Source: Psychromonas sp. SP041
Lineage (GTDB): Bacteria > Pseudomonadota > Gammaproteobacteria > Enterobacterales > Psychromonadaceae
DNA length: 64,000 nt
Assembly: GCF_000470315.2 (NCBI RefSeq)
Contig: NZ_CBRF02000017.1
Coordinates: forward strand, 1 to 64,000
Direction of reading: 5' to 3'
In this document: positions 1 to 64,000 of the stretch, piece by piece
Position numbering within the stretch: the first letter of the stretch is position 1
Layout of the letters: each line of letters opens with the position of its first letter
Position numbers and translations under genes: made by a program
The notes under the pieces: model-generated
Told to the model about the DNA's origin: nothing
Seen by the model: the letters and a program-made list of their open reading frames with translations, nothing else
Databases searched by the model: none

Positions 1-73
1 AGACAGCGAGTAGTTTTAATCGTTGTCTCGCATTGGTTGTCGCATTAATTAATTCAGCAAAATTGTGACTCAT
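1..73 (-). CDS. IS630-family transposase, N-terminal fragment (runs off window)
   Basis: Start codon at 71-73 on the minus strand. The encoded residues begin MSHNFAELINATT, identical to the N terminus of the transposase in the adjacent full copy. The rest lies beyond the left edge, so it cannot be judged here whether this copy is intact. Confidence 0.7.
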   Translation of the reverse strand, partial: MSHNFAELINATTNARQRLKLLAV

Positions 74-127
74 ATTAGCTCCTTTGTAAGAAACTTAATT
101 AGATCACATATTTATCGGAAATGGTAT
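1..127 (-). mobile_element. Partial IS630-family element, end of a second tandem copy
   Basis: Positions 1-127 match 1096-1222 with two differences seen (positions 13 and 93), so this is the same element in the same orientation, cut by the window edge. It carries the transposase start (about 24 codons) and the terminal inverted repeat. Only a TA dinucleotide (128-129) separates it from the next copy. IS630 elements insert at TA, so tandem insertion at the duplicated TA is a natural explanation. Confidence 0.85.
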
Positions 128-129
128 TA

Positions 130-1222
130 TACCAATTCCGATAATTAAGTTTCCAGATTAGTCCAGTCTCTATAACATTGTGAGATGACTCTATTTTTGT
201 CTTCGCTGAAGCGATTCCAAGCATCACAACATTTATTGACAATATCGTTATAACCATCAAAGCATCTATTCGCGATTTCATTATCCCGCATCCAATGCCA
301 AACTTGTTCGATTGGATTCAATTCAGGAGAGTACGGAGGGAGGTGAATAATAGTTAGGTTAGTAAACTCTTCAGCTAAATACGACTGGTGCCAACTGGCT
401 CGATCCATTATTACAACGGCATGTTTTCCCTTTGGGGTTGCATCAGAAATTAAGCGTAAATGAACCTTCATCACTTCACTATTACTGTAAGGCATTACTA
501 ATGCTTCGGTTTGACCTGTATTGATACAGACCGCGCCAAATAAATAAGCATACTCAAATTGTTGCTGCTGAACGGCCCTTGGTCTGGTCCCTTTTTCTGC
601 CCATATTCTAGTGGTTGTATTACGCTGACCAAACCTAGCCTCATCCTGAAACCAAATATGTACATCTTTTAAATGAACATGCCCAGGGATCTTAAGGATC
701 GTACTTATTTGGAATTTTTTTAAAAGATGCTTGGACTTCTTCTGATTGTTTGGGGTGCTTAGAGCGAGTTGTTATCCAGCTTAGATTTAATTTGTTGAGT
801 AAATAATAAATATTAGTTTTTTGATAAGTGACCCCGAATGTTGTTTCAATATATTCTTTTATATCCTTCCCCTGCAGACGGCCTCCTTCTGATTTTATCG
901 CATTATCAATCACATATTGTTTTATGTTAGCAAGTTGCTCTGGCGTGAGTCGATGAGGCCTCCCGCTACGGGGCTTTACTTCCAGACCTGTTAACCCGGA
1001 ATGAAGGTATGCTTTAATCCAAATGTTGACACTTCTACGGCTTACCTTTAAAAAAGTCGCAATATCAGTTCTACTTTTCCCTTCTAAGAAGTGCGAGACA
1101 GCGAGTAATTTTAATCGTTGTCTCGCATTGGTTGTCGCATTAATTAATTCAGCAAAATTGTGACTCATATTAGCTCCTTTGTAAGAAGCTTAATTAGATC
1201 ACATATTTATCGGAAATGGTAT
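130..1222 (-). mobile_element. IS630-family insertion sequence, full copy
   Basis: The ends are near-perfect inverted repeats: TACCAATTCCGATAA at 130-144, and at 1207-1222 a sequence whose complement reads ATACCATTTCCGATAA. TA lies on both sides (128-129 and 1223-1224), which fits the TA target duplication of the family. Length is about 1093 bp, normal for IS630. It contains one transposase gene on the minus strand, which is frameshifted. The element ends about 120 bp before yadG and may have brought or displaced upstream control sequence. Confidence 0.9.
145..1168 (-). pseudogene. IS630-family DDE transposase, frameshifted
   Basis: The N-terminal part (1168 down to 692) carries the helix-turn-helix region (LEGKSRTDIATFLKVSRRSV) and the winged-helix linker ending HPKQSEEVQASFKK. 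The frame then stops at YDP. The next frame continues without a gap as FQISTILKIPGH and holds the catalytic domain: first Asp in QDEARFG, second Asp in VVIMDRASWH, Glu in PYSPELNPIEQVW. Deleting one A from the seven-A run (plus-strand T run 715-721) would join the two parts into one protein of roughly 340 residues, normal for the family. The extra A is either a disabling mutation or a slippage site; the first is simpler. Relatives I recall are single-frame. Confidence 0.85.
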
Positions 1223-1247
1223 TAACCCTATTTTCAGTTCTATTTGA

Positions 1248-1256
1248 TGATATAAT
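1248..1256 (+). promoter_or_regulatory. Candidate extended -10 promoter for yadG
   Basis: TGATATAAT is a perfect extended -10 (TGnTATAAT), 26 bp from the IS end and about 85 bp before the yadG start. No good -35 is visible at 16-18 bp, which is tolerated when the -10 is extended. A short inverted repeat (CGTAAT/ATTACG) lies in the presumed leader. Confidence 0.5.
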
Positions 1257-1341
1257 TTACGACTGTTTAAATATTTTATTTCATCGTAATTGTCTCATTA
1301 TTACGGTGTATGTTTCATTAATTATTAAGGCTCTTATTGGT

Positions 1342-2265
1342 ATGAATGCAATTGAACTTCAGAATATAACGAAAACCTATAGAGGCGGAGTGACAGCATT
1401 AAATGGCGTTTCTTTGAAAGTTGCAGAAGGTGACTTTTATGCTTTGTTAGGCCCCAATGGTGCAGGTAAGTCCACGACTATTGGTATCATTTCTTCTCTA
1501 GTGAATAAGAGCTCAGGTAAAGTAAGTATATTTGGTTATGATTTAGATACACAGCTTGAGTTAGCAAAAAGCCAAATAGGATTAGTGCCACAAGAATTTA
1601 ACTTCAACCCTTTTGAGCCACCTTTGCAAATATTGGTTAACCAAGCCGGTTACTATGGTACTCCACGAAAAGAAGCATTTATCCGAGCAGAAAAGTATCT
1701 GAAGCAACTCGATTTATGGGGTAAACGTAATGAACCAGCAAGAGAGTTATCTGGTGGTATGAAACGTCGTTTAATGATCGCCAGAGCACTCATGCATGAA
1801 CCAAGATTATTAATTCTTGATGAACCGACTGCTGGTGTTGATATTGAATTGCGTCGTTCTATGTGGCTGTTTTTAACTGAGCTTAATAAACAAGGTGTGA
1901 CTATTATTTTAACCACTCACTATTTAGAGGAAGCTGAAAGTTTATGTCGTAATATTGGCATTATTAATAAAGGTGAATTGGTTATTAATACGAGCATGAA
2001 AGAGTTAATTGGACGTCTAGACAGTGAAACGTTTATTTTAGATGTCAATTCTACTGCGCATTTGCCTGAAACTACCGATTTCAAATTTACGGTAATTGAT
2101 GAGCGAACTGTAGAGTTAGAGTTAGCTAAGGCACATTCATTAAATAGTGTGTTTGAATTACTAACCGCAAAAGGCGTTGAAGTGAAAAGTCTTAGAAATA
2201 AATCAAATCGTTTGGAAGAGTTATTTTTAGAATTAGTTAAAAATGGAGTTATCGATGCTAAATAA
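1342..2265 (+). CDS. yadG: ABC transporter ATP-binding protein, YadG-like
   Basis: ATPase subunit of an ABC-2 type exporter; it hydrolyses ATP on the cytoplasmic face for the permease encoded next. Visible motifs: Walker A GPNGAGKST, Q-loop LVPQEF, signature LSGGMKRR, Walker B LLILDEPTAGVD, switch histidine in LTTHYLEEAE. With the start at 1342 the protein has 307 residues, as E. coli YadG (308). An open frame runs upstream to the IS, but those residues are not part of the family. The end overlaps yadH. The substrate is unknown in this family. Confidence 0.92.
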   Translation: MNAIELQNITKTYRGGVTALNGVSLKVAEGDFYALLGPNGAGKSTTIGIISSLVNKSSGKVSIFGYDLDTQLELAKSQIGLVPQEFNFNPFEPPLQILVNQAGYYGTPRKEAFIRAEKYLKQLDLWGKRNEPARELSGGMKRRLMIARALMHEPRLLILDEPTAGVDIELRRSMWLFLTELNKQGVTIILTTHYLEEAESLCRNIGIINKGELVINTSMKELIGRLDSETFILDVNSTAHLPETTDFKFTVIDERTVELELAKAHSLNSVFELLTAKGVEVKSLRNKSNRLEELFLELVKNGVIDAK

Positions 2266-3028
2266 ACAATATGTGATAGCGGTAAAGAGTCTCTGGGTTA
2301 AAGAGGTTAATCGCTTCTTACGTATATGGATACAAACTTTAGTACCGCCTGCTATTACTATGTCTTTGTATTTTGTTATTTTTGGTAACCTAATTGGTGA
2401 AAGAATTGGTGACATGAATGGTTTTAGCTATATGGCTTTTATTGTACCTGGTTTGATCATGATGTCGGTTATTACTAATTCATATTCCAATGTAGCGTCT
2501 TCATTTTTTAGCGCTAAGTTTCAACGTAATATCGAAGAGTTGTTAGTTGCGCCTGTACCAAACTACCTTATTATTTTTGGGTATGTTGGAGGAGGTGTTG
2601 CGCGTGGTTTAATGGTCGGATTCATTGTTACTTTAGTCTCTTTATTCTTTGTAGATTTACATATTTATAATGTATTGGTATTGATTGCCAGTGTGTTATG
2701 TACTTCTATTCTCTTTTCAATCGGTGGTTTATTAAATGCCATTTTTGCTAAAACTTTTGATGATATTAGTATTATCCCTACGTTTGTTTTAACACCTTTA
2801 ACTTATTTAGGTGGCGTGTTTTATTCTATTTCCTTACTGCCTGATTTCTGGCAAGGTGTTTCTCATTTCAACCCGGTTTTTTATATGATCAATGCTTTCC
2901 GTTATGGCTTCTTAGGTGTTTCTGATGTACCTATTGTTTGGTCTTTTGCGGTGATATTTACCTTTATTATTATAGGTTATTCATTAGTTGCTTTCTTACT
3001 TAAAAAAGGCGCAGGTATTCGTTCATGA
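2255..3028 (+). CDS. yadH: ABC-2 type transporter permease, YadH-like
   Basis: Inner-membrane permease partner of YadG, 257 residues with about six hydrophobic segments. The N terminus (VKSLWVKEVNRFLRIWIQTLVPP) and the FGNLIGERIG stretch match the YadH family closely. I chose the ATG at 2255 because GGAG (2245-2248) sits six bases upstream; an in-frame ATG at 2243 has no such site. It overlaps yadG by 11 bases and the next gene by four, so the three genes are almost certainly one translational unit. Confidence 0.92.
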   Translation: MLNKQYVIAVKSLWVKEVNRFLRIWIQTLVPPAITMSLYFVIFGNLIGERIGDMNGFSYMAFIVPGLIMMSVITNSYSNVASSFFSAKFQRNIEELLVAPVPNYLIIFGYVGGGVARGLMVGFIVTLVSLFFVDLHIYNVLVLIASVLCTSILFSIGGLLNAIFAKTFDDISIIPTFVLTPLTYLGGVFYSISLLPDFWQGVSHFNPVFYMINAFRYGFLGVSDVPIVWSFAVIFTFIIIGYSLVAFLLKKGAGIRS

Positions 3029-3702
3029 ATGAATTTACGGGAGATTCAAGAGTTATTTCATCTAACCAAGTTGGTTTGCATGAGAAGTTAGATGAAGTGG
3101 TATTAAAGCATTTACAACATGACTTTAAAAAGCCTTATCAAGCGCATACATTAGCGGCTTTTAAAGAAGTTGAAAAATGGGTAGAACAACAGGGCAAGCC
3201 TATTATATTCGATTCATGTTGTGGTGTGGGTGAAAGCACTTACCACATTGCCAAAGCACATCCAGATGCGATTGTATTAGGTATGGATAAATCTGCAGAT
3301 CGGTTATCAAAACATCCAAGTGATGGTGAAGCATCGATTGAAGAACTAGATAACTATCGCTTATTACAAGTGAATCTTAATGATTTCTGGCGTTTAGCGG
3401 TAGAAGCTAATTGGACGCTTTCACATCATTATTTACTTTATCCAAATCCATGGCCTAAATCTAAACATTTGCAACGTCGCTGGCATGGTAGTGCGGTATT
3501 TCCTGCTATCATTAAACTAGGAGGTAAATTTGAGTTGCGAAGTAATTGGTTTACTTATGTAGAAGAATTCGAAAGATCGCTTCAGCTTGCAAATGTAGAA
3601 AGCCGTACTGAAATTTATAAAAATGCTCATGCCATTACTCCTTTTGAACGTAAATATTGGGCAAGTGGCCAACAATCATTACGTTTAATATGTGACTTAT
3701 AA
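3025..3702 (+). CDS. TrmB-like SAM-dependent methyltransferase
   Basis: 225 residues resembling tRNA (guanine-N7)-methyltransferase TrmB. A Rossmann motif reads DSCCGVGESTYHIA with acidic residue in GMDKSADRL, and the family signature near residues 136-148 reads YPNPWPKSKHLQRR, against PDPWxKxxHxKRR in classical TrmB. The Asp to Asn change and the unusual first motif suggest a paralogue rather than the housekeeping TrmB. Its ATG overlaps the yadH stop (ATGA). Whether it methylates tRNA is not known from sequence. Confidence 0.75.
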   Translation: MNEFTGDSRVISSNQVGLHEKLDEVVLKHLQHDFKKPYQAHTLAAFKEVEKWVEQQGKPIIFDSCCGVGESTYHIAKAHPDAIVLGMDKSADRLSKHPSDGEASIEELDNYRLLQVNLNDFWRLAVEANWTLSHHYLLYPNPWPKSKHLQRRWHGSAVFPAIIKLGGKFELRSNWFTYVEEFERSLQLANVESRTEIYKNAHAITPFERKYWASGQQSLRLICDL

Positions 3703-3814
3703 TAAAAGTTATTAAATATTTCATTATTTTCTTTTATTAGAACTTTAATTAAATAATTGAAATAATATTTGTATTTTATAGGTCTGTCTTTATTGAACTC
3801 CTTGAGGAAAAGAT

Positions 3815-4861
3815 ATGCTTATAAAAAATAAGAAAAAATCGCAGTTAAAAGAATCTGAATTAACCAGTGAGTCATTCTATAAAAAACGCCGTAATCTCAT
3901 AAAAGGTATTGGGTTTGCTGCTTTATCTTTACCTTTGGCTAAAGCGGCAAGTTGTTTTGATCTGTTTGGTAATGATAAAAAGGTTGATGTTTTTGGTAAT
4001 AATGTTGAGCCAGAAGAGGCGCCAGGTGTCTTTAAACGATCTCCTTTACAGTTTACTAAAAACACTAACTTCCAATCTTTAACCCCTTTAACACCTGAAA
4101 GTAAAGTCATTGCTTATAATAATTTTTATGAATTTGGTGTAGGCAAGGGCGATCCAGCAGAATTTTCCCAACAATTTAAAGTAGATCCTTGGTCTTTAAC
4201 AATTGATGGCTTAGTTGATAAACCGATTACTTTGAATTACGAAGATTTGTTGAAGACATTTGATATAGAAGAGCGCTTATACAGAATGCGCTGTGTTGAA
4301 GCTTGGTCAATGAATATCCCTTGGTTGGGATTCACACTTGCCTCTTTGTTAAAAAAAGCAGGTATTAAATCCAATGCTAAATTTGTACGATTTGAAACAG
4401 TTTATGATCCTGAACAAATGCGTGGGCAGTCGTCTCGATTTGTTGGCGGTAGCATAGACTTCCCATACGTAGAAGCACTTACTATTGCTGAAGCAATGAA
4501 TCCATTAGCATTACTTTCAGTTGGCTTATATGGTAAAACGCTAGCACCACAAAATGGCGCTCCTATTCGTCTTGTCGTGCCATGGAAGTATGGTTTTAAA
4601 AGTATTAAATCAATTGTAAAAATTACCCTTACAGATAAAGCTCCAGTTAATACATGGCAAGCGCTTGGCCCTGATGAGTATGGTTTTTTTGCTAATGTAA
4701 ATCCGCGTGTTGATCATCCTCGTTGGAGTCAAGCAAGTGAACGTTTTATTGGTAATGGAAATGTTTTTCAACAAAAACGCCAACCTACTGCTATGTTTAA
4801 TGGCTATGGTGAAGAAGTTGCTCATTTGTATAAGAATATCGACTTAACACGTTATTTTTAA
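3815..4861 (+). CDS. msrP: Methionine sulfoxide reductase catalytic subunit MsrP
   Basis: Periplasmic molybdenum-cofactor enzyme that reduces methionine sulfoxide in envelope proteins, formerly YedY. The N terminus has a Tat signal with twin arginines at 25-26 (KKRRNLIKG), a hydrophobic stretch and an Ala-rich cleavage region. Cys160 in [14 protein letters not shown] is the expected molybdenum ligand. 348 residues, against about 334 in E. coli. A good Shine-Dalgarno (GAGG) lies before the ATG. msrQ follows after 40 bp. Confidence 0.95.
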
Positions 4862-4901
4862 CGGTATCAATAATGATGAGTAAAATTTAAAGGATTATTT
4901 T

Positions 4902-5534
4902 ATGACTAAACTGCCGCCGACAACGATTACTTTTATTAAATTGATTATTCATTTAATATCGATAGGTACATTAACGTATTTATACTTCTTAATTGATAGT
5001 AATCGGCTTGGGGCGGATCCTGTTAAAGAGATGATTCATTTTTTAGGCAAAACTGGCTTAAACTTCCTACTTATTACACTTGCTATTACACCTTTAAGCA
5101 AACGCCTCAAACAACCGTTATTAGGTTGTTTAAAAAGGGTGTTAGGTTTGTATTCATTTGCGTGGATTAGCTTACACCTTACTGCTTTTCTTTGGTTAGA
5201 GTTAGATTGGCAAGTGAAATTTTTATTTGATGAAGTAATCAAAAGGCCTTATTTAACACTAGGGATGATAGCTTGGATTATTTTGTTACTGCTAAGCATT
5301 ACATCATTAAACGCAATTAAAAAAAGAATGAAGAAAAGCTGGTGTACTTTACATCGTTGGATATATGTTGCGGTATTGTTAGGTGCAATACATTATTATT
5401 GGTCAGTTAAGTCTGGCTTGATTGAACCAACTATCTACTTTGTTATTTGTCTTGTGTTGTTAAGTGAACGTAGACATTATTTTAAATCATTATTAAAACC
5501 CTTTTTTAAATCGCGTAAAAAAATATTAACTTAA
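4902..5534 (+). CDS. msrQ: Heme-binding membrane subunit MsrQ
   Basis: Inner-membrane protein of 210 residues that carries electrons from the quinone pool/flavin to MsrP. Six or so hydrophobic helices; segments such as LGLYSFAWISLHL and LHRWIYVAVLLGAIHYYW hold the histidines expected to bind heme, and GKTGLNFLLITLAITPL is typical of the YedZ/ferric-reductase-like family. Immediately downstream of msrP in the same direction, the usual arrangement. Confidence 0.95.
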   Translation: MTKLPPTTITFIKLIIHLISIGTLTYLYFLIDSNRLGADPVKEMIHFLGKTGLNFLLITLAITPLSKRLKQPLLGCLKRVLGLYSFAWISLHLTAFLWLELDWQVKFLFDEVIKRPYLTLGMIAWIILLLLSITSLNAIKKRMKKSWCTLHRWIYVAVLLGAIHYYWSVKSGLIEPTIYFVICLVLLSERRHYFKSLLKPFFKSRKKILT

Positions 5535-5550
5535 AAAATTATCAACTTAA

Positions 5551-5592
5551 ACAACGATGCTTTTTACATCTATCCGTAAAAAGCATCGTTGT
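5551..5592. terminator. Perfect 16-bp stem-loop between msrQ and the glycerate kinase
   Basis: ACAACGATGCTTTTTA (5551-5566) pairs fully with 5577-5592 across a 10-base loop. It lies between two convergent genes, so it probably ends transcription from both sides, although no long T run follows either arm. Confidence 0.6.
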
Positions 5593-5625
5593 AAGAATAA
5601 ATATAGAGATTGCTAAGAAACAAAC

Positions 5626-6765
5626 TTAACCTCGTTTCAATGTAAATATTTTTGCTATGTTTTCTGCTACATTTGCTACATTGTCATGTGCCTCTGCAAA
5701 AGCTTGTTGTAATGTTATTGCACTAGGCACAGCTGCAAATACGGCATCAATCCCACATCCGTAAACTGCTTGATGATCTTTACCTAAACTACCTGCAATG
5801 CCAATCACGGGAATATCAAATTTTTTCGCTATTTTCGCGACACCCATGGGGGTTTTGCCATAAATAGTTTGGTTATCAATTCGGCCTTCACCAGTAATAA
5901 CTAAGTCAGTCTTATCCATATAGTGGTTAAGCTGAACGGCTTCTAAGACCAAATCGATGCCAGGCTTTAATGTGGCATTAGTAAATGCCATTAAAGCAGC
6001 TCCCATGCCTCCTGCAGCACCTGCACCAGCTTGATTAAGAACATCGATATTAAATTGTTGCTTAATACAGTCACCGTAATGTTTTAAAGCATCATCTAAT
6101 AACTGAATATCTTCCGGTGTCGCTCCTTTTTGAGGCCCGAATACATGGCTTGCACCATGGTTACCGCATAAAGGATTATCAACATCACAAGCGACGAGTA
6201 TTTCACAGTTAGCTAAACGTGCATCTAACCCATCAATATTAATTGATTTTATGTGCTGTAAACCTGCACCATTAGCAATTATGCTGTGGTTATTTTTATC
6301 AAGAAAACTAACGCCTAGTGCGCTTAACATCCCGATACCGCCATCATTAGTAGCACTACCACCTAAACCAATAATGATTTTAGTCGCACCATGGTCTAAT
6401 GCAGCTTTTATCAACTCACCGGTACCATAGCTTGACGTTAGTTTAGGATCACGTAAATGCTCTGGAACATGGTGAAGTCCACTCGCTGCTGCCATTTCTA
6501 TTACCGCAGTATGGCTACCATCACCTAGTAGCCCATAGAATGCATCAACACTTTCTGAAATAGGGCCTGTTACTTGTAAATTAAGTATTTCCCCTTGGGT
6601 GGCATCAACTAAGGATTGAACGGTACCTTCTCCGCCATCAGCGACAGGAATTAAGCAATAAGTCGCTTCTGGGAATACACGTTTAAAGCCTGTTTCAATA
6701 GCAATACAAACTTCTTTAGCCGTTAAACTTTCTTTAAATGAATCGGGAGCGATAACTATTTTCAT
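5626..6765 (-). CDS. garK: Glycerate kinase (GarK/GlxK family)
   Basis: Phosphorylates D-glycerate so it can enter glycolysis. 379 residues, family length. N terminus MKIVIAPDSFKESLTA and PVADGGEGT are signatures, as are GLGGSATNDGG and VITGEGRIDNQT, which form the active-site cleft. A strong GAGGT site lies five bases before the ATG. Last gene of a minus-strand set: CdaR-like regulator, permease, kinase. It could equally be named glxK. Confidence 0.93.
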   Translation of the reverse strand: MKIVIAPDSFKESLTAKEVCIAIETGFKRVFPEATYCLIPVADGGEGTVQSLVDATQGEILNLQVTGPISESVDAFYGLLGDGSHTAVIEMAAASGLHHVPEHLRDPKLTSSYGTGELIKAALDHGATKIIIGLGGSATNDGGIGMLSALGVSFLDKNNHSIIANGAGLQHIKSINIDGLDARLANCEILVACDVDNPLCGNHGASHVFGPQKGATPEDIQLLDDALKHYGDCIKQQFNIDVLNQAGAGAAGGMGAALMAFTNATLKPGIDLVLEAVQLNHYMDKTDLVITGEGRIDNQTIYGKTPMGVAKIAKKFDIPVIGIAGSLGKDHQAVYGCGIDAVFAAVPSAITLQQAFAEAHDNVANVAENIAKIFTLKRG

Positions 6766-6778
6766 GTCTACCTCTATT

Positions 6779-8134
6779 TTATAGGAGTATTAAGCTTAAT
6801 AAGTATACGCATATAATGGCTGTAATGCCTTGCACTAATGTTGCCATTGTTTGTGCTCGGTAAGCGAGACCCACTGACATTCTACTAAATTGAGAAACAA
6901 CCCAGAAAAAACTATCATTTGCATGTGAAACTGTCATTGCACCAGCACCAATCGCCATTACAGTTAATACTCTACCCATTTCTGAGTCCAACCCTAATTG
7001 TGGTAATAATGGCGCAACAAGAGCCGAGGTTGTTACTAAAGCCACTGTTGATGACCCTTGTGCTGATTTTAATGCCGCTGCAACAATAAATGGCATGAAG
7101 ATACCTATGCCTAATCCCGTTAGCGTAACGCCTAAATACTCACCTAAAGGCGTTGCTTTTAAAACCGCACCAAATGCACCACCTGCACCAGTTATAAGAA
7201 GAATTGGTGCAGCTACCGTTATTCCCTTACTGACATGCTCTCCAAGTTCAATTGACTTGTTATCGGATTTTAATAAACGTAATGCAAACCCTAATCCAAT
7301 AAGTAAGGCACTAATTGGAGCCCCTAAAAAGACCAATGCGTCAAAGATAATTCCATTGCCTAATGGTTGGCTTGGGAATTTTGCAATAGATGAACCGCAT
7401 ATTAATAGGATAGGAATAAAGATAGGGGCAAAAGCTTGTGCCGCTGTAGGCAATAGGCCGTAAGATGCTTTGAGCTCTTTCCAAGACTGTTGTGTTGCTT
7501 GTGTTTCATCAAATACTGCATCTGGCTCAACATCTTTAAATCTGTTTGCCCATAATGTACCAGCTAATGCTGCAACAGCTGCGACAACAATACCGACAGC
7601 AATGACTAACCCTAAGTTTGATTCTAAGCCTAAATTACCCGCTGCAGCAATTGGACCCGGTGTCGGTGGAATGAAGGTGTGAGTTGCGTATAACCCTGTT
7701 GCTAAGGCTACACTCATTGCGACACTTGACGTTTGTAAACGATTTGCTAATGACTCTTTTAATGAATTGAGTATGACAAAGCCTGAATCACAAAATACAG
7801 GGATAGAAACAATATAACCAATGATCGTCATGGTTAAAGTAGGAAAACGCTCTCCAAGTACTTTAATCACATAATCGGCCATCGTAATGGCTGCGCCACT
7901 TTTTTCTAGAATGACACCAATAATTGTTCCTAAAACAATGACTAATCCAATATAACCCAGTATACCGCCAAAGCCACTGGCGATTGTTTTTGCTATTTCT
8001 GCTGAAGGTAGTCCATAGGCAAAAGCGGCAATAAATGCTGATAACAGCAAAGCCAAAAAGGGATGTAGTTTATATTTAGTAGTCGTTACTACTATAAAGG
8101 CGATCACGCCTATTAATATCAGTATTAAGTTCAT
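6779..8134 (-). CDS. GntP-family permease, probable glycerate/gluconate:H+ symporter
   Basis: About 450 residues with 12 or more hydrophobic segments. IGYIVSIPVFCDSGFVIL and HTFIPPTPGPIAAAGNLG are strongly conserved in GntP transporters. The kinase begins 13 bp downstream, so the likely substrate is D-glycerate or a related sugar acid (inference from context). Two adjacent ATGs exist (8137, 8134); the second is better spaced from CGGAG. A palindromic site lies upstream at 8303-8320. Confidence 0.9.
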   Translation of the reverse strand: MNLILILIGVIAFIVVTTTKYKLHPFLALLLSAFIAAFAYGLPSAEIAKTIASGFGGILGYIGLVIVLGTIIGVILEKSGAAITMADYVIKVLGERFPTLTMTIIGYIVSIPVFCDSGFVILNSLKESLANRLQTSSVAMSVALATGLYATHTFIPPTPGPIAAAGNLGLESNLGLVIAVGIVVAAVAALAGTLWANRFKDVEPDAVFDETQATQQSWKELKASYGLLPTAAQAFAPIFIPILLICGSSIAKFPSQPLGNGIIFDALVFLGAPISALLIGLGFALRLLKSDNKSIELGEHVSKGITVAAPILLITGAGGAFGAVLKATPLGEYLGVTLTGLGIGIFMPFIVAAALKSAQGSSTVALVTTSALVAPLLPQLGLDSEMGRVLTVMAIGAGAMTVSHANDSFFWVVSQFSRMSVGLAYRAQTMATLVQGITAIICVYLLSLILL

Positions 8135-8254
8135 CATAACTCCGTTGTTTAGTTGAATACTTAGTTTACTTAGTTGAAGGCTCTATTATTTAATGAACAT
8201 TCAATTTATTTAGTTAAATGTTTAGTGGAGTTATTATTGGGGTTCAATCAATCA

Positions 8255-8268
8255 AAGTCTTTAGACTT
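8255..8268. promoter_or_regulatory. Inverted repeat upstream of the GntP-type permease
   Basis: AAGTCT-TT-AGACTT, perfect six-base arms, 120 bp upstream of the permease start. Possibly a second operator; nothing identifies the binding protein. Confidence 0.25.
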
Positions 8269-8302
8269 GGTGGACAAATTATTGTTGCAAATTTGTTATT
8301 AC

Positions 8303-8320
8303 ATTGTGCACTTGCACAAT
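8303..8320. promoter_or_regulatory. Palindrome, candidate CdaR-type operator
   Basis: ATTGTGCA-CT-TGCACAAT has perfect eight-base arms. It sits just past the regulator stop and about 170 bp before the permease gene, where an operator for the sugar-acid regulator would be expected. Assignment to the neighbouring regulator is inference. Confidence 0.5.
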
Positions 8321-8335
8321 AGTGTTGGTTCTATT

Positions 8336-9472
8336 TCACCTTTCAAGTAAATATCCTAAATATAGCTCTAATAAACCACCTATCGTTTCAGGATCTACTT
8401 TAGTGATATTACGAATGCGATTTATTCTGTATCGTAATGTATTTCGATGTATATATAGGCTGTTTGCACACTCTGTTAAAGAGCGGTACTGGAATAAAGC
8501 AACAAGTGTTTTAACGAGCTGTCCATTTTTATCTTCTTGCATTAGTATTTGATAAGGTTGATGTAGTTGTTGACCTTGCCAACTTTTATGCAATGGAGAT
8601 AACAATACAGGCAAACGAAGATCTTCGTAAAGGTGTTTATGTTTTTCTGGTTGATGCGTTAATCCCCATTCTAATGTTAATTGGGCGCTTTCATAAGAAC
8701 GAGCCACTGCTCCTTCACCGTCAAAGTAGTGACCTAAAGCAATATCAACATCTGTCATCTCGTATTCTTTTAAGCGCAAAAATAATAAATCAATACGTCT
8801 ATTTTCATCGTTACAATCCCATTGCCCATGAATAAAAGTGGCGGGTTTTAATACGACTATTTCATTAAGAGAGGCAACCGCGACAAGATTATCTCGTATC
8901 GGGTATTCTAATAATTCAACTATCTTACGTATACCTTGTAAATTGATAGGCTGATGTGTTTCTCGAAAGCGGATCAAGACGGCAATACGAGGAGCGGACA
9001 TATCAATATCAAGTTTCTTTGCCCAGTCTAATAACTTAGGGTCGTTGGTTTGTGTATTGATCCAAGAAGTAATAAATTCTTCTCTATGTCTTCTATCCCA
9101 TTGTAATTGCTCTGTTAGGTCTGCATGTTCTACTATCATTTCGGCTGTCATTTTAACTAAATCAGCATATTTTCGACACTCATCTGGATCGCCAGTGATG
9201 CCCACTACACCAATAACTTGTCCATTAACTTGCAAGACGAGATTGATGCCCGGCAATACACCTTTTAGAGTCAAACTGCTTTCTTTTGTAACTTCGATAG
9301 TCGTTGAATGTTGTAGTGCTAATAATGCAGCATCGTGTATTTGACCTATGCGCAATGGGTCTCCACTACCAATAATGACGCCTCTATGACTCATTACATT
9401 AATATTGTTTCCAATGATTTTCATTGTTCGATCAACGATTTGTTGAGCTAAATTACTCTCTAAAAGAAACAT
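8336..9472 (-). CDS. cdaR: Sugar-diacid/glycerate utilization regulator, CdaR family
   Basis: 378-residue transcription activator. The N-terminal putative sugar-diacid recognition domain (LLESNLAQQIVDRTMKIIG, MSHRGVIIGSGDP, GVVGITGDP) is followed by a middle GGDEF-like region and a C-terminal PucR-type helix-turn-helix (SLTECANSLYIHRNTLRYR). In E. coli CdaR activates glucarate, galactarate and glycerate genes. Here it heads a set with a permease and a glycerate kinase. AGGA is six bases before the ATG. Confidence 0.9.
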   Translation of the reverse strand: MFLLESNLAQQIVDRTMKIIGNNINVMSHRGVIIGSGDPLRIGQIHDAALLALQHSTTIEVTKESSLTLKGVLPGINLVLQVNGQVIGVVGITGDPDECRKYADLVKMTAEMIVEHADLTEQLQWDRRHREEFITSWINTQTNDPKLLDWAKKLDIDMSAPRIAVLIRFRETHQPINLQGIRKIVELLEYPIRDNLVAVASLNEIVVLKPATFIHGQWDCNDENRRIDLLFLRLKEYEMTDVDIALGHYFDGEGAVARSYESAQLTLEWGLTHQPEKHKHLYEDLRLPVLLSPLHKSWQGQQLHQPYQILMQEDKNGQLVKTLVALFQYRSLTECANSLYIHRNTLRYRINRIRNITKVDPETIGGLLELYLGYLLER

Positions 9473-9579
9473 AGGTGATTCCTAAACTTAATTTCAAGGG
9501 CTTATAATAACAACCATATATAAAAAAATAGATGAATATGTGCTTGTTATGTGAGGTTATCTGGGGAAGTTAGAAACAA

Positions 9580-9612
9580 AAAAGCCGTTAATACTCAATA
9601 TTAACGGCTTTT
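9580..9612 (-). terminator. Rho-independent terminator of the pan genes
   Basis: A 14-bp perfect stem (9580-9593 with 9599-9612, loop CTCAA). On the minus strand a run of T follows. It lies 26 bp past the panD stop. Confidence 0.85.
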
Positions 9613-9637
9613 ATAATTGCTTTAATAAGTTAGCTTA

Positions 9638-10018
9638 TTAAGCGACTTGAATGGGTACATCTTTGCTTGTGCGGACAATGTTATTGTCTTTATCTAAATA
9701 CACTAAGCTAGGTTTGTGACCTTCAATTTCATCAGCATCAAAACTTGCGTAAGTACAGATGATGACACGGTCACCAACGGCAGCTTGACGTGCTGCTGCA
9801 CCATTTACTGAAATTATTTTTGAACCACGTTCACCTACGATTGCATAAGTTGAAAAGCGGTTACCGTTATCGATATTATAAATTTCGATTTGTTCGTATT
9901 CTAAAATACCTGATTGCTCAAGAAGGTCTTGATCGATTGCACATGAACCTTCGTAGTTTAATTCAGCGTGAGTTACGCGAGCTTGATGCAATTTACCTGT
10001 TAGCAGTGTCTTTTTCAT
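9638..10018 (-). CDS. panD: Aspartate 1-decarboxylase
   Basis: Makes beta-alanine from aspartate for pantothenate synthesis. 126 residues, normal. The proenzyme self-cleaves between Gly24 and Ser25 (YEGSCAID) to form the pyruvoyl group; Lys9 ([12 protein letters not shown]), Tyr58-region and NGAAAR motifs are present. Last of the panB-panC-panD run. Confidence 0.96.
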
Positions 10019-10086
10019 ACAGAACCTTTGATTCTAAAAATTTAAAATGAGTGTCTTTTCAGCAGGGCGACTATAAAGTAAAAACT

Positions 10087-10941
10087 TTATTGGCGCAAAT
10101 TAACAACTAGGTTATCAATTAAGCGAGTCTCACCTAAGAAAGCGGCCATTAGTACCACAGCTTGTTTACTAGCTGTATTTAAAGGTGCTAATGTAATTGG
10201 GTCAACCACATGAATTTTATCAGTTTTAAAGCCTAACTGATCCAATGCTTGACTGGCATCTTTTATTGATTGTTTATAGTTTTCTAAATTTGATTGCACA
10301 CTTTTACCTAGGTTATTCATAACCTCTGCAAGTTTAGGGGCAATTAATTTTTCATCTGCAGATAACTTTCCATTGCGAGAACTCATCGCTAAGCCTGATG
10401 CTTCACGAACGGTAGCGACTGGAATAATGTTAATTGGCATTGCCAAGTCAGTTACCATTTGCTGAATAATACTCAGTTGCTGGAAGTCTTTTTCACCAAA
10501 ACAAGCTACATCAGGTTGAACCAAGTTAAATAACTTAGTGACAATAGTGCTTACACCGCGAAAATGACCTGGGCGTAATTCACCTTCCAAACAATCAGAC
10601 ATACCGGGTACTTCAATAAATGTTTGTGCATTTAGACCATTTGGGTAAATAACGTCTGTGCTAGGTGTAAATACGATATCAACGCCAGCTTGTTCAAGTT
10701 TGGCACAATCTTCAGCTAAGGTTTTTGGATAGTTATCCAAATCGCTTTGGTTATTAAATTGCATTGGATTTACAAAAATACTGACAACTGAAATATCAGT
10801 ATGTTGTTGACCTGCTTTAACTAATGTTAAATGGCCTTGATGTAAGTTACCCATGGTAGGGACAAAACTCACTTGTGCACCTTGCTGTTTAAGTTTTTTA
10901 ATTTCACTGCGTAGTAGTGTTGGATCTTGAATTACTTGCAT
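10087..10941 (-). CDS. panC: Pantothenate synthetase
   Basis: Joins pantoate and beta-alanine using ATP. 284 residues. Nucleotidyltransferase signature VPTMGNLHQGHLTLV (HxGH), then FVNPMQF, GHFRGVSTIVTKLFN and the KMSKS-like region MSSRNGKLS. It sits between panB and panD in the same direction, with 65-70 bp gaps. Confidence 0.97.
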   Translation of the reverse strand: MQVIQDPTLLRSEIKKLKQQGAQVSFVPTMGNLHQGHLTLVKAGQQHTDISVVSIFVNPMQFNNQSDLDNYPKTLAEDCAKLEQAGVDIVFTPSTDVIYPNGLNAQTFIEVPGMSDCLEGELRPGHFRGVSTIVTKLFNLVQPDVACFGEKDFQQLSIIQQMVTDLAMPINIIPVATVREASGLAMSSRNGKLSADEKLIAPKLAEVMNNLGKSVQSNLENYKQSIKDASQALDQLGFKTDKIHVVDPITLAPLNTASKQAVVLMAAFLGETRLIDNLVVNLRQ

Positions 10942-11005
10942 TACTAACTCTTAATAAAACGATTAATGACGACAATGTTTCTGGCATTCGTGAATACAAC
11001 TCGCT

Positions 11006-11800
11006 TTAGTAGAAGCTATGTTCAGAACCTGGGAAAATTTTATTTTCTACTTGTTCTTTATAGAGCTCAACAGCGCGACGAATATCGCCCGTTTCTACTA
11101 AAAAGTTCTTAGAGAATTTAGGACAAAAACCTGCTGAAATACCAAAAGCATCATGCATTACTAATATTTGACCATCTGTTTCAGCGCCAGCACCAATGCC
11201 AATAACGGGGATATTTAATGCTTTAGTCACGCGTTCTGCTAATGCAACAGGCACACATTCAATCACTAATAATTGAATACCTGCTTTTTCTAATGCTAAT
11301 GCATCTTCAATTAATTTATCAGCTTGTTCATCAGCACGACCTTGTACTTTGTAACCACCGAATACATTAACTGATTGAGGTGTTAAACCTAAATGACCGC
11401 AAACCGGAATGCCACGTTCAATTAACCCTTTTACTGATTCGCTTAACCAGGTGCCGCCTTCAAGTTTCACCATATTTGCACCTGAACGCATTAGCGTTGC
11501 TGCATTATTATAAGTTTGCTCGGGAGTGGAGTAAGACATGAAAGGCAAGTCAGCAATGATTAAAGACTTTTCTGTTGTGCTTGCAACCGCTGCTGTGTGG
11601 TAAGCAATATGCTCTACAGTGACAGGTAACGTAGAGTCATGCCCTTGTAATACCATACCTAAAGAATCACCCACTAATAAAACTTGAATATCAGCTTGAT
11701 CGAAAATAGCCGCAAAACTAGCATCATATGCGGTAATACAGGTGATTTTCTCTTGCTCTTGTTTCATTTTAGCTAAACGAGAAACGCTTATTTTAGCCAT
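11006..11800 (-). CDS. panB: 3-methyl-2-oxobutanoate hydroxymethyltransferase
   Basis: First committed step of pantothenate synthesis: methylene-THF plus alpha-ketoisovalerate to ketopantoate. 264 residues. [40 protein letters not shown] and [17 protein letters not shown] are diagnostic metal- and substrate-binding stretches (given here in parts). Upstream is folK, so folate and pantothenate synthesis, which share methylene-THF, are encoded side by side. Confidence 0.97.
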
Positions 11801-11863
11801 TATTGCTCCTAACTAGCAGTGTGATTTGACAGGTGAATGATTTTACTGCGCTAATGAATTAAT

Positions 11864-12346
11864 TCAACCTGTAATAGCGGTCAAACCATTTTTATCGCAG
11901 TGTTTAAGCATTTCGATCAGAGAAGTGCCATCGGGCATTTGTAGAATAGGGGCTATTTCAAATAGAGGATAGAGCACAAACTCTCGTTCTTTCATTCCAT
12001 AGTGAGGAACTGTTAAACGCTCATTATCAATTGCTTTGTCGCCATATAGAATAATATCTAAATCTAATGTTCTGGGTCCCCAACGGTTTTCTTTACGTTC
12101 TCGACCTTGTGCTTGCTCGATGGCTTGTAGCGCATCAAGCAATTCAATCGCTGATAATGTTGTGTCTATCTTGGCGATAGCATTAATATAATCAGGTTGA
12201 TCCTGAGGGCCCATAGGCGCACTACAATATAAAGAAGAACAAGTGACAAGTGTCGTATCTTTTATATTGTTTAGTGCGGTAATGGCTTGTTTTGCTTGTT
12301 CAATCGGTTGTGCTTGGTTACTACCAATTGCAATATAACTAATCAT
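11864..12346 (-). CDS. folK: 6-hydroxymethyl-7,8-dihydropterin pyrophosphokinase
   Basis: Folate synthesis: transfers pyrophosphate from ATP to hydroxymethyl-dihydropterin. 160 residues. IAIGSN at the N terminus, [20 protein letters not shown] (the HPPK signature) and [16 protein letters not shown] are clear. The start overlaps the pcnB stop by eight bases, so translation is probably coupled. Confidence 0.96.
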
Positions 12347-13748
12347 TACTCTTACTCACAACAGGCTTACGTTTTACTTTGTTATAGCGGCGCTTTTTCG
12401 CTGGTCTATCGGCATCGGGTTTGAACTCTTTTGCTTTATTAACATTGCTACGTGCGTAATTATGCTCTGGTAACTTGTTATGCAATTGATATTCTTCCCA
12501 CCATGCTGTTAGCTCAGCGAGTTCACGGCTTTGTTCAACGCGTGCTCTTAATGCTAGAAAGTCAAAGGCAGCTCTAAATTTTTCATGTGCATAAACACGT
12601 TGAGCGCGTTTACCGCCAAAGCGAGGTAGACGATGCTGTAAAATCCAAATATCACGAATAGCCGCAGTAAAGCGTTTAGGTATGGCAATTGTTTTCACTT
12701 GAATCGTTAACACTTCATTCATTGCGAGCATAAATGCATCATGCAGCTCGATACCACTTTCAAAACTCATTTCTTGTGCGCGTTGCTCAAGTGGGTACCA
12801 TAACATCACGGCGTAAATATAAGCGGGAGTGACACGTTTACCTTCAGATATACGTTTGTCAGTATCCATTAATGCTTGTTCAATCATCTTAGTCGCTTTG
12901 TCATCTTCACCATCTTTAAATAAGATTGGGAACAACACTGCTAATAACTTGTATTCTTTTAATAGACGATAAGTCGCTAAACCTTGACCCGACAATAATA
13001 GTTTAATGACTTCATCAAAATGTCGAGCTGCTGGAATATCTTGCAATAATGATGCTAAACGGCGAATCGGTTCTGCACATTCATCACTGATTGATAAATC
13101 TAATTTAGCAGCAAAGCGGATCGCACGTAGCATACGAACAGGATCTTCACGGTAACGTACTTCAGGCTCACCAATTAAAGTTAAGCGACGTTGCGCCAAG
13201 TCATCCATACCACCACAGAAGTCATACAGTGAGAAGTCTGCAATGTCGTAATACAATGCATTAACCGTAAAATCACGACGTTCCGCATCTTCTTCTAAAG
13301 AGCCGTAAACATTATCGCGAAGCAACATGCCTTCTTGTGATTGTTTTACTTTTTGTTTGTCTTGCTCTGTTTCATCATGGTGACCACGGAATGTAGCGAC
13401 TTCGATGATTTCTCGACCAAATAAAATATGTGCAAGACGGAAACGACGACCAATTAAGCGACAGTTTCTAAACAATGCTTTTACTTCTTCAGGTGTTGCG
13501 TTTGTTGTGATATCAAAATCTTTTGGCTTTAAGCCTAATAATAAATCACGTACGCCACCGCCAACTAATAAAGCGCGATAGCCTGCGTTATGTAAACGGT
13601 ATAAAACCTTTAATGCATTTTCATCAATATCAGATCGAGAAATAGAGTGCTGTTCGCGTGGGATCTTATATTGATCTAACGAAATGACGGCTTCTGTCGT
13701 TTTTTTCTTTTGAAATACTTTTTTTACGAGTTTGCTTAAGCGTTTAAT
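12339..13748 (-). CDS. pcnB: Poly(A) polymerase I, with ATT start
   Basis: Adds 3' A tails to RNA, marking it for decay. The nucleotidyltransferase head reads [29 protein letters not shown] and [19 protein letters not shown]; then [28 protein letters not shown] and [18 protein letters not shown]; the tail is Lys/Arg-rich as in E. coli. Conserved sequence extends well upstream of the first TTG (13475), back through [20 protein letters not shown]. The frame is closed by TAA near 13767 and has no ATG, GTG or TTG in that span. An ATT at 13746-13748 has GAGG eight bases upstream, giving 469 residues. E. coli pcnB is known to use AUU. Confidence 0.9.
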
Positions 13749-13886
13749 AGCTTTATCCTCTGCATCTATTTAGATGGAATTAGTCTGAAAAATGATGCGC
13801 TTATTTTATGTGCGCTAATTATTAAAAACAAATTAAATTTATGTCTCTTAACGTTGTCTTTTATTTAATACTATAAAGGACGTGAT

Positions 13887-14780
13887 TCATATCTGAATCT
13901 CTAATTGTTTCGGTACGTTATCTAATGACCAATATTCTGTTGCCCATTTTAAAATTTCACTGCATGTATTTAGCGCCATATTATCTGGAACAGGGTGTCC
14001 TAAAAAAGCTAATACCCGTTTTAAGGTGGGTACTGGGTCTTGTTTATTAACGGCAACAGCATGGTTTTGTTTAGATAACTTAACCCCTGGCTCCGTTACT
14101 GCTAATGGAAGATGCACATAGTTTGGAATATCTGCATTCAATAGTTGATACAAACTTATCTGCTTACCGGTGGTACTGATTAAGTCAGCCCCTCTCACAA
14201 CTTCCGTAATACCCTGCTGAATATCATCAACGACGACGGCTAAGTTATAGGCATATAAACCATCTTTTCGTTTAATGATAAAGTCATCGTCAATCTGAGT
14301 GGAGTCTAATACCACTCTACCTTGTAACTTATCTTCAAAGTGTGTTGTCTTATTGATAATTGATAATAAATTAATACGCAGCGCATTACCTATCATTACG
14401 TTATTTTTATCACGACACTGGCCTTGGTAATAGCCACCTTGTTGTTTAATCATTTTACGAGTGCAACAACAGGCATAACATAAATTACGTTTACTAAGCT
14501 CTTTTAACACGGCTTCATAGTATTCGCTTTGTTGATGTTGGTAAATCACCTTTTCATCCCATTGCAAACCATAAGCTTGTAATGTTTCAAGGATATCTTC
14601 ACTGGCGCCTGCAATTTCTCGAGGAGGGTCGATATCCTCAATACGAACTTGCCAAATACCTTGTTGAGATTTTGCCTGTAAATAGCTACCCACTGCCGCA
14701 ACCAAAGAACCAAAATGTAATGATCCTGATGGTGACGGAGCAAATCGACCTATATAAGGTTTATTCTCTTTTAACGGCAA
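13887..14780 (-). CDS. gluQ: Glutamyl-Q tRNA(Asp) synthetase
   Basis: Attaches glutamate to queuosine in tRNA-Asp; a shortened glutamyl-tRNA synthetase without anticodon domain. HIGH-type motif in GRFAPSPSGSLHFGS, zinc-type cysteines in CYACCCTRK and GQCRDK, and VKLSKQNH in place of KMSKS. The proposed start is the TTG at 14780, with AGGA six bases before, giving 297 residues and the usual short N terminus. A TTG at 14828 lies inside the dksA terminator and is unlikely. The dksA-gluQ order is conserved in enterobacteria. Confidence 0.92.
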   Translation of the reverse strand: MPLKENKPYIGRFAPSPSGSLHFGSLVAAVGSYLQAKSQQGIWQVRIEDIDPPREIAGASEDILETLQAYGLQWDEKVIYQHQQSEYYEAVLKELSKRNLCYACCCTRKMIKQQGGYYQGQCRDKNNVMIGNALRINLLSIINKTTHFEDKLQGRVVLDSTQIDDDFIIKRKDGLYAYNLAVVVDDIQQGITEVVRGADLISTTGKQISLYQLLNADIPNYVHLPLAVTEPGVKLSKQNHAVAVNKQDPVPTLKRVLAFLGHPVPDNMALNTCSEILKWATEYWSLDNVPKQLEIQI

Positions 14781-14813
14781 CTTACTTCCTACAATCTTAC
14801 TTTTTGCATAAAC

Positions 14814-14843
14814 AAAAACGGTTAGCAAATGCTAACCGTTTTT
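14814..14843 (-). terminator. Rho-independent terminator of dksA
   Basis: A 13-bp perfect stem (AAAAACGGTTAGC with 14831-14843) and four-base loop, followed by T on either strand. It lies between dksA and gluQ, so gluQ is probably read by partial read-through, as known for E. coli. Confidence 0.85.
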
Positions 14844-14864
14844 CAGTTTGTTTAATCGCTTGGA

Positions 14865-15314
14865 TTAACCAATACTTTGTTTTTCTTTTATTTCAGCTAG
14901 TGTTTTACAATCGATACATAAGTCGGCAGTAGGGCGAGCCTCTAAACGACGAATACCAATTTCTACACCACAAGATTCACAAAAACCAAAATCATCTTCT
15001 TCGATTTTCTTTAATGTTTTAGAAATTTTCTTAATTAAACGACGTTCGCGATCGCGAGCACGTAATTCTAAGCTAAATTCTTCTTCTTGTGTTGCACGGT
15101 CAACAGGATCAGGGAAATTTGATGCTTCATCTTTCATGTGATCAACAGTACGGTCAACTTCTTCACGTAATTGAGTGGTCCAAGCCGTAAGAATATTAGT
15201 AAAGTGTTCACGTTGCGCTTTACCCATATACTCTTCGCCAGATTTCTCTTGGTATGGCTCTACTCCAGCAATTGCTAAAATACCGAGTGTTTTTTTGCTT
15301 TTAATAGCAGGCAT
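14865..15314 (-). CDS. dksA: RNA polymerase-binding transcription factor DksA
   Basis: Works with ppGpp at the RNA polymerase secondary channel to reset rRNA and amino-acid promoters. 149 residues. Coiled-coil tip with NFPDPVDRA (acidic residues Asp69 and Asp72) and a zinc finger formed by Cys112, Cys115, Cys133 and Cys136 ([20 protein letters not shown] region). Nearly identical to E. coli DksA from [13 protein letters not shown] onward. Confidence 0.97.
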
Positions 15315-15584
15315 AAATTTTCCTTCTTCCGATGCTGAATAAAATCTTTAAACGCATCAAAACGGTGATAAATATAAACAATAGGTCGAACAAACTTTGC
15401 TAACATAGAGGCATCAGTTTTTTTTCGGCGCTATCTATAGCAAGTATTGTTTGTAAAGTCAAATAAAGTGTTACTAATTGTAAACTTATGATCTTGTTTT
15501 TGTGCTATGTATTGTGTTTTCAACAATCTTGTTTTATTCACTGTATTTCTTTTATCTATTTATTTTTTAAGGGTTGTTGCATCA

Positions 15585-18065
15585 ATGTTACCTATTCAAG
15601 CTGTGTTACCTGAGCTTAAACAACAACTTTTACTTTGTTCACAGGTTATTCTTCAAGCACCTCCAGGGGCGGGTAAATCGACTTACTTACCGTTAATGCT
15701 ATTAAAAGAAAAATGGTTTACTGGTAAAATTATTATGTTGGAACCGAGAAGGTTAGCTGCGCGTAATATTGCACATTATCTCGCCAAACAATTAGGGCAA
15801 CCTGTTGGACAGCAAATTGGTTATCGTTTACGTGGTGAAACTAAAGTAAGTGCAGAAACACAATTAGAAATTGTCACGGAAGGCATATTAATTCGTTTAC
15901 TGCAAAATGATCCTGAATTAACGGGGATTGATTTAGTTATTTTCGATGAGTTCCATGAGCGAAATTTACAGGCAGATTTAGGCTTAGCCTTATGTCTTGA
16001 TACGCAAGCCAGTTTGCGTGAAAACTTATCTTTATTGATTATGTCTGCAACCTTAGATAATCAATCACTGCAACAGCATCTTCCAGAAGCGGCTTATGTA
16101 AGTTGTGATGGAAGAAGTTTCCCTATTAAATATATTTATCAACCTGTGCTTGGTCGAGGGCTTAATACGGATAAGCACAAAGCATTGGTGTCTTTAGTTG
16201 AAACCGCTTATCAAGAACAAAAAGGCAATATATTAGTCTTTGTAGCGGGAGTCAGAGATATTTTACAATGTTGTCGTGACTTACAACAATGGATTAATAC
16301 CCATAAGCTACCTGTTTTATTAGCGCCTCTCTATGGAAAACTCAGTTTAGATGAACAGCAATTAGCGATTCAACCGCCTCTACCTAATATACGGAAAATA
16401 GTGGTTTCTACCAATATCGCAGAAACCAGTTTAACCATTGATGGTATTACTGTTGTGGTTGATTCCGGTGTCGAAAACACTTTTCAGTTTCAAGCTCAAA
16501 CAGGTTTTGGTAAATTAAAAAGTCAAACTATCAGTGAAGCAAGTGCCATTCAGCGAGCTGGACGAGCAGGGCGACTAAGTGCCGGTACTTGTTATCGTTT
16601 ATGGGCTAAAGATAAACGGCTGGCAGCACAGAGCGAAGTCCCGATTTTGCAAAGTGAGTTAACGTTATTGATGTTAGAAATATGTGCCTGGGGCGTCACT
16701 GACCCGAGTCAACTGCCTTTTTTAACTCAGCCTCATGAAAAAAATGTGCAAGTCGCCAAACAACTACTGCAAAGTCTTGATGCCATTGATGAGCGCGGTC
16801 GTTGCACTGCACATGGTGAAAAAATTATTGAATTTGCCGTTACGCCACGATTAGGGCACATGGTGATTAAAGCACAAACCTTAGCCAAAACATTAGATGA
16901 GCCGAATCTGGTTGCTTTAGCTTGCTTATTAACTGCCTTTTTAGAAGGAAATGAAAAAAGTAGTGATGATATTATTGCCGAGCTCAATTCAATTTCATAC
17001 TCAGTAAAAACACAATATCAAGCGTTATTAAGAAAGTGTAAGGTCAACGCGCCAAGTATTGTACCAGTGCAATATTGTGGCTTATTATTAGCTATTGCGT
17101 TTCCTGACCGCATTGCTTTTAGTCGTGGGCATAGCCAGCAACATGATTATTTACTCAGTAACGGGGCTGGGGCATGTTTAGCAAACCATTCAATGCTGCT
17201 CAACGAAAAAATGCTGGTGGTTGCTGATTTAGGGCTTTCAGAACAGAAATCGAATAGTCTTATTTTTAAAGCTTGTGCGATTGATTTAGAAGAGATCAAA
17301 AAATACCTCCCACATTATATACAATCTACCGATTATCTTTGTTGGTCATTAAAAGAAAATAAGTTAATCGCTGAACAGCGAACAATGCTGGGTAAAATAA
17401 CCCTTAATAAAGCACCATTAGCTCAAGTTAGTAAACAACAAAAACTGAAAGCCTTGTTAAATGGATTGCGTCAAGCTGGTTTATCTATGTTGCATTGGAG
17501 TGAGGTGAATAAAGCCTTGTTAACTCGTTTACGTTACGCCTCTTTACAATATGAGCAAGCAAGAATTATCGATTCAGTTGATTACAGTGAAAACATTTTA
17601 TTGGCTGAACTAGAAATGTGGTTAGCGCCTTTTTGTATTGGCATTACACAACCAGAACAATTTAAAAAAATCGATTTAAAAGCCGCACTGTTATCGCGCC
17701 TTAATTGGCAGCAGCAACAGACATTTGAAGCGCATTTTCCATTAACTATTTCAGTACCGACAGGATCGGCAATAAAATTAGCGTATCGAGAACAACAAAA
17801 TCCGTTGTTGTCAGTTAAAATGCAGGAATTATATGGGCAAGCTCAAACCCCCTGTATTTTTGATGGACGAATTAGTATTCAATTAGCGTTGTTATCGCCA
17901 GCCATGAAACCGTTGCAAGTAACACAGAATTTAAGTTCATTTTGGTCTGGTGCATATAAAGAAGTACAAAAAGAGATGAAAGGGCGGTATCCGAAGCATT
18001 TTTGGCCTGATGATCCAGCAAACGCAATTGCAACGCGTAAAACAAAAAAACATTTATCCAAATGA
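15585..18065 (+). CDS. hrpB: ATP-dependent RNA helicase HrpB
   Basis: DEAH-box helicase of 826 residues with this start. Walker A APPGAGKST near residue 28, LEPRRLAARNIA, DEFHERNLQADL (the DEAH motif reads DEFH), IMSATLDN, TNIAETSLTI and QRAGRAGR. The C terminus ends EMKGRYPKHFWPDDPANA, the HrpB signature. The frame opens at 15507, but the ATG at 15585 matches the family N terminus (LPIQAVLPEL). Molecular role is not settled in E. coli. mrcB follows, as in E. coli. Confidence 0.94.
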   Translation: MLPIQAVLPELKQQLLLCSQVILQAPPGAGKSTYLPLMLLKEKWFTGKIIMLEPRRLAARNIAHYLAKQLGQPVGQQIGYRLRGETKVSAETQLEIVTEGILIRLLQNDPELTGIDLVIFDEFHERNLQADLGLALCLDTQASLRENLSLLIMSATLDNQSLQQHLPEAAYVSCDGRSFPIKYIYQPVLGRGLNTDKHKALVSLVETAYQEQKGNILVFVAGVRDILQCCRDLQQWINTHKLPVLLAPLYGKLSLDEQQLAIQPPLPNIRKIVVSTNIAETSLTIDGITVVVDSGVENTFQFQAQTGFGKLKSQTISEASAIQRAGRAGRLSAGTCYRLWAKDKRLAAQSEVPILQSELTLLMLEICAWGVTDPSQLPFLTQPHEKNVQVAKQLLQSLDAIDERGRCTAHGEKIIEFAVTPRLGHMVIKAQTLAKTLDEPNLVALACLLTAFLEGNEKSSDDIIAELNSISYSVKTQYQALLRKCKVNAPSIVPVQYCGLLLAIAFPDRIAFSRGHSQQHDYLLSNGAGACLANHSMLLNEKMLVVADLGLSEQKSNSLIFKACAIDLEEIKKYLPHYIQSTDYLCWSLKENKLIAEQRTMLGKITLNKAPLAQVSKQQKLKALLNGLRQAGLSMLHWSEVNKALLTRLRYASLQYEQARIIDSVDYSENILLAELEMWLAPFCIGITQPEQFKKIDLKAALLSRLNWQQQQTFEAHFPLTISVPTGSAIKLAYREQQNPLLSVKMQELYGQAQTPCIFDGRISIQLALLSPAMKPLQVTQNLSSFWSGAYKEVQKEMKGRYPKHFWPDDPANAIATRKTKKHLSK

Positions 18066-18193
18066 TGATATGAAAACCTAAACAACGTAGGATCGGTTCT
18101 TCGCTATGCAAACTCTCATTTCAAAAAGCTAGCGCTATAAGAATCTACCGTTCAATCTCTATCTTTTAAAAAATTGAGTTAAATAAACCTGTT

Positions 18194-20425
18194 ATGGCAA
18201 AAGCACCTAAAAAAGAAAGTACTAAAGCGACTCCTAAAGCTAAACCTAAAGAGAACACTAAAAAAAGTGCCGCTAAAAACCCTAAAACAGTACGTAAAAC
18301 GACAGATGGTAAAGCGAAAAAAACAAATAAAAAATCCAATAAAAAGACCTTGAAACAACGTATTTTAAGGTCTATCTGGTCGTTTATTTGGAAAGCAAGT
18401 TTAGCGTTTATTGCCTTTATTGTTATTTCAGGAATTTATTTCGATAAAAAAATATCCAATCGATTAGATGGTTCCACTTGGACATTGCCTGCCACTTTAT
18501 ACGCGCGTCCATTATCATTAGAAGTGGGGTTACCTTTAACTAAAAGCGCCTTGGTGAGTGAGCTTAAATTGCTCAATTACCGCGCTGTAAGGTCAATTGA
18601 AAGTGCGGGACAATTCGCAGTTAAAGGCGAAGAGGTCATTATCTATCGTCGTGCTTTTAATTTTCCTGAACGGTCTGAGCCTGCTGCATTAGTGCGAGTT
18701 AACTTTGACGCTCAAGGGGTTAGTGCTTTAAAAAATCAACAGCAAGTTAATATAAATGGGTTTCGTTTAGAGCCTTTATTGTTAGATAGGCTTAATAGCA
18801 AACAAATCCAAGATCGGGTTTTTGTACCCTTTGAGAAAATTCCTGATTTGTTTGTTAATACCTTAATTTTAATGGAAGACCGTGATTTTTATCATCATCA
18901 AGGTGTCTCTCCTTTTGCCATTTTAAGGGCATTTATTGTTAACTTTAAAGCAGGCCATACGGTGCAAGGAGGCAGTACTTTAACGCAGCAGCTTGCGAAA
19001 AACCTATTCTTAACACAAGAGCGAAGTTTATGGCGTAAATTTCAAGAAGCTTACATGGCGGTATTGATTGACCATAAATACAGTAAAGACAAAATATTAG
19101 AAGCTTACTTGAATGAAGTTTATCTTGCTCAAAATGGGGCCACAGGTATTTACGGCATTAGTTTAGCCAGTAGTTTTTATTTTGCTCGTCCTATTGATGA
19201 GTTACGTATTGAGCAAATTGCATTAATGGTTGCAATTATAAAAGGACCTTCTTACTACAATCCTCGACGCAATCCCAAGCGAGCACTAGCTCGTCGAGAT
19301 TTAGTGTTACGGTTGATGCTTGAGCATCATTATATTAGTACTGCACAATATAAAATTGCAGTGAAAAGCGATCTTAACCTAAGCAATGTTAAAGCATTGA
19401 ATAATCGTGCAAACCCAGCATTTGTGAGTTTGTTGAATCGAGAGTTGACCAGTAATGTACCTGCTAGTATTCGTAAACAAAGTGGGCTATCAATATTTAC
19501 GTCGATTTCTCCCCTAGCGCAAAAAAATGCTGAAACGGCCATTCAAAATGGTATTGCCAAAGTACAGAAAAAAGATCAGCATGACTTACAAGGTGCAATG
19601 GTGATCACTGACCGTCAATATGCAGAAATACGCGCATTGGTATCCGGTAAAAACGTTAAATTTAGTGGTTTTAATCGTGCGTTAGATGCAAGCCGTCCTA
19701 TTGGTTCGTTGGTTAAGCCCCCGGTTTATTTAACCGCATTAGATAACGGCTATAAACTGTCTGATATTTTGAATGACAAAGAAATAGTACTTAAAAATAG
19801 TACAGGCCAACGTTGGAGACCTAAGAATTACGACCGAAAATTCCGTGGTGAAGTGACCTTAGAACAAGCGCTCGTTAAATCCTTAAATGTACCGACGGTT
19901 AACTTAGGGATGACAATCGGTTTGGATAATGTTATCGATAGTTTGCATAAAATGGGGGTAGATGAAAAAATACGTGCTTACCCGTCATTGGTGCTAGGCA
20001 GTGTCTCGTTATCACCATTTCAAGTGGCGCAAATGTACCAACCGATCGGCATGCGTGGAGTGTATAAACCGTTAACCATGATACGCACCATCGTTTCAAG
20101 TGATGGCGTTCCTTTATATCAGCGTAGTCCTGCTGCACGTCAAATATTCTCGCCTGATTCTGTCTCACAACTTTCTATTGCATTACATAAAGTGACAACA
20201 GAAGGGACTGCTCGTAGTTTACGTTGGCGTAACCCAGGACAATATTTTGCAGGTAAAACTGGGACCACTAATAATCTGAATGATAGTTGGTTCGTCGGCT
20301 ATGACTCAGATGAAGTGGTGACGACTTGGGTCGGAAAAGATAATAACAAAAGTGCAGAATTAACCGGCAGTAGCGGGGCATTGGTTTTATTCTCCGGTTA
20401 CATGAAAGAAAAAATAGGAAAATAG
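18194..20425 (+). CDS. mrcB: Penicillin-binding protein 1B
   Basis: Bifunctional peptidoglycan synthase at the inner membrane. Order: Lys/Ala-rich cytoplasmic tail (1-60), one membrane helix (about 63-82), UB2H region, glycosyltransferase family 51 with catalytic Glu228 in MEDRDFYHHQG and QGGSTLTQQLAKN, then transpeptidase with Ser505 in IGSLVKP, SLN and KTGTTN. 743 residues, about 100 shorter than E. coli because of a shorter tail and C terminus. The next gene starts one base after the stop. Confidence 0.95.
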   Translation: MAKAPKKESTKATPKAKPKENTKKSAAKNPKTVRKTTDGKAKKTNKKSNKKTLKQRILRSIWSFIWKASLAFIAFIVISGIYFDKKISNRLDGSTWTLPATLYARPLSLEVGLPLTKSALVSELKLLNYRAVRSIESAGQFAVKGEEVIIYRRAFNFPERSEPAALVRVNFDAQGVSALKNQQQVNINGFRLEPLLLDRLNSKQIQDRVFVPFEKIPDLFVNTLILMEDRDFYHHQGVSPFAILRAFIVNFKAGHTVQGGSTLTQQLAKNLFLTQERSLWRKFQEAYMAVLIDHKYSKDKILEAYLNEVYLAQNGATGIYGISLASSFYFARPIDELRIEQIALMVAIIKGPSYYNPRRNPKRALARRDLVLRLMLEHHYISTAQYKIAVKSDLNLSNVKALNNRANPAFVSLLNRELTSNVPASIRKQSGLSIFTSISPLAQKNAETAIQNGIAKVQKKDQHDLQGAMVITDRQYAEIRALVSGKNVKFSGFNRALDASRPIGSLVKPPVYLTALDNGYKLSDILNDKEIVLKNSTGQRWRPKNYDRKFRGEVTLEQALVKSLNVPTVNLGMTIGLDNVIDSLHKMGVDEKIRAYPSLVLGSVSLSPFQVAQMYQPIGMRGVYKPLTMIRTIVSSDGVPLYQRSPAARQIFSPDSVSQLSIALHKVTTEGTARSLRWRNPGQYFAGKTGTTNNLNDSWFVGYDSDEVVTTWVGKDNNKSAELTGSSGALVLFSGYMKEKIGK

Positions 20426-20426
20426 C

Positions 20427-20846
20427 GTGCAGCAATTAGGATCCATTAGTGATTTTGAACAACTTGAACAGGCTTTTATAGAAAACAAAAGTTGGGATAA
20501 ACAATATCGATTAATTATTCAACTGGGTAAGTTATTAGACAGCCTACCTGCGTCATTAAAAAGTGAAGCTAACCAAGTAAAAGGCTGTGAAAGCTTAGCG
20601 TGGTTAGTGATTTCTGAACAGAATGACCATTATGATTTTGCAATGGACAGCGATACTCGTGTTGTAAAAGGATTAATGAAAATTGTCTCATTGATTTTTC
20701 AAGGCAAAACAAAACAACAAATTGAGCAAATAGATTGCAATGAACTATTTAAGCGATTAGGACTACTAAGTCATTTAAGCCCGTCACGTGCGAATGGTCT
20801 ATTTGCCATTATTCATAACATTAAAGGAGTCAATCACATTGACTAA
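20427..20846 (+). CDS. SufE/CsdE-family sulfur acceptor
   Basis: 139 residues. It receives persulfide sulfur from a cysteine desulfurase and stimulates it. The active cysteine is in VKGCES, followed by DSDTRVVKGL and LSPSRANGL, all family signatures. GTG start one base past the mrcB stop, with GGA before it; it overlaps the next gene by eight bases. No suf or csdA gene is nearby, so SufE and CsdE cannot be told apart. Confidence 0.88.
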   Translation: MQQLGSISDFEQLEQAFIENKSWDKQYRLIIQLGKLLDSLPASLKSEANQVKGCESLAWLVISEQNDHYDFAMDSDTRVVKGLMKIVSLIFQGKTKQQIEQIDCNELFKRLGLLSHLSPSRANGLFAIIHNIKGVNHID

Positions 20847-21654
20847 TATTCGATTTTTAATCATCTTTACTAGCTTGTTTTTGTTGTTAACAAAACCAGC
20901 TTTTTCCATTACGACTGTAGATAAAACAACAAACGAACATACTATTTCAGAACAATCTGAAGTGACTGCAACAGGCACGGAGCCTAGCGCTAAAAGAGAC
21001 GATGCCTCTTTTGTAAAAGAAAACCCTAATCAACAATTTATTTACGCAGTTAACTATAAAGGCATTTCAATCGGTGAAATGAAGCAAGAGTACCGTTGGA
21101 AGGGGAAAGATGTAGCGGTTAACTCTGTGGCTGATTTTTCTTTTTTATTGTTTTCATTTGGCGGCAGTCAACAATCTGATATTTACTGGAATGAATTGCA
21201 GCAAATATTTTTAAGCCGTTCTTTTTACCGTGAAAGCATTGGGTTTAGTACTGTTAATATGACTGCTAAATTTGATGAGACAGGGCATCATTCGCAAATT
21301 GTTAATAATGGTGATAAGTCTGAATACACTAGTGAAGAAGGGCCGATAGTTGATTTTAATACTATTAACTTACAGATCAGTGAAGGTTTAAAAGTAGGTA
21401 AAACTGACTTTGAGTTTTATATGCAAACGTCTGATGATATTGCACATTACTTTTTCCAAGTAAAAGGGAAAGAGATGATTAAAACCAAATTTGGTGAAGT
21501 TGAAGCTTACCGTGTCCAACAGGTAAGGAAAAAAGATCGTACTTTTATTGCGTGGTTTGCTCCTCGATTCGACCATCAAATGGTTAAGTTTGAATACGAA
21601 AGAAAAGTGTTAGATATCAATGGTGAATTAATTAAATATAACACTGAATTTTAA
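20839..21654 (+). CDS. DUF3108-type periplasmic protein
   Basis: 271 residues with an N-terminal signal peptide (IRFLIIFTSLFLLLTKPAFS), then a soluble domain rich in beta strands (FIYAVNYKGISIGEMKQEY onward), resembling DUF3108. Function unknown. The TTG at 20839 is preferred: AAGGAG lies nine bases upstream and it begins directly with the signal peptide. An in-frame ATG at 20788 would sit deep in the preceding gene. It is part of the mrcB unit. Confidence 0.75.
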   Translation: MTNIRFLIIFTSLFLLLTKPAFSITTVDKTTNEHTISEQSEVTATGTEPSAKRDDASFVKENPNQQFIYAVNYKGISIGEMKQEYRWKGKDVAVNSVADFSFLLFSFGGSQQSDIYWNELQQIFLSRSFYRESIGFSTVNMTAKFDETGHHSQIVNNGDKSEYTSEEGPIVDFNTINLQISEGLKVGKTDFEFYMQTSDDIAHYFFQVKGKEMIKTKFGEVEAYRVQQVRKKDRTFIAWFAPRFDHQMVKFEYERKVLDINGELIKYNTEF

Positions 21655-21665
21655 GGTTATTACAC

Positions 21666-22664
21666 GTGAATAAAAAACTTAACACGGCTAAAAATGCTGC
21701 AAATGTTAAAACAGGTAAGGGCGCCTTACACCCACGCAACAAACATGTTGGGCAATATGACTTTCCAACTTTAATTGCGGCATGCTCAGAGTTAGCGCCT
21801 TATGTTATTAATAATCCTAGGGGCGATTTCTCAATCAACTTTAGTGACGCTCAGTCTGTGTTGCTATTAAACAAAGCGTTATTAGCACACTTTTATCATA
21901 TTAGTTTTTGGCAAATACCTCCTGGTTACCTGTGTCCGCCGATCCCAGGACGCGTTGATTATATTCATTATATTGCTGACTTATTAAGTGAGTCATTTAA
22001 TGGCAACATACCAATGGGAAGCCAAATTAAAGGACTTGATATTGGTTGTGGTGCAAACTGTATTTATCCTATCTTAGGAAGCCGTAGCTATGATTGGTCT
22101 TTCGTGGGAAGTGATATTGATGGGATAGCAGTAAAAACAGCTTCACTATTAGTGAGTGCAAATAAAAATATCAGTAAAAAAATCATTATTCGTCAGCAAA
22201 AAAACGCACAACATATATTGTCTGGCATAGTAAAAAAAGGCGATCGCTTTGCTTTTACTATGTGTAATCCTCCGTTTCATTCTTCAATGGAGGAAGCTTC
22301 TGCAGGGAGTTTGTTAAAACAAAAGAATCTCAGTAAAAAGTCTAAAGCGGTCAATACTGTTAATAAAGACGCCTCAACGCCTACTTTAAACTTTGCAGGG
22401 CAAGCACATGAACTTAGCTGTGCTGGTGGAGAGATTGCTTTTGTTAAGCAAATGGCGATAGAAAGCTTATTAGTTAAAGATAACGTTTGTTGGTTTACGT
22501 GCTTACTGTCAAAGAGTGAAAATGTGAGCCCCCTTAAAAAATTGTTAGAAAAGCAAAATACACAGCAAGTAAAAGTAATTGAAATGTCGCAAGGCCACAA
22601 AATCAGTCGTTTCATTGCATGGACCTATTTAGATGTTGAACAGCAAAAAGCATTTTTTGTTTAA
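21666..22664 (+). CDS. rlmF: 23S rRNA (adenine-1618-N6)-methyltransferase
   Basis: 332 residues. The N terminus LHPRNKHVGQYDF is the RlmF signature. SAM site in GLDIGCGANCIYPILG, then VGSDIDGIA, and the N6-adenine catalytic motif NPPF in CNPPFHSS. The GTG start at 21666 lies 11 bp past the previous gene. A basic Lys-rich insert of some 25 residues follows NPPF. Confidence 0.94.
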   Translation: MNKKLNTAKNAANVKTGKGALHPRNKHVGQYDFPTLIAACSELAPYVINNPRGDFSINFSDAQSVLLLNKALLAHFYHISFWQIPPGYLCPPIPGRVDYIHYIADLLSESFNGNIPMGSQIKGLDIGCGANCIYPILGSRSYDWSFVGSDIDGIAVKTASLLVSANKNISKKIIIRQQKNAQHILSGIVKKGDRFAFTMCNPPFHSSMEEASAGSLLKQKNLSKKSKAVNTVNKDASTPTLNFAGQAHELSCAGGEIAFVKQMAIESLLVKDNVCWFTCLLSKSENVSPLKKLLEKQNTQQVKVIEMSQGHKISRFIAWTYLDVEQQKAFFV

Positions 22665-23226
22665 AATCTAAGTTTGAAAAGGGAAGTCGTCATAAATTTG
22701 AATTAAGTCTAATGACTAACCTTTACGTGTTTCTATTACTTTTTACATTATCTCTTTACAACAGAAAGGGTAACCATGCTAGCTGCTATTGTAGAGTTTG
22801 ATGTTATCGAAGGGATACAATATGAGTTTCGTGAGTTGTAGATAGCGACGACTGCATTAATATATCAACACACTTTATCTAGGTTCGGTGTAGCCTAAGT
22901 CCTGTGTCATCTAGGCTCAAGGCTACATGCCCCTGGAAATTGTTGTTTATCACTTATACACAGTGACCAAATTTAAGCCTCTATGCACATAAAAATGATT
23001 GCCTAGAGAGTGCAAAGCGTCCCAGAGAAAGAATGAGATTGATACTGTAAGGTAGGTAAACTTACTGCCCCACATAAGTTAAATGTTGCAGCCGATTTAT
23101 TAAAGCCTACACCTTATAAAACTATCATCTTATGAAGTCATCACCTTATGAAATCTTGGTTGCACGTTTAGCTTTGTAATTACTTATTATGCTATAGCAG
23201 CCATTTCAGCGCGGATAATAGATACA
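22665..23226. other. Non-coding stretch with short repeats
   Basis: No convincing gene. A 21-codon frame at 22776-22841 (starting MLAAIVEFDVIEG) has a purine-rich site upstream but is too short to assign. Several partial inverted repeats of AGCCT/AGGCT lie at 22890-22930. Three 16-bp degenerate direct repeats lie at 23108-23155. Confidence 0.4.
23108..23155. repeat. Three degenerate 16-bp direct repeats
   Basis: Units at 23108, 23124 and 23140 share the pattern ATCaCCTTATgAA. Copies two and three differ at two positions; copy one is weaker. Role unknown. Confidence 0.5.
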
Positions 23227-23257
23227 AAAAAACCGAACAAATAATGTTCGGTTTTTT
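23227..23257 (-). terminator. Rho-independent terminator of satP
   Basis: A 13-bp perfect stem AAAAAACCGAACA paired with 23245-23257, loop AATAA, with T run on the minus strand. It ends 54 bp before the transporter stop. Confidence 0.85.
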
Positions 23258-23310
23258 AATGGTTAAGTCATTAGTGCTAACTTAACTGATTCATTCTTTT
23301 CAAATAAAGC

Positions 23311-23889
23311 TTAACGTTCACCGATAGGCAATATAGTACGGCCGTATTGTTCGTTAATCACTTCAGCCATTGCTAAGTAAATTGCGCTTAAACCACAAAT
23401 GATACCTTCGTATCCTGCAATATGACCGATTAGTTCATTACCAGTAAAGTCACGAATGGCGAGTAAGAAGAATAATACAGTTAAACTACCAAAGATAAAC
23501 TGAAGTACTCGGTTACCGCGTAATGTACCAATAAACATGAAAGCTGTGAAAATGCCCCACATGACTAAGTACCATGCCATAAATGCATGAGGAGTTGCTT
23601 GAGTTGGACCTTCTTCAAGACCTAACTGTGGAAATAACAGTAACGCAACTAAGCTGATCCAGAAAAAACCGTATGAAGTAAAAGCAGTTAATCCGAATGT
23701 ATTTCCTTTTTTAAATTCTAAAATACCAGCAATAACTTGTGCTATACCGCCGTAGCATAAACCCATTGCAAGAATCATTGCACTAATAGGGAAAAAGCCA
23801 GCATTGTGGATGTTTAATAGAACCGTTGTCATTCCAAAACCCATTAGTCCTAACGGGGCTGGATTGGCGTAATTAATTGATTGTGACAC
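23311..23889 (-). CDS. satP: Acetate/succinate uptake protein, SatP (YaaH) family
   Basis: Inner-membrane proton symporter of the GPR1/FUN34/YaaH family, 192 residues, about six helices. The N-terminal [14 protein letters not shown] is the family signature; [24 protein letters not shown] and SYGFFWIS are typical. Monocistronic, with its own terminator. Substrate taken from the family. Confidence 0.9.
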
Positions 23890-24196
23890 GTCATTTACCT
23901 TTTTGTATTATTTATTAAATTAAAAACGCGCGCACGATACCATGCGGTCACTTTTTGTAAAGGTAATCCGTACTCCCCCTTGTTTTTAGTCAATTTAAAG
24001 TATTAAATTAAAAAAAATACAACAATAAATTTAAAAAAATGATCTATATATTGTTTTTTAATAGGAAATGAAAATTAATTGTTTGTACATTTTAAAGCAT
24101 TGGTGCACAGTTAGCGTTTGTATATATTTTATTAATTTATTCAACAAACTAGGTACAATCCATAATGAACTCGCTAAATTATAATGAAACTTGCTA
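23890..24196. other. Divergent intergenic region satP / ABC importer
   Basis: About 300 AT-rich bases between divergent genes; must contain both promoters. No clear operator, repeat or RNA was recognised. Confidence 0.4.
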
Positions 24197-24964
24197 ATGA
24201 CAGTACCTACTCTATCGATAAAAAACTTACATAAATCCTTCGCAGATAACCAAGTATTAAAGGGCATAGATTTAGACGCTCACAAAGGCGATGTTATCTC
24301 TATTCTTGGTGCTTCTGGTTCAGGAAAAAGTACTTTATTACGTTGTGTTAATTTATTAGAAACACCTACCTCTGGTGACATTTTAGTTAATGGTGAACTA
24401 ATTGAAATGAAACAAGATATAAAACGTGGTGCTATTCCTGCTTCAAACAAACAAGTTGAACGTATTCGTAGTCGTTTAGCAATGGTCTTTCAAAGCTTTA
24501 ATTTGTGGTCACATTTATCCGTGCTTGAAAATGTCATTGAAGCACCGGTTCATGTCCTTGGCGTGCCTAAAAAGGAAGCCATTGTTAAAGCAGAAGCTTT
24601 GTTACAACGCGTTGGATTATATGAACGTAAAGATTACTATCCTGGGCAGCTTTCAGGTGGCCAACAACAGCGAGTTGCGATTGCCCGTGCGTTAGCTGTT
24701 GAGCCAGAAGTGATGTTGTTTGATGAACCGACTTCGGCTTTAGACCCTGAGTTGGTAGGTGAAGTGTTAACCGTCATGCGTGATTTAGCAGAAGAAGGGC
24801 GCACTATGTTAGTAGTGACACATGAAATGGCCTTTGCTAGAGACGTCTCCAATAAAGTATTATTTTTACATCAAGGTTTAGTGGAAGAACAAGGAAAACC
24901 GGAAGATATTTTTACAAACCCCTCTTCGGAACGTTTTAAACAATTTATATCCACCGTTTATTAA
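24197..24964 (+). CDS. Basic amino-acid ABC importer, ATP-binding subunit (HisP/AotP-like)
   Basis: 255 residues. Walker [10 protein letters not shown], the HisP-type insert with [20 protein letters not shown], signature LSGGQQQR, Walker [13 protein letters not shown] and switch THEMAF. This insert and FNLWSH are characteristic of ATPases for histidine/arginine/lysine/ornithine systems. ATG 24197 is chosen over a TTG two codons earlier. It heads a four-gene set with binding protein and two permeases. Confidence 0.92.
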
Positions 24965-25090
24965 TTCATTTATATTAAAGTCTTACTGTCGCGATTTAGA
25001 CCATAAGTTGCGCAGCAAGTTTTATAATAAGTTACACGACACTTTATATTTTTATTAAAACAGTTATCTATCATAAAATAAGGAAATACC

Positions 25091-25864
25091 ATGAAAAAAC
25101 TTAGCCTACTAATCGCGTTATTTGCATTTTCATTTAATGCTGCAAGTGCAAAAGAATGGAAAGAAATACGTATCGGAGTTGAAGGTGCATACCCTCCATT
25201 CAGTAAAACAGAAGAAGACGGTAGTATTACTGGTTTCGATATTGATATCGCGAATGCATTATGTGCTGAGTTAGAAGCTAAATGTACATTAGTTAAACAA
25301 GATTGGGATGGCATCATTCCTGCTCTTTTAGGTCGTAAATTTGACGCAATTATTGCAACAATGGATATTACTGAAGAACGCCAAAAGAAAGTCGCATTCA
25401 CTAAAAAATACCAACATATCCCAGCTCGTTTTGTGGCTAAAAAAGGCGTGACTTACGAAGCAACTGAAGCGTTTATGGAAGGTAAAAAAATTGGTGTTCA
25501 ACGTGCAACAACAATGGATTTATACATCTCTGATAACTTTCCTTCTGCAAAAATCAAACGTTACGGTTCTGCTGATGAAGCATACTTAGATTTAAAAGCA
25601 GGTCGTCTTGATTACGTAATGGCTGATTCTGCAGCAATTGCTGATGGTCTACTTGCGAAAGAAGGTGGCGATAAGTTTGAGTTTGTTGGTCCTAAATTAA
25701 ACGATCCTAAATGGTTTGGTTACGGTGCAGGTATTGCAATTCGTAAACAAAATAAAGACTTAGCTGAGCAATTAAATAAAGCAATTGACGCTATCCGTGC
25801 TGACGGTACGTACAAAACAATTCAAGATAAATACTTCACTTTTGATGTATACGGTCAAGAATAA
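25091..25864 (+). CDS. Periplasmic basic amino-acid binding protein (ArtJ/HisJ-like)
   Basis: 257 residues with signal peptide cleaved after ASA (about residue 20). Family 3 solute-binding fold: IRIGVEGAYPPFS, GFDIDIANALC, DWDGIIPALLGRKFDAIIATMDITEER, VGVQRAT-like stretch and DLDYVMADSAA-like stretch. An ArtJ/HisJ relative, so arginine, ornithine, lysine or histidine is expected. It is separated from the permeases by a stem-loop, which usually leaves the binding protein in excess. Confidence 0.93.
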   Translation: MKKLSLLIALFAFSFNAASAKEWKEIRIGVEGAYPPFSKTEEDGSITGFDIDIANALCAELEAKCTLVKQDWDGIIPALLGRKFDAIIATMDITEERQKKVAFTKKYQHIPARFVAKKGVTYEATEAFMEGKKIGVQRATTMDLYISDNFPSAKIKRYGSADEAYLDLKAGRLDYVMADSAAIADGLLAKEGGDKFEFVGPKLNDPKWFGYGAGIAIRKQNKDLAEQLNKAIDAIRADGTYKTIQDKYFTFDVYGQE

Positions 25865-25908
25865 GCGTCGTTATTGTTAATTTCTATTAACAAACCTCGT
25901 TAAAATGG

Positions 25909-25957
25909 AAAGGGTGATAACAACTTTTAATTTTTTTTATAGGTTGTTTCATCCTTT
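25909..25957 (+). terminator. Intercistronic stem-loop, likely partial terminator
   Basis: AAAGGGTGATAACAAC (25909-25924) pairs with 25943-25957 with one bulge and one G-U, followed by T6. It lies between the binding-protein gene and the permease genes of one operon. Confidence 0.65.
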
Positions 25958-26010
25958 TTTATTATGCCTAACGAATGATTGTAACGGGCATTAATTAAAA
26001 AGAAGTTTAT

Positions 26011-26751
26011 ATGTTTGCTTTATATGGTTACCAAGAGATTTTTTTAGAAGGAGCATGGCTAACACTGCAAGTGGCCTTGTTATCCTTAGTGCTTTCTGTC
26101 GCATTGGGTTTATTAGCTGCTTTAGCTAAGTTATCTCACTCAACAATATTGAAGACGATAGCAACGCTATACACTACTATTATTCGTGGTATCCCTGATT
26201 TAATCTTAATGTTATTAATCTTCTTTGGTGGGCAACTGCTGATCAATGATATGAGCTATACCCTTAATGAATGGTTAAATGAAACGATCACTGGTTACTA
26301 TCCTACCCATGAATGGACTGCTTATTTACCTGAATATATTGATATTAGTCCTTACTTTGCTGGCATTATCACCATTGGTTTTATTTTTGGTGCTTATATG
26401 GCGGAGACCTTTCGAGGTGCTATTTTATCCGTTGATAAAGGCCAATTAGAAGCGGCTACTGCTTATGGTATGAATAAATATAAACGTTTTTTTCGTGTTA
26501 TGTTTCCGCAAATGATGCGCCATGCATTACCTGGCTTAGGTAATAACTGGTTAGTGTTATTAAAAACAACGGCATTAGTGTCGATTATAGGTTTGCAAGA
26601 TATGGTAAAGATCGCTGGTGATGCATCAGGGTCAACACAAAAACCATTTACCTTTTACTTGGTTGTTGCATTAGTTTTCTTATTTTATACCGCTGTGTCT
26701 ACTTCTGTCCTCAAATGGGCAGAACGTAAATACAGTATACAAACGAGGTAA
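26011..26751 (+). CDS. Basic amino-acid ABC importer permease (HisQ/ArtQ-like)
   Basis: 246 residues, five or so membrane helices. N-terminal GAWLTLQVALLSLVLSVALG and RGIPDLILMLLIFFG are family stretches; the ATPase-contact EAA loop reads EAATAYGMNKYKRFFRVMFP. It pairs with the next permease, two bases downstream. Confidence 0.93.
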   Translation: MFALYGYQEIFLEGAWLTLQVALLSLVLSVALGLLAALAKLSHSTILKTIATLYTTIIRGIPDLILMLLIFFGGQLLINDMSYTLNEWLNETITGYYPTHEWTAYLPEYIDISPYFAGIITIGFIFGAYMAETFRGAILSVDKGQLEAATAYGMNKYKRFFRVMFPQMMRHALPGLGNNWLVLLKTTALVSIIGLQDMVKIAGDASGSTQKPFTFYLVVALVFLFYTAVSTSVLKWAERKYSIQTR

Positions 26752-26753
26752 AT

Positions 26754-27428
26754 ATGGATTTTTCAATTATTCTTAATGAATACCAGTTTTACCTTGATGG
26801 ACTATGGACGACCACATGGTTAGTGGCTCTTTCATTGTTGATTGGTTTAGTGATCGCATTACCTGCAGGTGTGTTACGTAGCCATCCAAACTGGTTAATT
26901 AAAGGGCCTATTTGGGCTTATATGTACTTTTTTCGTGGAACGCCATTATTGGTACAATTATTCTTAATTTATTATGGTGTCGCGCAGTTTGATTCATTAC
27001 GCGAAAGCTGGTTATGGTATTACTTTCAGGAAGCTTGGTTCTGTGCTTTATTAGCCTTTTCTTTGAATACTGGTGCTTATACAGCTGAAATTGTGCGAGG
27101 GGTGATTAGTACAATGCCTAAAGGCGAATTAGAAGCTGCAAAAGCTTATGGGATGAGTCGTTTGCAAATACTGAGACGTATAACATTACCTAATTCATTA
27201 AGACGTGCTTTACCTGCTTACAGTAATGAAATTATCTTTATGATACACGGTAGTGCTATTGCAGGTGTTGTTACGATTGTCGATATTACTGGTGCTGCTA
27301 GGGTGGTTAATGCACGATATTATGCGCCTTTTGAAGCTTATTTGGCAGCAGGTGTTCTGTATATGTGCTTAACCTTCTCTGTTATTTACCTGTTTAAGTT
27401 ATGGGAAAAAAGCTACCAACATCAATAG
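26754..27428 (+). CDS. Basic amino-acid ABC importer permease (HisM/ArtM-like)
   Basis: 224 residues. GLWTTTWLVALSLLIGL, FFRGTPLLVQLFLIYYG, GAYTAEIVRGVI and the EAA loop ELEAAKAYGMSRLQILRRITLP mark it as the second permease of the importer (all stretches split here). Last gene of the operon; a stem-loop at 27480-27517 follows. Confidence 0.93.
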   Translation: MDFSIILNEYQFYLDGLWTTTWLVALSLLIGLVIALPAGVLRSHPNWLIKGPIWAYMYFFRGTPLLVQLFLIYYGVAQFDSLRESWLWYYFQEAWFCALLAFSLNTGAYTAEIVRGVISTMPKGELEAAKAYGMSRLQILRRITLPNSLRRALPAYSNEIIFMIHGSAIAGVVTIVDITGAARVVNARYYAPFEAYLAAGVLYMCLTFSVIYLFKLWEKSYQHQ

Positions 27429-27479
27429 TCGACGGTTGATAGTCGATAGTTGTGTTCAAAGTAAATCGTTATCAAACAT

Positions 27480-27517
27480 AATAAAGGTGCTGTTAGTTTT
27501 ATCGCAGTACCTTTATT
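27480..27517 (+). terminator. Stem-loop after the amino-acid importer operon
   Basis: AATAAAGGTGCTG (27480-27492) pairs with 27505-27517 with one mismatch. It ends in TTTATT rather than a long T run, so termination may be weak. Confidence 0.5.
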
Positions 27518-27926
27518 AATAAGATAGTGAGATGACGAGATCCAAATTATTCATTAGACTGCTTATTAGCTAACCTCAGTTCTGTATAAGCAAAACGATA
27601 CAACCCTGCTATTTTCAAGGGGTTCTGCGTTAAATTATCTCTCAATAATTCGCCTTGAACTACGCAAATGATTAATTAAATAATTCTATTTATCAAACAC
27701 GCCTATTCATCAAATAACCTTATTAACCAACTGATTCAACTCATCAAAATTCACCAAATTACTAGCCAGCAAAATTAGTCTCTTTAAGTGTTGCGTTGTT
27801 TAATATTTTTATTTTATTATTTTTCTTACTCTATTGTTTTTATTAGGTCTGATCTCATTACTCATTAATTTCGTATTATTTAAATAATTGAACATATTAT
27901 TTTTTAATGCACTGGGAGTATTTGCC
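27518..27926. other. AT-rich non-coding stretch
   Basis: No gene recognised. A tandem 14-bp near-repeat lies slightly upstream (27426-27453, TAGTCGA...). Sequence at 27700-27780 is rich in CAAAT/CAACT runs. It could be decayed mobile DNA, but I see no transposase remnant. Confidence 0.3.
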
Positions 27927-28142
27927 ATCAATAAAATTAACCCTAAAAAACTGCTTCGTAGTAAATGGACAGCAGTTAAATCTATTAACAAAGAGAAGCA
28001 CTTTTTAATTACAGAAGTCGATTTTGACGAGGATGGAGGTGTGATTTTGTGTTTATTAGAAGCAATCATTTCACATCGTACAACAGATATTAATTGGCAT
28101 GATTTAAAAGATACTGAACAATGGTTGCAAGGTTGGAAGTAA
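27927..28142 (+). CDS. Small Trp-rich conserved protein (TIGR02450-like), start uncertain
   Basis: About 71 residues. INPKKLLRSKWTAVKSINKE, EKHFLITEVDFDE, LEAIISHRTTDINWHDLKD and WLQGW match the small tryptophan-rich TIGR02450 family of unknown function. Family members begin just before INPKKLL. At that place there is no ATG/GTG/TTG; an ATC (27927) has GGGAG eight bases upstream. The only standard upstream start is a TTG at 27888, without a ribosome site, adding a hydrophobic 13-residue extension. Confidence 0.75.
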   Translation: MNKINPKKLLRSKWTAVKSINKEKHFLITEVDFDEDGGVILCLLEAIISHRTTDINWHDLKDTEQWLQGWK

Positions 28143-28336
28143 CACGCATTATTTCTTAAGGTTGCTATTACTAGGACGATTTATAATTAAAGTTATTCGT
28201 TATATTTTAACTTCGCATTAAAAACGTTATTCTAAGGTGATGTCTATAAGTCTTTTCTTTAGATTGAAAATCGTATTCTTTGTCTTTCGTTTCACTGCGG
28301 TAGATAAAATCTCAAACTTAATGACGTTGGAGTCAC

Positions 28337-29329
28337 ATGGAACAGTTTATACCTGCAAAAGGACTTTCTAACAAACATTTACAATCTATATTGTCGAGTG
28401 CTGGTCCACGTAAGTTCTTTGAGAAACGTCGGAGTGCTGAGTTACTAACATCTTCCCAATCAGAAGTGATTACCACTCCCCAAGGTGTAAAATTACTTGG
28501 TTCACTTTCAAAAACTAAAGCTGCATGTAAAGGGGTAGCCATTCTTTTACACGGTTGGGAAGGGTGCTCTGAATCTTTGTATATGTTATCTAATGGTCAA
28601 AAGTTATTAGATGATGGTTACGATGTATTTCGTTTAAACTTTAGAGATCATGGTGGCACGCAGCATTTAAATAAAGATCTTTTTAATTCAATGCGTTTAG
28701 AAGAAATTGTAGAAGCAGTAAAATTCTTATGTCAAAAATACGGTGGCGCACATAATCTATTGTGTGGGTATTCTTTAGGTGGAAATTTCTGTTTACGCGT
28801 TGCTAACTTAGCCAAAGAACACAATATAAAGCTAGAACAAGCCATTGCAGTTTGTCCTTTATTAGATCCCCCTACGACAATGAATGAATTAAATAACGGC
28901 TTTTTTATCTATGAAAAATATTTTGTTAAACGATGGAAAAGCTCTTTATTTAAAAAGCTAAAACACCATAATCATTTCACTTATGGCGAACAACTTAAAA
29001 AGCTAAAAACATTAGATGAAATGAATGAATTCTTTGTTATTGGACATACTGATTTTACTAGCACGCAAGAATATTTTGAAGGTTATTCGATCCTCGGAAA
29101 TGGTTTAAGTAAACTTGCTATTCCTACCACCATCATAACCTCTTTAGATGATCCTATGATTCCGGCTAAACAGTTAAATGATCTGTTTTCCTCTGAATGG
29201 TTAACTATTGATTTACAGAAAAATGGCGGACATTGCGCATTTATCCAAAATTGGAAGTTAGAAAGTTGGGCGAGTAAACGAGTGGTTTATTTAGCGAATA
29301 AGCAATATCAGAAATGTTTATCGCTTTAA
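28337..29329 (+). CDS. YheT-family alpha/beta-fold hydrolase
   Basis: 330 residues. Nucleophile elbow GYSLGGNF, oxyanion region LLHGWEGCSES, LNFRDHGGT, then catalytic Asp in TSLDDPMIP and His in NGGHCAF. This is the COG0429/YheT group, cytosolic hydrolases of unknown substrate. N terminus FIPAKGLSNKHLQSILSS is typical. GGAG lies just before the ATG. It stands alone. Confidence 0.88.
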   Translation: MEQFIPAKGLSNKHLQSILSSAGPRKFFEKRRSAELLTSSQSEVITTPQGVKLLGSLSKTKAACKGVAILLHGWEGCSESLYMLSNGQKLLDDGYDVFRLNFRDHGGTQHLNKDLFNSMRLEEIVEAVKFLCQKYGGAHNLLCGYSLGGNFCLRVANLAKEHNIKLEQAIAVCPLLDPPTTMNELNNGFFIYEKYFVKRWKSSLFKKLKHHNHFTYGEQLKKLKTLDEMNEFFVIGHTDFTSTQEYFEGYSILGNGLSKLAIPTTIITSLDDPMIPAKQLNDLFSSEWLTIDLQKNGGHCAFIQNWKLESWASKRVVYLANKQYQKCLSL

Positions 29330-29892
29330 TTTTACCGTTAGCGGTCACTTTATCTTTATCTCTAGTTTCGCTCCTTTCTTTATAATTAAAGTAATTGATT
29401 CTTATGATGTTTTAATGGAAAAGATGAATGTTATTTACCCTCATACTTTTTTAAGCCATTTTCACTATAGCGTTTAAGACACTTTTAAAATACTTGAATG
29501 TGAACTTGGTTGATGGCTAAACAATGCTTTATTACATGCAATATTATGTTATTAAACTTAATGAACAAAAATCACAAAGCATCCTCTATTTTTATAACCA
29601 CATATTTTGTGTATAGAAAATATCTGCTCTATTTTTTACCCATTGTATCGATCTAGATCTCACTTTGTTGTCTGTTTACTAAATACACTGATTTTACTTT
29701 TTAAATATACGCCTTTCATTTTCGGTCTGATCAGCACAACTCGTGTTACTAAAGCAGACTAAACAGATGAATCATTTAAGGTGTTCGATTTCATTGTTGC
29801 TAATTGAGTGAGCACCACGATTAACTTATAAATTAAATATTTAAATAAACTAACTTGTGGCAGTGTGGCTGCCTTTTGAAAAGGAAAATATT
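29330..29892. other. Intergenic region upstream of udp
   Basis: No gene seen in 560 bases. It includes a CRP-like site at 29647-29662. In enterobacteria udp is controlled by CRP and CytR, so this long leader probably carries the control of the udp-cdd unit. Confidence 0.4.
29647..29662. promoter_or_regulatory. Weak CRP-like site upstream of udp
   Basis: ATCGATCTAGATCTCA agrees with the palindrome TGTGATCTAGATCACA at 12 of 16 positions, with the right half good and the left half poor. About 230 bp before udp. Confidence 0.3.
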
Positions 29893-30651
29893 ATGTCTGA
29901 TGTATTTCATTTAGGATTAACTAAAGCGATGTTAGATGGTGCAACGTTAGCGATTGTACCGGGCGATCCTGAGCGTGTTAAGCGCATTGCTGAATTAATG
30001 GATAATGCGACGTTTTTAGCAAGCCATCGCGAATATACTATTTATCTTGCGTATATCGACGCTAAAGCAGTAGTGGTTTGTTCAACGGGTATTGGTGGTC
30101 CATCAACGTCTATTGCAGTGGAAGAACTTGCACAATTAGGTGTTCGTACTTTCTTACGTATTGGTACGACTGGTGCAATTCAACCGCATGTGAATGTGGG
30201 TGATGTGATTGTGACACAAGCATCGGTTCGTTTAGATGGAGCAAGTTTACATTTTGCACCGTTGGAATATCCTGCTGTTGCTGATTTTAATGCAACGACA
30301 GCCATGGTAGCGGCGTGTCGTGATGCGAATATCGAACCTCATGTGGGTATTACTGCATCAAGTGATACTTTTTACCCTGGCCAAGAACGCTATGATACGG
30401 TATCTGGTCGCGTTATTCGTCAATTCCAAGGTTCGATGCAAGAGTGGCAAGAACTTGGCGTACTAAATTATGAAATGGAATCATCTACCTTATTTACGAT
30501 GTGTGCATCGCAAGGATGGGCAGCCGCTTGTGTCGCTGGGGTTATTGTTAACCGTACGCAGCAAGAGATTCCAGACGAAGCAACCATGAAAAAAACAGAG
30601 TCTCACGCGATATCAATCGTTGTTGCAGCCGCTAAGAAGTTATTAAAATAA
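29893..30651 (+). CDS. udp: Uridine phosphorylase
   Basis: Splits uridine into uracil and ribose 1-phosphate. 252 residues from the ATG at 29893, which has AAAAGG upstream; a frame opening 12 codons earlier is not family sequence. [43 protein letters not shown] and [11 protein letters not shown] are NP-I family motifs of Udp type. First gene of the nucleoside region; cdd follows 46 bp later. Confidence 0.96.
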
Positions 30652-30697
30652 ATAGTAGCGATTAACATTTAAAGCTATAAAAATCAGGGAATATAAA

Positions 30698-31105
30698 ATG
30701 AAGAAGAATTACTTTAGTGAATTAAAAGTGTTATTAGATAACAGCTCTGCGCCTTACTCAGGCTTTAATGTCGCGTCTGTCGTTGTCTGTAAAGATGGAC
30801 GAGAGTTTAAAGGTGTCAATGTAGAATCTGCTGCTTACCCGACGACTATTTGTGCTGAACGTAATGCTATTTTTACTGCTGTTGCGGAAGGCATTACTAA
30901 AGGTGATATTCAAGAAGTACATATTGCTGCTCGTAACGCAGAAAAACTGTTAGTGACAGCACACCCTTGTGGATCATGTCGCCAAGTAATCGCAGAGCAA
31001 TCGATGAATGATTGCCTCGTTTATAGTTATGAATCAGAATCGGTATACACACAGAATACGATTGCAGATTTATTGCCTTTTGCTTTTTTAGGTGCTGAGC
31101 TTTAA
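30698..31105 (+). CDS. cdd: Cytidine deaminase, short tetrameric type
   Basis: Turns cytidine/deoxycytidine into uridine/deoxyuridine, feeding Udp and DeoA. 135 residues: the small tetrameric form, not the 294-residue E. coli enzyme. Zinc site: Cys and catalytic Glu in TICAERNAIF, then HPCGSCRQVI. FNVASVVVCKDG and NVESAAYP are substrate-binding stretches. AGGGA before the ATG. Confidence 0.94.
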   Translation: MKKNYFSELKVLLDNSSAPYSGFNVASVVVCKDGREFKGVNVESAAYPTTICAERNAIFTAVAEGITKGDIQEVHIAARNAEKLLVTAHPCGSCRQVIAEQSMNDCLVYSYESESVYTQNTIADLLPFAFLGAEL

Positions 31106-31124
31106 ACACTTTATGTTTTAATTT

Positions 31125-31180
31125 GAAGGCACAAAACTGATTTTAGTACTAAATGATATTAGTTTTTTACCTTCTTTTTT
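31125..31180 (+). terminator. Terminator of udp-cdd
   Basis: GAAGGCACAAAACTGA (31125-31140) pairs with 31159-31174 at 13 of 16 positions (some wobble), followed by a T run. It lies just past cdd and just before the end of the opposite-strand gene. Confidence 0.65.
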
Positions 31181-31210
31181 AACCTTTAATTTTGACTATT
31201 TCCTTCATAC

Positions 31211-32572
31211 TTACTCTGTATAATCACTTAAATAAATTGCTTCATTTAATAACTCAGTTGCAGTTAAAGCACTCTCTATCAAGCCAAATGACATCGCAGG
31301 TGTTTTATCTCGATGAGCCTGACAAAAATTAAATAATACTCGATGAATTTCTGAAAAATTAGCAATGGTATTGAAGCTATTTAAGCTTTTATTTAAGTTT
31401 TGTTCTAAATAGGTGTAATAACGATTTAAGTGATCCGTATCATTCAAGTGAAAAGGGATGTCATTTTTTGAGTTATTAGTAATTGAAGAATAAGCACCGA
31501 GTTCAAAGCTAAACCAACGATCACCCCACCAACCTATTTTTTTATTATTAAGTACTTCTTGGTTATTCAGAAAGGGCAAATAATAATACACATCTGCTTT
31601 ACCCGTTTTAATTTCTGGATACGCTGACATGACGGCAGCTGCTCGAATGCTACTTTCTAATTCGATGTAATGACTATAACGCTGTGCTTTTTGAATAAAA
31701 GCTCTTAATAATGAAAAATGCACATAAACGAGCTTATTGGGATACAGCAAGTTGCAATGGTTAATGGCCTTTATTTCTCCAATCAATAACTTCTCAAAAT
31801 GCTTGCGATATAACGTTTGTTGATAATGCTGTTTGATTTCATTTTCTACATTATTCGCATGAGTATCTTTAATGATCGTATTTTCACAGGTGTTATAAAC
31901 ATCTCGTTCAAGTAGCTTTTGTTTAGTTAAGTTATTCGTTTGTAATAAAACATAGCCGCTTTCAGCTTCTGCACTAAGGAGTGTATAAAAACCACGTTTA
32001 TGGTGTAAATGTAAAACCTTACCTTCAGTTTGTAGTGCAATGTACTTACGTTCCATCACATCTTGCTCTTTTAAACGGCTATAATTAGTAAATAAGAGTG
32101 ACAACTTTTCAAGATAAAAGTAATAAAGGCGTGCCGATAACCCTGTTTTTCTAATCGCGACATTGATGTCTAAATTATCAATAATCGTCTGTAATACTTG
32201 TCTAATCGCATCAATATTTTTATGTCGACCTAAACTATATATACGATGACAATTATTACACTTTAAACGTTGTGTTCCAGCCCCTGTAAAACCATGTAAT
32301 TTCGCAGTGTTTTTTTCATTAAAAAAGAAATATTGATAGCAGTGTTTGCAGTGTGTAATTTTTCTAGCGAAGTGAAACGTTAGCTTTTCTTTTTGGATAT
32401 TTTCAATTAATTCGTTATTGATCCAAGGTGGATTACTTCCACAGGCCTTACATTCCACTGAAAGGTAACCTAAACGTCTACTTTTATAAACATAGTCTTC
32501 GCTTCCATTTACACCAAAATTTTTGCAACTTATTGTTTTGCAACAATTAAAGTCTTTTCTAATATCAAACAT
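31211..32572 (-). CDS. Unknown zinc-ribbon protein with helix-turn-helix-like region
   Basis: 453 residues from the ATG at 32572 (GAGGTG seven bases before). Not recognised as a named family. The first 130 residues hold paired cysteines typical of zinc ribbons: FNCCKTISCKNFG, VECKACGSNPP, ITHCKHCYQY and LKCNNCHRIYSLG. The last, preceded by GFTGAGTQR, resembles the InsA/IS1 zinc-ribbon. Next, DINVAIRKTGLSARLYYFYL looks like a helix-turn-helix. The remaining 280 residues are aromatic-rich with no known catalytic motif seen. It lies between cdd and transaldolase, divergent from the latter. A regulator or domesticated transposase-like protein is possible. Confidence 0.7.
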   Translation of the reverse strand: MFDIRKDFNCCKTISCKNFGVNGSEDYVYKSRRLGYLSVECKACGSNPPWINNELIENIQKEKLTFHFARKITHCKHCYQYFFFNEKNTAKLHGFTGAGTQRLKCNNCHRIYSLGRHKNIDAIRQVLQTIIDNLDINVAIRKTGLSARLYYFYLEKLSLLFTNYSRLKEQDVMERKYIALQTEGKVLHLHHKRGFYTLLSAEAESGYVLLQTNNLTKQKLLERDVYNTCENTIIKDTHANNVENEIKQHYQQTLYRKHFEKLLIGEIKAINHCNLLYPNKLVYVHFSLLRAFIQKAQRYSHYIELESSIRAAAVMSAYPEIKTGKADVYYYLPFLNNQEVLNNKKIGWWGDRWFSFELGAYSSITNNSKNDIPFHLNDTDHLNRYYTYLEQNLNKSLNSFNTIANFSEIHRVLFNFCQAHRDKTPAMSFGLIESALTATELLNEAIYLSDYTE

Positions 32573-32991
32573 AATGTTCACCTCTGTGTGCCACTTTAAC
32601 ATAAACAACATATTTTGTTAGCACCAGCAAATGCAAAGATTGCAATGTTAATTCTAGTGACTTAGATCTCATTTTAAGATGGTTCGAATCCCTAAAATTT
32701 GTTAATAACGAAATCGCAAGAAAGAAAGAATTAAGAAAAACAGTGACGTTGTTTACAGATAGATTTTAGAGATACAGACTAACTTTTTAACATTATCTTT
32801 ATCAATTTGAATTGAATTATACAGTCAGGTGTTTTTGAATTGTTTGGGGTGTTGACATTGGTTTTATTAAACCATCAATAAGCATTAGCTTATCCCTTTT
32901 TTTATCGTAAAAATATCTTTTATATTAAAGATAAAATGCCTTCTAAGTTGTTTCAGCTTGTTAAGGATGAATAGAGTGAAAGGAAATAAAT
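32573..32991. other. Divergent control region, zinc-ribbon gene / transaldolase
   Basis: About 420 AT-rich bases with no gene. Contains a CRP-like site at 32656-32671 and a small inverted repeat (TATCTTTTA/TAAAGATA near 32917-32936) before the transaldolase gene. Confidence 0.4.
32656..32671. promoter_or_regulatory. CRP-like site
   Basis: AGTGACTTAGATCTCA matches TGTGATCTAGATCACA at 12 of 16, with each five-base half-site at four of five. Located 85 bp before the zinc-ribbon gene and 320 bp before the transaldolase gene. Confidence 0.35.
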
Positions 32992-33942
32992 ATGCAAAAT
33001 AAATTAGAGCAGTTACGCAAAGTAACAACCGTTGTTGCAGATACCGGTGATATTGAAGCAATTAAACAATACCAACCAGAAGATGCAACAACTAATCCAT
33101 CACTTATCTTAAAAGCGGCAACGATTGAAGCCTATGCTCCCCTTATTGCTGACGCTATTGATTATGCAAAAAAACAAAGTGCAGACAAGCAACAACAAGT
33201 TGAGATTGCTTGTGACATGTTGGCTGTCAATATTGGTAAAGAGATTTTAAAAACAATACCTGGTCGCATTTCTACAGAAGTTGATGCGCGCCTTTCTTAC
33301 GACACTGATGCAAGTTTAGCGAAAGCCCGTCAATTGATAAAAATGTATAACGATGCAGGAATAAACAATGATCGTATCTTAATCAAGCTAGCGGCTACTT
33401 GGAACGGTATTCAAGCAGCTAAAGTACTTGAAAAAGAAGGGATTAACTGTAATCTCACGCTGCTTTTTTCATTCGCACAGGCACAGGCTTGTGCTGAAGC
33501 CAATGTGTTTTTAATTTCGCCATTTGTTGGCCGCATTATGGATTGGTATAAAGCGAAGCAGGGAACAGACTTTTCTGCTGCTGAAGACCCTGGTGTCTTG
33601 TCTGTAAGTAAAATTTACGACTACTACAAAGCACACGGTTATAAAACGGTTGTGATGGGCGCAAGTTTCAGAAACATAGGTGAAATTTTAGAGCTTGCTG
33701 GCTGTGACCGTTTAACGATTAGCCCACAATTATTACAAGAGCTAAGTGAGACAGAAGGGCAGGTTGAAACCAAATTATTTTCTGATGTCGATGTAAAAGC
33801 AACCCCAGCACCGTTAACGGAAGCTGAGTTTTTATGGGATCATAATCAAGACCCGATGGCCATTGAAAAATTAGCGGAAGGTATTCGCAATTTTGCTATC
33901 GATCAAAATAAATTAGAAACAATGATCATGGAAAAATTATAG
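32992..33942 (+). CDS. talB: Transaldolase
   Basis: Pentose phosphate pathway: moves a dihydroxyacetone unit between sugar phosphates. 316 residues. [12 protein letters not shown] at the N terminus, Schiff-base Lys132 in [24 protein letters not shown] and [11 protein letters not shown] are class I transaldolase signatures. Placed upstream of the NupC-type transporter and deo genes, it would help use ribose phosphate released from nucleosides (inference). Confidence 0.95.
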
Positions 33943-34099
33943 TCATTGTTTAAGAAATTTGGTTTGTTAAGGAAATAACAAACCAGCCAATATTCGAATA
34001 TCTCGGATTATACATGCCTGGGTTGGCCAGGATATTAGATGAAGATGACTGTTGGGTTATTCTTCAGTCAAATTGACATAAATGAAATGGAGTACAAAT
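33943..34099 (+). other. Possibly structured leader of nupC
   Basis: Contains two small hairpins: GGTTTGTTA/TAACAAACC (33961-33984) and CCTGG/CCAGG (34017-34031). No known riboswitch class recognised. Confidence 0.3.
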
Positions 34100-35356
34100 A
34101 TGCAAATCATCATGGGTTTAGTGGGGATTATTTCCTTACTGTTAATTGCTTTTATTTTTTCTAAGCATAAAAAATCAATTAACTACCGTACTGTTGGTGG
34201 TGCTTTCGCGATACAAGCAATTATACCTGCTTTTGTTATATTTACTCCGTGGGGCGCGTCATTTCTACAGGGTATTTCAGCTGCAGTTCAAGGTGTAATT
34301 AATAGTGCCAACGCCGGTGTTAGCTTCCTATTTGGTGGTTTAGTCTCTGGCAAAATGTTTGAAGTATTTGGCGGTGGCGGTTTTGTCTTTGCTTTTAAAG
34401 TACTCCCTATCATTATCTTCTTTGCGTCATTCATGGCTGTACTGTATTACCTAGGTATTATGCAATTCATTATCAAAATATTTGGTGGTGCATTACAAAA
34501 ATTGTTAGGCACTAGCCGTACTGAATCAATGTCTGCAGCTGCTAACGTATTTGTTGGTCAAACTGAAGCGCCATTAGTCGTTAAACCTTACATTAAACAC
34601 ATGACTCGCTCTGAGTTATTCGCTGTTATGTGTGGTGGTTTAGCTTCGGTAGCCGGTTCTGTATTAGTAGGTTATGCATCGCTAGGTGTTAGTCTTGAAT
34701 ACTTAATCGCTGCTTCTTTCATGGCTGCACCTGGTGGCTTATTAATGGCAAAAATTCTTGAGCCAGAAACTGAAGTTGCTAAAGAGCTAACAGCTGAAGA
34801 ATTAGCTGCCGATGATGACGAAGATAAACCTGTTAATGTTATCGATGCCGCGGCGTCAGGTGCTTCTTCAGGTCTTAAATTAGCGTTAAATGTTGGTGCA
34901 ATGTTAATTGCATTCATCGCATTAATTGCTTTAATTAATACTATCTTAGGTTCATTTGGTGATGTTATTGGTATTCAAGCATTAACACTGGAACAAATTT
35001 TAGGTTACTTATTTGCACCAATCGCTTTCTTAATTGGTATCCCATGGTCTGAAGCCGTTGTAGCAGGTAGTCTTTTAGGTCAAAAGCTAGTAGTGAATGA
35101 GTTTGTTGCTTACATCAACTTCATGGGTGTTAAAGATGCGTTAAGTGAACACTCTCAAGTTATTATCACTGTTGCTTTATGTGGTTTTGCTAACCTATCT
35201 TCGATGGCTATTTTATTAGGTGGTCTAGGTGTATTAGCCCCGTCACGTCGCCCTGATATTGCTCGTTTAGGTTTGAAAGCGGTAATGGCTGGTACATTAT
35301 CTAACTTAATGAGTGCAACATTAGTCGGTATCTTCTTTGCACTAAGTATTGCATAG
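34100..35356 (+). CDS. nupC: NupC-family nucleoside:cation symporter
   Basis: Inner-membrane concentrative nucleoside transporter, 418 residues. Conserved core: [49 protein letters not shown] (split here), and [18 protein letters not shown]. The ATG at 34100 has GGAG upstream and begins with a membrane helix; an in-frame ATG at 34082 is less likely. With the Tsx-type channel downstream it gives uptake across both membranes. Confidence 0.94.
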
Positions 35357-35380
35357 AGTTATATAAAAAATAGCTAAAAA

Positions 35381-35410
35381 TATTGAGGTGCTCGTAAAGA
35401 GCCCTCAATA
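35381..35410 (+). terminator. Terminator after nupC
   Basis: TATTGAGGTGCTC pairs with GAGCCCTCAATA with one bulged base and loop GTAAA; T-rich sequence follows. A second hairpin with 11-bp arms (35427-35437 with 35456-35466) lies just beyond. Confidence 0.75.
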
Positions 35411-35464
35411 ATACTTTCTTTTAGGTTTTAGCATTTACGTTTCTCGCTATAAACATAAATGCTA

Positions 35465-35590
35465 AACCCTAATTATTGAAACTTAAGTACTGAAATTGAT
35501 AGTACTAACACTTAAATACTGACCCTTAAGTTGTTCATGTTAAGTGCTGAGTTTTAAGTGATTAATATTAAGTGGTTAATATTAACTAAC
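35465..35590. repeat. Degenerate TTAAGTn repeats upstream of deoC
   Basis: Several imperfect copies of TTAAGTnnT(G)A and ACTTAAnTACTGA are spaced at roughly 10-20 bases between the nupC terminators and deoC. They may be a cluster of repressor sites or simple-sequence drift. Confidence 0.4.
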
Positions 35591-35613
35591 AATGAAATCA
35601 AAGGATTTTTAAA

Positions 35614-36387
35614 ATGAGTGATTTACAACAAGCATCGCGACAAGCAATTCATTTGATGGATTTAACTACGCTTAATGATAACGATACAGACCAAAAAGTC
35701 ATTGAATTATGTCAGCAAGCAAATAGCGCTGCAGGCTATACCGCCGCTGTTTGTATTTACCCTCGCTTTATTCCTATCGCGCGTAAAACATTAAAAGCAC
35801 AAAGCACAGCGGATATTAAAATCGCAACAGTGACCAATTTTCCACACGGTAATGATGATATTGAAATTGCTGTTGCTGAAACCAAAGCGGCTGTTGCTTA
35901 TGGCGCAGACGAAGTTGATTTAGTTTTTCCATACCGTGCACTGATTGCTGGTAATGCAACTGTCGGTGAAGAGATGGTTAAAGCTTGCCGTGAAGTTTGT
36001 GGCAAAGAAGTCACATTAAAAGTGATCATCGAAACGGGCGAATTAAAAACACCTGAGTTGATTGAACAAGCAAGCTTGATCTGTATTGAAGCGGGTGCTG
36101 ATTTTATTAAAACATCAACAGGAAAAGTACCTGTTAATGCAACATTAGAAGCAACTGAAGTGATGATTGGCGCGATTAAGAAGTCGGGCAAAAACGTTGG
36201 TTTTAAAGCCGCTGGTGGTGTGAAAAATGCACAAACAGCAAATGATTATATGCAGCTTGCTCGTGACATTATGGGCGATGATTGGGTTAATGCCGAACAT
36301 TTCCGTTTTGGCGCTTCAAGTTTGTTAGCAAGCTTATTATCTGAGCTTAATTTAGCTGGCAAACCTGTTGAGACAGGAGGTTACTAA
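35614..36387 (+). CDS. deoC: Deoxyribose-phosphate aldolase
   Basis: Cleaves deoxyribose 5-phosphate to acetaldehyde and glyceraldehyde 3-phosphate. 257 residues. [27 protein letters not shown], Schiff-base Lys166 in DFIKTSTGK and proton-relay Lys198 in VGFKAAGGV. The stop overlaps the deoB start (TAATG), so deoC, deoB and deoD are one operon. Confidence 0.97.
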
Positions 36388-37634
36388 TGAAACGTACTAT
36401 TTTTTTATTACTTGATTCTTTAGGCATAGGCGCAAGCCATGATGCTGACAAATTTGAAGGTAGCTTAGCAGACGGCACCGTATTTAATGATGTTGGCGCT
36501 AATACTTTTGGTAGCATTGCAAAACTTTGTGCTGCAGGTGAAGCTGATATCGGACGTAAAGGTCCTTTGTTTATTCCTAATTTAACTAAACTGGGGCTAG
36601 CACATGCTTGCCAAGGCAGTTCAGGTGAGTTCCCGATGGGATTGGATGAATCTATTGTACCCATCTCAGCTTATGGTCATGCTCAAGAGATCTCTACTGG
36701 TAAAGATACACCAAGTGGACATTGGGAAATTACAGGAGCACCTGTTTTATATGAATGGGGCTACTTTAAATCAAAGCAAAACAGTTTCCCGCAAGAATTG
36801 TTGGATGCGATTGTTGAACGTTCAGGTATTGCTGGCTATTTAGGTAACTGTCATTCATCAGGTACGGTTATTTTAGACGAGCTTGGTGAAGAACATATCA
36901 AGACAGGTAAGCCTATATTCTACACATCAAGTGACAGTGTTTTTCAGATTGCTTGTCATGAAGAAACGTATGGTTTAGATCGCTTATATGAACTATGTGA
37001 AATTGCCCGTGAATTATTAGAACCTTACAATATTGGCCGTGTTATTGCGCGTCCATTCTCAGGTGATAAAGCAGGTGATTTTGCTCGTACAGGTAATCGT
37101 CATGATTACTCAGTATTACCGCCTTCTGAAACATTACTTGATCGCATGAAAAATGCCGGTGGAGAAGTGGTTAGTATCGGTAAAATCTCTGACATATTTG
37201 CAGCGCAAGGTATTACGCAAGCCATTAAAGCGAATGGTCTTGAAGCATTGTTCGATGCAACGTTACAGTCGTTAAAAGAGGCGAAAAAAGAAACCATTAT
37301 TTTTACAAACTTTGTAAATTTTGATGCTGATTTTGGTCATCGACGCAACGTGGCAGGCTATGCCGCTGCACTTGAATATTTTGATACACGTTTGCCGGAA
37401 ATGCTTGAGTTAATGGATAAAGATGACTTATTAGTATTATCGGCGGATCACGGATGTGATCCTACATGGCCTGGTTCAGACCATACTCGTGAACATATTC
37501 CGGTTATTTTCTACGGAGAAAATGTCCCAGCAGGTTCGGTAGGACTTCGCGATACGTTTGCTGATATCGGTCAAACCATTGCGGAATACCACCAGTTACC
37601 TGATCTTGAATACGGTAAAAGTATTTTTAAATAA
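36387..37634 (+). CDS. deoB: Phosphopentomutase
   Basis: Interconverts (deoxy)ribose 1- and 5-phosphates, linking the phosphorylases to DeoC and the pentose pathway. 415 residues, a few more than in E. coli. Metal-binding [11 protein letters not shown], phosphorylated Thr in [24 protein letters not shown] and [19 protein letters not shown] are alkaline-phosphatase-superfamily motifs of this enzyme. Confidence 0.97.
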
Positions 37635-37652
37635 AATTTTGGAGAAATAAAG

Positions 37653-38363
37653 ATGGCAACACCACATATTAACGCAGTCGATGGCGCATTTGCAGAAACA
37701 GTATTAATGCCTGGCGACCCACTACGCGCAAAGTACATTGCAGACAACTTTTTAGAAGATGTAGTGCAAGTAACTGATGTACGTAACATGTTAGGTTTTA
37801 CTGGTACTTACAAAGGTAAGAAAATATCAGTAATGGGAAGTGGTATGGGCATTCCTTCTTGCTCAATTTATGCAACGGAACTGATTAAAGATTACGGCGT
37901 TAAAAGCATTATCCGTGTGGGTAGTTGTGGCGCGGTTAGTCCTGATATCAAAGTGCGTGATGTGATCATCGGTATGGGTGCTTCAACAGACTCAAAAGCA
38001 AATCGTATTCGTTTTGCTAACCATGATTTCGCGGCTATCGCGAGTTACGAGCTATTAGAAAAAGCAGTAAACGCAGCACGAGCTCATGGTATTAAAGCAC
38101 AAGTAGGGAATATATTTTCTGCTGATACTTTCTATACGCCTGAGCCACAAGTATTCGACACACTAGAAAAATACAATATTTTAGGTGTAGAAATGGAAGC
38201 CGCTGGTTTATATGGTGTTGCTGCTGAATATGGTGCAAAAGCGTTATGTATTTTGACGGTATCGGATCATATCCGTACTGGCGAACAACTATCTTCTGAT
38301 GAGCGTCAAACAAGCTTTAATGAGATGGTATTAATCGCACTTGATTCTGTAGTTGCAGAATAA
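37653..38363 (+). CDS. deoD: Purine nucleoside phosphorylase
   Basis: Hexameric bacterial PNP: splits purine (deoxy)nucleosides. 236 residues. [43 protein letters not shown] and [13 protein letters not shown] are family signatures. It follows deoB by 18 bp with GGAG before the ATG. Imperfect hairpin at 38380-38417 follows. Confidence 0.97.
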
Positions 38364-38379
38364 AAGAGTGTGAAAAAGA

Positions 38380-38417
38380 CCTGACGTTGAAGTTTATTTT
38401 ATAGCATTAATGTCAGG
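38380..38417 (+). terminator. Stem-loop after deoD
   Basis: CCTGACGTT pairs with AATGTCAGG (one G-U) across a 20-base loop; followed by CATTTTAT. A moderate terminator. Confidence 0.5.
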
Positions 38418-38541
38418 CATTTTATATTCACTACATAGTGTGCGCGATAGTGAGTATAAAATATTATTATTGAGCTTTGGAAAAACTTTAGCATTAGAAA
38501 TTATCATTTAACATTTTTTACTTTTAAAAAGGAATTTAACA

Positions 38542-39375
38542 ATGAAAAAAACATTATTAGCACTTGGGCTCGCTGTAACAGCTGCAATGCCTGCCTTTGC
38601 AGCCGATTACACGGATGGTGACACGCACAAGAATGATTATAACTGGCTACAAGGTAACTTGATGTATGCCGTGAATGAATTGCCAGGTGAGTCAAATCAT
38701 GATTACTTAGAACTTGAATTTGGCGGACGTTCTGGGATTTTAGATTACTATGGTTATGCTGATGTGTTTAACTTAGCAAGCAGTGATTCTTCAGATAAAG
38801 CTGATTCGGAAAAAATATTTATTAAATTTGCTCCTCGTATATCGCTTGATGGATTAACCGGTACAGATTTATCTTTTGGTCCTGTTCAAGAACTTTATTT
38901 TGCAACTTTATTTAATTGGGGTGGTGGTGGATCTACTGTTTTTGATGCAACTGGTAATGCTATTGAAACTGAAACAGTGAATAACTCGTTTTGGGGTATT
39001 GGTTCTGATGTAATGGTGCCATGGTTAGGTAAAGTAGGTTTAAATTTTTATGCCCTTTACGATTTAAATGAGAAAGATTGGGATGGTTTCCAAGTTTCTA
39101 CTAACTGGTTTAAACCTTTTTACTTCTTCGAAAATGGTTCGTTCTTTTCGTACCAAGGTTATATCGATTATCAATTTGGTGTAGATGATGATTTTGCTGC
39201 ACTTAAAACGGATAACGGTGGTGTTTGGTACAATGGTATTTACTGGCATTCAGAAAACTTTGCTGTAGGTTACGGATTAAAAGCGTTTAAAGATGTTTAC
39301 GGTCTGAGAGATGGTGGTTTTGCAGGTAAAACAACTGGCTTGGGTCATTACTTTGCTGTGACTTACAAGTTCTAA
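38542..39375 (+). CDS. tsx: Nucleoside-specific outer membrane channel, Tsx/OmpK family
   Basis: 277 residues: signal peptide cleaved after AFA (about residue 20), then a beta barrel ending in aromatic Phe (YFAVTYKF). YNWLQGNLMYAVNE, LELEFGGRSG and LDYYGYADVFNL are typical of Tsx/OmpK channels. Position between deoD and deoA supports nucleoside diffusion. AAAGGA lies before the ATG. Confidence 0.92.
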   Translation: MKKTLLALGLAVTAAMPAFAADYTDGDTHKNDYNWLQGNLMYAVNELPGESNHDYLELEFGGRSGILDYYGYADVFNLASSDSSDKADSEKIFIKFAPRISLDGLTGTDLSFGPVQELYFATLFNWGGGGSTVFDATGNAIETETVNNSFWGIGSDVMVPWLGKVGLNFYALYDLNEKDWDGFQVSTNWFKPFYFFENGSFFSYQGYIDYQFGVDDDFAALKTDNGGVWYNGIYWHSENFAVGYGLKAFKDVYGLRDGGFAGKTTGLGHYFAVTYKF

Positions 39376-39423
39376 AAATAGCGACACCTAATCACATTCA
39401 CCTTATCAGTGGTTAGTCTAAAA

Positions 39424-39453
39424 AACTTGCAGGATAATTCTTTATCCTGCAAG
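39424..39453 (+). terminator. Stem-loop after tsx
   Basis: A 13-bp perfect stem ACTTGCAGGATAA with 39441-39453, loop TTCT. No long T run follows. Confidence 0.65.
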
Positions 39454-39559
39454 TCATCTTACCTATAACAACTCACACTCTCTTGAGTTATTTGCAAATG
39501 CATTGTGTATTATTTGCAAATCGCTTAATCAAATACCTATCTATTTTCGGAGTTTGTAT

Positions 39560-40900
39560 ATGATCCTAGTACCCCAAGAAATCATCCGCCATAAACGTGA
39601 TGGAAAAGTATTAACTAATCAAGAAATTAACTTCTTCATTCAAGGTATTACTGATAATAGTATCAGTGAAAGCCAAATCGCTGCCTTTGCGATGGCTATT
39701 TACTTTCAAGACATGAATATGAATGAACGAGTCGCTTTAGCGTCTGCAATGCGCGACTCTGGTGAAGTCTTAGATTGGTCTTCATTGAATTTAAATGGTC
39801 CTATTGTCGATAAACATTCAACGGGTGGTGTCGGGGATGTGACCTCTTTAATGCTCGGACCAATGGTTGCTGCTTGTGGCGGTTATGTACCGATGATCTC
39901 TGGTCGTGGCTTAGGCCATACGGGAGGCACACTAGATAAATTAGATGCTATCCCTGGTTATCAAACTACTGTGACTAACCAACATTTTAGAGACGTTGTC
40001 AAAACAACGGGTGTGGCGATTATAGGGCAAAGTGCCAACTTAGCACCTGCAGACAAGCGCTTTTATGCCACTCGTGATATTACTGCAACCGTTGAATCAA
40101 TCCCGCTAATCACAGCTTCTATTTTATCTAAAAAACTAGCAGCAGGGTTAGATGCGTTAGTCATGGATGTCAAAGCGGGTAGCGGTGCTTTTATGCCCAC
40201 TTATGAACAATCACAACAACTTGCTAATAGCATTGTTGCCGTCGCAAATGGTGCTGGCTGTAAAACCTCTGCTTTAATTACTAATATGGATCAAGTGCTA
40301 GCAAGTAGTGCAGGTAACGCTGTTGAAGTAAGAGAAGCGGTTCAATTCTTAACAGGTGAGTACGTTAATCCAAGATTACATGAAGTCACTATGTCGCTTT
40401 GTGCTGAAATGTTGGTATCAGCAAATCTAGTTGACAATACACAACAAGCATATATAAAGTTACAAGCTGTATTGGGTAACGGTAAAGCTGCTGAGCTATT
40501 TGGGAAAATGGTATCAGGTCTTGGTGGTCCAACTGATTTCGTTGAAAATTACGATGATCATTTGGTTAAGTCTGCCATTATTAGACCTATCTACAGCACA
40601 CAAAGTGGTTATGTCAGTGCAATTGATGCGCGTGAGGTTGGTATGTCTGTCGTTAATATGGGCGGCGGACGTCGTGTCGCGACTGATGCTATCGACTTTG
40701 CGGTAGGCTTAAGCGAGCTAATTAGTATTGGCGATAAGATCGATGCACAAACACCTATTGCGATGGTCCATGCTCAAACAGAGCAGCAATTTATGGAAAC
40801 GCAAAAGAATGTCTTAAATGCTATCCATTGTGCAGATAAGAAAGTGGCTATTGAGCCACAAGTCTACGAAGTTATTCGTGGTAACAATGTTGAATATTAA
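39560..40900 (+). CDS. deoA: Thymidine phosphorylase
   Basis: Splits thymidine/deoxyuridine to base and deoxyribose 1-phosphate. 446 residues from the ATG at 39560 (GGAG upstream; a frame opens 19 codons earlier). [17 protein letters not shown] (phosphate site), [20 protein letters not shown] and [12 protein letters not shown]. Separated from deoC-B-D by the tsx gene, unlike deoCABD of E. coli. Confidence 0.97.
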
Positions 40901-41272
40901 AAATAGCACTAGACTATAACTCGTTGTACCTAGTATATCCAAGTGCACCCAGTGAGTTACAACTCGTTAAGTTATAACTCACTAAGCTATCCCTGAATTA
41001 TTAAAAACAAGGCTATTTTCCTGCCTTTACTAAAAATGTTTTTGGCGATAGATGAATAGTTGAACTTAAATAATAAACGACTAATAACAACATATTATGT
41101 TAACTAGCTTAAAATATTTTTTAAATGTAGATTTATTAAAGATTTGCTAGTAACAAAAAATAACCACACTCTTTATACTAGTTGAATTCAAGCTACCTTA
41201 TTTTGTAACCTCGGAAATTACATTTTAAGGTGGCTTGAGTTCCATTAGAGTTTCAATACAAAGGAATAAAAA
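40901..41272. other. Intergenic region deoA-add with two inverted repeats
   Basis: No gene. GTGAGTTACAA (40952-40962) pairs with 40972-40982, a likely end of the deoA transcript. A larger imperfect hairpin lies at 41184-41242. No purine riboswitch core was found. Confidence 0.5.
41184..41242 (+). promoter_or_regulatory. Large imperfect hairpin in the add leader
   Basis: Two 25-base arms (41184-41208 and 41218-41242) with 20 positions paired plus G-U pairs, loop CCTCGGAAA, ending 30 bases before the add ATG. It could be an RNA control element, a protein operator or a small mobile repeat. Confidence 0.5.
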
Positions 41273-42274
41273 ATGATCACTAAAAATCTACCTCTAACTG
41301 ATATACATCGACATTTAGATGGCAATATTCGTATTGAAACTATTTTACAATTGGGTCAAAAATTTAATCTAACATTACCTGCTACTAACATTGAAACATT
41401 GCGTCCATTTGTACAGGTCATTGAAACTGAACCAAATTTGGTGGCTTTTTTATCTAAATTAGACTGGGGTGTTGCTGTTTTAGGTGACTTAGATGCTTGT
41501 TATCAAGTGGCTTATGAAAATGTTGAAGATGCTAAAAATGCTCGCATTGATTATACGGAACTGCGTTTCTCTCCGTATTACATGGCGTTGAAGCATAACT
41601 TACCTGTTCAGGGCGTTGTTGAAGCGGTTGTCGCCGGCGTTGCTGCTGGTAGTAAAGACTTTAACGTTAAAACTAATTTAATCGGTATTATGAGCCGTTC
41701 TTACGGTACAGAAGCATGCCAAATTGAATTAGATGGGCTGCTTAGTCAAAAAGATAAATTGGTTGCTATCGATTTAGCGGGAGACGAATTAGGAAAACCT
41801 GGTGACTTATTTGTTAATCACTTTAAACAAGTACGTGATGCTGGCTTACGTGTAACAGTGCATGCAGGTGAAGCTGCTGGACCTGAAAGTATATGGCAGG
41901 CAATTCAATCATTGGGTGCTGAGCGTATTGGTCACGGTGTAAAAGCAATCGAAGATCTTAAATTAATGGATTATCTTGTAGCAAACAATATTGGTATTGA
42001 GTCTTGTATTACTTCGAATATACAAACCAGTACCATTGCTGATATTACTCAACACCCTATTAAGACATTCTTAAACCACGGTGTGATGGCATCACTTAAT
42101 ACTGATGACCCAGCAGTAGAAGGGATTGAGTTACCTTTCGAGTATGAAGTTGCCGCGCCTAAAGCAGGTTTGTCTCTTGAGCAAATAAAACAAACACAAA
42201 TTAATGGCTTAGACATCGCATTCTTATCAGCAGCTGAAAAACAAGCTTTGCGTGATATTGCAGCGAAACGTTAA
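41273..42274 (+). CDS. add: Adenosine deaminase
   Basis: Turns adenosine/deoxyadenosine to (deoxy)inosine, a DeoD substrate. 333 residues, E. coli length. Zinc ligands in [11 protein letters not shown], catalytic [18 protein letters not shown] and [14 protein letters not shown] lies before the ATG. It closes the nucleoside cluster. Confidence 0.97.
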
Positions 42275-42298
42275 GCCTTTCGCTTTTAATATTGAGCT

Positions 42299-42338
42299 AA
42301 ATATAAGCATGGTTAATGTGTTAACCATGTTTATATTT
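42299..42338 (+). terminator. Terminator of add
   Basis: An 18-bp stem (one G-U) from AAATATAAGCATGGTTAA to 42321-42338, loop TGTG, ending in TTATATTTT. Confidence 0.8.
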
Positions 42339-42627
42339 TAAAGTTGCTTTTAATATTCATTGCCATTGTATTTTTGTTGCATCAGCCTTTAATAACTACT
42401 TTTCTGGTAATGTATTCGTAAATAAAGCTTTTGATATCATGTCTTTAACTTTAACCTGTTTATTCCTCTTAAAATAAACATAACAACAGACCCTGAGTTG
42501 GTTATTTAGGCTTCAATAACTGTCATCTCCTAAAACTTGATCAATACTCATCATAAACTTATTTTTTAGTCATATTTTTTCTGGCTCATATCGATTTTCC
42601 ATTGCCTGCTCATAGCAATTTAACATA
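42339..42627. other. Convergent intergenic region add / peptide importer
   Basis: AT-rich and non-coding; together with the add terminator it makes about 350 bases without a gene. Nothing else recognised. Confidence 0.4.
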
Positions 42628-43425
42628 TCAATCATGGTCGATAAATTGTTCAATGACTGCTCGATCGTAACCCTTTGAGGCTAAATTAAGTTGCAAAGTA
42701 TACGGATCTTTAGCATCTGTTTTCCCTTGCTGATCAACCTGCAAAAGTTCGACAAGTTTACCATGTTGCATAACCGCAATTTGTTCACACATGTAGGATA
42801 CGACTGCCAAATCGTGACTCACTAATATGTAAGTCAAAGATAATTCTTCGCGTAATTGATTCAATAAATTGAGAATCTCAGCCTGTATGGAAACATCGAG
42901 TGCAGAGGTCGGTTCATCAAGTAATAAAATTTTAGGTTCTAAAATTAAAGCACGAGCAATTGCAACACGTTGACGTTGCCCACCAGATAACTGATGTGGA
43001 TAACGAAATCGAAATTTATTGGGAAGGGCGACCTGCTCCATCACTTTTGCAATACGTTGTTCGGTGTTTTTAAAACCATGAATAGCAAGTGGTTCTGCGA
43101 GTATTTTGTCGATGGTATGGCGAGGGTGAAGCGATGCATAAGGATCTTGGAATACCATCTGTACTTTTTTATAAAAAGCTTTACTACGAGCACTTTGTAA
43201 TGACTCTCCTTCCAGTAACATTTGTCCATCACAATGCGTATTCAACCCGGCAAGGGCACGTAAAATTGTTGACTTTCCTGAGCCTGATTCACCAACTAAT
43301 CCAAAAGACTGTTGAGCGGGAACGGTAAAAGAAACATGATCGACGGCTTTTACTAATTCGTCACCGCTACCGAAATGAATCGATAAATCATTGATTGTGA
43401 TGGCGGGTATTTTAGGGTCGGTCAT
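42628..43425 (-). CDS. Peptide ABC importer ATP-binding protein (DppF/OppF-like)
   Basis: 265 residues. Walker [27 protein letters not shown], signature LSGGQRQR, Walker [13 protein letters not shown] and switch SHDLAVV. Shorter than E. coli DppF (about 330) because the C-terminal extension is short. Its start overlaps the preceding ATPase by four bases. Last gene of the operon. Confidence 0.9.
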   Translation of the reverse strand: MTDPKIPAITINDLSIHFGSGDELVKAVDHVSFTVPAQQSFGLVGESGSGKSTILRALAGLNTHCDGQMLLEGESLQSARSKAFYKKVQMVFQDPYASLHPRHTIDKILAEPLAIHGFKNTEQRIAKVMEQVALPNKFRFRYPHQLSGGQRQRVAIARALILEPKILLLDEPTSALDVSIQAEILNLLNQLREELSLTYILVSHDLAVVSYMCEQIAVMQHGKLVELLQVDQQGKTDAKDPYTLQLNLASKGYDRAVIEQFIDHD

Positions 43426-44300
43426 ATTAATTTACCTTGTGCATTTAAAGTTCCATCCAACCAACTATCTTGGCGTTGCAGTGTCGCTATAGGTTGCCCC
43501 TTAATTGCATTATTTGGTAGGCAAGAAAGTAGACCTTTGGTATAAGGGTGTTGTGCTTGGTCGAGTTTGCTGGCTTCAAGTTCCTCTACAATTCTTCCTG
43601 CATACATGACCAATATACGATCGCAGAAACTGGCAACTAAGGGCAAGTCGTGTGAGATTAAAATAAGTCCCATACCACGCTCTTTGACGAGGTCGTCCAT
43701 AATCGCTAATACTTGTAATTGTACGGTTACATCGAGTGCTGATGTCGGCTCATCGGCAATTAACAGATCAGGACTGGACAGTAGCATCATGGCAATCATA
43801 ATACGTTGTCCCATGCCTCCGGATACTTCGTGAGGGTAGGTATTAAAAACTCGTTGTGGATTTCGAATGCGAACAGCTTCAAGCATTTCAATACAGCGGG
43901 ATATCGCTTGTTTCTTAGATACTTTCATTTGAATTTGGCAGGCTTCAATCATTTGTTTACCAACGGTCATTACTGGATTGAGTGAGTATTTAGGATCTTG
44001 CATCACCATCGAAATACGTTTACCGCGGATCTCTCGATAATCACGAGCGGACAAACCTTGTAAATCTACGCCATCAAAAAAGAGTTTTTCGGCGGTGACA
44101 TTACCTGGGCTCAATCCTAATATAGCACGGCCTGTTTGTGATTTTCCTGAACCTGATTCACCTACAATGGCTATTTTCTCATGGCCCATTTTAAAAGAGA
44201 TATCACGCACCGCATGAACTGAACCATGTACCGAGGGGAATTCAACATTGAGATTTTTCACTTCCAGTAAGTGATCATTGTTATTACCGATATAAGTCAT
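43422..44300 (-). CDS. Peptide ABC importer ATP-binding protein (DppD/OppD-like)
   Basis: 292 residues. Walker [11 protein letters not shown] (Gln follows Ser where Thr is more common), [19 protein letters not shown], signature [12 protein letters not shown], Walker [13 protein letters not shown] and SHDLPLV. The C-terminal [12 protein letters not shown] is the oligopeptide-transporter tail. It overlaps the permease gene by one base. Confidence 0.9.
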
Positions 44301-45220
44301 TAATGTTGACCTCCTGATTTAGGATCTAAGACATCGCGTAGACCGTCACCAAGAAGGTTAAAGCCAAGTGCCACGGTAAAAATGGCAAGGCCAGGAAAAG
44401 TGGCTAACCACCAGTAACTGAGAATATAGTCGCGTCCTTCTGCAATCATTGCACCCCATTCAGGTGTTGGAGGCTGTGCACCTAAACCAAGGAAACCTAA
44501 ACCAGCGGCGGTTAAAATAATGCCCGCCATATCTAAGGTGACGCGGACAATCAGTGACGATAAACATAGTGGCATGATATGGCCTGAAATTAATCGCCAA
44601 TGACTTGCGCCTTGTAGTTTTGCCGCTGCTAAGTAATCGGTATTACGAATCGTTAATGTCTCGGCTCTGGCGAGTCGTGCGTAAGCGGGCCAAGAGGTGA
44701 TTGCAATCGCGAAAATGGCCGACTCTAAACCTCGACCTAATGCTGCAGCGAGTGCTAATGCGAGCACTAATTTAGGAAAAGCGAGAAATACATCAGTAAT
44801 ACGCATTAATAAGATATCAACCCAACCACCAAAGTAGCCAGAAACAGTACCGATAATAAAGCCTAATATTGGGGCGGTGAAAATCACTAAGGCAACGATA
44901 ACCAGTGTTATGCGGCTACCAATAACAATGCGACTAAACACATCGTTAGCTTGGCCATCGGTGCCAAACCAATGCTCAGCAGAGGGCGGTAGAAAACGCG
45001 CATTTTTAAGGGCGTCACCTGTTAGTCCACTGCTAATACCTTCGGGGGCAATATACGGGGCAAATAGCGCTATTAATAGCAGCGTAAGCACAATAACAAA
45101 ACCAATCATAGCGAGAGGATTATGATAAAAGCGTAGCCAACCTAAATAGCCACGTCCAAATGCTGCTTGTGTTCTTGAATCTGGGTTTTCGGCTAACAGC
45201 CAACCTTTTAACTCCGTCAT
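44300..45220 (-). CDS. Peptide ABC importer permease (DppC/OppC-like)
   Basis: 306 residues. Cytoplasmic N-terminal segment, first helix at about 37-57, a periplasmic loop with HWFGTDGQANDVFSRIVIG, then five helices. The EAA loop reads YLAAAKLQGASHWRLISGHIMP (split). GLGFLGLGAQPPTPEWG is the family signature. Confidence 0.92.
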   Translation of the reverse strand: MTELKGWLLAENPDSRTQAAFGRGYLGWLRFYHNPLAMIGFVIVLTLLLIALFAPYIAPEGISSGLTGDALKNARFLPPSAEHWFGTDGQANDVFSRIVIGSRITLVIVALVIFTAPILGFIIGTVSGYFGGWVDILLMRITDVFLAFPKLVLALALAAALGRGLESAIFAIAITSWPAYARLARAETLTIRNTDYLAAAKLQGASHWRLISGHIMPLCLSSLIVRVTLDMAGIILTAAGLGFLGLGAQPPTPEWGAMIAEGRDYILSYWWLATFPGLAIFTVALGFNLLGDGLRDVLDPKSGGQH

Positions 45221-45275
45221 TTTTGAGAAACCTTGTTAGCACTTCTGGATGAGAAATGTTTAATAATATGCATGC

Positions 45276-46343
45276 TTATTTTACTCTCGGATCAAAGACT
45301 TTATAGAGTAAATCAGAGGTTAAATTTAACAGTATAAAAACGAAACCGATGACGATCGTGCCCCCAAGCACCGCATTCATGTCTGCTGCGAGTAGGGCGT
45401 CGGTAATGTAACGGCCTAATCCCGGCCAAGAAAATACAATTTCTGTTAACACTGACCCTTCTAAGAGAGAAGCATAGGTCAGAGCGATAACAGTGATCAA
45501 AGGAACCCAAGCATTACCGAGTGCGTGTTTCCAAATAATAGCGGTTTCAGAAACCCCTTTTACTCGTGCAGTAATGACATATTCTTGATTAAGTTGATCA
45601 AGCATAAAAGATCGCGTCATACGGCTGAGGTAGGCAATACTGTAATAGGAAAGTAAAGAAGCGGGTAGAATAATATGGGCAAAGGCATCTTTAAAGGCCC
45701 CCCAATCCTGTGCTAATACGGTATCGATTAATACCATATTGGTCACTTTCGGAAGCGTATATTCATACATCACACTGAGTCGACCTTCTGGTGCGGCGAC
45801 CCAATCTAAATGTTGATAAAAAACAACAATGGCGATCATTGCTAGCCAAAATATCGGGGCACTATGTCCAATCAATCCAAAAATTCGAACCAGATTATCT
45901 TGCCATTTATTCTGATTGACGGCTGCAATGACTCCCATTGGAATACCAATTAGCATGCCAAAAATAGTGGCGAGGGTAGCCAGTTCTAGAGTTGCTGGAA
46001 AATAGTTAAGGATATCATCGGTGACTAAGTTTGCAGTACGGACAGAGGTACCTAAGTCGCCATGTAATACACCGTTAAGATAGTAGAAAAACTGCGTGAT
46101 AATAGGTTTATCTAGCCCCATTTCAATATATGTGGCTTGATAGAGTGCTTCAGGTGCTTTATCACCAATCACAGCAATAACGGGATCCGTTGGCATCATT
46201 CGACCAATCACAAAGGTGAGTAATAATAAGCCGAAGAAAGTCATCGCCAACATGCTGAAAAAGTGGATGAATGGTTTTGCTTTTTTAGTATAAAAAGAAG
46301 AAAGGGCAGCCTGATAACTGCCCTTTGATAATGAACTTCCCAT
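45276..46343 (-). CDS. Peptide ABC importer permease (DppB/OppB-like)
   Basis: 355 residues, about six helices plus an N-terminal extension of roughly 30 residues. GDLGTSVRT, GHSAPIFWLAMIAIVVFY and the EAA-type loop YVITARVKGVSETAIIWKHA are typical. Its start overlaps the stop of the binding protein gene (TAATG). Confidence 0.92.
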   Translation of the reverse strand: MGSSLSKGSYQAALSSFYTKKAKPFIHFFSMLAMTFFGLLLLTFVIGRMMPTDPVIAVIGDKAPEALYQATYIEMGLDKPIITQFFYYLNGVLHGDLGTSVRTANLVTDDILNYFPATLELATLATIFGMLIGIPMGVIAAVNQNKWQDNLVRIFGLIGHSAPIFWLAMIAIVVFYQHLDWVAAPEGRLSVMYEYTLPKVTNMVLIDTVLAQDWGAFKDAFAHIILPASLLSYYSIAYLSRMTRSFMLDQLNQEYVITARVKGVSETAIIWKHALGNAWVPLITVIALTYASLLEGSVLTEIVFSWPGLGRYITDALLAADMNAVLGGTIVIGFVFILLNLTSDLLYKVFDPRVK

Positions 46344-47947
46344 TATTTCTTCACAACGTCTTTGTAAGAGTTACTATCGAAGGATGGACCTAATACAAAT
46401 CCATCGATGTTAGCGCGCACACCAGCAACTTCTTGTTCTTGCATAACAAAAGCGAAAGGTGCTGTTTGTTGATGTTCCTTTTGAATTGCTAAATACATCG
46501 CTGCACGTTTATCAGCATCGCGTTCGACTAACGCGGCAAGCGTATCTTTAGTCATTTGCTCGGGCGCGTAGGCATTACGCCAAGCGACTGGTTTTGATTT
46601 CGCATCATCACTATTGTCTAAGTTCTTAGCAAAAGTATCTGCATTGGTATGTGGGTCTTGATAATCTGGGCCCCATGTACCAAAGAATAGTTGATGTTTA
46701 CGTGCACGGTATACCGTTAGAACCTGTTTACCATCCATAGGAATTAACTTAACCTTGATACCTACTTTAGCAAAGGTTGTTTGAATTGATTTTGCCGTAT
46801 CGACACGTATAGGGCTGTTTCGAACGATTAACTCAACATCGAAACCATCAGGATAACCGGCTTCAGTTAATAACTCTTTTGCTTTTTCAACATCTAATGA
46901 GAAAGGTTGATCTTCCAATGCACCAAGGAAACCTTTAGGTAGAAATGCCTGTTGTATTTGACCACGCCCATCCCAAACTGTATCTGCTAACCCTTTGTAA
47001 TCGATTAGATATTTAAGCGCTTGCTGCACTTTAGGTTTAGCTAAGATAGGATCTTTCATATTCATTGAAAGGTAATAAAGCGTCCCTTTACCTTTTTTAA
47101 TTAACTTAATCTCTTTATTATCTTCAACACTTTTTAACTGTTCGGTTTCGAGATTACGGGCAATATCAATATCGCCTTTCTCAAGTAATAATTGTTGAAC
47201 GGAAGATTCACCAATATGACGAAGAAACACATTTTTCATTGCCGGAACACCATTCCAGTAATTTTGATTGGCACTTAATACAACAATCTCAGACGGCTTC
47301 CATTGCTCTACTTTGAAAGGACCAGAACCAGCATAATGAGTACGTAACCAAGCAAGCCCCATGTCACCATCGACTGCATGTTTCATGACTTCTTCTTTAT
47401 CTACAACTGACGCAATGGTTGCGGTTAAACAGTACAAAACGAAAGTTGGTGCGTAGGCTTTATCGGTTTCAAAGACGAGTGTATCTGCATCAATGGCTTT
47501 GACTTTGTCTTTTACATTGGTTTCGTTAAGACCAAATTGCGTTAATATAAAACCAGGCGCTTTATTGAGGATAACCGCACGTTGTAATGAAAATGCAGCA
47601 TCTTCAGCGGTCATTTCATTACCGGAGGCGAATTTAATCCCTTTGCGAATTTTAAAAGTAAAGGTTTTACCATCTTCGCTGATTGTCCAACTTTCGGCTG
47701 CTTGGCCAAATATTTTTGAGACATCATTTGGATCGTAACTAATTAAACGATCGTAAGTATTACCGATAACTTCAGAGCCAGAAAATTCAAAGGCTTCCGC
47801 GCTATCTAACGTAATAATGTCATCGAATTGCCAGCCTACAACTAAAGAATCTTTAGGTGTCGCTGCTGATACCGTTCCTGTAGAAAGCGCAAGGGCTAAA
47901 CTAGTCGCTCCCGCTAGATGGCGTGCTTTTTTAAAAAGTGACTTCAT
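46343..47947 (-). CDS. Periplasmic peptide-binding protein (family 5)
   Basis: 534 residues with signal peptide ending VSAATP (about residue 28). Family 5 signature: VVGWQFDDIITLDSAEAFE, ESWTISEDGKTFTFKIRKGIKFASGN (split) and LIDYKGLADTVW. Binds the peptide for the permease pair downstream. The co-encoded dipeptidase suggests short peptides, perhaps dipeptides with unusual residues (inference). Confidence 0.93.
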   Translation of the reverse strand: MKSLFKKARHLAGATSLALALSTGTVSAATPKDSLVVGWQFDDIITLDSAEAFEFSGSEVIGNTYDRLISYDPNDVSKIFGQAAESWTISEDGKTFTFKIRKGIKFASGNEMTAEDAAFSLQRAVILNKAPGFILTQFGLNETNVKDKVKAIDADTLVFETDKAYAPTFVLYCLTATIASVVDKEEVMKHAVDGDMGLAWLRTHYAGSGPFKVEQWKPSEIVVLSANQNYWNGVPAMKNVFLRHIGESSVQQLLLEKGDIDIARNLETEQLKSVEDNKEIKLIKKGKGTLYYLSMNMKDPILAKPKVQQALKYLIDYKGLADTVWDGRGQIQQAFLPKGFLGALEDQPFSLDVEKAKELLTEAGYPDGFDVELIVRNSPIRVDTAKSIQTTFAKVGIKVKLIPMDGKQVLTVYRARKHQLFFGTWGPDYQDPHTNADTFAKNLDNSDDAKSKPVAWRNAYAPEQMTKDTLAALVERDADKRAAMYLAIQKEHQQTAPFAFVMQEQEVAGVRANIDGFVLGPSFDSNSYKDVVKK

Positions 47948-48004
47948 ATTGTTATCTCCGTATTTCCTGACGGTGAGGCCAAGGGATTTATTTCCAATGT
48001 GTTG

Positions 48005-48979
48005 TTAACACCAAACTTTTTGGGCTAGGGTGTTCATGTTTTTTCCATAGATAGCAGCGATATCAGATTGTGTGTAACCGCGTTTTTCAAGTAGTACTGA
48101 CATTTCTAAAAAACGTTCTGGTGGGGCGAATAAAAGATTTAAAAATCCATCATTTGATTTACTGTAACCGTGTTCAGGTGGCCACCAAAGATTCGTATCT
48201 AAACCTTCTGACCCATCATCTAAATGATTATCGTAAACATAATCTAAGCCGACACCAACATGCGATGGCCCAATTAATTGAACGAGATAATCGATGGCTT
48301 CCACCATACTTTCAGCGTTAGCTTGTGGGGAGTTTAAGAATCGCGCTACGCCATTTATGCAAACTACGCCACCGCTAGCTGCGCAGGCTTGTAGTTGATC
48401 ATCTCGATAATTTCGTCCGTGATCTTTGAGTGCGCGAGGATTGCCATGGCTAATGATCACTGGTTTATCTGAATATTCGAAAATTTCCATACTGGTGCGG
48501 TATCCGGTATGGGAAACATCCATAAACAATTTATTGGCATTAATAGCATCTACGATGTCTCGGCCTTTAGGCGTTAAGCCAATGTCTTCATCGTGACAAC
48601 CACCCGCAAGAGAATTACTGCGGTTGTAGGCTAAATGTATTTGTCGTACGCCAAGTTTTGCAAGTAATCCGACCATCGCAGGGCTTTCATGTAACGGGAC
48701 GCCACCTTCTAAATCAAAGGAAACGGCTAATTTACCTTCGCGTTGGGCACGTTCAACATCGGCAAAACTTTCTACTTGTATTAAAAAACCGAGTTCGCTG
48801 ATGCGCTGTCTAAATCCTGCTATTATCTGAATAATGTCACTCAGTGGATTAAAGTCCATCCCGATATTGATTGAAATATAATAGGCGCCACAGTCTATAT
48901 GGCGTTGTAGCGATGCTAAATCGTACTCTGGAATTAAAGGAACGCAAGTATGAGCATCCCAAACAGGTATTGTTGTCAA
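48005..48979 (-). CDS. M19-family (renal-type) dipeptidase with altered metal motif
   Basis: 324 residues, no signal peptide, so cytoplasmic. M19 fold: bridging Glu91 in FDLEGG, His157 in DVSHTGY, His178 in ISHGNPRAL, Arg189 and Asp246 in GVGLDYVYD. The first metal motif, normally HxD, reads DAHTC with Cys12 where Asp is expected. M19 enzymes cut dipeptides, often tolerating D-residues at the second position. It heads the peptide importer operon, implying uptake followed by hydrolysis. Confidence 0.9.
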   Translation of the reverse strand: MTTIPVWDAHTCVPLIPEYDLASLQRHIDCGAYYISINIGMDFNPLSDIIQIIAGFRQRISELGFLIQVESFADVERAQREGKLAVSFDLEGGVPLHESPAMVGLLAKLGVRQIHLAYNRSNSLAGGCHDEDIGLTPKGRDIVDAINANKLFMDVSHTGYRTSMEIFEYSDKPVIISHGNPRALKDHGRNYRDDQLQACAASGGVVCINGVARFLNSPQANAESMVEAIDYLVQLIGPSHVGVGLDYVYDNHLDDGSEGLDTNLWWPPEHGYSKSNDGFLNLLFAPPERFLEMSVLLEKRGYTQSDIAAIYGKNMNTLAQKVWC

Positions 48980-49640
48980 AGCATTCTCCTAATATAGGTT
49001 CAAATCTCATAAGATATTTAAACTAATTCAATATTAATAGTATTGTTTAGATAACATACAAAGCTTAATAGACAAGCTTCATTGATGCGAAAATCAATAA
49101 AGTTTAATATTTATTATCTTAATGCCATTGCGCCTCATTTCAGTGCGCTTTTATCATTTCTTAGTGCGTGATTAAGGATATATAGGGCTTAAAAGGTAAA
49201 AAATAAATATTACAGATCATAATGAAATATATGTGCCAACTTGTTGTTGCAGCTCTAATATGTTGATTTTAATTTATTTTCTGTACAGCAGTAACAACCC
49301 TAATTAATAGAGTCAGAGGATGTTGTATGGAATGATTAGGTAACCTTACCGATTAAAATTACTCGTGTCTTAATGATTTATGAGCGAATCGATATTTATG
49401 TAAGTGATTGTTTTATTTTGTTTTATTTTTAATATGATCATTAGCTTTTACAAAGTGATGTGTTTGACATTAGAGTCGATACCTTGCCCTTTCTAAATAT
49501 AAAAAATTGTATTTTTTATTTAATAAGACTTTATTATTGTTTTTTGGTCGAGAGGGGAGGGAAATGAGAGGCTATTATGTAGAGTCATAATTATCAAACT
49601 CTACTGAATCAAGTAGAGTTGATTTTTATGTGTGCATATT
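48980..49640. other. Non-coding region between dipeptidase and DUF2057 genes
   Basis: 660 AT-rich bases. Holds the promoter of the peptide operon and a hairpin at 49597-49620 (AACTCTACT/AGTAGAGTT) near the end of the DUF2057 gene. No coding frame worth reporting. Confidence 0.4.
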
Positions 49641-50237
49641 CTAATTAATACGAGCTTTAAATGCTGCACGAGTCTTTTCATCCGCTTTACTGTACCAATA
49701 ATCTAACATTTTACCTGCAACATCAGTTTCAGACTGGTTATCGGCAACGCTAATAATTGACGTCGGTTGCTTTAATGAAGCGAGTTGAGATGTTTGATTG
49801 TAAACACGCAGTTCTGAGATTAAGTCTCGATTAAATTGAATACCATTCTTGAGTAGCTTCCCTTGTTCAAATGATACTGTTTTACCATTACTATCTTTTA
49901 ATATGATGACAGGATTATTATTAAAGTCTGTACGTTCACTTTCCGTACGTAATTTAGGTAAGGTTATAAAGTAGTTGTTATCATGACCTTCAAAAGTAAG
50001 TAATATAATATCTGATGTAAAAAAAACATCTTCGCCAGCTGAGCGGTAACGATCCTCATAACGAAATGCTATCTGATTTTTACCATTCTCTAATAAGAGA
50101 GGATTCTCATTTTTTGATATTTCATTATTAACAATTTTAAGTTTAAGCTGAGAGGGGGTGTTTAAATGAATATCTGCTAATACTTTTGAGCTTAATAAAC
50201 TGACAATAATAATTGCAACAACATTCCATAACTTCAT
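49641..50237 (-). CDS. DUF2057 (YccT-like) periplasmic protein
   Basis: 198 residues with a signal peptide cleaved near VLAD (about 21-22). LKLKIVNNEIS, ENGKNQIAFRYEDRYR, FITLPKLRTESE and C-terminal MLDYWYSKADEKTRAAF match the DUF2057/YccT family. The E. coli member has been linked to curli control; that role is not shown here. Downstream of the porin on the same strand. Confidence 0.82.
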   Translation of the reverse strand: MKLWNVVAIIIVSLLSSKVLADIHLNTPSQLKLKIVNNEISKNENPLLLENGKNQIAFRYEDRYRSAGEDVFFTSDIILLTFEGHDNNYFITLPKLRTESERTDFNNNPVIILKDSNGKTVSFEQGKLLKNGIQFNRDLISELRVYNQTSQLASLKQPTSIISVADNQSETDVAGKMLDYWYSKADEKTRAAFKARIN

Positions 50238-50322
50238 ATTTAATTCTCGCTTTTATTGTTTTTAAAAATAGTAGTTTAAGTTAACTTAGATTAGATAAAT
50301 AGTTTTAATTGTTCTCATTAAA

Positions 50323-50345
50323 AAAGCACTCTTATTGAGTGCTTT
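50323..50345 (-). terminator. Rho-independent terminator of the porin gene
   Basis: AAAGCACTC pairs with GAGTGCTTT, loop TTATT, followed on the minus strand by a T6 run. It separates the porin from the DUF2057 gene. Confidence 0.85.
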
Positions 50346-50370
50346 ATAGATTTCTTTATCTTAATAAAAC

Positions 50371-51360
50371 TTAGAAACCGTAACGAGCACCTAACAACAA
50401 CTCATTTTCACGGTCACCAGTACTACTAGATGTATCATTATTTAATGCAATTTTATAACTACTAAAAACTGCAAAGTTACCAATATAATGAGCATATTCT
50501 AGTGAAACAAAATTTGTTTCTAATGATGCAATATCATCTGCAGAATAATAACTATAACCAATATTTAATATATTTGAGTTATCTTCACCAAAGTAATAAG
50601 CCGCAAATGCATCTGCCGCTACAAAATCAGAATCAGAAATACCATCAGCTGAAATATTACCTTGCATACCTGTTGCCGCTAAATAAATACTGCCTTTAGT
50701 GTATCTCGCTGCAAGTATGTAAGAGTTTGAGGTGTCAGTATCTTCAACATTTGTTGCATTACCATATTCTTGATCACTGCTAGTTACACCCGCAGCTAAT
50801 TCAACTTCAGGAGTAAGTTTATAAGCTGCCATCAAACCAAAACCATCGGCATTATTATTAGCATTTTGTGTTCCAGATGCTTGAAAAGTTAATGCATCAG
50901 TTTTATAAATGTAACGTAATGTGTTTTTTGAGCGGTCGGCCGATGTTTCAGTATTTTCGTTAATGTAACCACTATACGTTTCTGCTAAATCGGTAAAGTC
51001 TGTTAGGTAAGTAACAGCATTCTCTTGATGCCCATAAATAAGAGTGCCGAATTTAGTTTCACCACCCACGTAAAGGTGACGTGTATTTAAATTTGCTTCA
51101 TTATCATCTTCATTTTCTGTGATTTCGAATTCGTAGCGACCAAAAACAGTTAAATCTTCATTTAATTTATTTTTTCCATTTACATTTAAACGCACATTAG
51201 ATTCATCAGAATAATCACCATCTGTTAAATTACCGCCGACTTCAACTCGTCCACCGATATTAAATTCCTGGGTTTCATTTTTGTAAATAGTTGCAGCAGA
51301 AAGTGGAGCTGAAAGGATAGCACTAGATGTAATAGCAATTAGATATTTGTTGAATGTCAT
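50371..51360 (-). CDS. General porin (OmpU/OmpC-like)
   Basis: Outer-membrane beta barrel, about 329 residues, with signal peptide ending LSAATIY and a C-terminal Phe (ELLLGARYGF). EFNIGGRVEVGG, RLNVNGKNKLNEDLTVFGRYEF (split), and GTLIYGHQENA are gram-negative porin stretches; acidic residues are abundant, as in marine bacteria. The ATG at 51360 is better spaced (eight bases) from AAGGA than the ATG at 51366. Confidence 0.9.
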   Translation of the reverse strand: MTFNKYLIAITSSAILSAPLSAATIYKNETQEFNIGGRVEVGGNLTDGDYSDESNVRLNVNGKNKLNEDLTVFGRYEFEITENEDDNEANLNTRHLYVGGETKFGTLIYGHQENAVTYLTDFTDLAETYSGYINENTETSADRSKNTLRYIYKTDALTFQASGTQNANNNADGFGLMAAYKLTPEVELAAGVTSSDQEYGNATNVEDTDTSNSYILAARYTKGSIYLAATGMQGNISADGISDSDFVAADAFAAYYFGEDNSNILNIGYSYYSADDIASLETNFVSLEYAHYIGNFAVFSSYKIALNNDTSSSTGDRENELLLGARYGF

Positions 51361-51366
51361 ATTCAT

Positions 51367-52022
51367 TTTCCTTTATTTAGAATTATTTAAAAATTGTAAT
51401 AATTAAATTATTTTTTAGGTAAGTGCTGAAATAATAAAAATTACTTCAGCTAAAATGCAGACAATCCGTGTCTTTTAAATTACGTAGACCAATCTATATA
51501 GTTTTCTGATCAACTTCATGAAAAAATAACAAATAAGTGACAAAAGGAGATCTAAGTCACATTTACAGAGTTACAAATTGGAATTTTTAAATTTAATGTA
51601 CAAAAAAAGACTTGTTTTTTATTGCTATAAATTAATTGATTGTGACTTTTAGGGGGTTTATTCTGGAGGTATATTTTAAATCGTTAGTGATTTTATAATG
51701 GATTGATCATTCTTGTTGATCCTTATTAAACATCACTTTTTTACATAATATTTATCTGATGTACTTTTAATAGGCTATTTTTATTAAAATAAGTAATTAA
51801 CTTGTTAGATCTGCCTCTTTCTTCCTAGAATATGTTCACTTCACTACTTGCTGAATTTGCCACGTTGAATGGTAACGGGTATATCTATAAATACTGAAAT
51901 TATTTTAAACTAATCAATGAATATTTAGTCATTTTTAGTCACATTATCAAAAAAACAACTAACTTTTATATGCTAAAAGAGGTATCTTTATGTCCAAGTA
52001 TTAACCAATAAAGTATGATTCG
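51367..52022. other. Divergent control region porin / diguanylate cyclase
   Basis: 650 bases with no gene. A CRP-like site lies at 51548-51563 on the minus strand. Long leader before the porin may serve small-RNA or OmpR-type control, but no specific site is recognised. Confidence 0.4.
51548..51563. promoter_or_regulatory. CRP-like site upstream of the porin
   Basis: On the minus strand TGTGACTTAGATCTCC agrees with the CRP palindrome at 12 of 16 positions with a perfect TGTGA half. About 190 bp before the porin start. Confidence 0.35.
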
Positions 52023-53672
52023 ATGAAGACACTGTTAGATCACATGGCGCCATCGCGTATTTCCACTAAATTATCTATTTATGTTTCGGCGTTTATTGTT
52101 GTGGCTTTCACATTGTTGCAAATTTACAACTTTCTAATCATTAAGTCTGAAATAAAAAATCAAATTAATAAAGAGCAATATACAAAAGCTAAATTTATCG
52201 CTAAAGATATAAAGAATAAAATTGATAAGCGAACAAAATTTTTAGTAGCTCTAGCAGATTTAATTCCTCCTGAGCAAATGCAGTCCGAAGATTTTTTAAC
52301 CGAAAAAATCAAAGAGCACATTGCTTTTACTAATTTTTTTCCGCAAGGATTCGCTGTTATAAATCCAACTGGGAAAGGTGTTATAGCTGAATACCCTGTC
52401 ATTCCAAGTAGAAAAAGTTTAGATCTTTCAAATAGAGAATGGTTAATAAATGCTAAAAATAGCCAACATATTATTATTAGTTCACCTTTTCGTTCTGAGG
52501 TCACTGATGAAGTGCTTGTTGTCATTGCAAAAGCATTAAGAGATAAAAGCGGTCGAGTATTAGGGATCCTAGAAGCGCCTATTTTTTTGAATCGTCCTGG
52601 GTTTATGGAATATATTTTTGACCATGATTACAACGAGACAAGCGATACATTAGTGATATCAAGAGCGAGTCAGATTTTTTTAGCTTCCAGTACTCCAAGC
52701 TTAGTATTTAAAAGCATTCCTAAAAGAGGAGAGGTTGTCTTCTATGATCAGGTTATGGACGGCTTTAATGGGGTTGGTGATACTGTGAATGCCTCGGGTG
52801 ATGAAGTGTTGGCGGCAGCCGCTAATATTAGCTTCTTGAATTGGTTTGTTATTGTAAGAACGCCTGTCGATAAAGTTTATCAAACCATAAATGAAAGCTT
52901 AGAAGCTTCTATTATCAGTGGCGTGATTGTTAGCTTCGCTGTTTTCCTAGCGATTACCTTTTTTCTATTCTTCTTTTTTAACCCCTTAAAGGAAGCAGCA
53001 GAGTCCGTTAGAGAAATGGTATTAAAAAAGCAACCACTCAAGCATATAGAAGGTTATAAAAACGATGAAATAGGGGATTTGATTGTAGGTTTTAATGCCG
53101 TTATAGATATGGTGAATGAGCGTCGAGATAAACTTGAAAAATCTAATGCTACACTTGAATCATTATCTCAAATAGATGATTTAACTGGCGTGTTTAATAG
53201 AAGGTGGTTAGATCATACGCTTAACCAACTCTGGCAGGTCAAAACTCGTAGCCAAGAGCCATTAACTTTACTACTCATTGATATAGATGAGTTTAAGAAA
53301 TTTAATGATACTTATGGGCATATTGCGGGTGATGAGTGTTTAAGAAAAGTAGCTGAGAATATACAAAAATCAATTAATAGACCGACTGATTTTTTTGCTC
53401 GTTATGGTGGAGAAGAATTTGTTATTTTATTAGAAGGTGACTTGGTCGAAGGTTTTGCTGTTGCCGAGAAAACAAGACAAGCTGTTAATAATTTACAAAT
53501 AACCCATAGTGAATCTCCTTATAACCATGTGACTATTAGTTTAGGTGTTTCATCTGTTATTCCGCAACTCAATACTGATTCTGTCGAGTTAGTTAAACAA
53601 GCGGACCTTGCTTTATACCAAAGCAAGAGACGCGGTAAGAATCGATATGAATGTTATCAACATAAAGAGTAA
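52023..53672 (+). CDS. Diguanylate cyclase with periplasmic Cache-type sensor
   Basis: 549 residues: membrane helix (about 18-38), periplasmic sensor of Cache type (about 40-295, with LDLSNREWLINA and ISSPFRSEVTDEVLVVIAKA, split), second helix (about 298-323), HAMP-like linker, GGDEF domain (about 385-545). Active motif GGEEF at 462-466 is intact, and an inhibitory site RPTD lies at 453-456, five residues before it, so product feedback is likely. Makes c-di-GMP. Ligand unknown. Confidence 0.92.
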   Translation: MKTLLDHMAPSRISTKLSIYVSAFIVVAFTLLQIYNFLIIKSEIKNQINKEQYTKAKFIAKDIKNKIDKRTKFLVALADLIPPEQMQSEDFLTEKIKEHIAFTNFFPQGFAVINPTGKGVIAEYPVIPSRKSLDLSNREWLINAKNSQHIIISSPFRSEVTDEVLVVIAKALRDKSGRVLGILEAPIFLNRPGFMEYIFDHDYNETSDTLVISRASQIFLASSTPSLVFKSIPKRGEVVFYDQVMDGFNGVGDTVNASGDEVLAAAANISFLNWFVIVRTPVDKVYQTINESLEASIISGVIVSFAVFLAITFFLFFFFNPLKEAAESVREMVLKKQPLKHIEGYKNDEIGDLIVGFNAVIDMVNERRDKLEKSNATLESLSQIDDLTGVFNRRWLDHTLNQLWQVKTRSQEPLTLLLIDIDEFKKFNDTYGHIAGDECLRKVAENIQKSINRPTDFFARYGGEEFVILLEGDLVEGFAVAEKTRQAVNNLQITHSESPYNHVTISLGVSSVIPQLNTDSVELVKQADLALYQSKRRGKNRYECYQHKE

Positions 53673-53693
53673 ACGCAGTAACCGTTAGGTTTG

Positions 53694-54548
53694 TTATGCT
53701 TTGAACCAATCAATATAAAAGCTAGGCTTAACTGAAAATTCATCGCATAAGTTAACAATACTTTTTTCGTCACTAATCGTATTAGTATGGATGCCAGAGG
53801 TGATGAATAAACTACTGATATTAGCACCATTTGCCCCTGCAATATCGTGCTCTAAGCTATCGCCTACCGCGATAGCATTATCCCAACCGCCTACCAATTC
53901 TTTACACATTGCATAAATTTCTTTCTGTGGTTTTCCGTGCCAATGTACAATCCCTCCCATTTTTTGGTAAGCATTTGCTATTGCACCCGGGCAGATTTTT
54001 AAGGTTCCTTCTGGTGTCATAGCAACGAGATCAGGATTACTGACAACTAGTTCAAAATTATGTTGATAAGCGAACGTTAAGTCATCCATATAAGCATCAA
54101 CATGACCACGATCAACGCCACAACATAAAATAAATGAAGCTTCATCTCGTGTCGATTCTGTTAACCCGCAATCATCAATTACGCTGTGGTCGTTATCCCA
54201 GGTAAAATGTAGCGCTTGCTTACCTAAGTGCTTAAACTTTCCTGACGCGAAATTTTGACGCATATGATCGCCTGATGTTAATACATCTAAATACAAATCT
54301 CGGGTAATACCGGAATCTGCTAAACGCTGGTAGGAGAATCTGCCTGTTTTACCACTGTTAGATAAGATGACGACTTTTTTGTTATGTGACTTTAAAAAGG
54401 TTAATGCTTCTATTGCTTCTGGAAAAGCATTTCCACCGTTATGTAATACACCCCATTGATCTAAGATAAAGGTGTCAAAACTATCAATTATATCTTTAAG
54501 GCCATTAATCATTTTCACTGGATTGGTTCCTCTTGTTGCGAGAGTCAT
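53694..54548 (-). CDS. HAD-superfamily IIA hydrolase (TIGR01459-like)
   Basis: 284 residues. Nucleophile motif FILDQWGVLHNG, motif II VILSNSGKT, cap region with DVLTSGDHMRQN, and motif III/IV HGKPQKEIY...AVGDSLEHDIAGANGA. The second Asp of DxD is Trp, usual for this subgroup. Substrate unknown. A GTG at 54518 has AAGAGGA nine bases upstream and is a better-supported start than the ATG at 54548. Confidence 0.85.
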   Translation of the reverse strand: MTLATRGTNPVKMINGLKDIIDSFDTFILDQWGVLHNGGNAFPEAIEALTFLKSHNKKVVILSNSGKTGRFSYQRLADSGITRDLYLDVLTSGDHMRQNFASGKFKHLGKQALHFTWDNDHSVIDDCGLTESTRDEASFILCCGVDRGHVDAYMDDLTFAYQHNFELVVSNPDLVAMTPEGTLKICPGAIANAYQKMGGIVHWHGKPQKEIYAMCKELVGGWDNAIAVGDSLEHDIAGANGANISSLFITSGIHTNTISDEKSIVNLCDEFSVKPSFYIDWFKA

Positions 54549-55082
54549 TTAGGAAACTATAGAGCCGTTATTATATACAATTTACGCTAAAGGATGGTGG
54601 AATAGTTATGAGTTATTTATGTCATAGAGTACACCCGTTTTATTCTTTTCAGTGGAAGATAATAACTTCCATATTAGGATAAATTATTGCCTAAAAACAC
54701 ATTAAGGTTAGAGGGAGAATTAAACGGTATTATTTCAGTTTATTCGTTGTTTTTAAGTGAAAATTTATTCATTAAGATTGGAAGTAAATTATAGGAGAGG
54801 AATCTAATTGATAGAAAAGAACAGGAAATGATCAGTATTTAAAAATATTGATTATTTATAGGTTTTTTATTGTTTTCTGTTTTAAGTTAATGAATTTAAA
54901 TATAATATTTTTATTTTGAGGGTTAAAAATAAGGCATATTATGATCAGGGAAAACCTTGTTTTGGTAACATTATTTAAAATAAACTGATCTAAAGCAAAC
55001 GAGCACCGTAAAATTATTTGAACATTGCAATACAGCACAGCTTGAATATTAAAATATAACTAACCCTAAAAAGGAAAATTTT
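54549..55082. other. Non-coding region between HAD hydrolase and fasciclin genes
   Basis: 530 very AT-rich bases between divergent genes. One short inverted repeat (TGGAAG/CTTCCA near 54653). No gene or known RNA seen. Confidence 0.4.
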
Positions 55083-55580
55083 ATGTTAAAGAAATTCATC
55101 TCAGCAGTATCGATTATCGTTGTTAGTTTTACGTTTACTTCCGTTGCACATGCAGAGCATCATGGAGTTCATAAAGATATCGTTGATGTTGCTGCAGAAA
55201 ATGGTTCTTTCACCACACTCGTCGCGGCATTGAAAGCGGGTGGGTTAGTTGAAACACTTAAAGGAAAAGGTCCTTTCACTGTATTTGCTCCAACTGATGA
55301 AGCGTTTGCCAAGTTACCAGAAGGTACGGTAGAAATGCTACTAAAACCTGAGAATAAAGATAAGTTAGTCGCTGTATTAACTTACCATGTAGTGGCTGGA
55401 AAAGTAACGGCATCTGACGTTGTTAAAATGGATAGCGGTACCACTGTCCAAGGACAAAAAGTCATGATTAAAGTAGAAGATGATAAGGTGATGGTAAACG
55501 ATGCACACGTCATTAAAGCTGATGTAGAAGTAAGTAATGGTGTGATACACGTTATTGATAAAGTTTTGTTGCCTAAGTAG
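55083..55580 (+). CDS. Secreted fasciclin-domain protein
   Basis: 165 residues: signal peptide ending AHAEHH (about residue 22), then one FAS1 domain with the H1 box [14 protein letters not shown], central YHVV and H2 box [16 protein letters not shown]1 proteins act in adhesion or envelope interactions; the precise role here is unknown. AAGGA lies before the ATG; a terminator follows. Confidence 0.93.
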
Positions 55581-55649
55581 TTTTTATAAAAATTCTATAC
55601 ATTACCGTTTCGTTTATGCTCATTTAATGAGGTTTTGTACATAATAATT

Positions 55650-55683
55650 AAAAGGGAATAGTTTACAAACTACTCCCTTTTTT
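55650..55683 (+). terminator. Terminator of the fasciclin gene
   Basis: AAAAGGGAATAGTTT pairs with 55668-55682 with one mismatch, loop ACA, T run at the end. Confidence 0.8.
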
Positions 55684-55908
55684 ATTGTTTTCATTCTGAG
55701 CAAGTCTTTATTCTTAAACCCAATAAAATTGCCTAACGTTATATTAGGAATTTCAATAACAGTTATCTCATCTATTTATATCAATTGATTAACCTTAAGA
55801 GCATACTGAATTGTTGCGCATTATTTTTTAGCTCAACCGCGTCCACTCAGTCATTAAGTTGCCTCAAATTAATTTTAATTTAAAGGTTACTTCAAAAAGG
55901 AAAATATC
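55684..55908. other. Intergenic region upstream of the Lys-rich small gene
   Basis: With the fasciclin terminator this makes about 330 bases without a gene. It must hold the promoter for the small gene; no motif stands out. Confidence 0.3.
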
Positions 55909-56025
55909 ATGAGTAAAGGCCAAGACAGTAAAAAAGCGACTAAAAAGAAACCACTTTTAACTGCAAAAGAAAAGAAAGCGGCAAAAGCCGCTAAAAAGCC
56001 AGCCAGTGCTTTTTTAGCTAATTAA
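55909..56025 (+). CDS. Small Lys/Ala-rich basic protein, 38 residues
   Basis: ATG with AAGGA seven bases upstream, stop TAA at 56023-56025, own terminator at 56120. The protein begins MSKGQDSKKATKKKP and continues LLTAKEKKAAKAAKKP; 15 of 38 residues are Lys. Similar tiny MSKGQDSKK proteins are, to my recollection, widespread in marine gammaproteobacteria, function unknown. A nucleic-acid or ribosome association is only a guess from charge. Confidence 0.75.
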   Translation: MSKGQDSKKATKKKPLLTAKEKKAAKAAKKPASAFLAN

Positions 56026-56119
56026 GTTAAACATTGTTGTATCTGAATAAATAAAATCGAATGAATAACTTATGTGCTTTTTGTAAGGCTTAGGTCATCA
56101 CTAGTCTGACTAATATCGA

Positions 56120-56150
56120 AGGCCATCGTTTCATTCGATGGTCTTTTTAA
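56120..56150 (+). terminator. Terminator of the Lys-rich small gene
   Basis: AAGGCCATCG pairs with CGATGGTCTT (one G-U), loop TTTCATT, then T5. Confidence 0.8.
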
Positions 56151-56180
56151 TAAAGCTTTGTTAGTGAAATGAAAACTATT

Positions 56181-56260
56181 CTATTAACCTATTAACCTAT
56201 TAACCTATTAACCTATTAACCTATTAACCTATTAACCTATTAACCTATTAACCTATTAAC
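56181..56260. repeat. Ten perfect tandem copies of the octamer CTATTAAC
   Basis: Eighty bases made of ten identical 8-bp units, bordered by partial units (CTATT before, CTATAATCTATTAATTAATAG after). It lies between convergent genes, outside any coding frame. Copy number of such arrays usually varies between strains. Confidence 0.95.
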
Positions 56261-56351
56261 CTATAATCTATTAATTAATAGATAAAAACCTTACTAACAA
56301 AGTCTCTTATTGATAAACCTTTATTAACAGTAAATCACTCATTATCTCTGT

Positions 56352-57281
56352 TTACACTTTGTTATTTTCACGACACTTCATAATGTATAGCGCGGTCATT
56401 AAATCAAGATGAGCACCGCCACCGTTTTTAAATAACGTGATCTCTTTATCCGTTTTACGTCCGCTATCACCATTACATAGTTGGTAGAAGTCAGCGATAA
56501 CAGCATGTTCATTGATAACACCTTGTTTAATTGGGATAGCTAACTCACCTATATCGTGAATGGCCGTTTCTCTGGCATCAACAAAAATACGTGATTTTAC
56601 GAGTAGTGCATCATCAGCTTCTCTCATGTCTGGACGGTATGCACCAATTAAATCAACATGAGTTCCTTCCTTAATCCACTTACCTTTAATGAAAGATTCG
56701 GTCGACATAGTAGAAGATGAAACAATGTCTGCATCACTCAATGCTTCAGAAAGATCTTGGACAGCTACAGCCCCTTTTTCTTTAGCGAGTTTCTGTGCTT
56801 TTTCAAAAGTACGATTCCAAATAATCACTTTTTCTAAATTAGGAAACAAAGCTCGATAAGCATCAATGATTGACGATGCAACGGCGCCAGCGCCAATAAC
56901 GGTTAACACTTTACTATCAGGTCTTGCTAATAACTTTGCTGCAAATACAGAGTCGCCAGCCGTTTTCCATTTAGTGACTAACTTGCCATCAATAATAGCG
57001 AGAGGGATGCCAGTTTGATCATCAAATAGAGTAAAGATTGAATTAACACTTGGAATAGGCGTTGGTAATTTTGCGTTATTTGGAAATATAGTCGCCGTTT
57101 TAACCCCTATTCCTTTATTTTTTATCCATGCTGCACGACTCAATAACGCATTTTCATCATGTTTAAATAGAATGTCATCTATGTCTGCTCGAGGTGCTTT
57201 ATGTCCTTCATGGAACGCTGTGCAAAGCGCTGTCCATGATAATTTACTTTCAATATCTTGTGCATTAATAAATGGAAGCAT
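56352..57281 (-). CDS. Ornithine cyclodeaminase/mu-crystallin family protein
   Basis: 309 residues. NAD-binding Rossmann motif TVIGAGAVASS (residues 127-137), Lys61 in GVKTATIFPNN (substrate side) and IDGKLVTKWKTAGDS, where the family usually has Arg (RTxA) but this protein has Lys106. Members include ornithine cyclodeaminase, alanine dehydrogenase and pyrroline-2-carboxylate reductase; which reaction applies is not clear. Monocistronic. Confidence 0.85.
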   Translation of the reverse strand: MLPFINAQDIESKLSWTALCTAFHEGHKAPRADIDDILFKHDENALLSRAAWIKNKGIGVKTATIFPNNAKLPTPIPSVNSIFTLFDDQTGIPLAIIDGKLVTKWKTAGDSVFAAKLLARPDSKVLTVIGAGAVASSIIDAYRALFPNLEKVIIWNRTFEKAQKLAKEKGAVAVQDLSEALSDADIVSSSTMSTESFIKGKWIKEGTHVDLIGAYRPDMREADDALLVKSRIFVDARETAIHDIGELAIPIKQGVINEHAVIADFYQLCNGDSGRKTDKEITLFKNGGGAHLDLMTALYIMKCRENNKV

Positions 57282-57790
57282 GGTAAATGAATTCCTTAAG
57301 TTAGATTAAGTTAAATGAGGTCAAATTAAATTGATGTATGACGTGTCACCTTTTTTGTTTTTACTCTCGATTTTCTGATATAGATACTTTAGAAAATCAT
57401 TTTCTATTAATGAGTTATATCATTAATCTCGTTTTTAATCTTGTCTCTTGGTATTTTAGGAAGTTACTATCATCGCTTTCTAGGTGTGTTGTACGTGGTG
57501 TTTAAGTTGTATTGGTTACCAAAGCCATTACAGGAGGTTGCTCTTTAGTTTTTATTTAATTAAAGCTAGTGGTATATTTTTATGTTTACGAATTTTTAAT
57601 TGGGGGAAGGGCTGTTAATATTAACTCTGATAAATAGCTGATCTATTTTACTTGCTAAAAAATTAACTTCTTTGTTGTAAATTTTGTAAAAGGAAACAAT
57701 CATTTACTTCAATTTATACCTCGAATTAAATTTTTTATGCGTCAAATTTAGATCACATACTTAACGTAATTGGTATCAGTATAAATAAAA
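57282..57790. other. Non-coding region with a solitary IS-like end
   Basis: About 500 bases with no gene. It includes the IS630-like terminal sequence at 57748-57776, next to the AsmA terminator. Confidence 0.4.
57748..57776 (+). repeat. Solitary IS630-like terminal sequence
   Basis: Matches the right end of the IS at 1194-1222 at 25 of 29 positions, including TTAGATCACATA and TTGGTAT/ATGGTAT. No transposase or partner end is seen nearby. Likely remnant of a related IS or one end of a small non-autonomous element. Confidence 0.65.
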
Positions 57791-57824
57791 AAATAGCTGA
57801 TACAGTTTTCTGAATCAGCTATTT
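57791..57824 (-). terminator. Terminator of the AsmA-family gene
   Basis: AAATAGCTGAT pairs with ATCAGCTATTT (57814-57824); on the minus strand T7 follows. 36 bp past the stop. Confidence 0.8.
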
Positions 57825-57859
57825 ATTATTTTATTTTTAAGTGGTTAAATAAACGTTAT

Positions 57860-60196
57860 TTAAAAAAAACTTTTCAGTTTATCTTTCAAATCTTTTGCTT
57901 CTTCTTTTAATTCATCACTGGATTTATTACCTAAAATAGCGTCTTTTGCTTTTTCTTGTAACGCTTTTTTTCCTGCTTCAATTTTCTCTTTTAAAGCGGA
58001 TTCAGTGTCTAAATTAAATGATGGTTTAGTAAAGGTACCTTTAATCAATAATGGAATCGTTACGCCATCAAGGTCTAAGAAGTCAGTTTCTTCACCCGCT
58101 TTTGAAAGAGGGGTTACACCTAATTTGTAATTAAGGGCTTCAGTAATTGTATTTGCAGTACCTGCTCCATCCAAACGCATAACAGGAGATGACATCAATA
58201 ATTTTTGATTATTAGCGATACCATCTTGTACCGTAAACTCACCAATTAATGATGCAAAGTCTGTTTTCTTAACAAGCTTGTCAGGTGCTATTGTTTTACC
58301 TTTTATTTTTGCTTTTAAAACACGTATTTCTTGCGAAAGATTAATACCGTATAACTCGCCATTAAGGATTTTAAAGTCACCTTTTGCATTCACACCTTGT
58401 TGTATCTTAGTTGACGTTAATCCTTTACCGTCTGCTACTAAGTTAAAGTTTGCAGTGCCACTTAATAGGTCTACTTTAGCTGCGTCTTTCAACAAGTCAA
58501 TTAGTACAACATTCTTGATAGACGTTGTCGCTTTATATTGATTTTCACCACCTTTCTCATCAATCCATGCATCAATGTTTAATGAACCATTATAAAGCTG
58601 TGCATTTAATGGGCTGATGGTTGCTTTACCATTTTTAACGGTTAAGCTATTAGTGATTTTACCTATTCTAATATCTTCATATAATAAGCCTGCGATCGTT
58701 AAGTCACCTTTAATATCAAGCTCTTTTAAAATGCTTAAGTCAGGTTCTGTTTCAGCTGCTTGCTCACCTTTTTCTGTAGTAGCTGCATCATCATTTTGAT
58801 CTGCGGTTTTCGTTAGGTATGGATTTAAATCCCATGTATTACCTTTTAAGCTGTAACGAATAACAGGGACGGTTTGTTGGATAAAGCTAAGTTGTCCACC
58901 TAACTCTATATCGTTTACTGTTGATTGTAGTGAATCGATACTTAATTTTTGTTTTGCAAGGTCATAGCTAATTTCACTTTCTATTGTGCTATTAATTTTA
59001 TTCTTGCTGATCGCTGGTACATTTAATTCACTAACTAGTTTGAATTGTTTAATTAATATTTTCTCAAAGTCACTGACATTTATTTCTTTAAATGAAAGGT
59101 TTACGTTGCCTTGTAAGTCTTTACCTTCGATTGTGTTTTTTAATTCAAATTGATCTATTTTTGCAGTTTGTTTTTGTATGTCTGCCGCTAGGTTGGTTTG
59201 TAAGTTTGTGTTTAATGTATTATTGCTTAAAGCACTGCCCGTCAAACTACTTGTTAATGTTAGTTTACCAAGCTCTAATTCATTGTGATTAGTTATATGG
59301 ATATCACTACTGTTAATGTAAATGTCACCATCTAAGTATGAACCAGTGAATTTATTGTTAATTGTGATTGCTTTAATATCTAACTGCTTTGTATCTACTT
59401 TATAGGTTAAGCCACTAGTGAAGGTTGTATTTAGTGTGCTATCTGCTAGCGCATCACTTAATACTTTACTTTCAATAGTCAAGCCAGTCAGTTCAATGTT
59501 ATTCAATGTTGAATCTATAAATATATCGGCTTCTAGTGCGATATCAGCATCTACTTGTTCATTCTTAAACGAGCTCGTTAAACTAAAGTGTGATTTTTTG
59601 TCGAAAGCAAACTCGCTTAATACCATACTTTTTATTGCGATTTTTTGGTTTTCATTCGTTTGGTGATCAATAATTTGCAATTCTGCATTGGTTAATGTGA
59701 TACCAGATAAAACAAATTGAGAAAGGTCAACGGCTTCTGTTGATTGCTCTTCTTCGGTCACAGGCGTTTCTTCTTTTGCTGCTTCTGCAACGACTTCAGT
59801 ACCTTCAGCTTGTAAATTATCTAAGTTTGATGAACCGTCTTTATTGGTAATAAGGTTAAAATTAACACCGTCTAATATAATTTCACCTACTTCTATTTTC
59901 CCTGAAATAAGTGGTAATACATTAATTGATATCGATGCATTTTGAACATCTAAAAAGGTTTTTTCTTCGAATTCAGGATTGTTGTATAACGTCACTTGGC
60001 CACTTTTAAGGCCTAATAAAGGGTATAAGCTCCAATCGAGTTCACCAGTGATCACTAAATCTCTATTGATATTCGTTTTAACTTGTTCTTGGATTTGCTG
60101 CTTATAATCATTTGGATCAACAACATTGATGACAATTACCACGGTTAAAATTAAAAGCACAATCAGTGCGGCGGCTAACTTTAGAAACAATTTCAT
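57860..60196 (-). CDS. AsmA-family envelope protein
   Basis: 778 residues: N-terminal membrane helix (KLAAALIVLLILTVVIVIN), then NDYKQQIQEQVKTNINRDL with the AsmA N-terminal pattern, a long beta-rich middle with repeats, and a C-terminal region with GDFKILNGELYGINLSQEIR (split) and AGTANTITEALNYKLGVTPL, typical of AsmA. The family forms bridge-like proteins linked to phospholipid transport to the outer membrane. Larger than E. coli AsmA (617). Second ATG (60196) fits the ribosome site better than 60205. Confidence 0.88.
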   Translation of the reverse strand: MKLFLKLAAALIVLLILTVVIVINVVDPNDYKQQIQEQVKTNINRDLVITGELDWSLYPLLGLKSGQVTLYNNPEFEEKTFLDVQNASISINVLPLISGKIEVGEIILDGVNFNLITNKDGSSNLDNLQAEGTEVVAEAAKEETPVTEEEQSTEAVDLSQFVLSGITLTNAELQIIDHQTNENQKIAIKSMVLSEFAFDKKSHFSLTSSFKNEQVDADIALEADIFIDSTLNNIELTGLTIESKVLSDALADSTLNTTFTSGLTYKVDTKQLDIKAITINNKFTGSYLDGDIYINSSDIHITNHNELELGKLTLTSSLTGSALSNNTLNTNLQTNLAADIQKQTAKIDQFELKNTIEGKDLQGNVNLSFKEINVSDFEKILIKQFKLVSELNVPAISKNKINSTIESEISYDLAKQKLSIDSLQSTVNDIELGGQLSFIQQTVPVIRYSLKGNTWDLNPYLTKTADQNDDAATTEKGEQAAETEPDLSILKELDIKGDLTIAGLLYEDIRIGKITNSLTVKNGKATISPLNAQLYNGSLNIDAWIDEKGGENQYKATTSIKNVVLIDLLKDAAKVDLLSGTANFNLVADGKGLTSTKIQQGVNAKGDFKILNGELYGINLSQEIRVLKAKIKGKTIAPDKLVKKTDFASLIGEFTVQDGIANNQKLLMSSPVMRLDGAGTANTITEALNYKLGVTPLSKAGEETDFLDLDGVTIPLLIKGTFTKPSFNLDTESALKEKIEAGKKALQEKAKDAILGNKSSDELKEEAKDLKDKLKSFF

Positions 60197-60279
60197 TAAA
60201 AACATCCTTATACGGGAATTAGGTATTCATTAGAGATAGTGACAGTGTAATGTGTTAAACGTTCAGGATCACTATTTGA

Positions 60280-60741
60280 TTACATTATAGGAAGTTCGGT
60301 AGTAAATTTTAACTGCTGCATAGCAAAGCTAGTATTTACATCGGTTAATCCATCTACATCATTTACTAATTGCTGATAGAAGTGATCATAACTACGCATA
60401 TCTTTAACAATCACTTTGAGTAAGTAATCATATTCACCTGCCATTCTATAAAACTCTAAAACTTGTGCAAATCCTTTTACTTGCTGTACACAGTTTCGCA
60501 GCCAGACTTCCGAATGTTGCTGCGTTTTGATTTGTACAAAAGCGACCAGTTCTAGGCCTACCTTTTCAGGTGCAATTAATGCAACGCGCTTTTGAATAAC
60601 ACCTTCATTTTCTAAGCGTTTAATTCTGTTCCAACATGGCGTACTGGTTAGGTTCAATTGCTCTGATAATTGCTGTAATGATAATGAAGCATCTTGCTGT
60701 AGTAGGGTGATTATCTTTTTATCCGTAGCGTCTAAGCTCAT
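60280..60741 (-). CDS. Lrp/AsnC-family transcription regulator
   Basis: 153 residues. N-terminal winged helix with LSLQQLSEQLNLTSTPCWNR and IKRLENEGVI; C-terminal RAM ligand domain (VAFVQIKTQQHSE, VLEFYRMAGEYDYLLKVIVKD, split). Divergent from a cysteine-synthase-like gene, so probably its regulator, perhaps in answer to cysteine or a related amino acid. Confidence 0.92.
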   Translation of the reverse strand: MSLDATDKKIITLLQQDASLSLQQLSEQLNLTSTPCWNRIKRLENEGVIQKRVALIAPEKVGLELVAFVQIKTQQHSEVWLRNCVQQVKGFAQVLEFYRMAGEYDYLLKVIVKDMRSYDHFYQQLVNDVDGLTDVNTSFAMQQLKFTTELPIM

Positions 60742-60759
60742 ATTACCTCTTCAATTTTT

Positions 60760-60784
60760 TCTATAGGGTAAGTTGCTCTATAGG
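60760..60784. promoter_or_regulatory. Direct repeats TCTATAGG, candidate operator
   Basis: TCTATAGG at 60760-60767 and 60777-60784 (17 bp apart), with TTTATAGG again at 60852-60859, all in the divergent region between the Lrp-type regulator and its presumed target. Confidence 0.4.
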
Positions 60785-60918
60785 ATGAGTGTTATTTTCT
60801 TTATATTTAATTTTAACAGAAAAATATTTTTTATTGTGGCTTATTAGAAGATTTATAGGACGTTAATTCTGTTTAAGCAAAGGTAAACTAGCTTTATTAT
60901 TTAAACAGGAAAAATATT

Positions 60919-61986
60919 ATGAATCATCAACGTCAATGGGTAAGTGCGGCCATCGCCAAAATTCAAGCTGATTTCCAACGTAGTGCCGATACGCATTTAA
61001 TTAAAGTCGATTTACCGCAATTAAAGGGCATTGATATTTACCTTAAAGACGAGAGCACACACCCAACGGGAAGTTTAAAGCATCGTTTAGCTCGCTCTTT
61101 ATTTTTATATGCATTATGTAATGGCAATATCAAAGAAGATACGGTGATAGTTGAGGCCTCATCTGGCAGCACTGCGATTTCTGAAGCGTACTTTGCTCGT
61201 TTGTTAGGATTACGTTTTATTGCTGTAATGGCTAAATCAACCAGCATACAAAAAATTACAGAGATAAAGCGTTATGGTGGTGAGTGTTTCTTAGTGGATT
61301 CAACCAATTTAATTTATGCAGAATCAGAACGGTTAGCAAAAGAGTTAAATGGGTATTATATGGATCAGTTTACTAATGCTGAGCGCGCAACTGATTGGCG
61401 CGGTAATAACAATATTGCTGACTCTATTTTTATACAAATGCAGCATGAGCCACACCCAATACCCACTCATATTGTAATGAGTGCTGGAACGGGCGGCACC
61501 AGTGCAACTATTGGGCGTTATATTCGTTATCATCAATTAACGACGGAGTTAACTGTTGTTGATCCTGAAAATTCGGTTTTTTATGATTATTATTTAACCG
61601 GAGATAAACAGTTAATTAACGGTAAAGGAAGCTTAATAGAAGGGATTGGTCGACCTCGTGTTGAGCCTTCATTCATCGCTTCTGTGATTGATAATATGTT
61701 GTGTGTTGATAATAAACAGTCTATTGCTGCAATGTTATGGACTGCGTCATTATTAGGGCGAAAAGTGGGGGCAAGTACCGGCACTAATATGTTTGGTGTG
61801 TTAAAGCTCGCACAGGAAATGATTGAGCAAGGGCAAACCGGATCGATTGTTACATTGATGTGTGACCGTGGTGAGCGTTACACTAATAGCTATTATGATC
61901 CGCAGTGGGTTGCTTCTAATATAGGTGATATTAGTTTGCAGCAAGAGTGTATTACACACTACCTTGATAAAATAACGAGTGAGTAG
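60919..61986 (+). CDS. PLP-dependent cysteine synthase/desulfhydrase-like enzyme
   Basis: 355 residues. PLP Lys in THPTGSLKHRLAR, substrate loop EASSGSTAISEAYFA, phosphate loop SAGTGGTSATIGR and C-terminal MCDRGERYTNSYYD. This is the cysteine-synthase-related group that includes Cds1-type cysteine desulfhydrases. Next to a divergent Lrp-family gene, a set-up seen for cysteine detoxification (inference). AGGA-type site precedes the ATG. Confidence 0.87.
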   Translation: MNHQRQWVSAAIAKIQADFQRSADTHLIKVDLPQLKGIDIYLKDESTHPTGSLKHRLARSLFLYALCNGNIKEDTVIVEASSGSTAISEAYFARLLGLRFIAVMAKSTSIQKITEIKRYGGECFLVDSTNLIYAESERLAKELNGYYMDQFTNAERATDWRGNNNIADSIFIQMQHEPHPIPTHIVMSAGTGGTSATIGRYIRYHQLTTELTVVDPENSVFYDYYLTGDKQLINGKGSLIEGIGRPRVEPSFIASVIDNMLCVDNKQSIAAMLWTASLLGRKVGASTGTNMFGVLKLAQEMIEQGQTGSIVTLMCDRGERYTNSYYDPQWVASNIGDISLQQECITHYLDKITSE

Positions 61987-62203
61987 GCTACATGTTCTGT
62001 GGTTATTTTATAGTTTCTCTGTCCCCATTCTTATTCACTTTAAATCTAAGACTTTAAAAGGAGTAAATAAGCGATAGCGGGCATTTATGCTTATACTCTG
62101 ACTTCTCTGTGCGATACTATTGTTTAATTAATAATTTATCTTATTCATGTTTCATCACCACGCTCAATAATGCTGATTAAACATGAATAGAAAAGAGGAT
62201 TTT

Positions 62204-63343
62204 GTGCCAATTAACTCTATTTCCCTTCTATCTGCCAATAATGAAGCTTCTAGTGATGATTTATCATCAACGGAACAAGTTGAACAAACGCAAATTAAAG
62301 TAGCGACTTTTAACCTGTTTAATTACCTTGCTCCACCTGATGCATTTTATGATTTTGATCGTATCTATTCAGCAGAGCAGTGGCAAAAAAAGGAAAATTG
62401 GATTGCTTCTTATTTGCAAAAACATCAACCTGATATTATCGGGTTTCAAGAGGTCTTTAGTATTGAAGCTCTTGAGATATTGGTAAAAAAACAAGGTTAT
62501 GAATATTTTGCTGTAGTAGATAAGCCAACAGTCATTGATGATTTTATTCATCGAGACCCCGTTGTTGCTTTAGCGAGTAAATTTCCTATTACGGAAGTTG
62601 CTGCGGTGAGTGTTGATAAAGAGCTCGCAGTGCAATTAGGTTTAACAGAAACATTTAACTTTAGTCGACAAGTGGTAAGAGCAACCGTTGAGCTTCCTCA
62701 TTTAGGTTTATGTGATTGTTATGTTGTGCACTTTAAATCTAAACGTGCTTCATGGCAGGGAGAAGTCGATAAATTAAGTTCATTAGAAGGCAATGTATTA
62801 TCGCAATTCAAAGCGCAGGTCGCTGGTGGTTGGGCATCATCTATTCAACGGGGTAGTGAGGCGACGTTATTAATGATGCAAATGATTGAAAGAAGAGCCA
62901 AAAAAGGCAATGCCATGATGTTAATGGGAGATTTTAATAACCCATTAAAAGACGGTATTCTCGCACACCTGGTTACGCCCAATATGTTGTTCAATAATGA
63001 TCAAAATCAGCAGAGGCTTGTTAAGTTTTATACTTTACGAGATGCATGGGATTTATATGAAGCCAATCATCAAGCTAATAAGCAAATGACTGGCGATGCG
63101 AATCAGGAAGTTGAAGCTGATAAATTGTTAACTCGTGGTGCGACACATTATTTTGGTCAAAGCAGTTCGGTCTTAGATTATATTCTGCTCTCTAGTGAGT
63201 TTGATGCTGCTGAACAATCAAGTTACTTTGAAGTCAGTGACTATATTAATACTGATAAACATTTAATTAACCCAAGCTTTGATGTCGATGGTGAAAGCAC
63301 TGATCATGCAGTGGTCAGTATCAATTTAACATTACGCAAATAA
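62204..63343 (+). CDS. Endonuclease/exonuclease/phosphatase-family protein
   Basis: About 379 residues, EEP fold: VATFNLFNYL, metal Glu in IGFQEVFS, VVHFKSKR (His), GDFNNPLKDG (Asp/Asn), SVLDYILLS and STDHAVVSI (catalytic His). No signal peptide, so cytoplasmic; DNA, lipid or nucleotide substrates are possible. The GTG at 62204 has GAGG five bases upstream; an in-frame ATG at 62183 does not. Confidence 0.85.
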   Translation: MPINSISLLSANNEASSDDLSSTEQVEQTQIKVATFNLFNYLAPPDAFYDFDRIYSAEQWQKKENWIASYLQKHQPDIIGFQEVFSIEALEILVKKQGYEYFAVVDKPTVIDDFIHRDPVVALASKFPITEVAAVSVDKELAVQLGLTETFNFSRQVVRATVELPHLGLCDCYVVHFKSKRASWQGEVDKLSSLEGNVLSQFKAQVAGGWASSIQRGSEATLLMMQMIERRAKKGNAMMLMGDFNNPLKDGILAHLVTPNMLFNNDQNQQRLVKFYTLRDAWDLYEANHQANKQMTGDANQEVEADKLLTRGATHYFGQSSSVLDYILLSSEFDAAEQSSYFEVSDYINTDKHLINPSFDVDGESTDHAVVSINLTLRK

Positions 63344-63725
63344 GGTTAGCTTTCATATTCTATAGCTTCTCTAAATTAGAATATAAATATGGTAGTTTGT
63401 TGTATTCATAATGTATTGCTTTTTTCTAGTTTAGTTTATTAATTTTTTAATGGGTAAATTAAAAAAACTTACGATAACTTAAAATAACTTAAAAAAAGAA
63501 AAGGGCTCATGGTTAAAGCGTTGTACAAATAGACGGTCAGTCTTGTGATGATTTATTTCAGTATATTGGTTGTAGTTCAGCGCTAGAGCTCGATGAAGTT
63601 AAGTTTGTTAGGGTAGGGGTTAAAAGATAAAGAGCTAAAAGGTAAGGAATAACGGTAAAGCTAGGTGGCAACGTTTAATGTTTAAGTTTATAAAACGTGA
63701 CTTTTATTAAAGCGTAGACATAAAA
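63344..63725. other. Convergent intergenic region EEP gene / suhB
   Basis: Inverted repeat ATATTCTA/TAGAATAT at 63355-63384 could end the EEP transcript. Apart from the suhB terminator nothing is recognised. Confidence 0.4.
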
Positions 63726-63749
63726 AAACCAGATCGAATGATCTGGTTT
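63726..63749 (-). terminator. Terminator of suhB
   Basis: AAACCAGATC pairs with GATCTGGTTT, loop GAAT, followed by T7 on the minus strand. 33 bp past the suhB stop. Confidence 0.85.
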
Positions 63750-63782
63750 ATTTTAAATCTAATGGTTTTATCAGTTTAACAA

Positions 63783-64000
63783 TTAAGCGTTATGCTTACG
63801 GATAACTGTTAACATTTCTTTTAAAAGCTTTGGATTAGCAGCAACAACATCACCAGACTTGAAGTAATCGTTACCACCATTAAAGTCTGTCATCATTGCG
63901 CCAGATTCTTTAAGTAATAATTCGCCTGCAGCGATATCCCAAGGTTTTAAACCAAATTCCCAGAAACCATCCATACGGCCAGCTGCAACATAAGCTAAAT
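63783..64000 (-). CDS. suhB: Inositol-1-monophosphatase SuhB, C-terminal part
   Basis: The last 72 or so codons; the gene continues past the right edge. LAYVAAGRMDGFWEFGLKPW (split) and DIAAGELLLKESGAMMTDF are the C-terminal inositol monophosphatase signature, with the metal-binding Asp in KPWD. In E. coli SuhB also takes part in rRNA antitermination. Confidence 0.93.
   Translation of the reverse strand, partial: LAYVAAGRMDGFWEFGLKPWDIAAGELLLKESGAMMTDFNGGNDYFKSGDVVAANPKLLKEMLTVIRKHNA

Follow-up and report, generated by a model that had tools for sequence, protein, structure and literature searches.

Nucleosides and DNA are food for marine and enteric bacteria, and the window analysed here, a 64-kb stretch of Psychromonas DNA, contains an island of nucleoside genes with one unrecognised gene in its midst. 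What is this gene, termed X, and what does it do there? X (31211-32572, minus strand) is the sole minus-strand gene among the plus-strand nucleoside genes of the island. On one side of it lie a udp-like nucleoside phosphorylase gene and cdd (29857-31105, plus strand, identified with Pfam), which form a putative target operon. On the other side, divergent from X, are further putative targets: tal, nupC, deoC, deoB, deoD, tsx and a deoA-like gene named by sequence resemblance alone (32992-40900, plus strand, identified with Pfam and clusters), followed by the adenosine deaminase gene add (41273-42274, plus strand). The strand of X and its divergence from tal were thus as originally predicted. 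The open reading frame holding X spans 31211-32611 on the minus strand (466 aa), and alignment with homologues placed the start codon at 32572, the position given earlier, yielding a protein of 453 aa with two zinc ribbons, a helix-turn-helix (HTH) and a degenerate transposase domain.

X is present as a single copy in its genome, and the named proteins closest to it are from Psychromonas. None of the curated family libraries covered X in full length, no known regulator family matched over its length, and no curated family matched its C-terminal 280 residues. Public annotations of its relatives read 'hypothetical', 'cytoplasmic protein' or 'lactate dehydrogenase'. Five queries against viral contigs returned no relative of X.

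The N-terminal half carries four cysteine pairs, which the original prediction had assigned to two zinc ribbons. Ribbon 1 (C11-x4-C16 and C41-x2-C44; 32441-32542, minus strand) and ribbon 2 (C75-x2-C78 and C105-x2-C108; 32249-32350, minus strand) are both upheld by conservation, each of the eight cysteines being kept in 54-56 of 56 dereplicated homologues; those of ribbon 1 are kept in all 56 and also in nearly all of the mobile transposases described below. The second ribbon had been likened to that of IS1. The NCBIfam model NF050000 (IS1/IS1595 zinc-binding) hit X itself at an E value of 0.03 and 14.8 bits, below its cut-off of 28 bits, and 52 of the 56 relatives matched it at E ≤ 1 (best 1e-10); the ribbon appears to resemble those of IS1/IS1595. 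Residues 71-116 also gave a weak fold match to zinc ribbons. The AlphaFold model of full-length X was poor and usable for ribbon 2 and the HTH only. Its best-modelled part (pLDDT ~73-87 over residues 121-160) falls within a predicted HTH at residues ~118-165 (32078-32221, minus strand), which matched LuxR/FixJ-type HTHs at low Z (4.9 at most); the model thus agrees with the helix-turn-helix-like stretch expected after the ribbons. The modelled HTH and the ribbons would be the DNA-binding domains of X. The HTH is absent from the enterobacterial members of the family.

The origin of X was indicated by its C-terminal domain (31214-32047, minus strand). Profiles of this domain and of the C-terminal domain of mobile transposases, built separately, aligned in hhalign with a probability of 99.8% (E = 8.5e-29; reversed control, 0.4%). 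Both the eight-cysteine double ribbon and the homologous C-terminal domain of dfrG-type transposases are present in X, and the shared tail of its domain reads 'fNfc....TPA..fGl'. The mobile proteins came to light as distant full-length relatives (L162 and L196-L202), which are mostly plasmid-borne and have the architecture of X plus extra length. At least six of them (L162, L196, L197, L198, L200 and L201) are the transposases of mobile elements bounded by terminal inverted repeats; for L162, L197, L198, L200 and L201, these repeats have matching flanks. Four dfrG elements were compared; they share a 3.28-kb unit with identical inverted repeats, flanked at each site by a different 8-bp target duplication, and a plasmid with the uninterrupted target site of the dfrG element exists. 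The repeats of the dfrG transposon (L196 4332-7608, L220, L221 and L222, on plasmids of Enterococcus, Listeria and Staphylococcus) are ~28 bp long. By eye, this transposon has entered a terminator-like hairpin at its loop in all four sites compared, and the L162 and L197 elements likewise lie within terminator-like hairpins.

Three acidic residues, D222, D368 and E514 in L162 numbering, were invariant in eight mobile proteins. In the nucleoside-linked proteins, which form one clade (support 0.998), D222 was kept in 5 of 56 and D368 in 2 of 56, while E514 was aligned in 16 of 56 in a region where the alignment is uncertain. The motif GWWxDRW (residues 347-353; 31514-31534, minus strand) is kept in most of the clade. 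The homology to proteins encoded between terminal repeats and target duplications, together with the loss of the two aspartates, likely cutting residues, supports the derivation of X from a transposase, as had been proposed. Terminal inverted repeats were looked for around X and none were found, so X is not part of an active insertion sequence bounded by such repeats. The conserved acids and the transposon anatomy suggest a possible DDE/RNase H fold for the C-terminal domain; AlphaFold gave the domain alone a pLDDT of 37, too low to fix its fold. Structure comparison (VIA-align) gave matches of low Z, so that a missing fold match carries no weight. The IS1595 DDE domain PF12762 had no Pfam match in X and reached 0.9% in hhalign. 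At one locus (L104, G006:C1:3538421-3538874), a full X gene is followed by two tandem copies of its C-terminal 65 residues.

A lack of conserved neighbours, named originally as a refutation, is decisively contradicted. Nucleoside genes lie within four ORFs of X in 79 of 81 loci of the nucleoside clade, and the two exceptional loci, L101 and L167, are at contig ends. Several unrelated gene arrangements occur across families. X and the tal/nupC/deo genes diverge from each other in Psychromonas and in the related family f10, which we take from its gene order to be Shewanella-like. X lies downstream of deoD in Vibrionaceae (f21, so called as its members group with named Photobacterium/Salinivibrio records), and outside this family its orientation is mostly divergent. 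In Enterobacteriaceae (f18, whose members group with named Citrobacter/Salmonella records) and in a second Vibrio-type paralogue, X adjoins a 5'-nucleotidase gene; in E. coli it adjoins genes for a Tsx-type channel and a sulfatase-family protein. The family extends to Vibrio, E. coli, Salmonella, Klebsiella and others; among complete E. coli genomes, 1263 of 5426 (~23%) hold a relative. At L097, L099, L112, L115 and L116, X and the nucleoside genes are separated by a small XapX-like ORF, which was also seen at L043.

The X promoters of Psychromonas and f10 contain a motif, CAACANATTTTGTTA, a 15-bp imperfect inverted repeat with the consensus CAACA-N-ATTTTGTTA, which in most divergent X promoters of both groups is found in a single orientation. 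The X promoters of L110, L113 and L114 had no good site. The three top-scoring sites of the window, by a matrix trained on 24 X promoters from Psychromonas and f10, are candidate operators, all on the plus strand: CAACATATTTTGTTA in the X-tal intergenic region (32606-32620), 33 bp before the start codon of X; CCACATATTTTGTGT upstream of the udp-like gene (29598-29612); and CAACATATTATGTTA upstream of add (41088-41102). No Vibrionaceae were used in training, and in this held-out family (26 loci, 438 kb) 31 of 32 matrix sites fell within 500 bp upstream of deoD; 25 of the 26 loci had a predicted site, and the reversed matrix gave two sites. Any likeness, by eye, between the transposon inverted repeats and the candidate operator was too weak to claim.

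The motif was absent from enterobacterial X promoters. In that group (L041, L044, L045 and L151-L154), the proteins are HTH-less and another inverted repeat, CAACGACC-N8-TCGTTGG, lies ~30 bp before X. The motif evidence does not extend to the enterobacterial members because they have lost the HTH and carry this different repeat.

A pattern search of the 4.8-Mb Psychromonas genome returned four sites (reversed pattern, two), three of them in the island. The sole site outside (L266, G000:C43:34820) is ~150 bp before a chemoreceptor (MCP) gene, a position that hints at a regulon taking in chemotaxis. Further intergenic sites in X-carrying genomes precede add, cdd and genes for 5'-nucleotidases, MCPs, a DNA/RNA endonuclease of the non-specific type and an endonuclease I that bears PKD domains. 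Some precede genes for GGDEF proteins or genes with no evident connection, and some exact hits fall inside coding sequences or before unrelated genes. We read the intergenic sites as marking a regulon for nucleic-acid scavenging with an uncertain fringe. A site directly upstream is missing from many nupC genes; nupC is rarely a direct target in X-carrying genomes, so that the lack of a site at its orthologues in four Vibrionaceae without X carries no information.

The comparison of genomes with and without X covered 394 members of the order. In the 68 X-carrying genomes, the exact pattern occurred 106 times against 44 for the reversed controls; in the 326 genomes without X, it occurred 83 times against 100, and the exact hits checked there (L223, L224 and L225) were all inside unrelated ORFs. 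The two sets differ in lineage, which could account for part of the excess; the comparison within Psychromonas alone controls for lineage. In eight of the nine Psychromonas genomes with X, the add promoter has the site 125-189 bp upstream, with scores of 17-27, and in the ninth it has a weak version (7.8). In the three without X, the best scores were -3.3 to -7.5; one of them, G012, has a completeness of 51%, which leaves its lack of X uncertain. Co-occurrence thus links the motif to X, a tie that falls short of proof that X binds it.

The original prediction had named X a possible regulator for the cluster, and the conserved neighbourhood and the operator-like motif that tracks the gene support this role without proving it. 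We consider X likely to be a transcription factor, domesticated from a transposase, that serves the scavenging of nucleosides and nucleic acids and is predicted from sequence to bind the motif. Another explanation is that the motif belongs to a different transcription factor and that X is a co-regulator, a sensor or an accessory protein of the pathway. CRP-like sites are visible by eye in many of the promoters, enterobacterial X proteins exist without HTH and motif, and the binding of the motif by X is a prediction. However, no second regulator gene recurs beside X across families, the best sites are held by X's own promoter, the motif excess is limited to genomes with X, and Psychromonas genomes without X lack the add site. 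We therefore regard this explanation as improbable, though the strongest of the alternatives considered.

A catalytic role for X in nucleic-acid catabolism, as an enzyme or nuclease instead of a regulator, is considerably less probable still. The strict linkage of X to catabolic genes, the conservation of H285, R256, R310 and GWWxDRW, and an ancestor that was a DNA-cutting enzyme would all fit such a role, but the two aspartates invariant in transposases are lost, the orientation is mostly divergent outside Vibrionaceae, and ribbons, HTH and motif co-occurrence speak against it. That X is a still-mobile insertion sequence sitting here by chance has a negligible probability despite its homology to mobile-element transposases, given its single copy, the lost acids, the lack of flanking inverted repeats, the like neighbours across families and the five viral queries that found no relative.

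As a transcription factor, X would have its origin in a transposase encoded by a zinc-ribbon insertion element, having lost acidic residues invariant in transposases while retaining the ribbons, the C-terminal domain and, in most members, the HTH. In Psychromonas, Vibrionaceae and the Shewanella-like family, X most likely binds CAACA-N-ATTTTGTTA before its own gene and its putative targets, probably as a dimer on the imperfect inverted repeat and through the HTH and/or the ribbons. Its putative target genes are the deo genes, udp-cdd, add and 5'-nucleotidase genes and, in some genomes, those for secreted nucleases and chemoreceptors. X would probably repress its own gene via the candidate site 33 bp before its start codon. 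The effector is probably a nucleoside-derived sugar phosphate, perhaps contacting the conserved arginines R256 and R310, and we infer that a repressor released by such a compound is more likely than an activator. With less confidence, we lean towards a wider reading in which a single origin from a zinc-ribbon transposase, followed by the loss of transposition, gave rise to this previously unrecognised family of bacterial transcription factors, now the dedicated regulator of the route from extracellular DNA to central metabolism in Psychromonas, Vibrionaceae and the Shewanella-like family, with diverged branches in Enterobacteriaceae; the chain covered by this reading comprises secreted nucleases, 5'-nucleotidases, uptake, the deo genes and chemoreceptors.

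If these predictions are true, the uncharacterised X would be the missing regulator in many genomes and, among bacteria, a rare example of a transposase converted into a transcription factor while mobile relatives survive. The path from binding transposon ends to binding operators would be traceable because such relatives still exist. Searches by topic and by the locus tags that we assume for X (VCA0054 and SO1215) found no paper describing X within the literature searchable, and X is probably a kind of genetic switch, so far undescribed, for feeding on the building blocks of DNA and RNA.

Among known systems, the unclassified transposase of dfrG-carrying transposons and related insertion elements ('insertion element protein', ~580-650 aa) resembles X in its double ribbon, in the region with the HTH and in the C-terminal domain with its tail 'YNfc...TPAmRlGl', whereas X is shorter, is without D222, D368 and repeats, and is fixed beside nucleoside genes. 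Transposases of IS1/IS1595 (NF050000, NF033558 and PF12762) resemble X in the second ribbon and the HTH region, but their C-terminal domain has no detectable match to that of X (the hhalign value given above). Plant FHY3/FAR1 and bacterial TldR are domesticated transposon proteins that act as regulators; like X, they represent mobile-element proteins turned to regulation, but they come from other transposon families, and TldR is RNA-guided. DeoR and CytR are the regulators of the deo genes in E. coli. The target genes proposed for X are common with theirs, while both the proteins and their operators differ from X and its motif. In Shewanella, DeoR* was inferred to be a regulator of nucleoside use (PMC3223726); it belongs to the Crp family and is not a zinc-ribbon protein, but the pathway predicted for it is the same as that for X.
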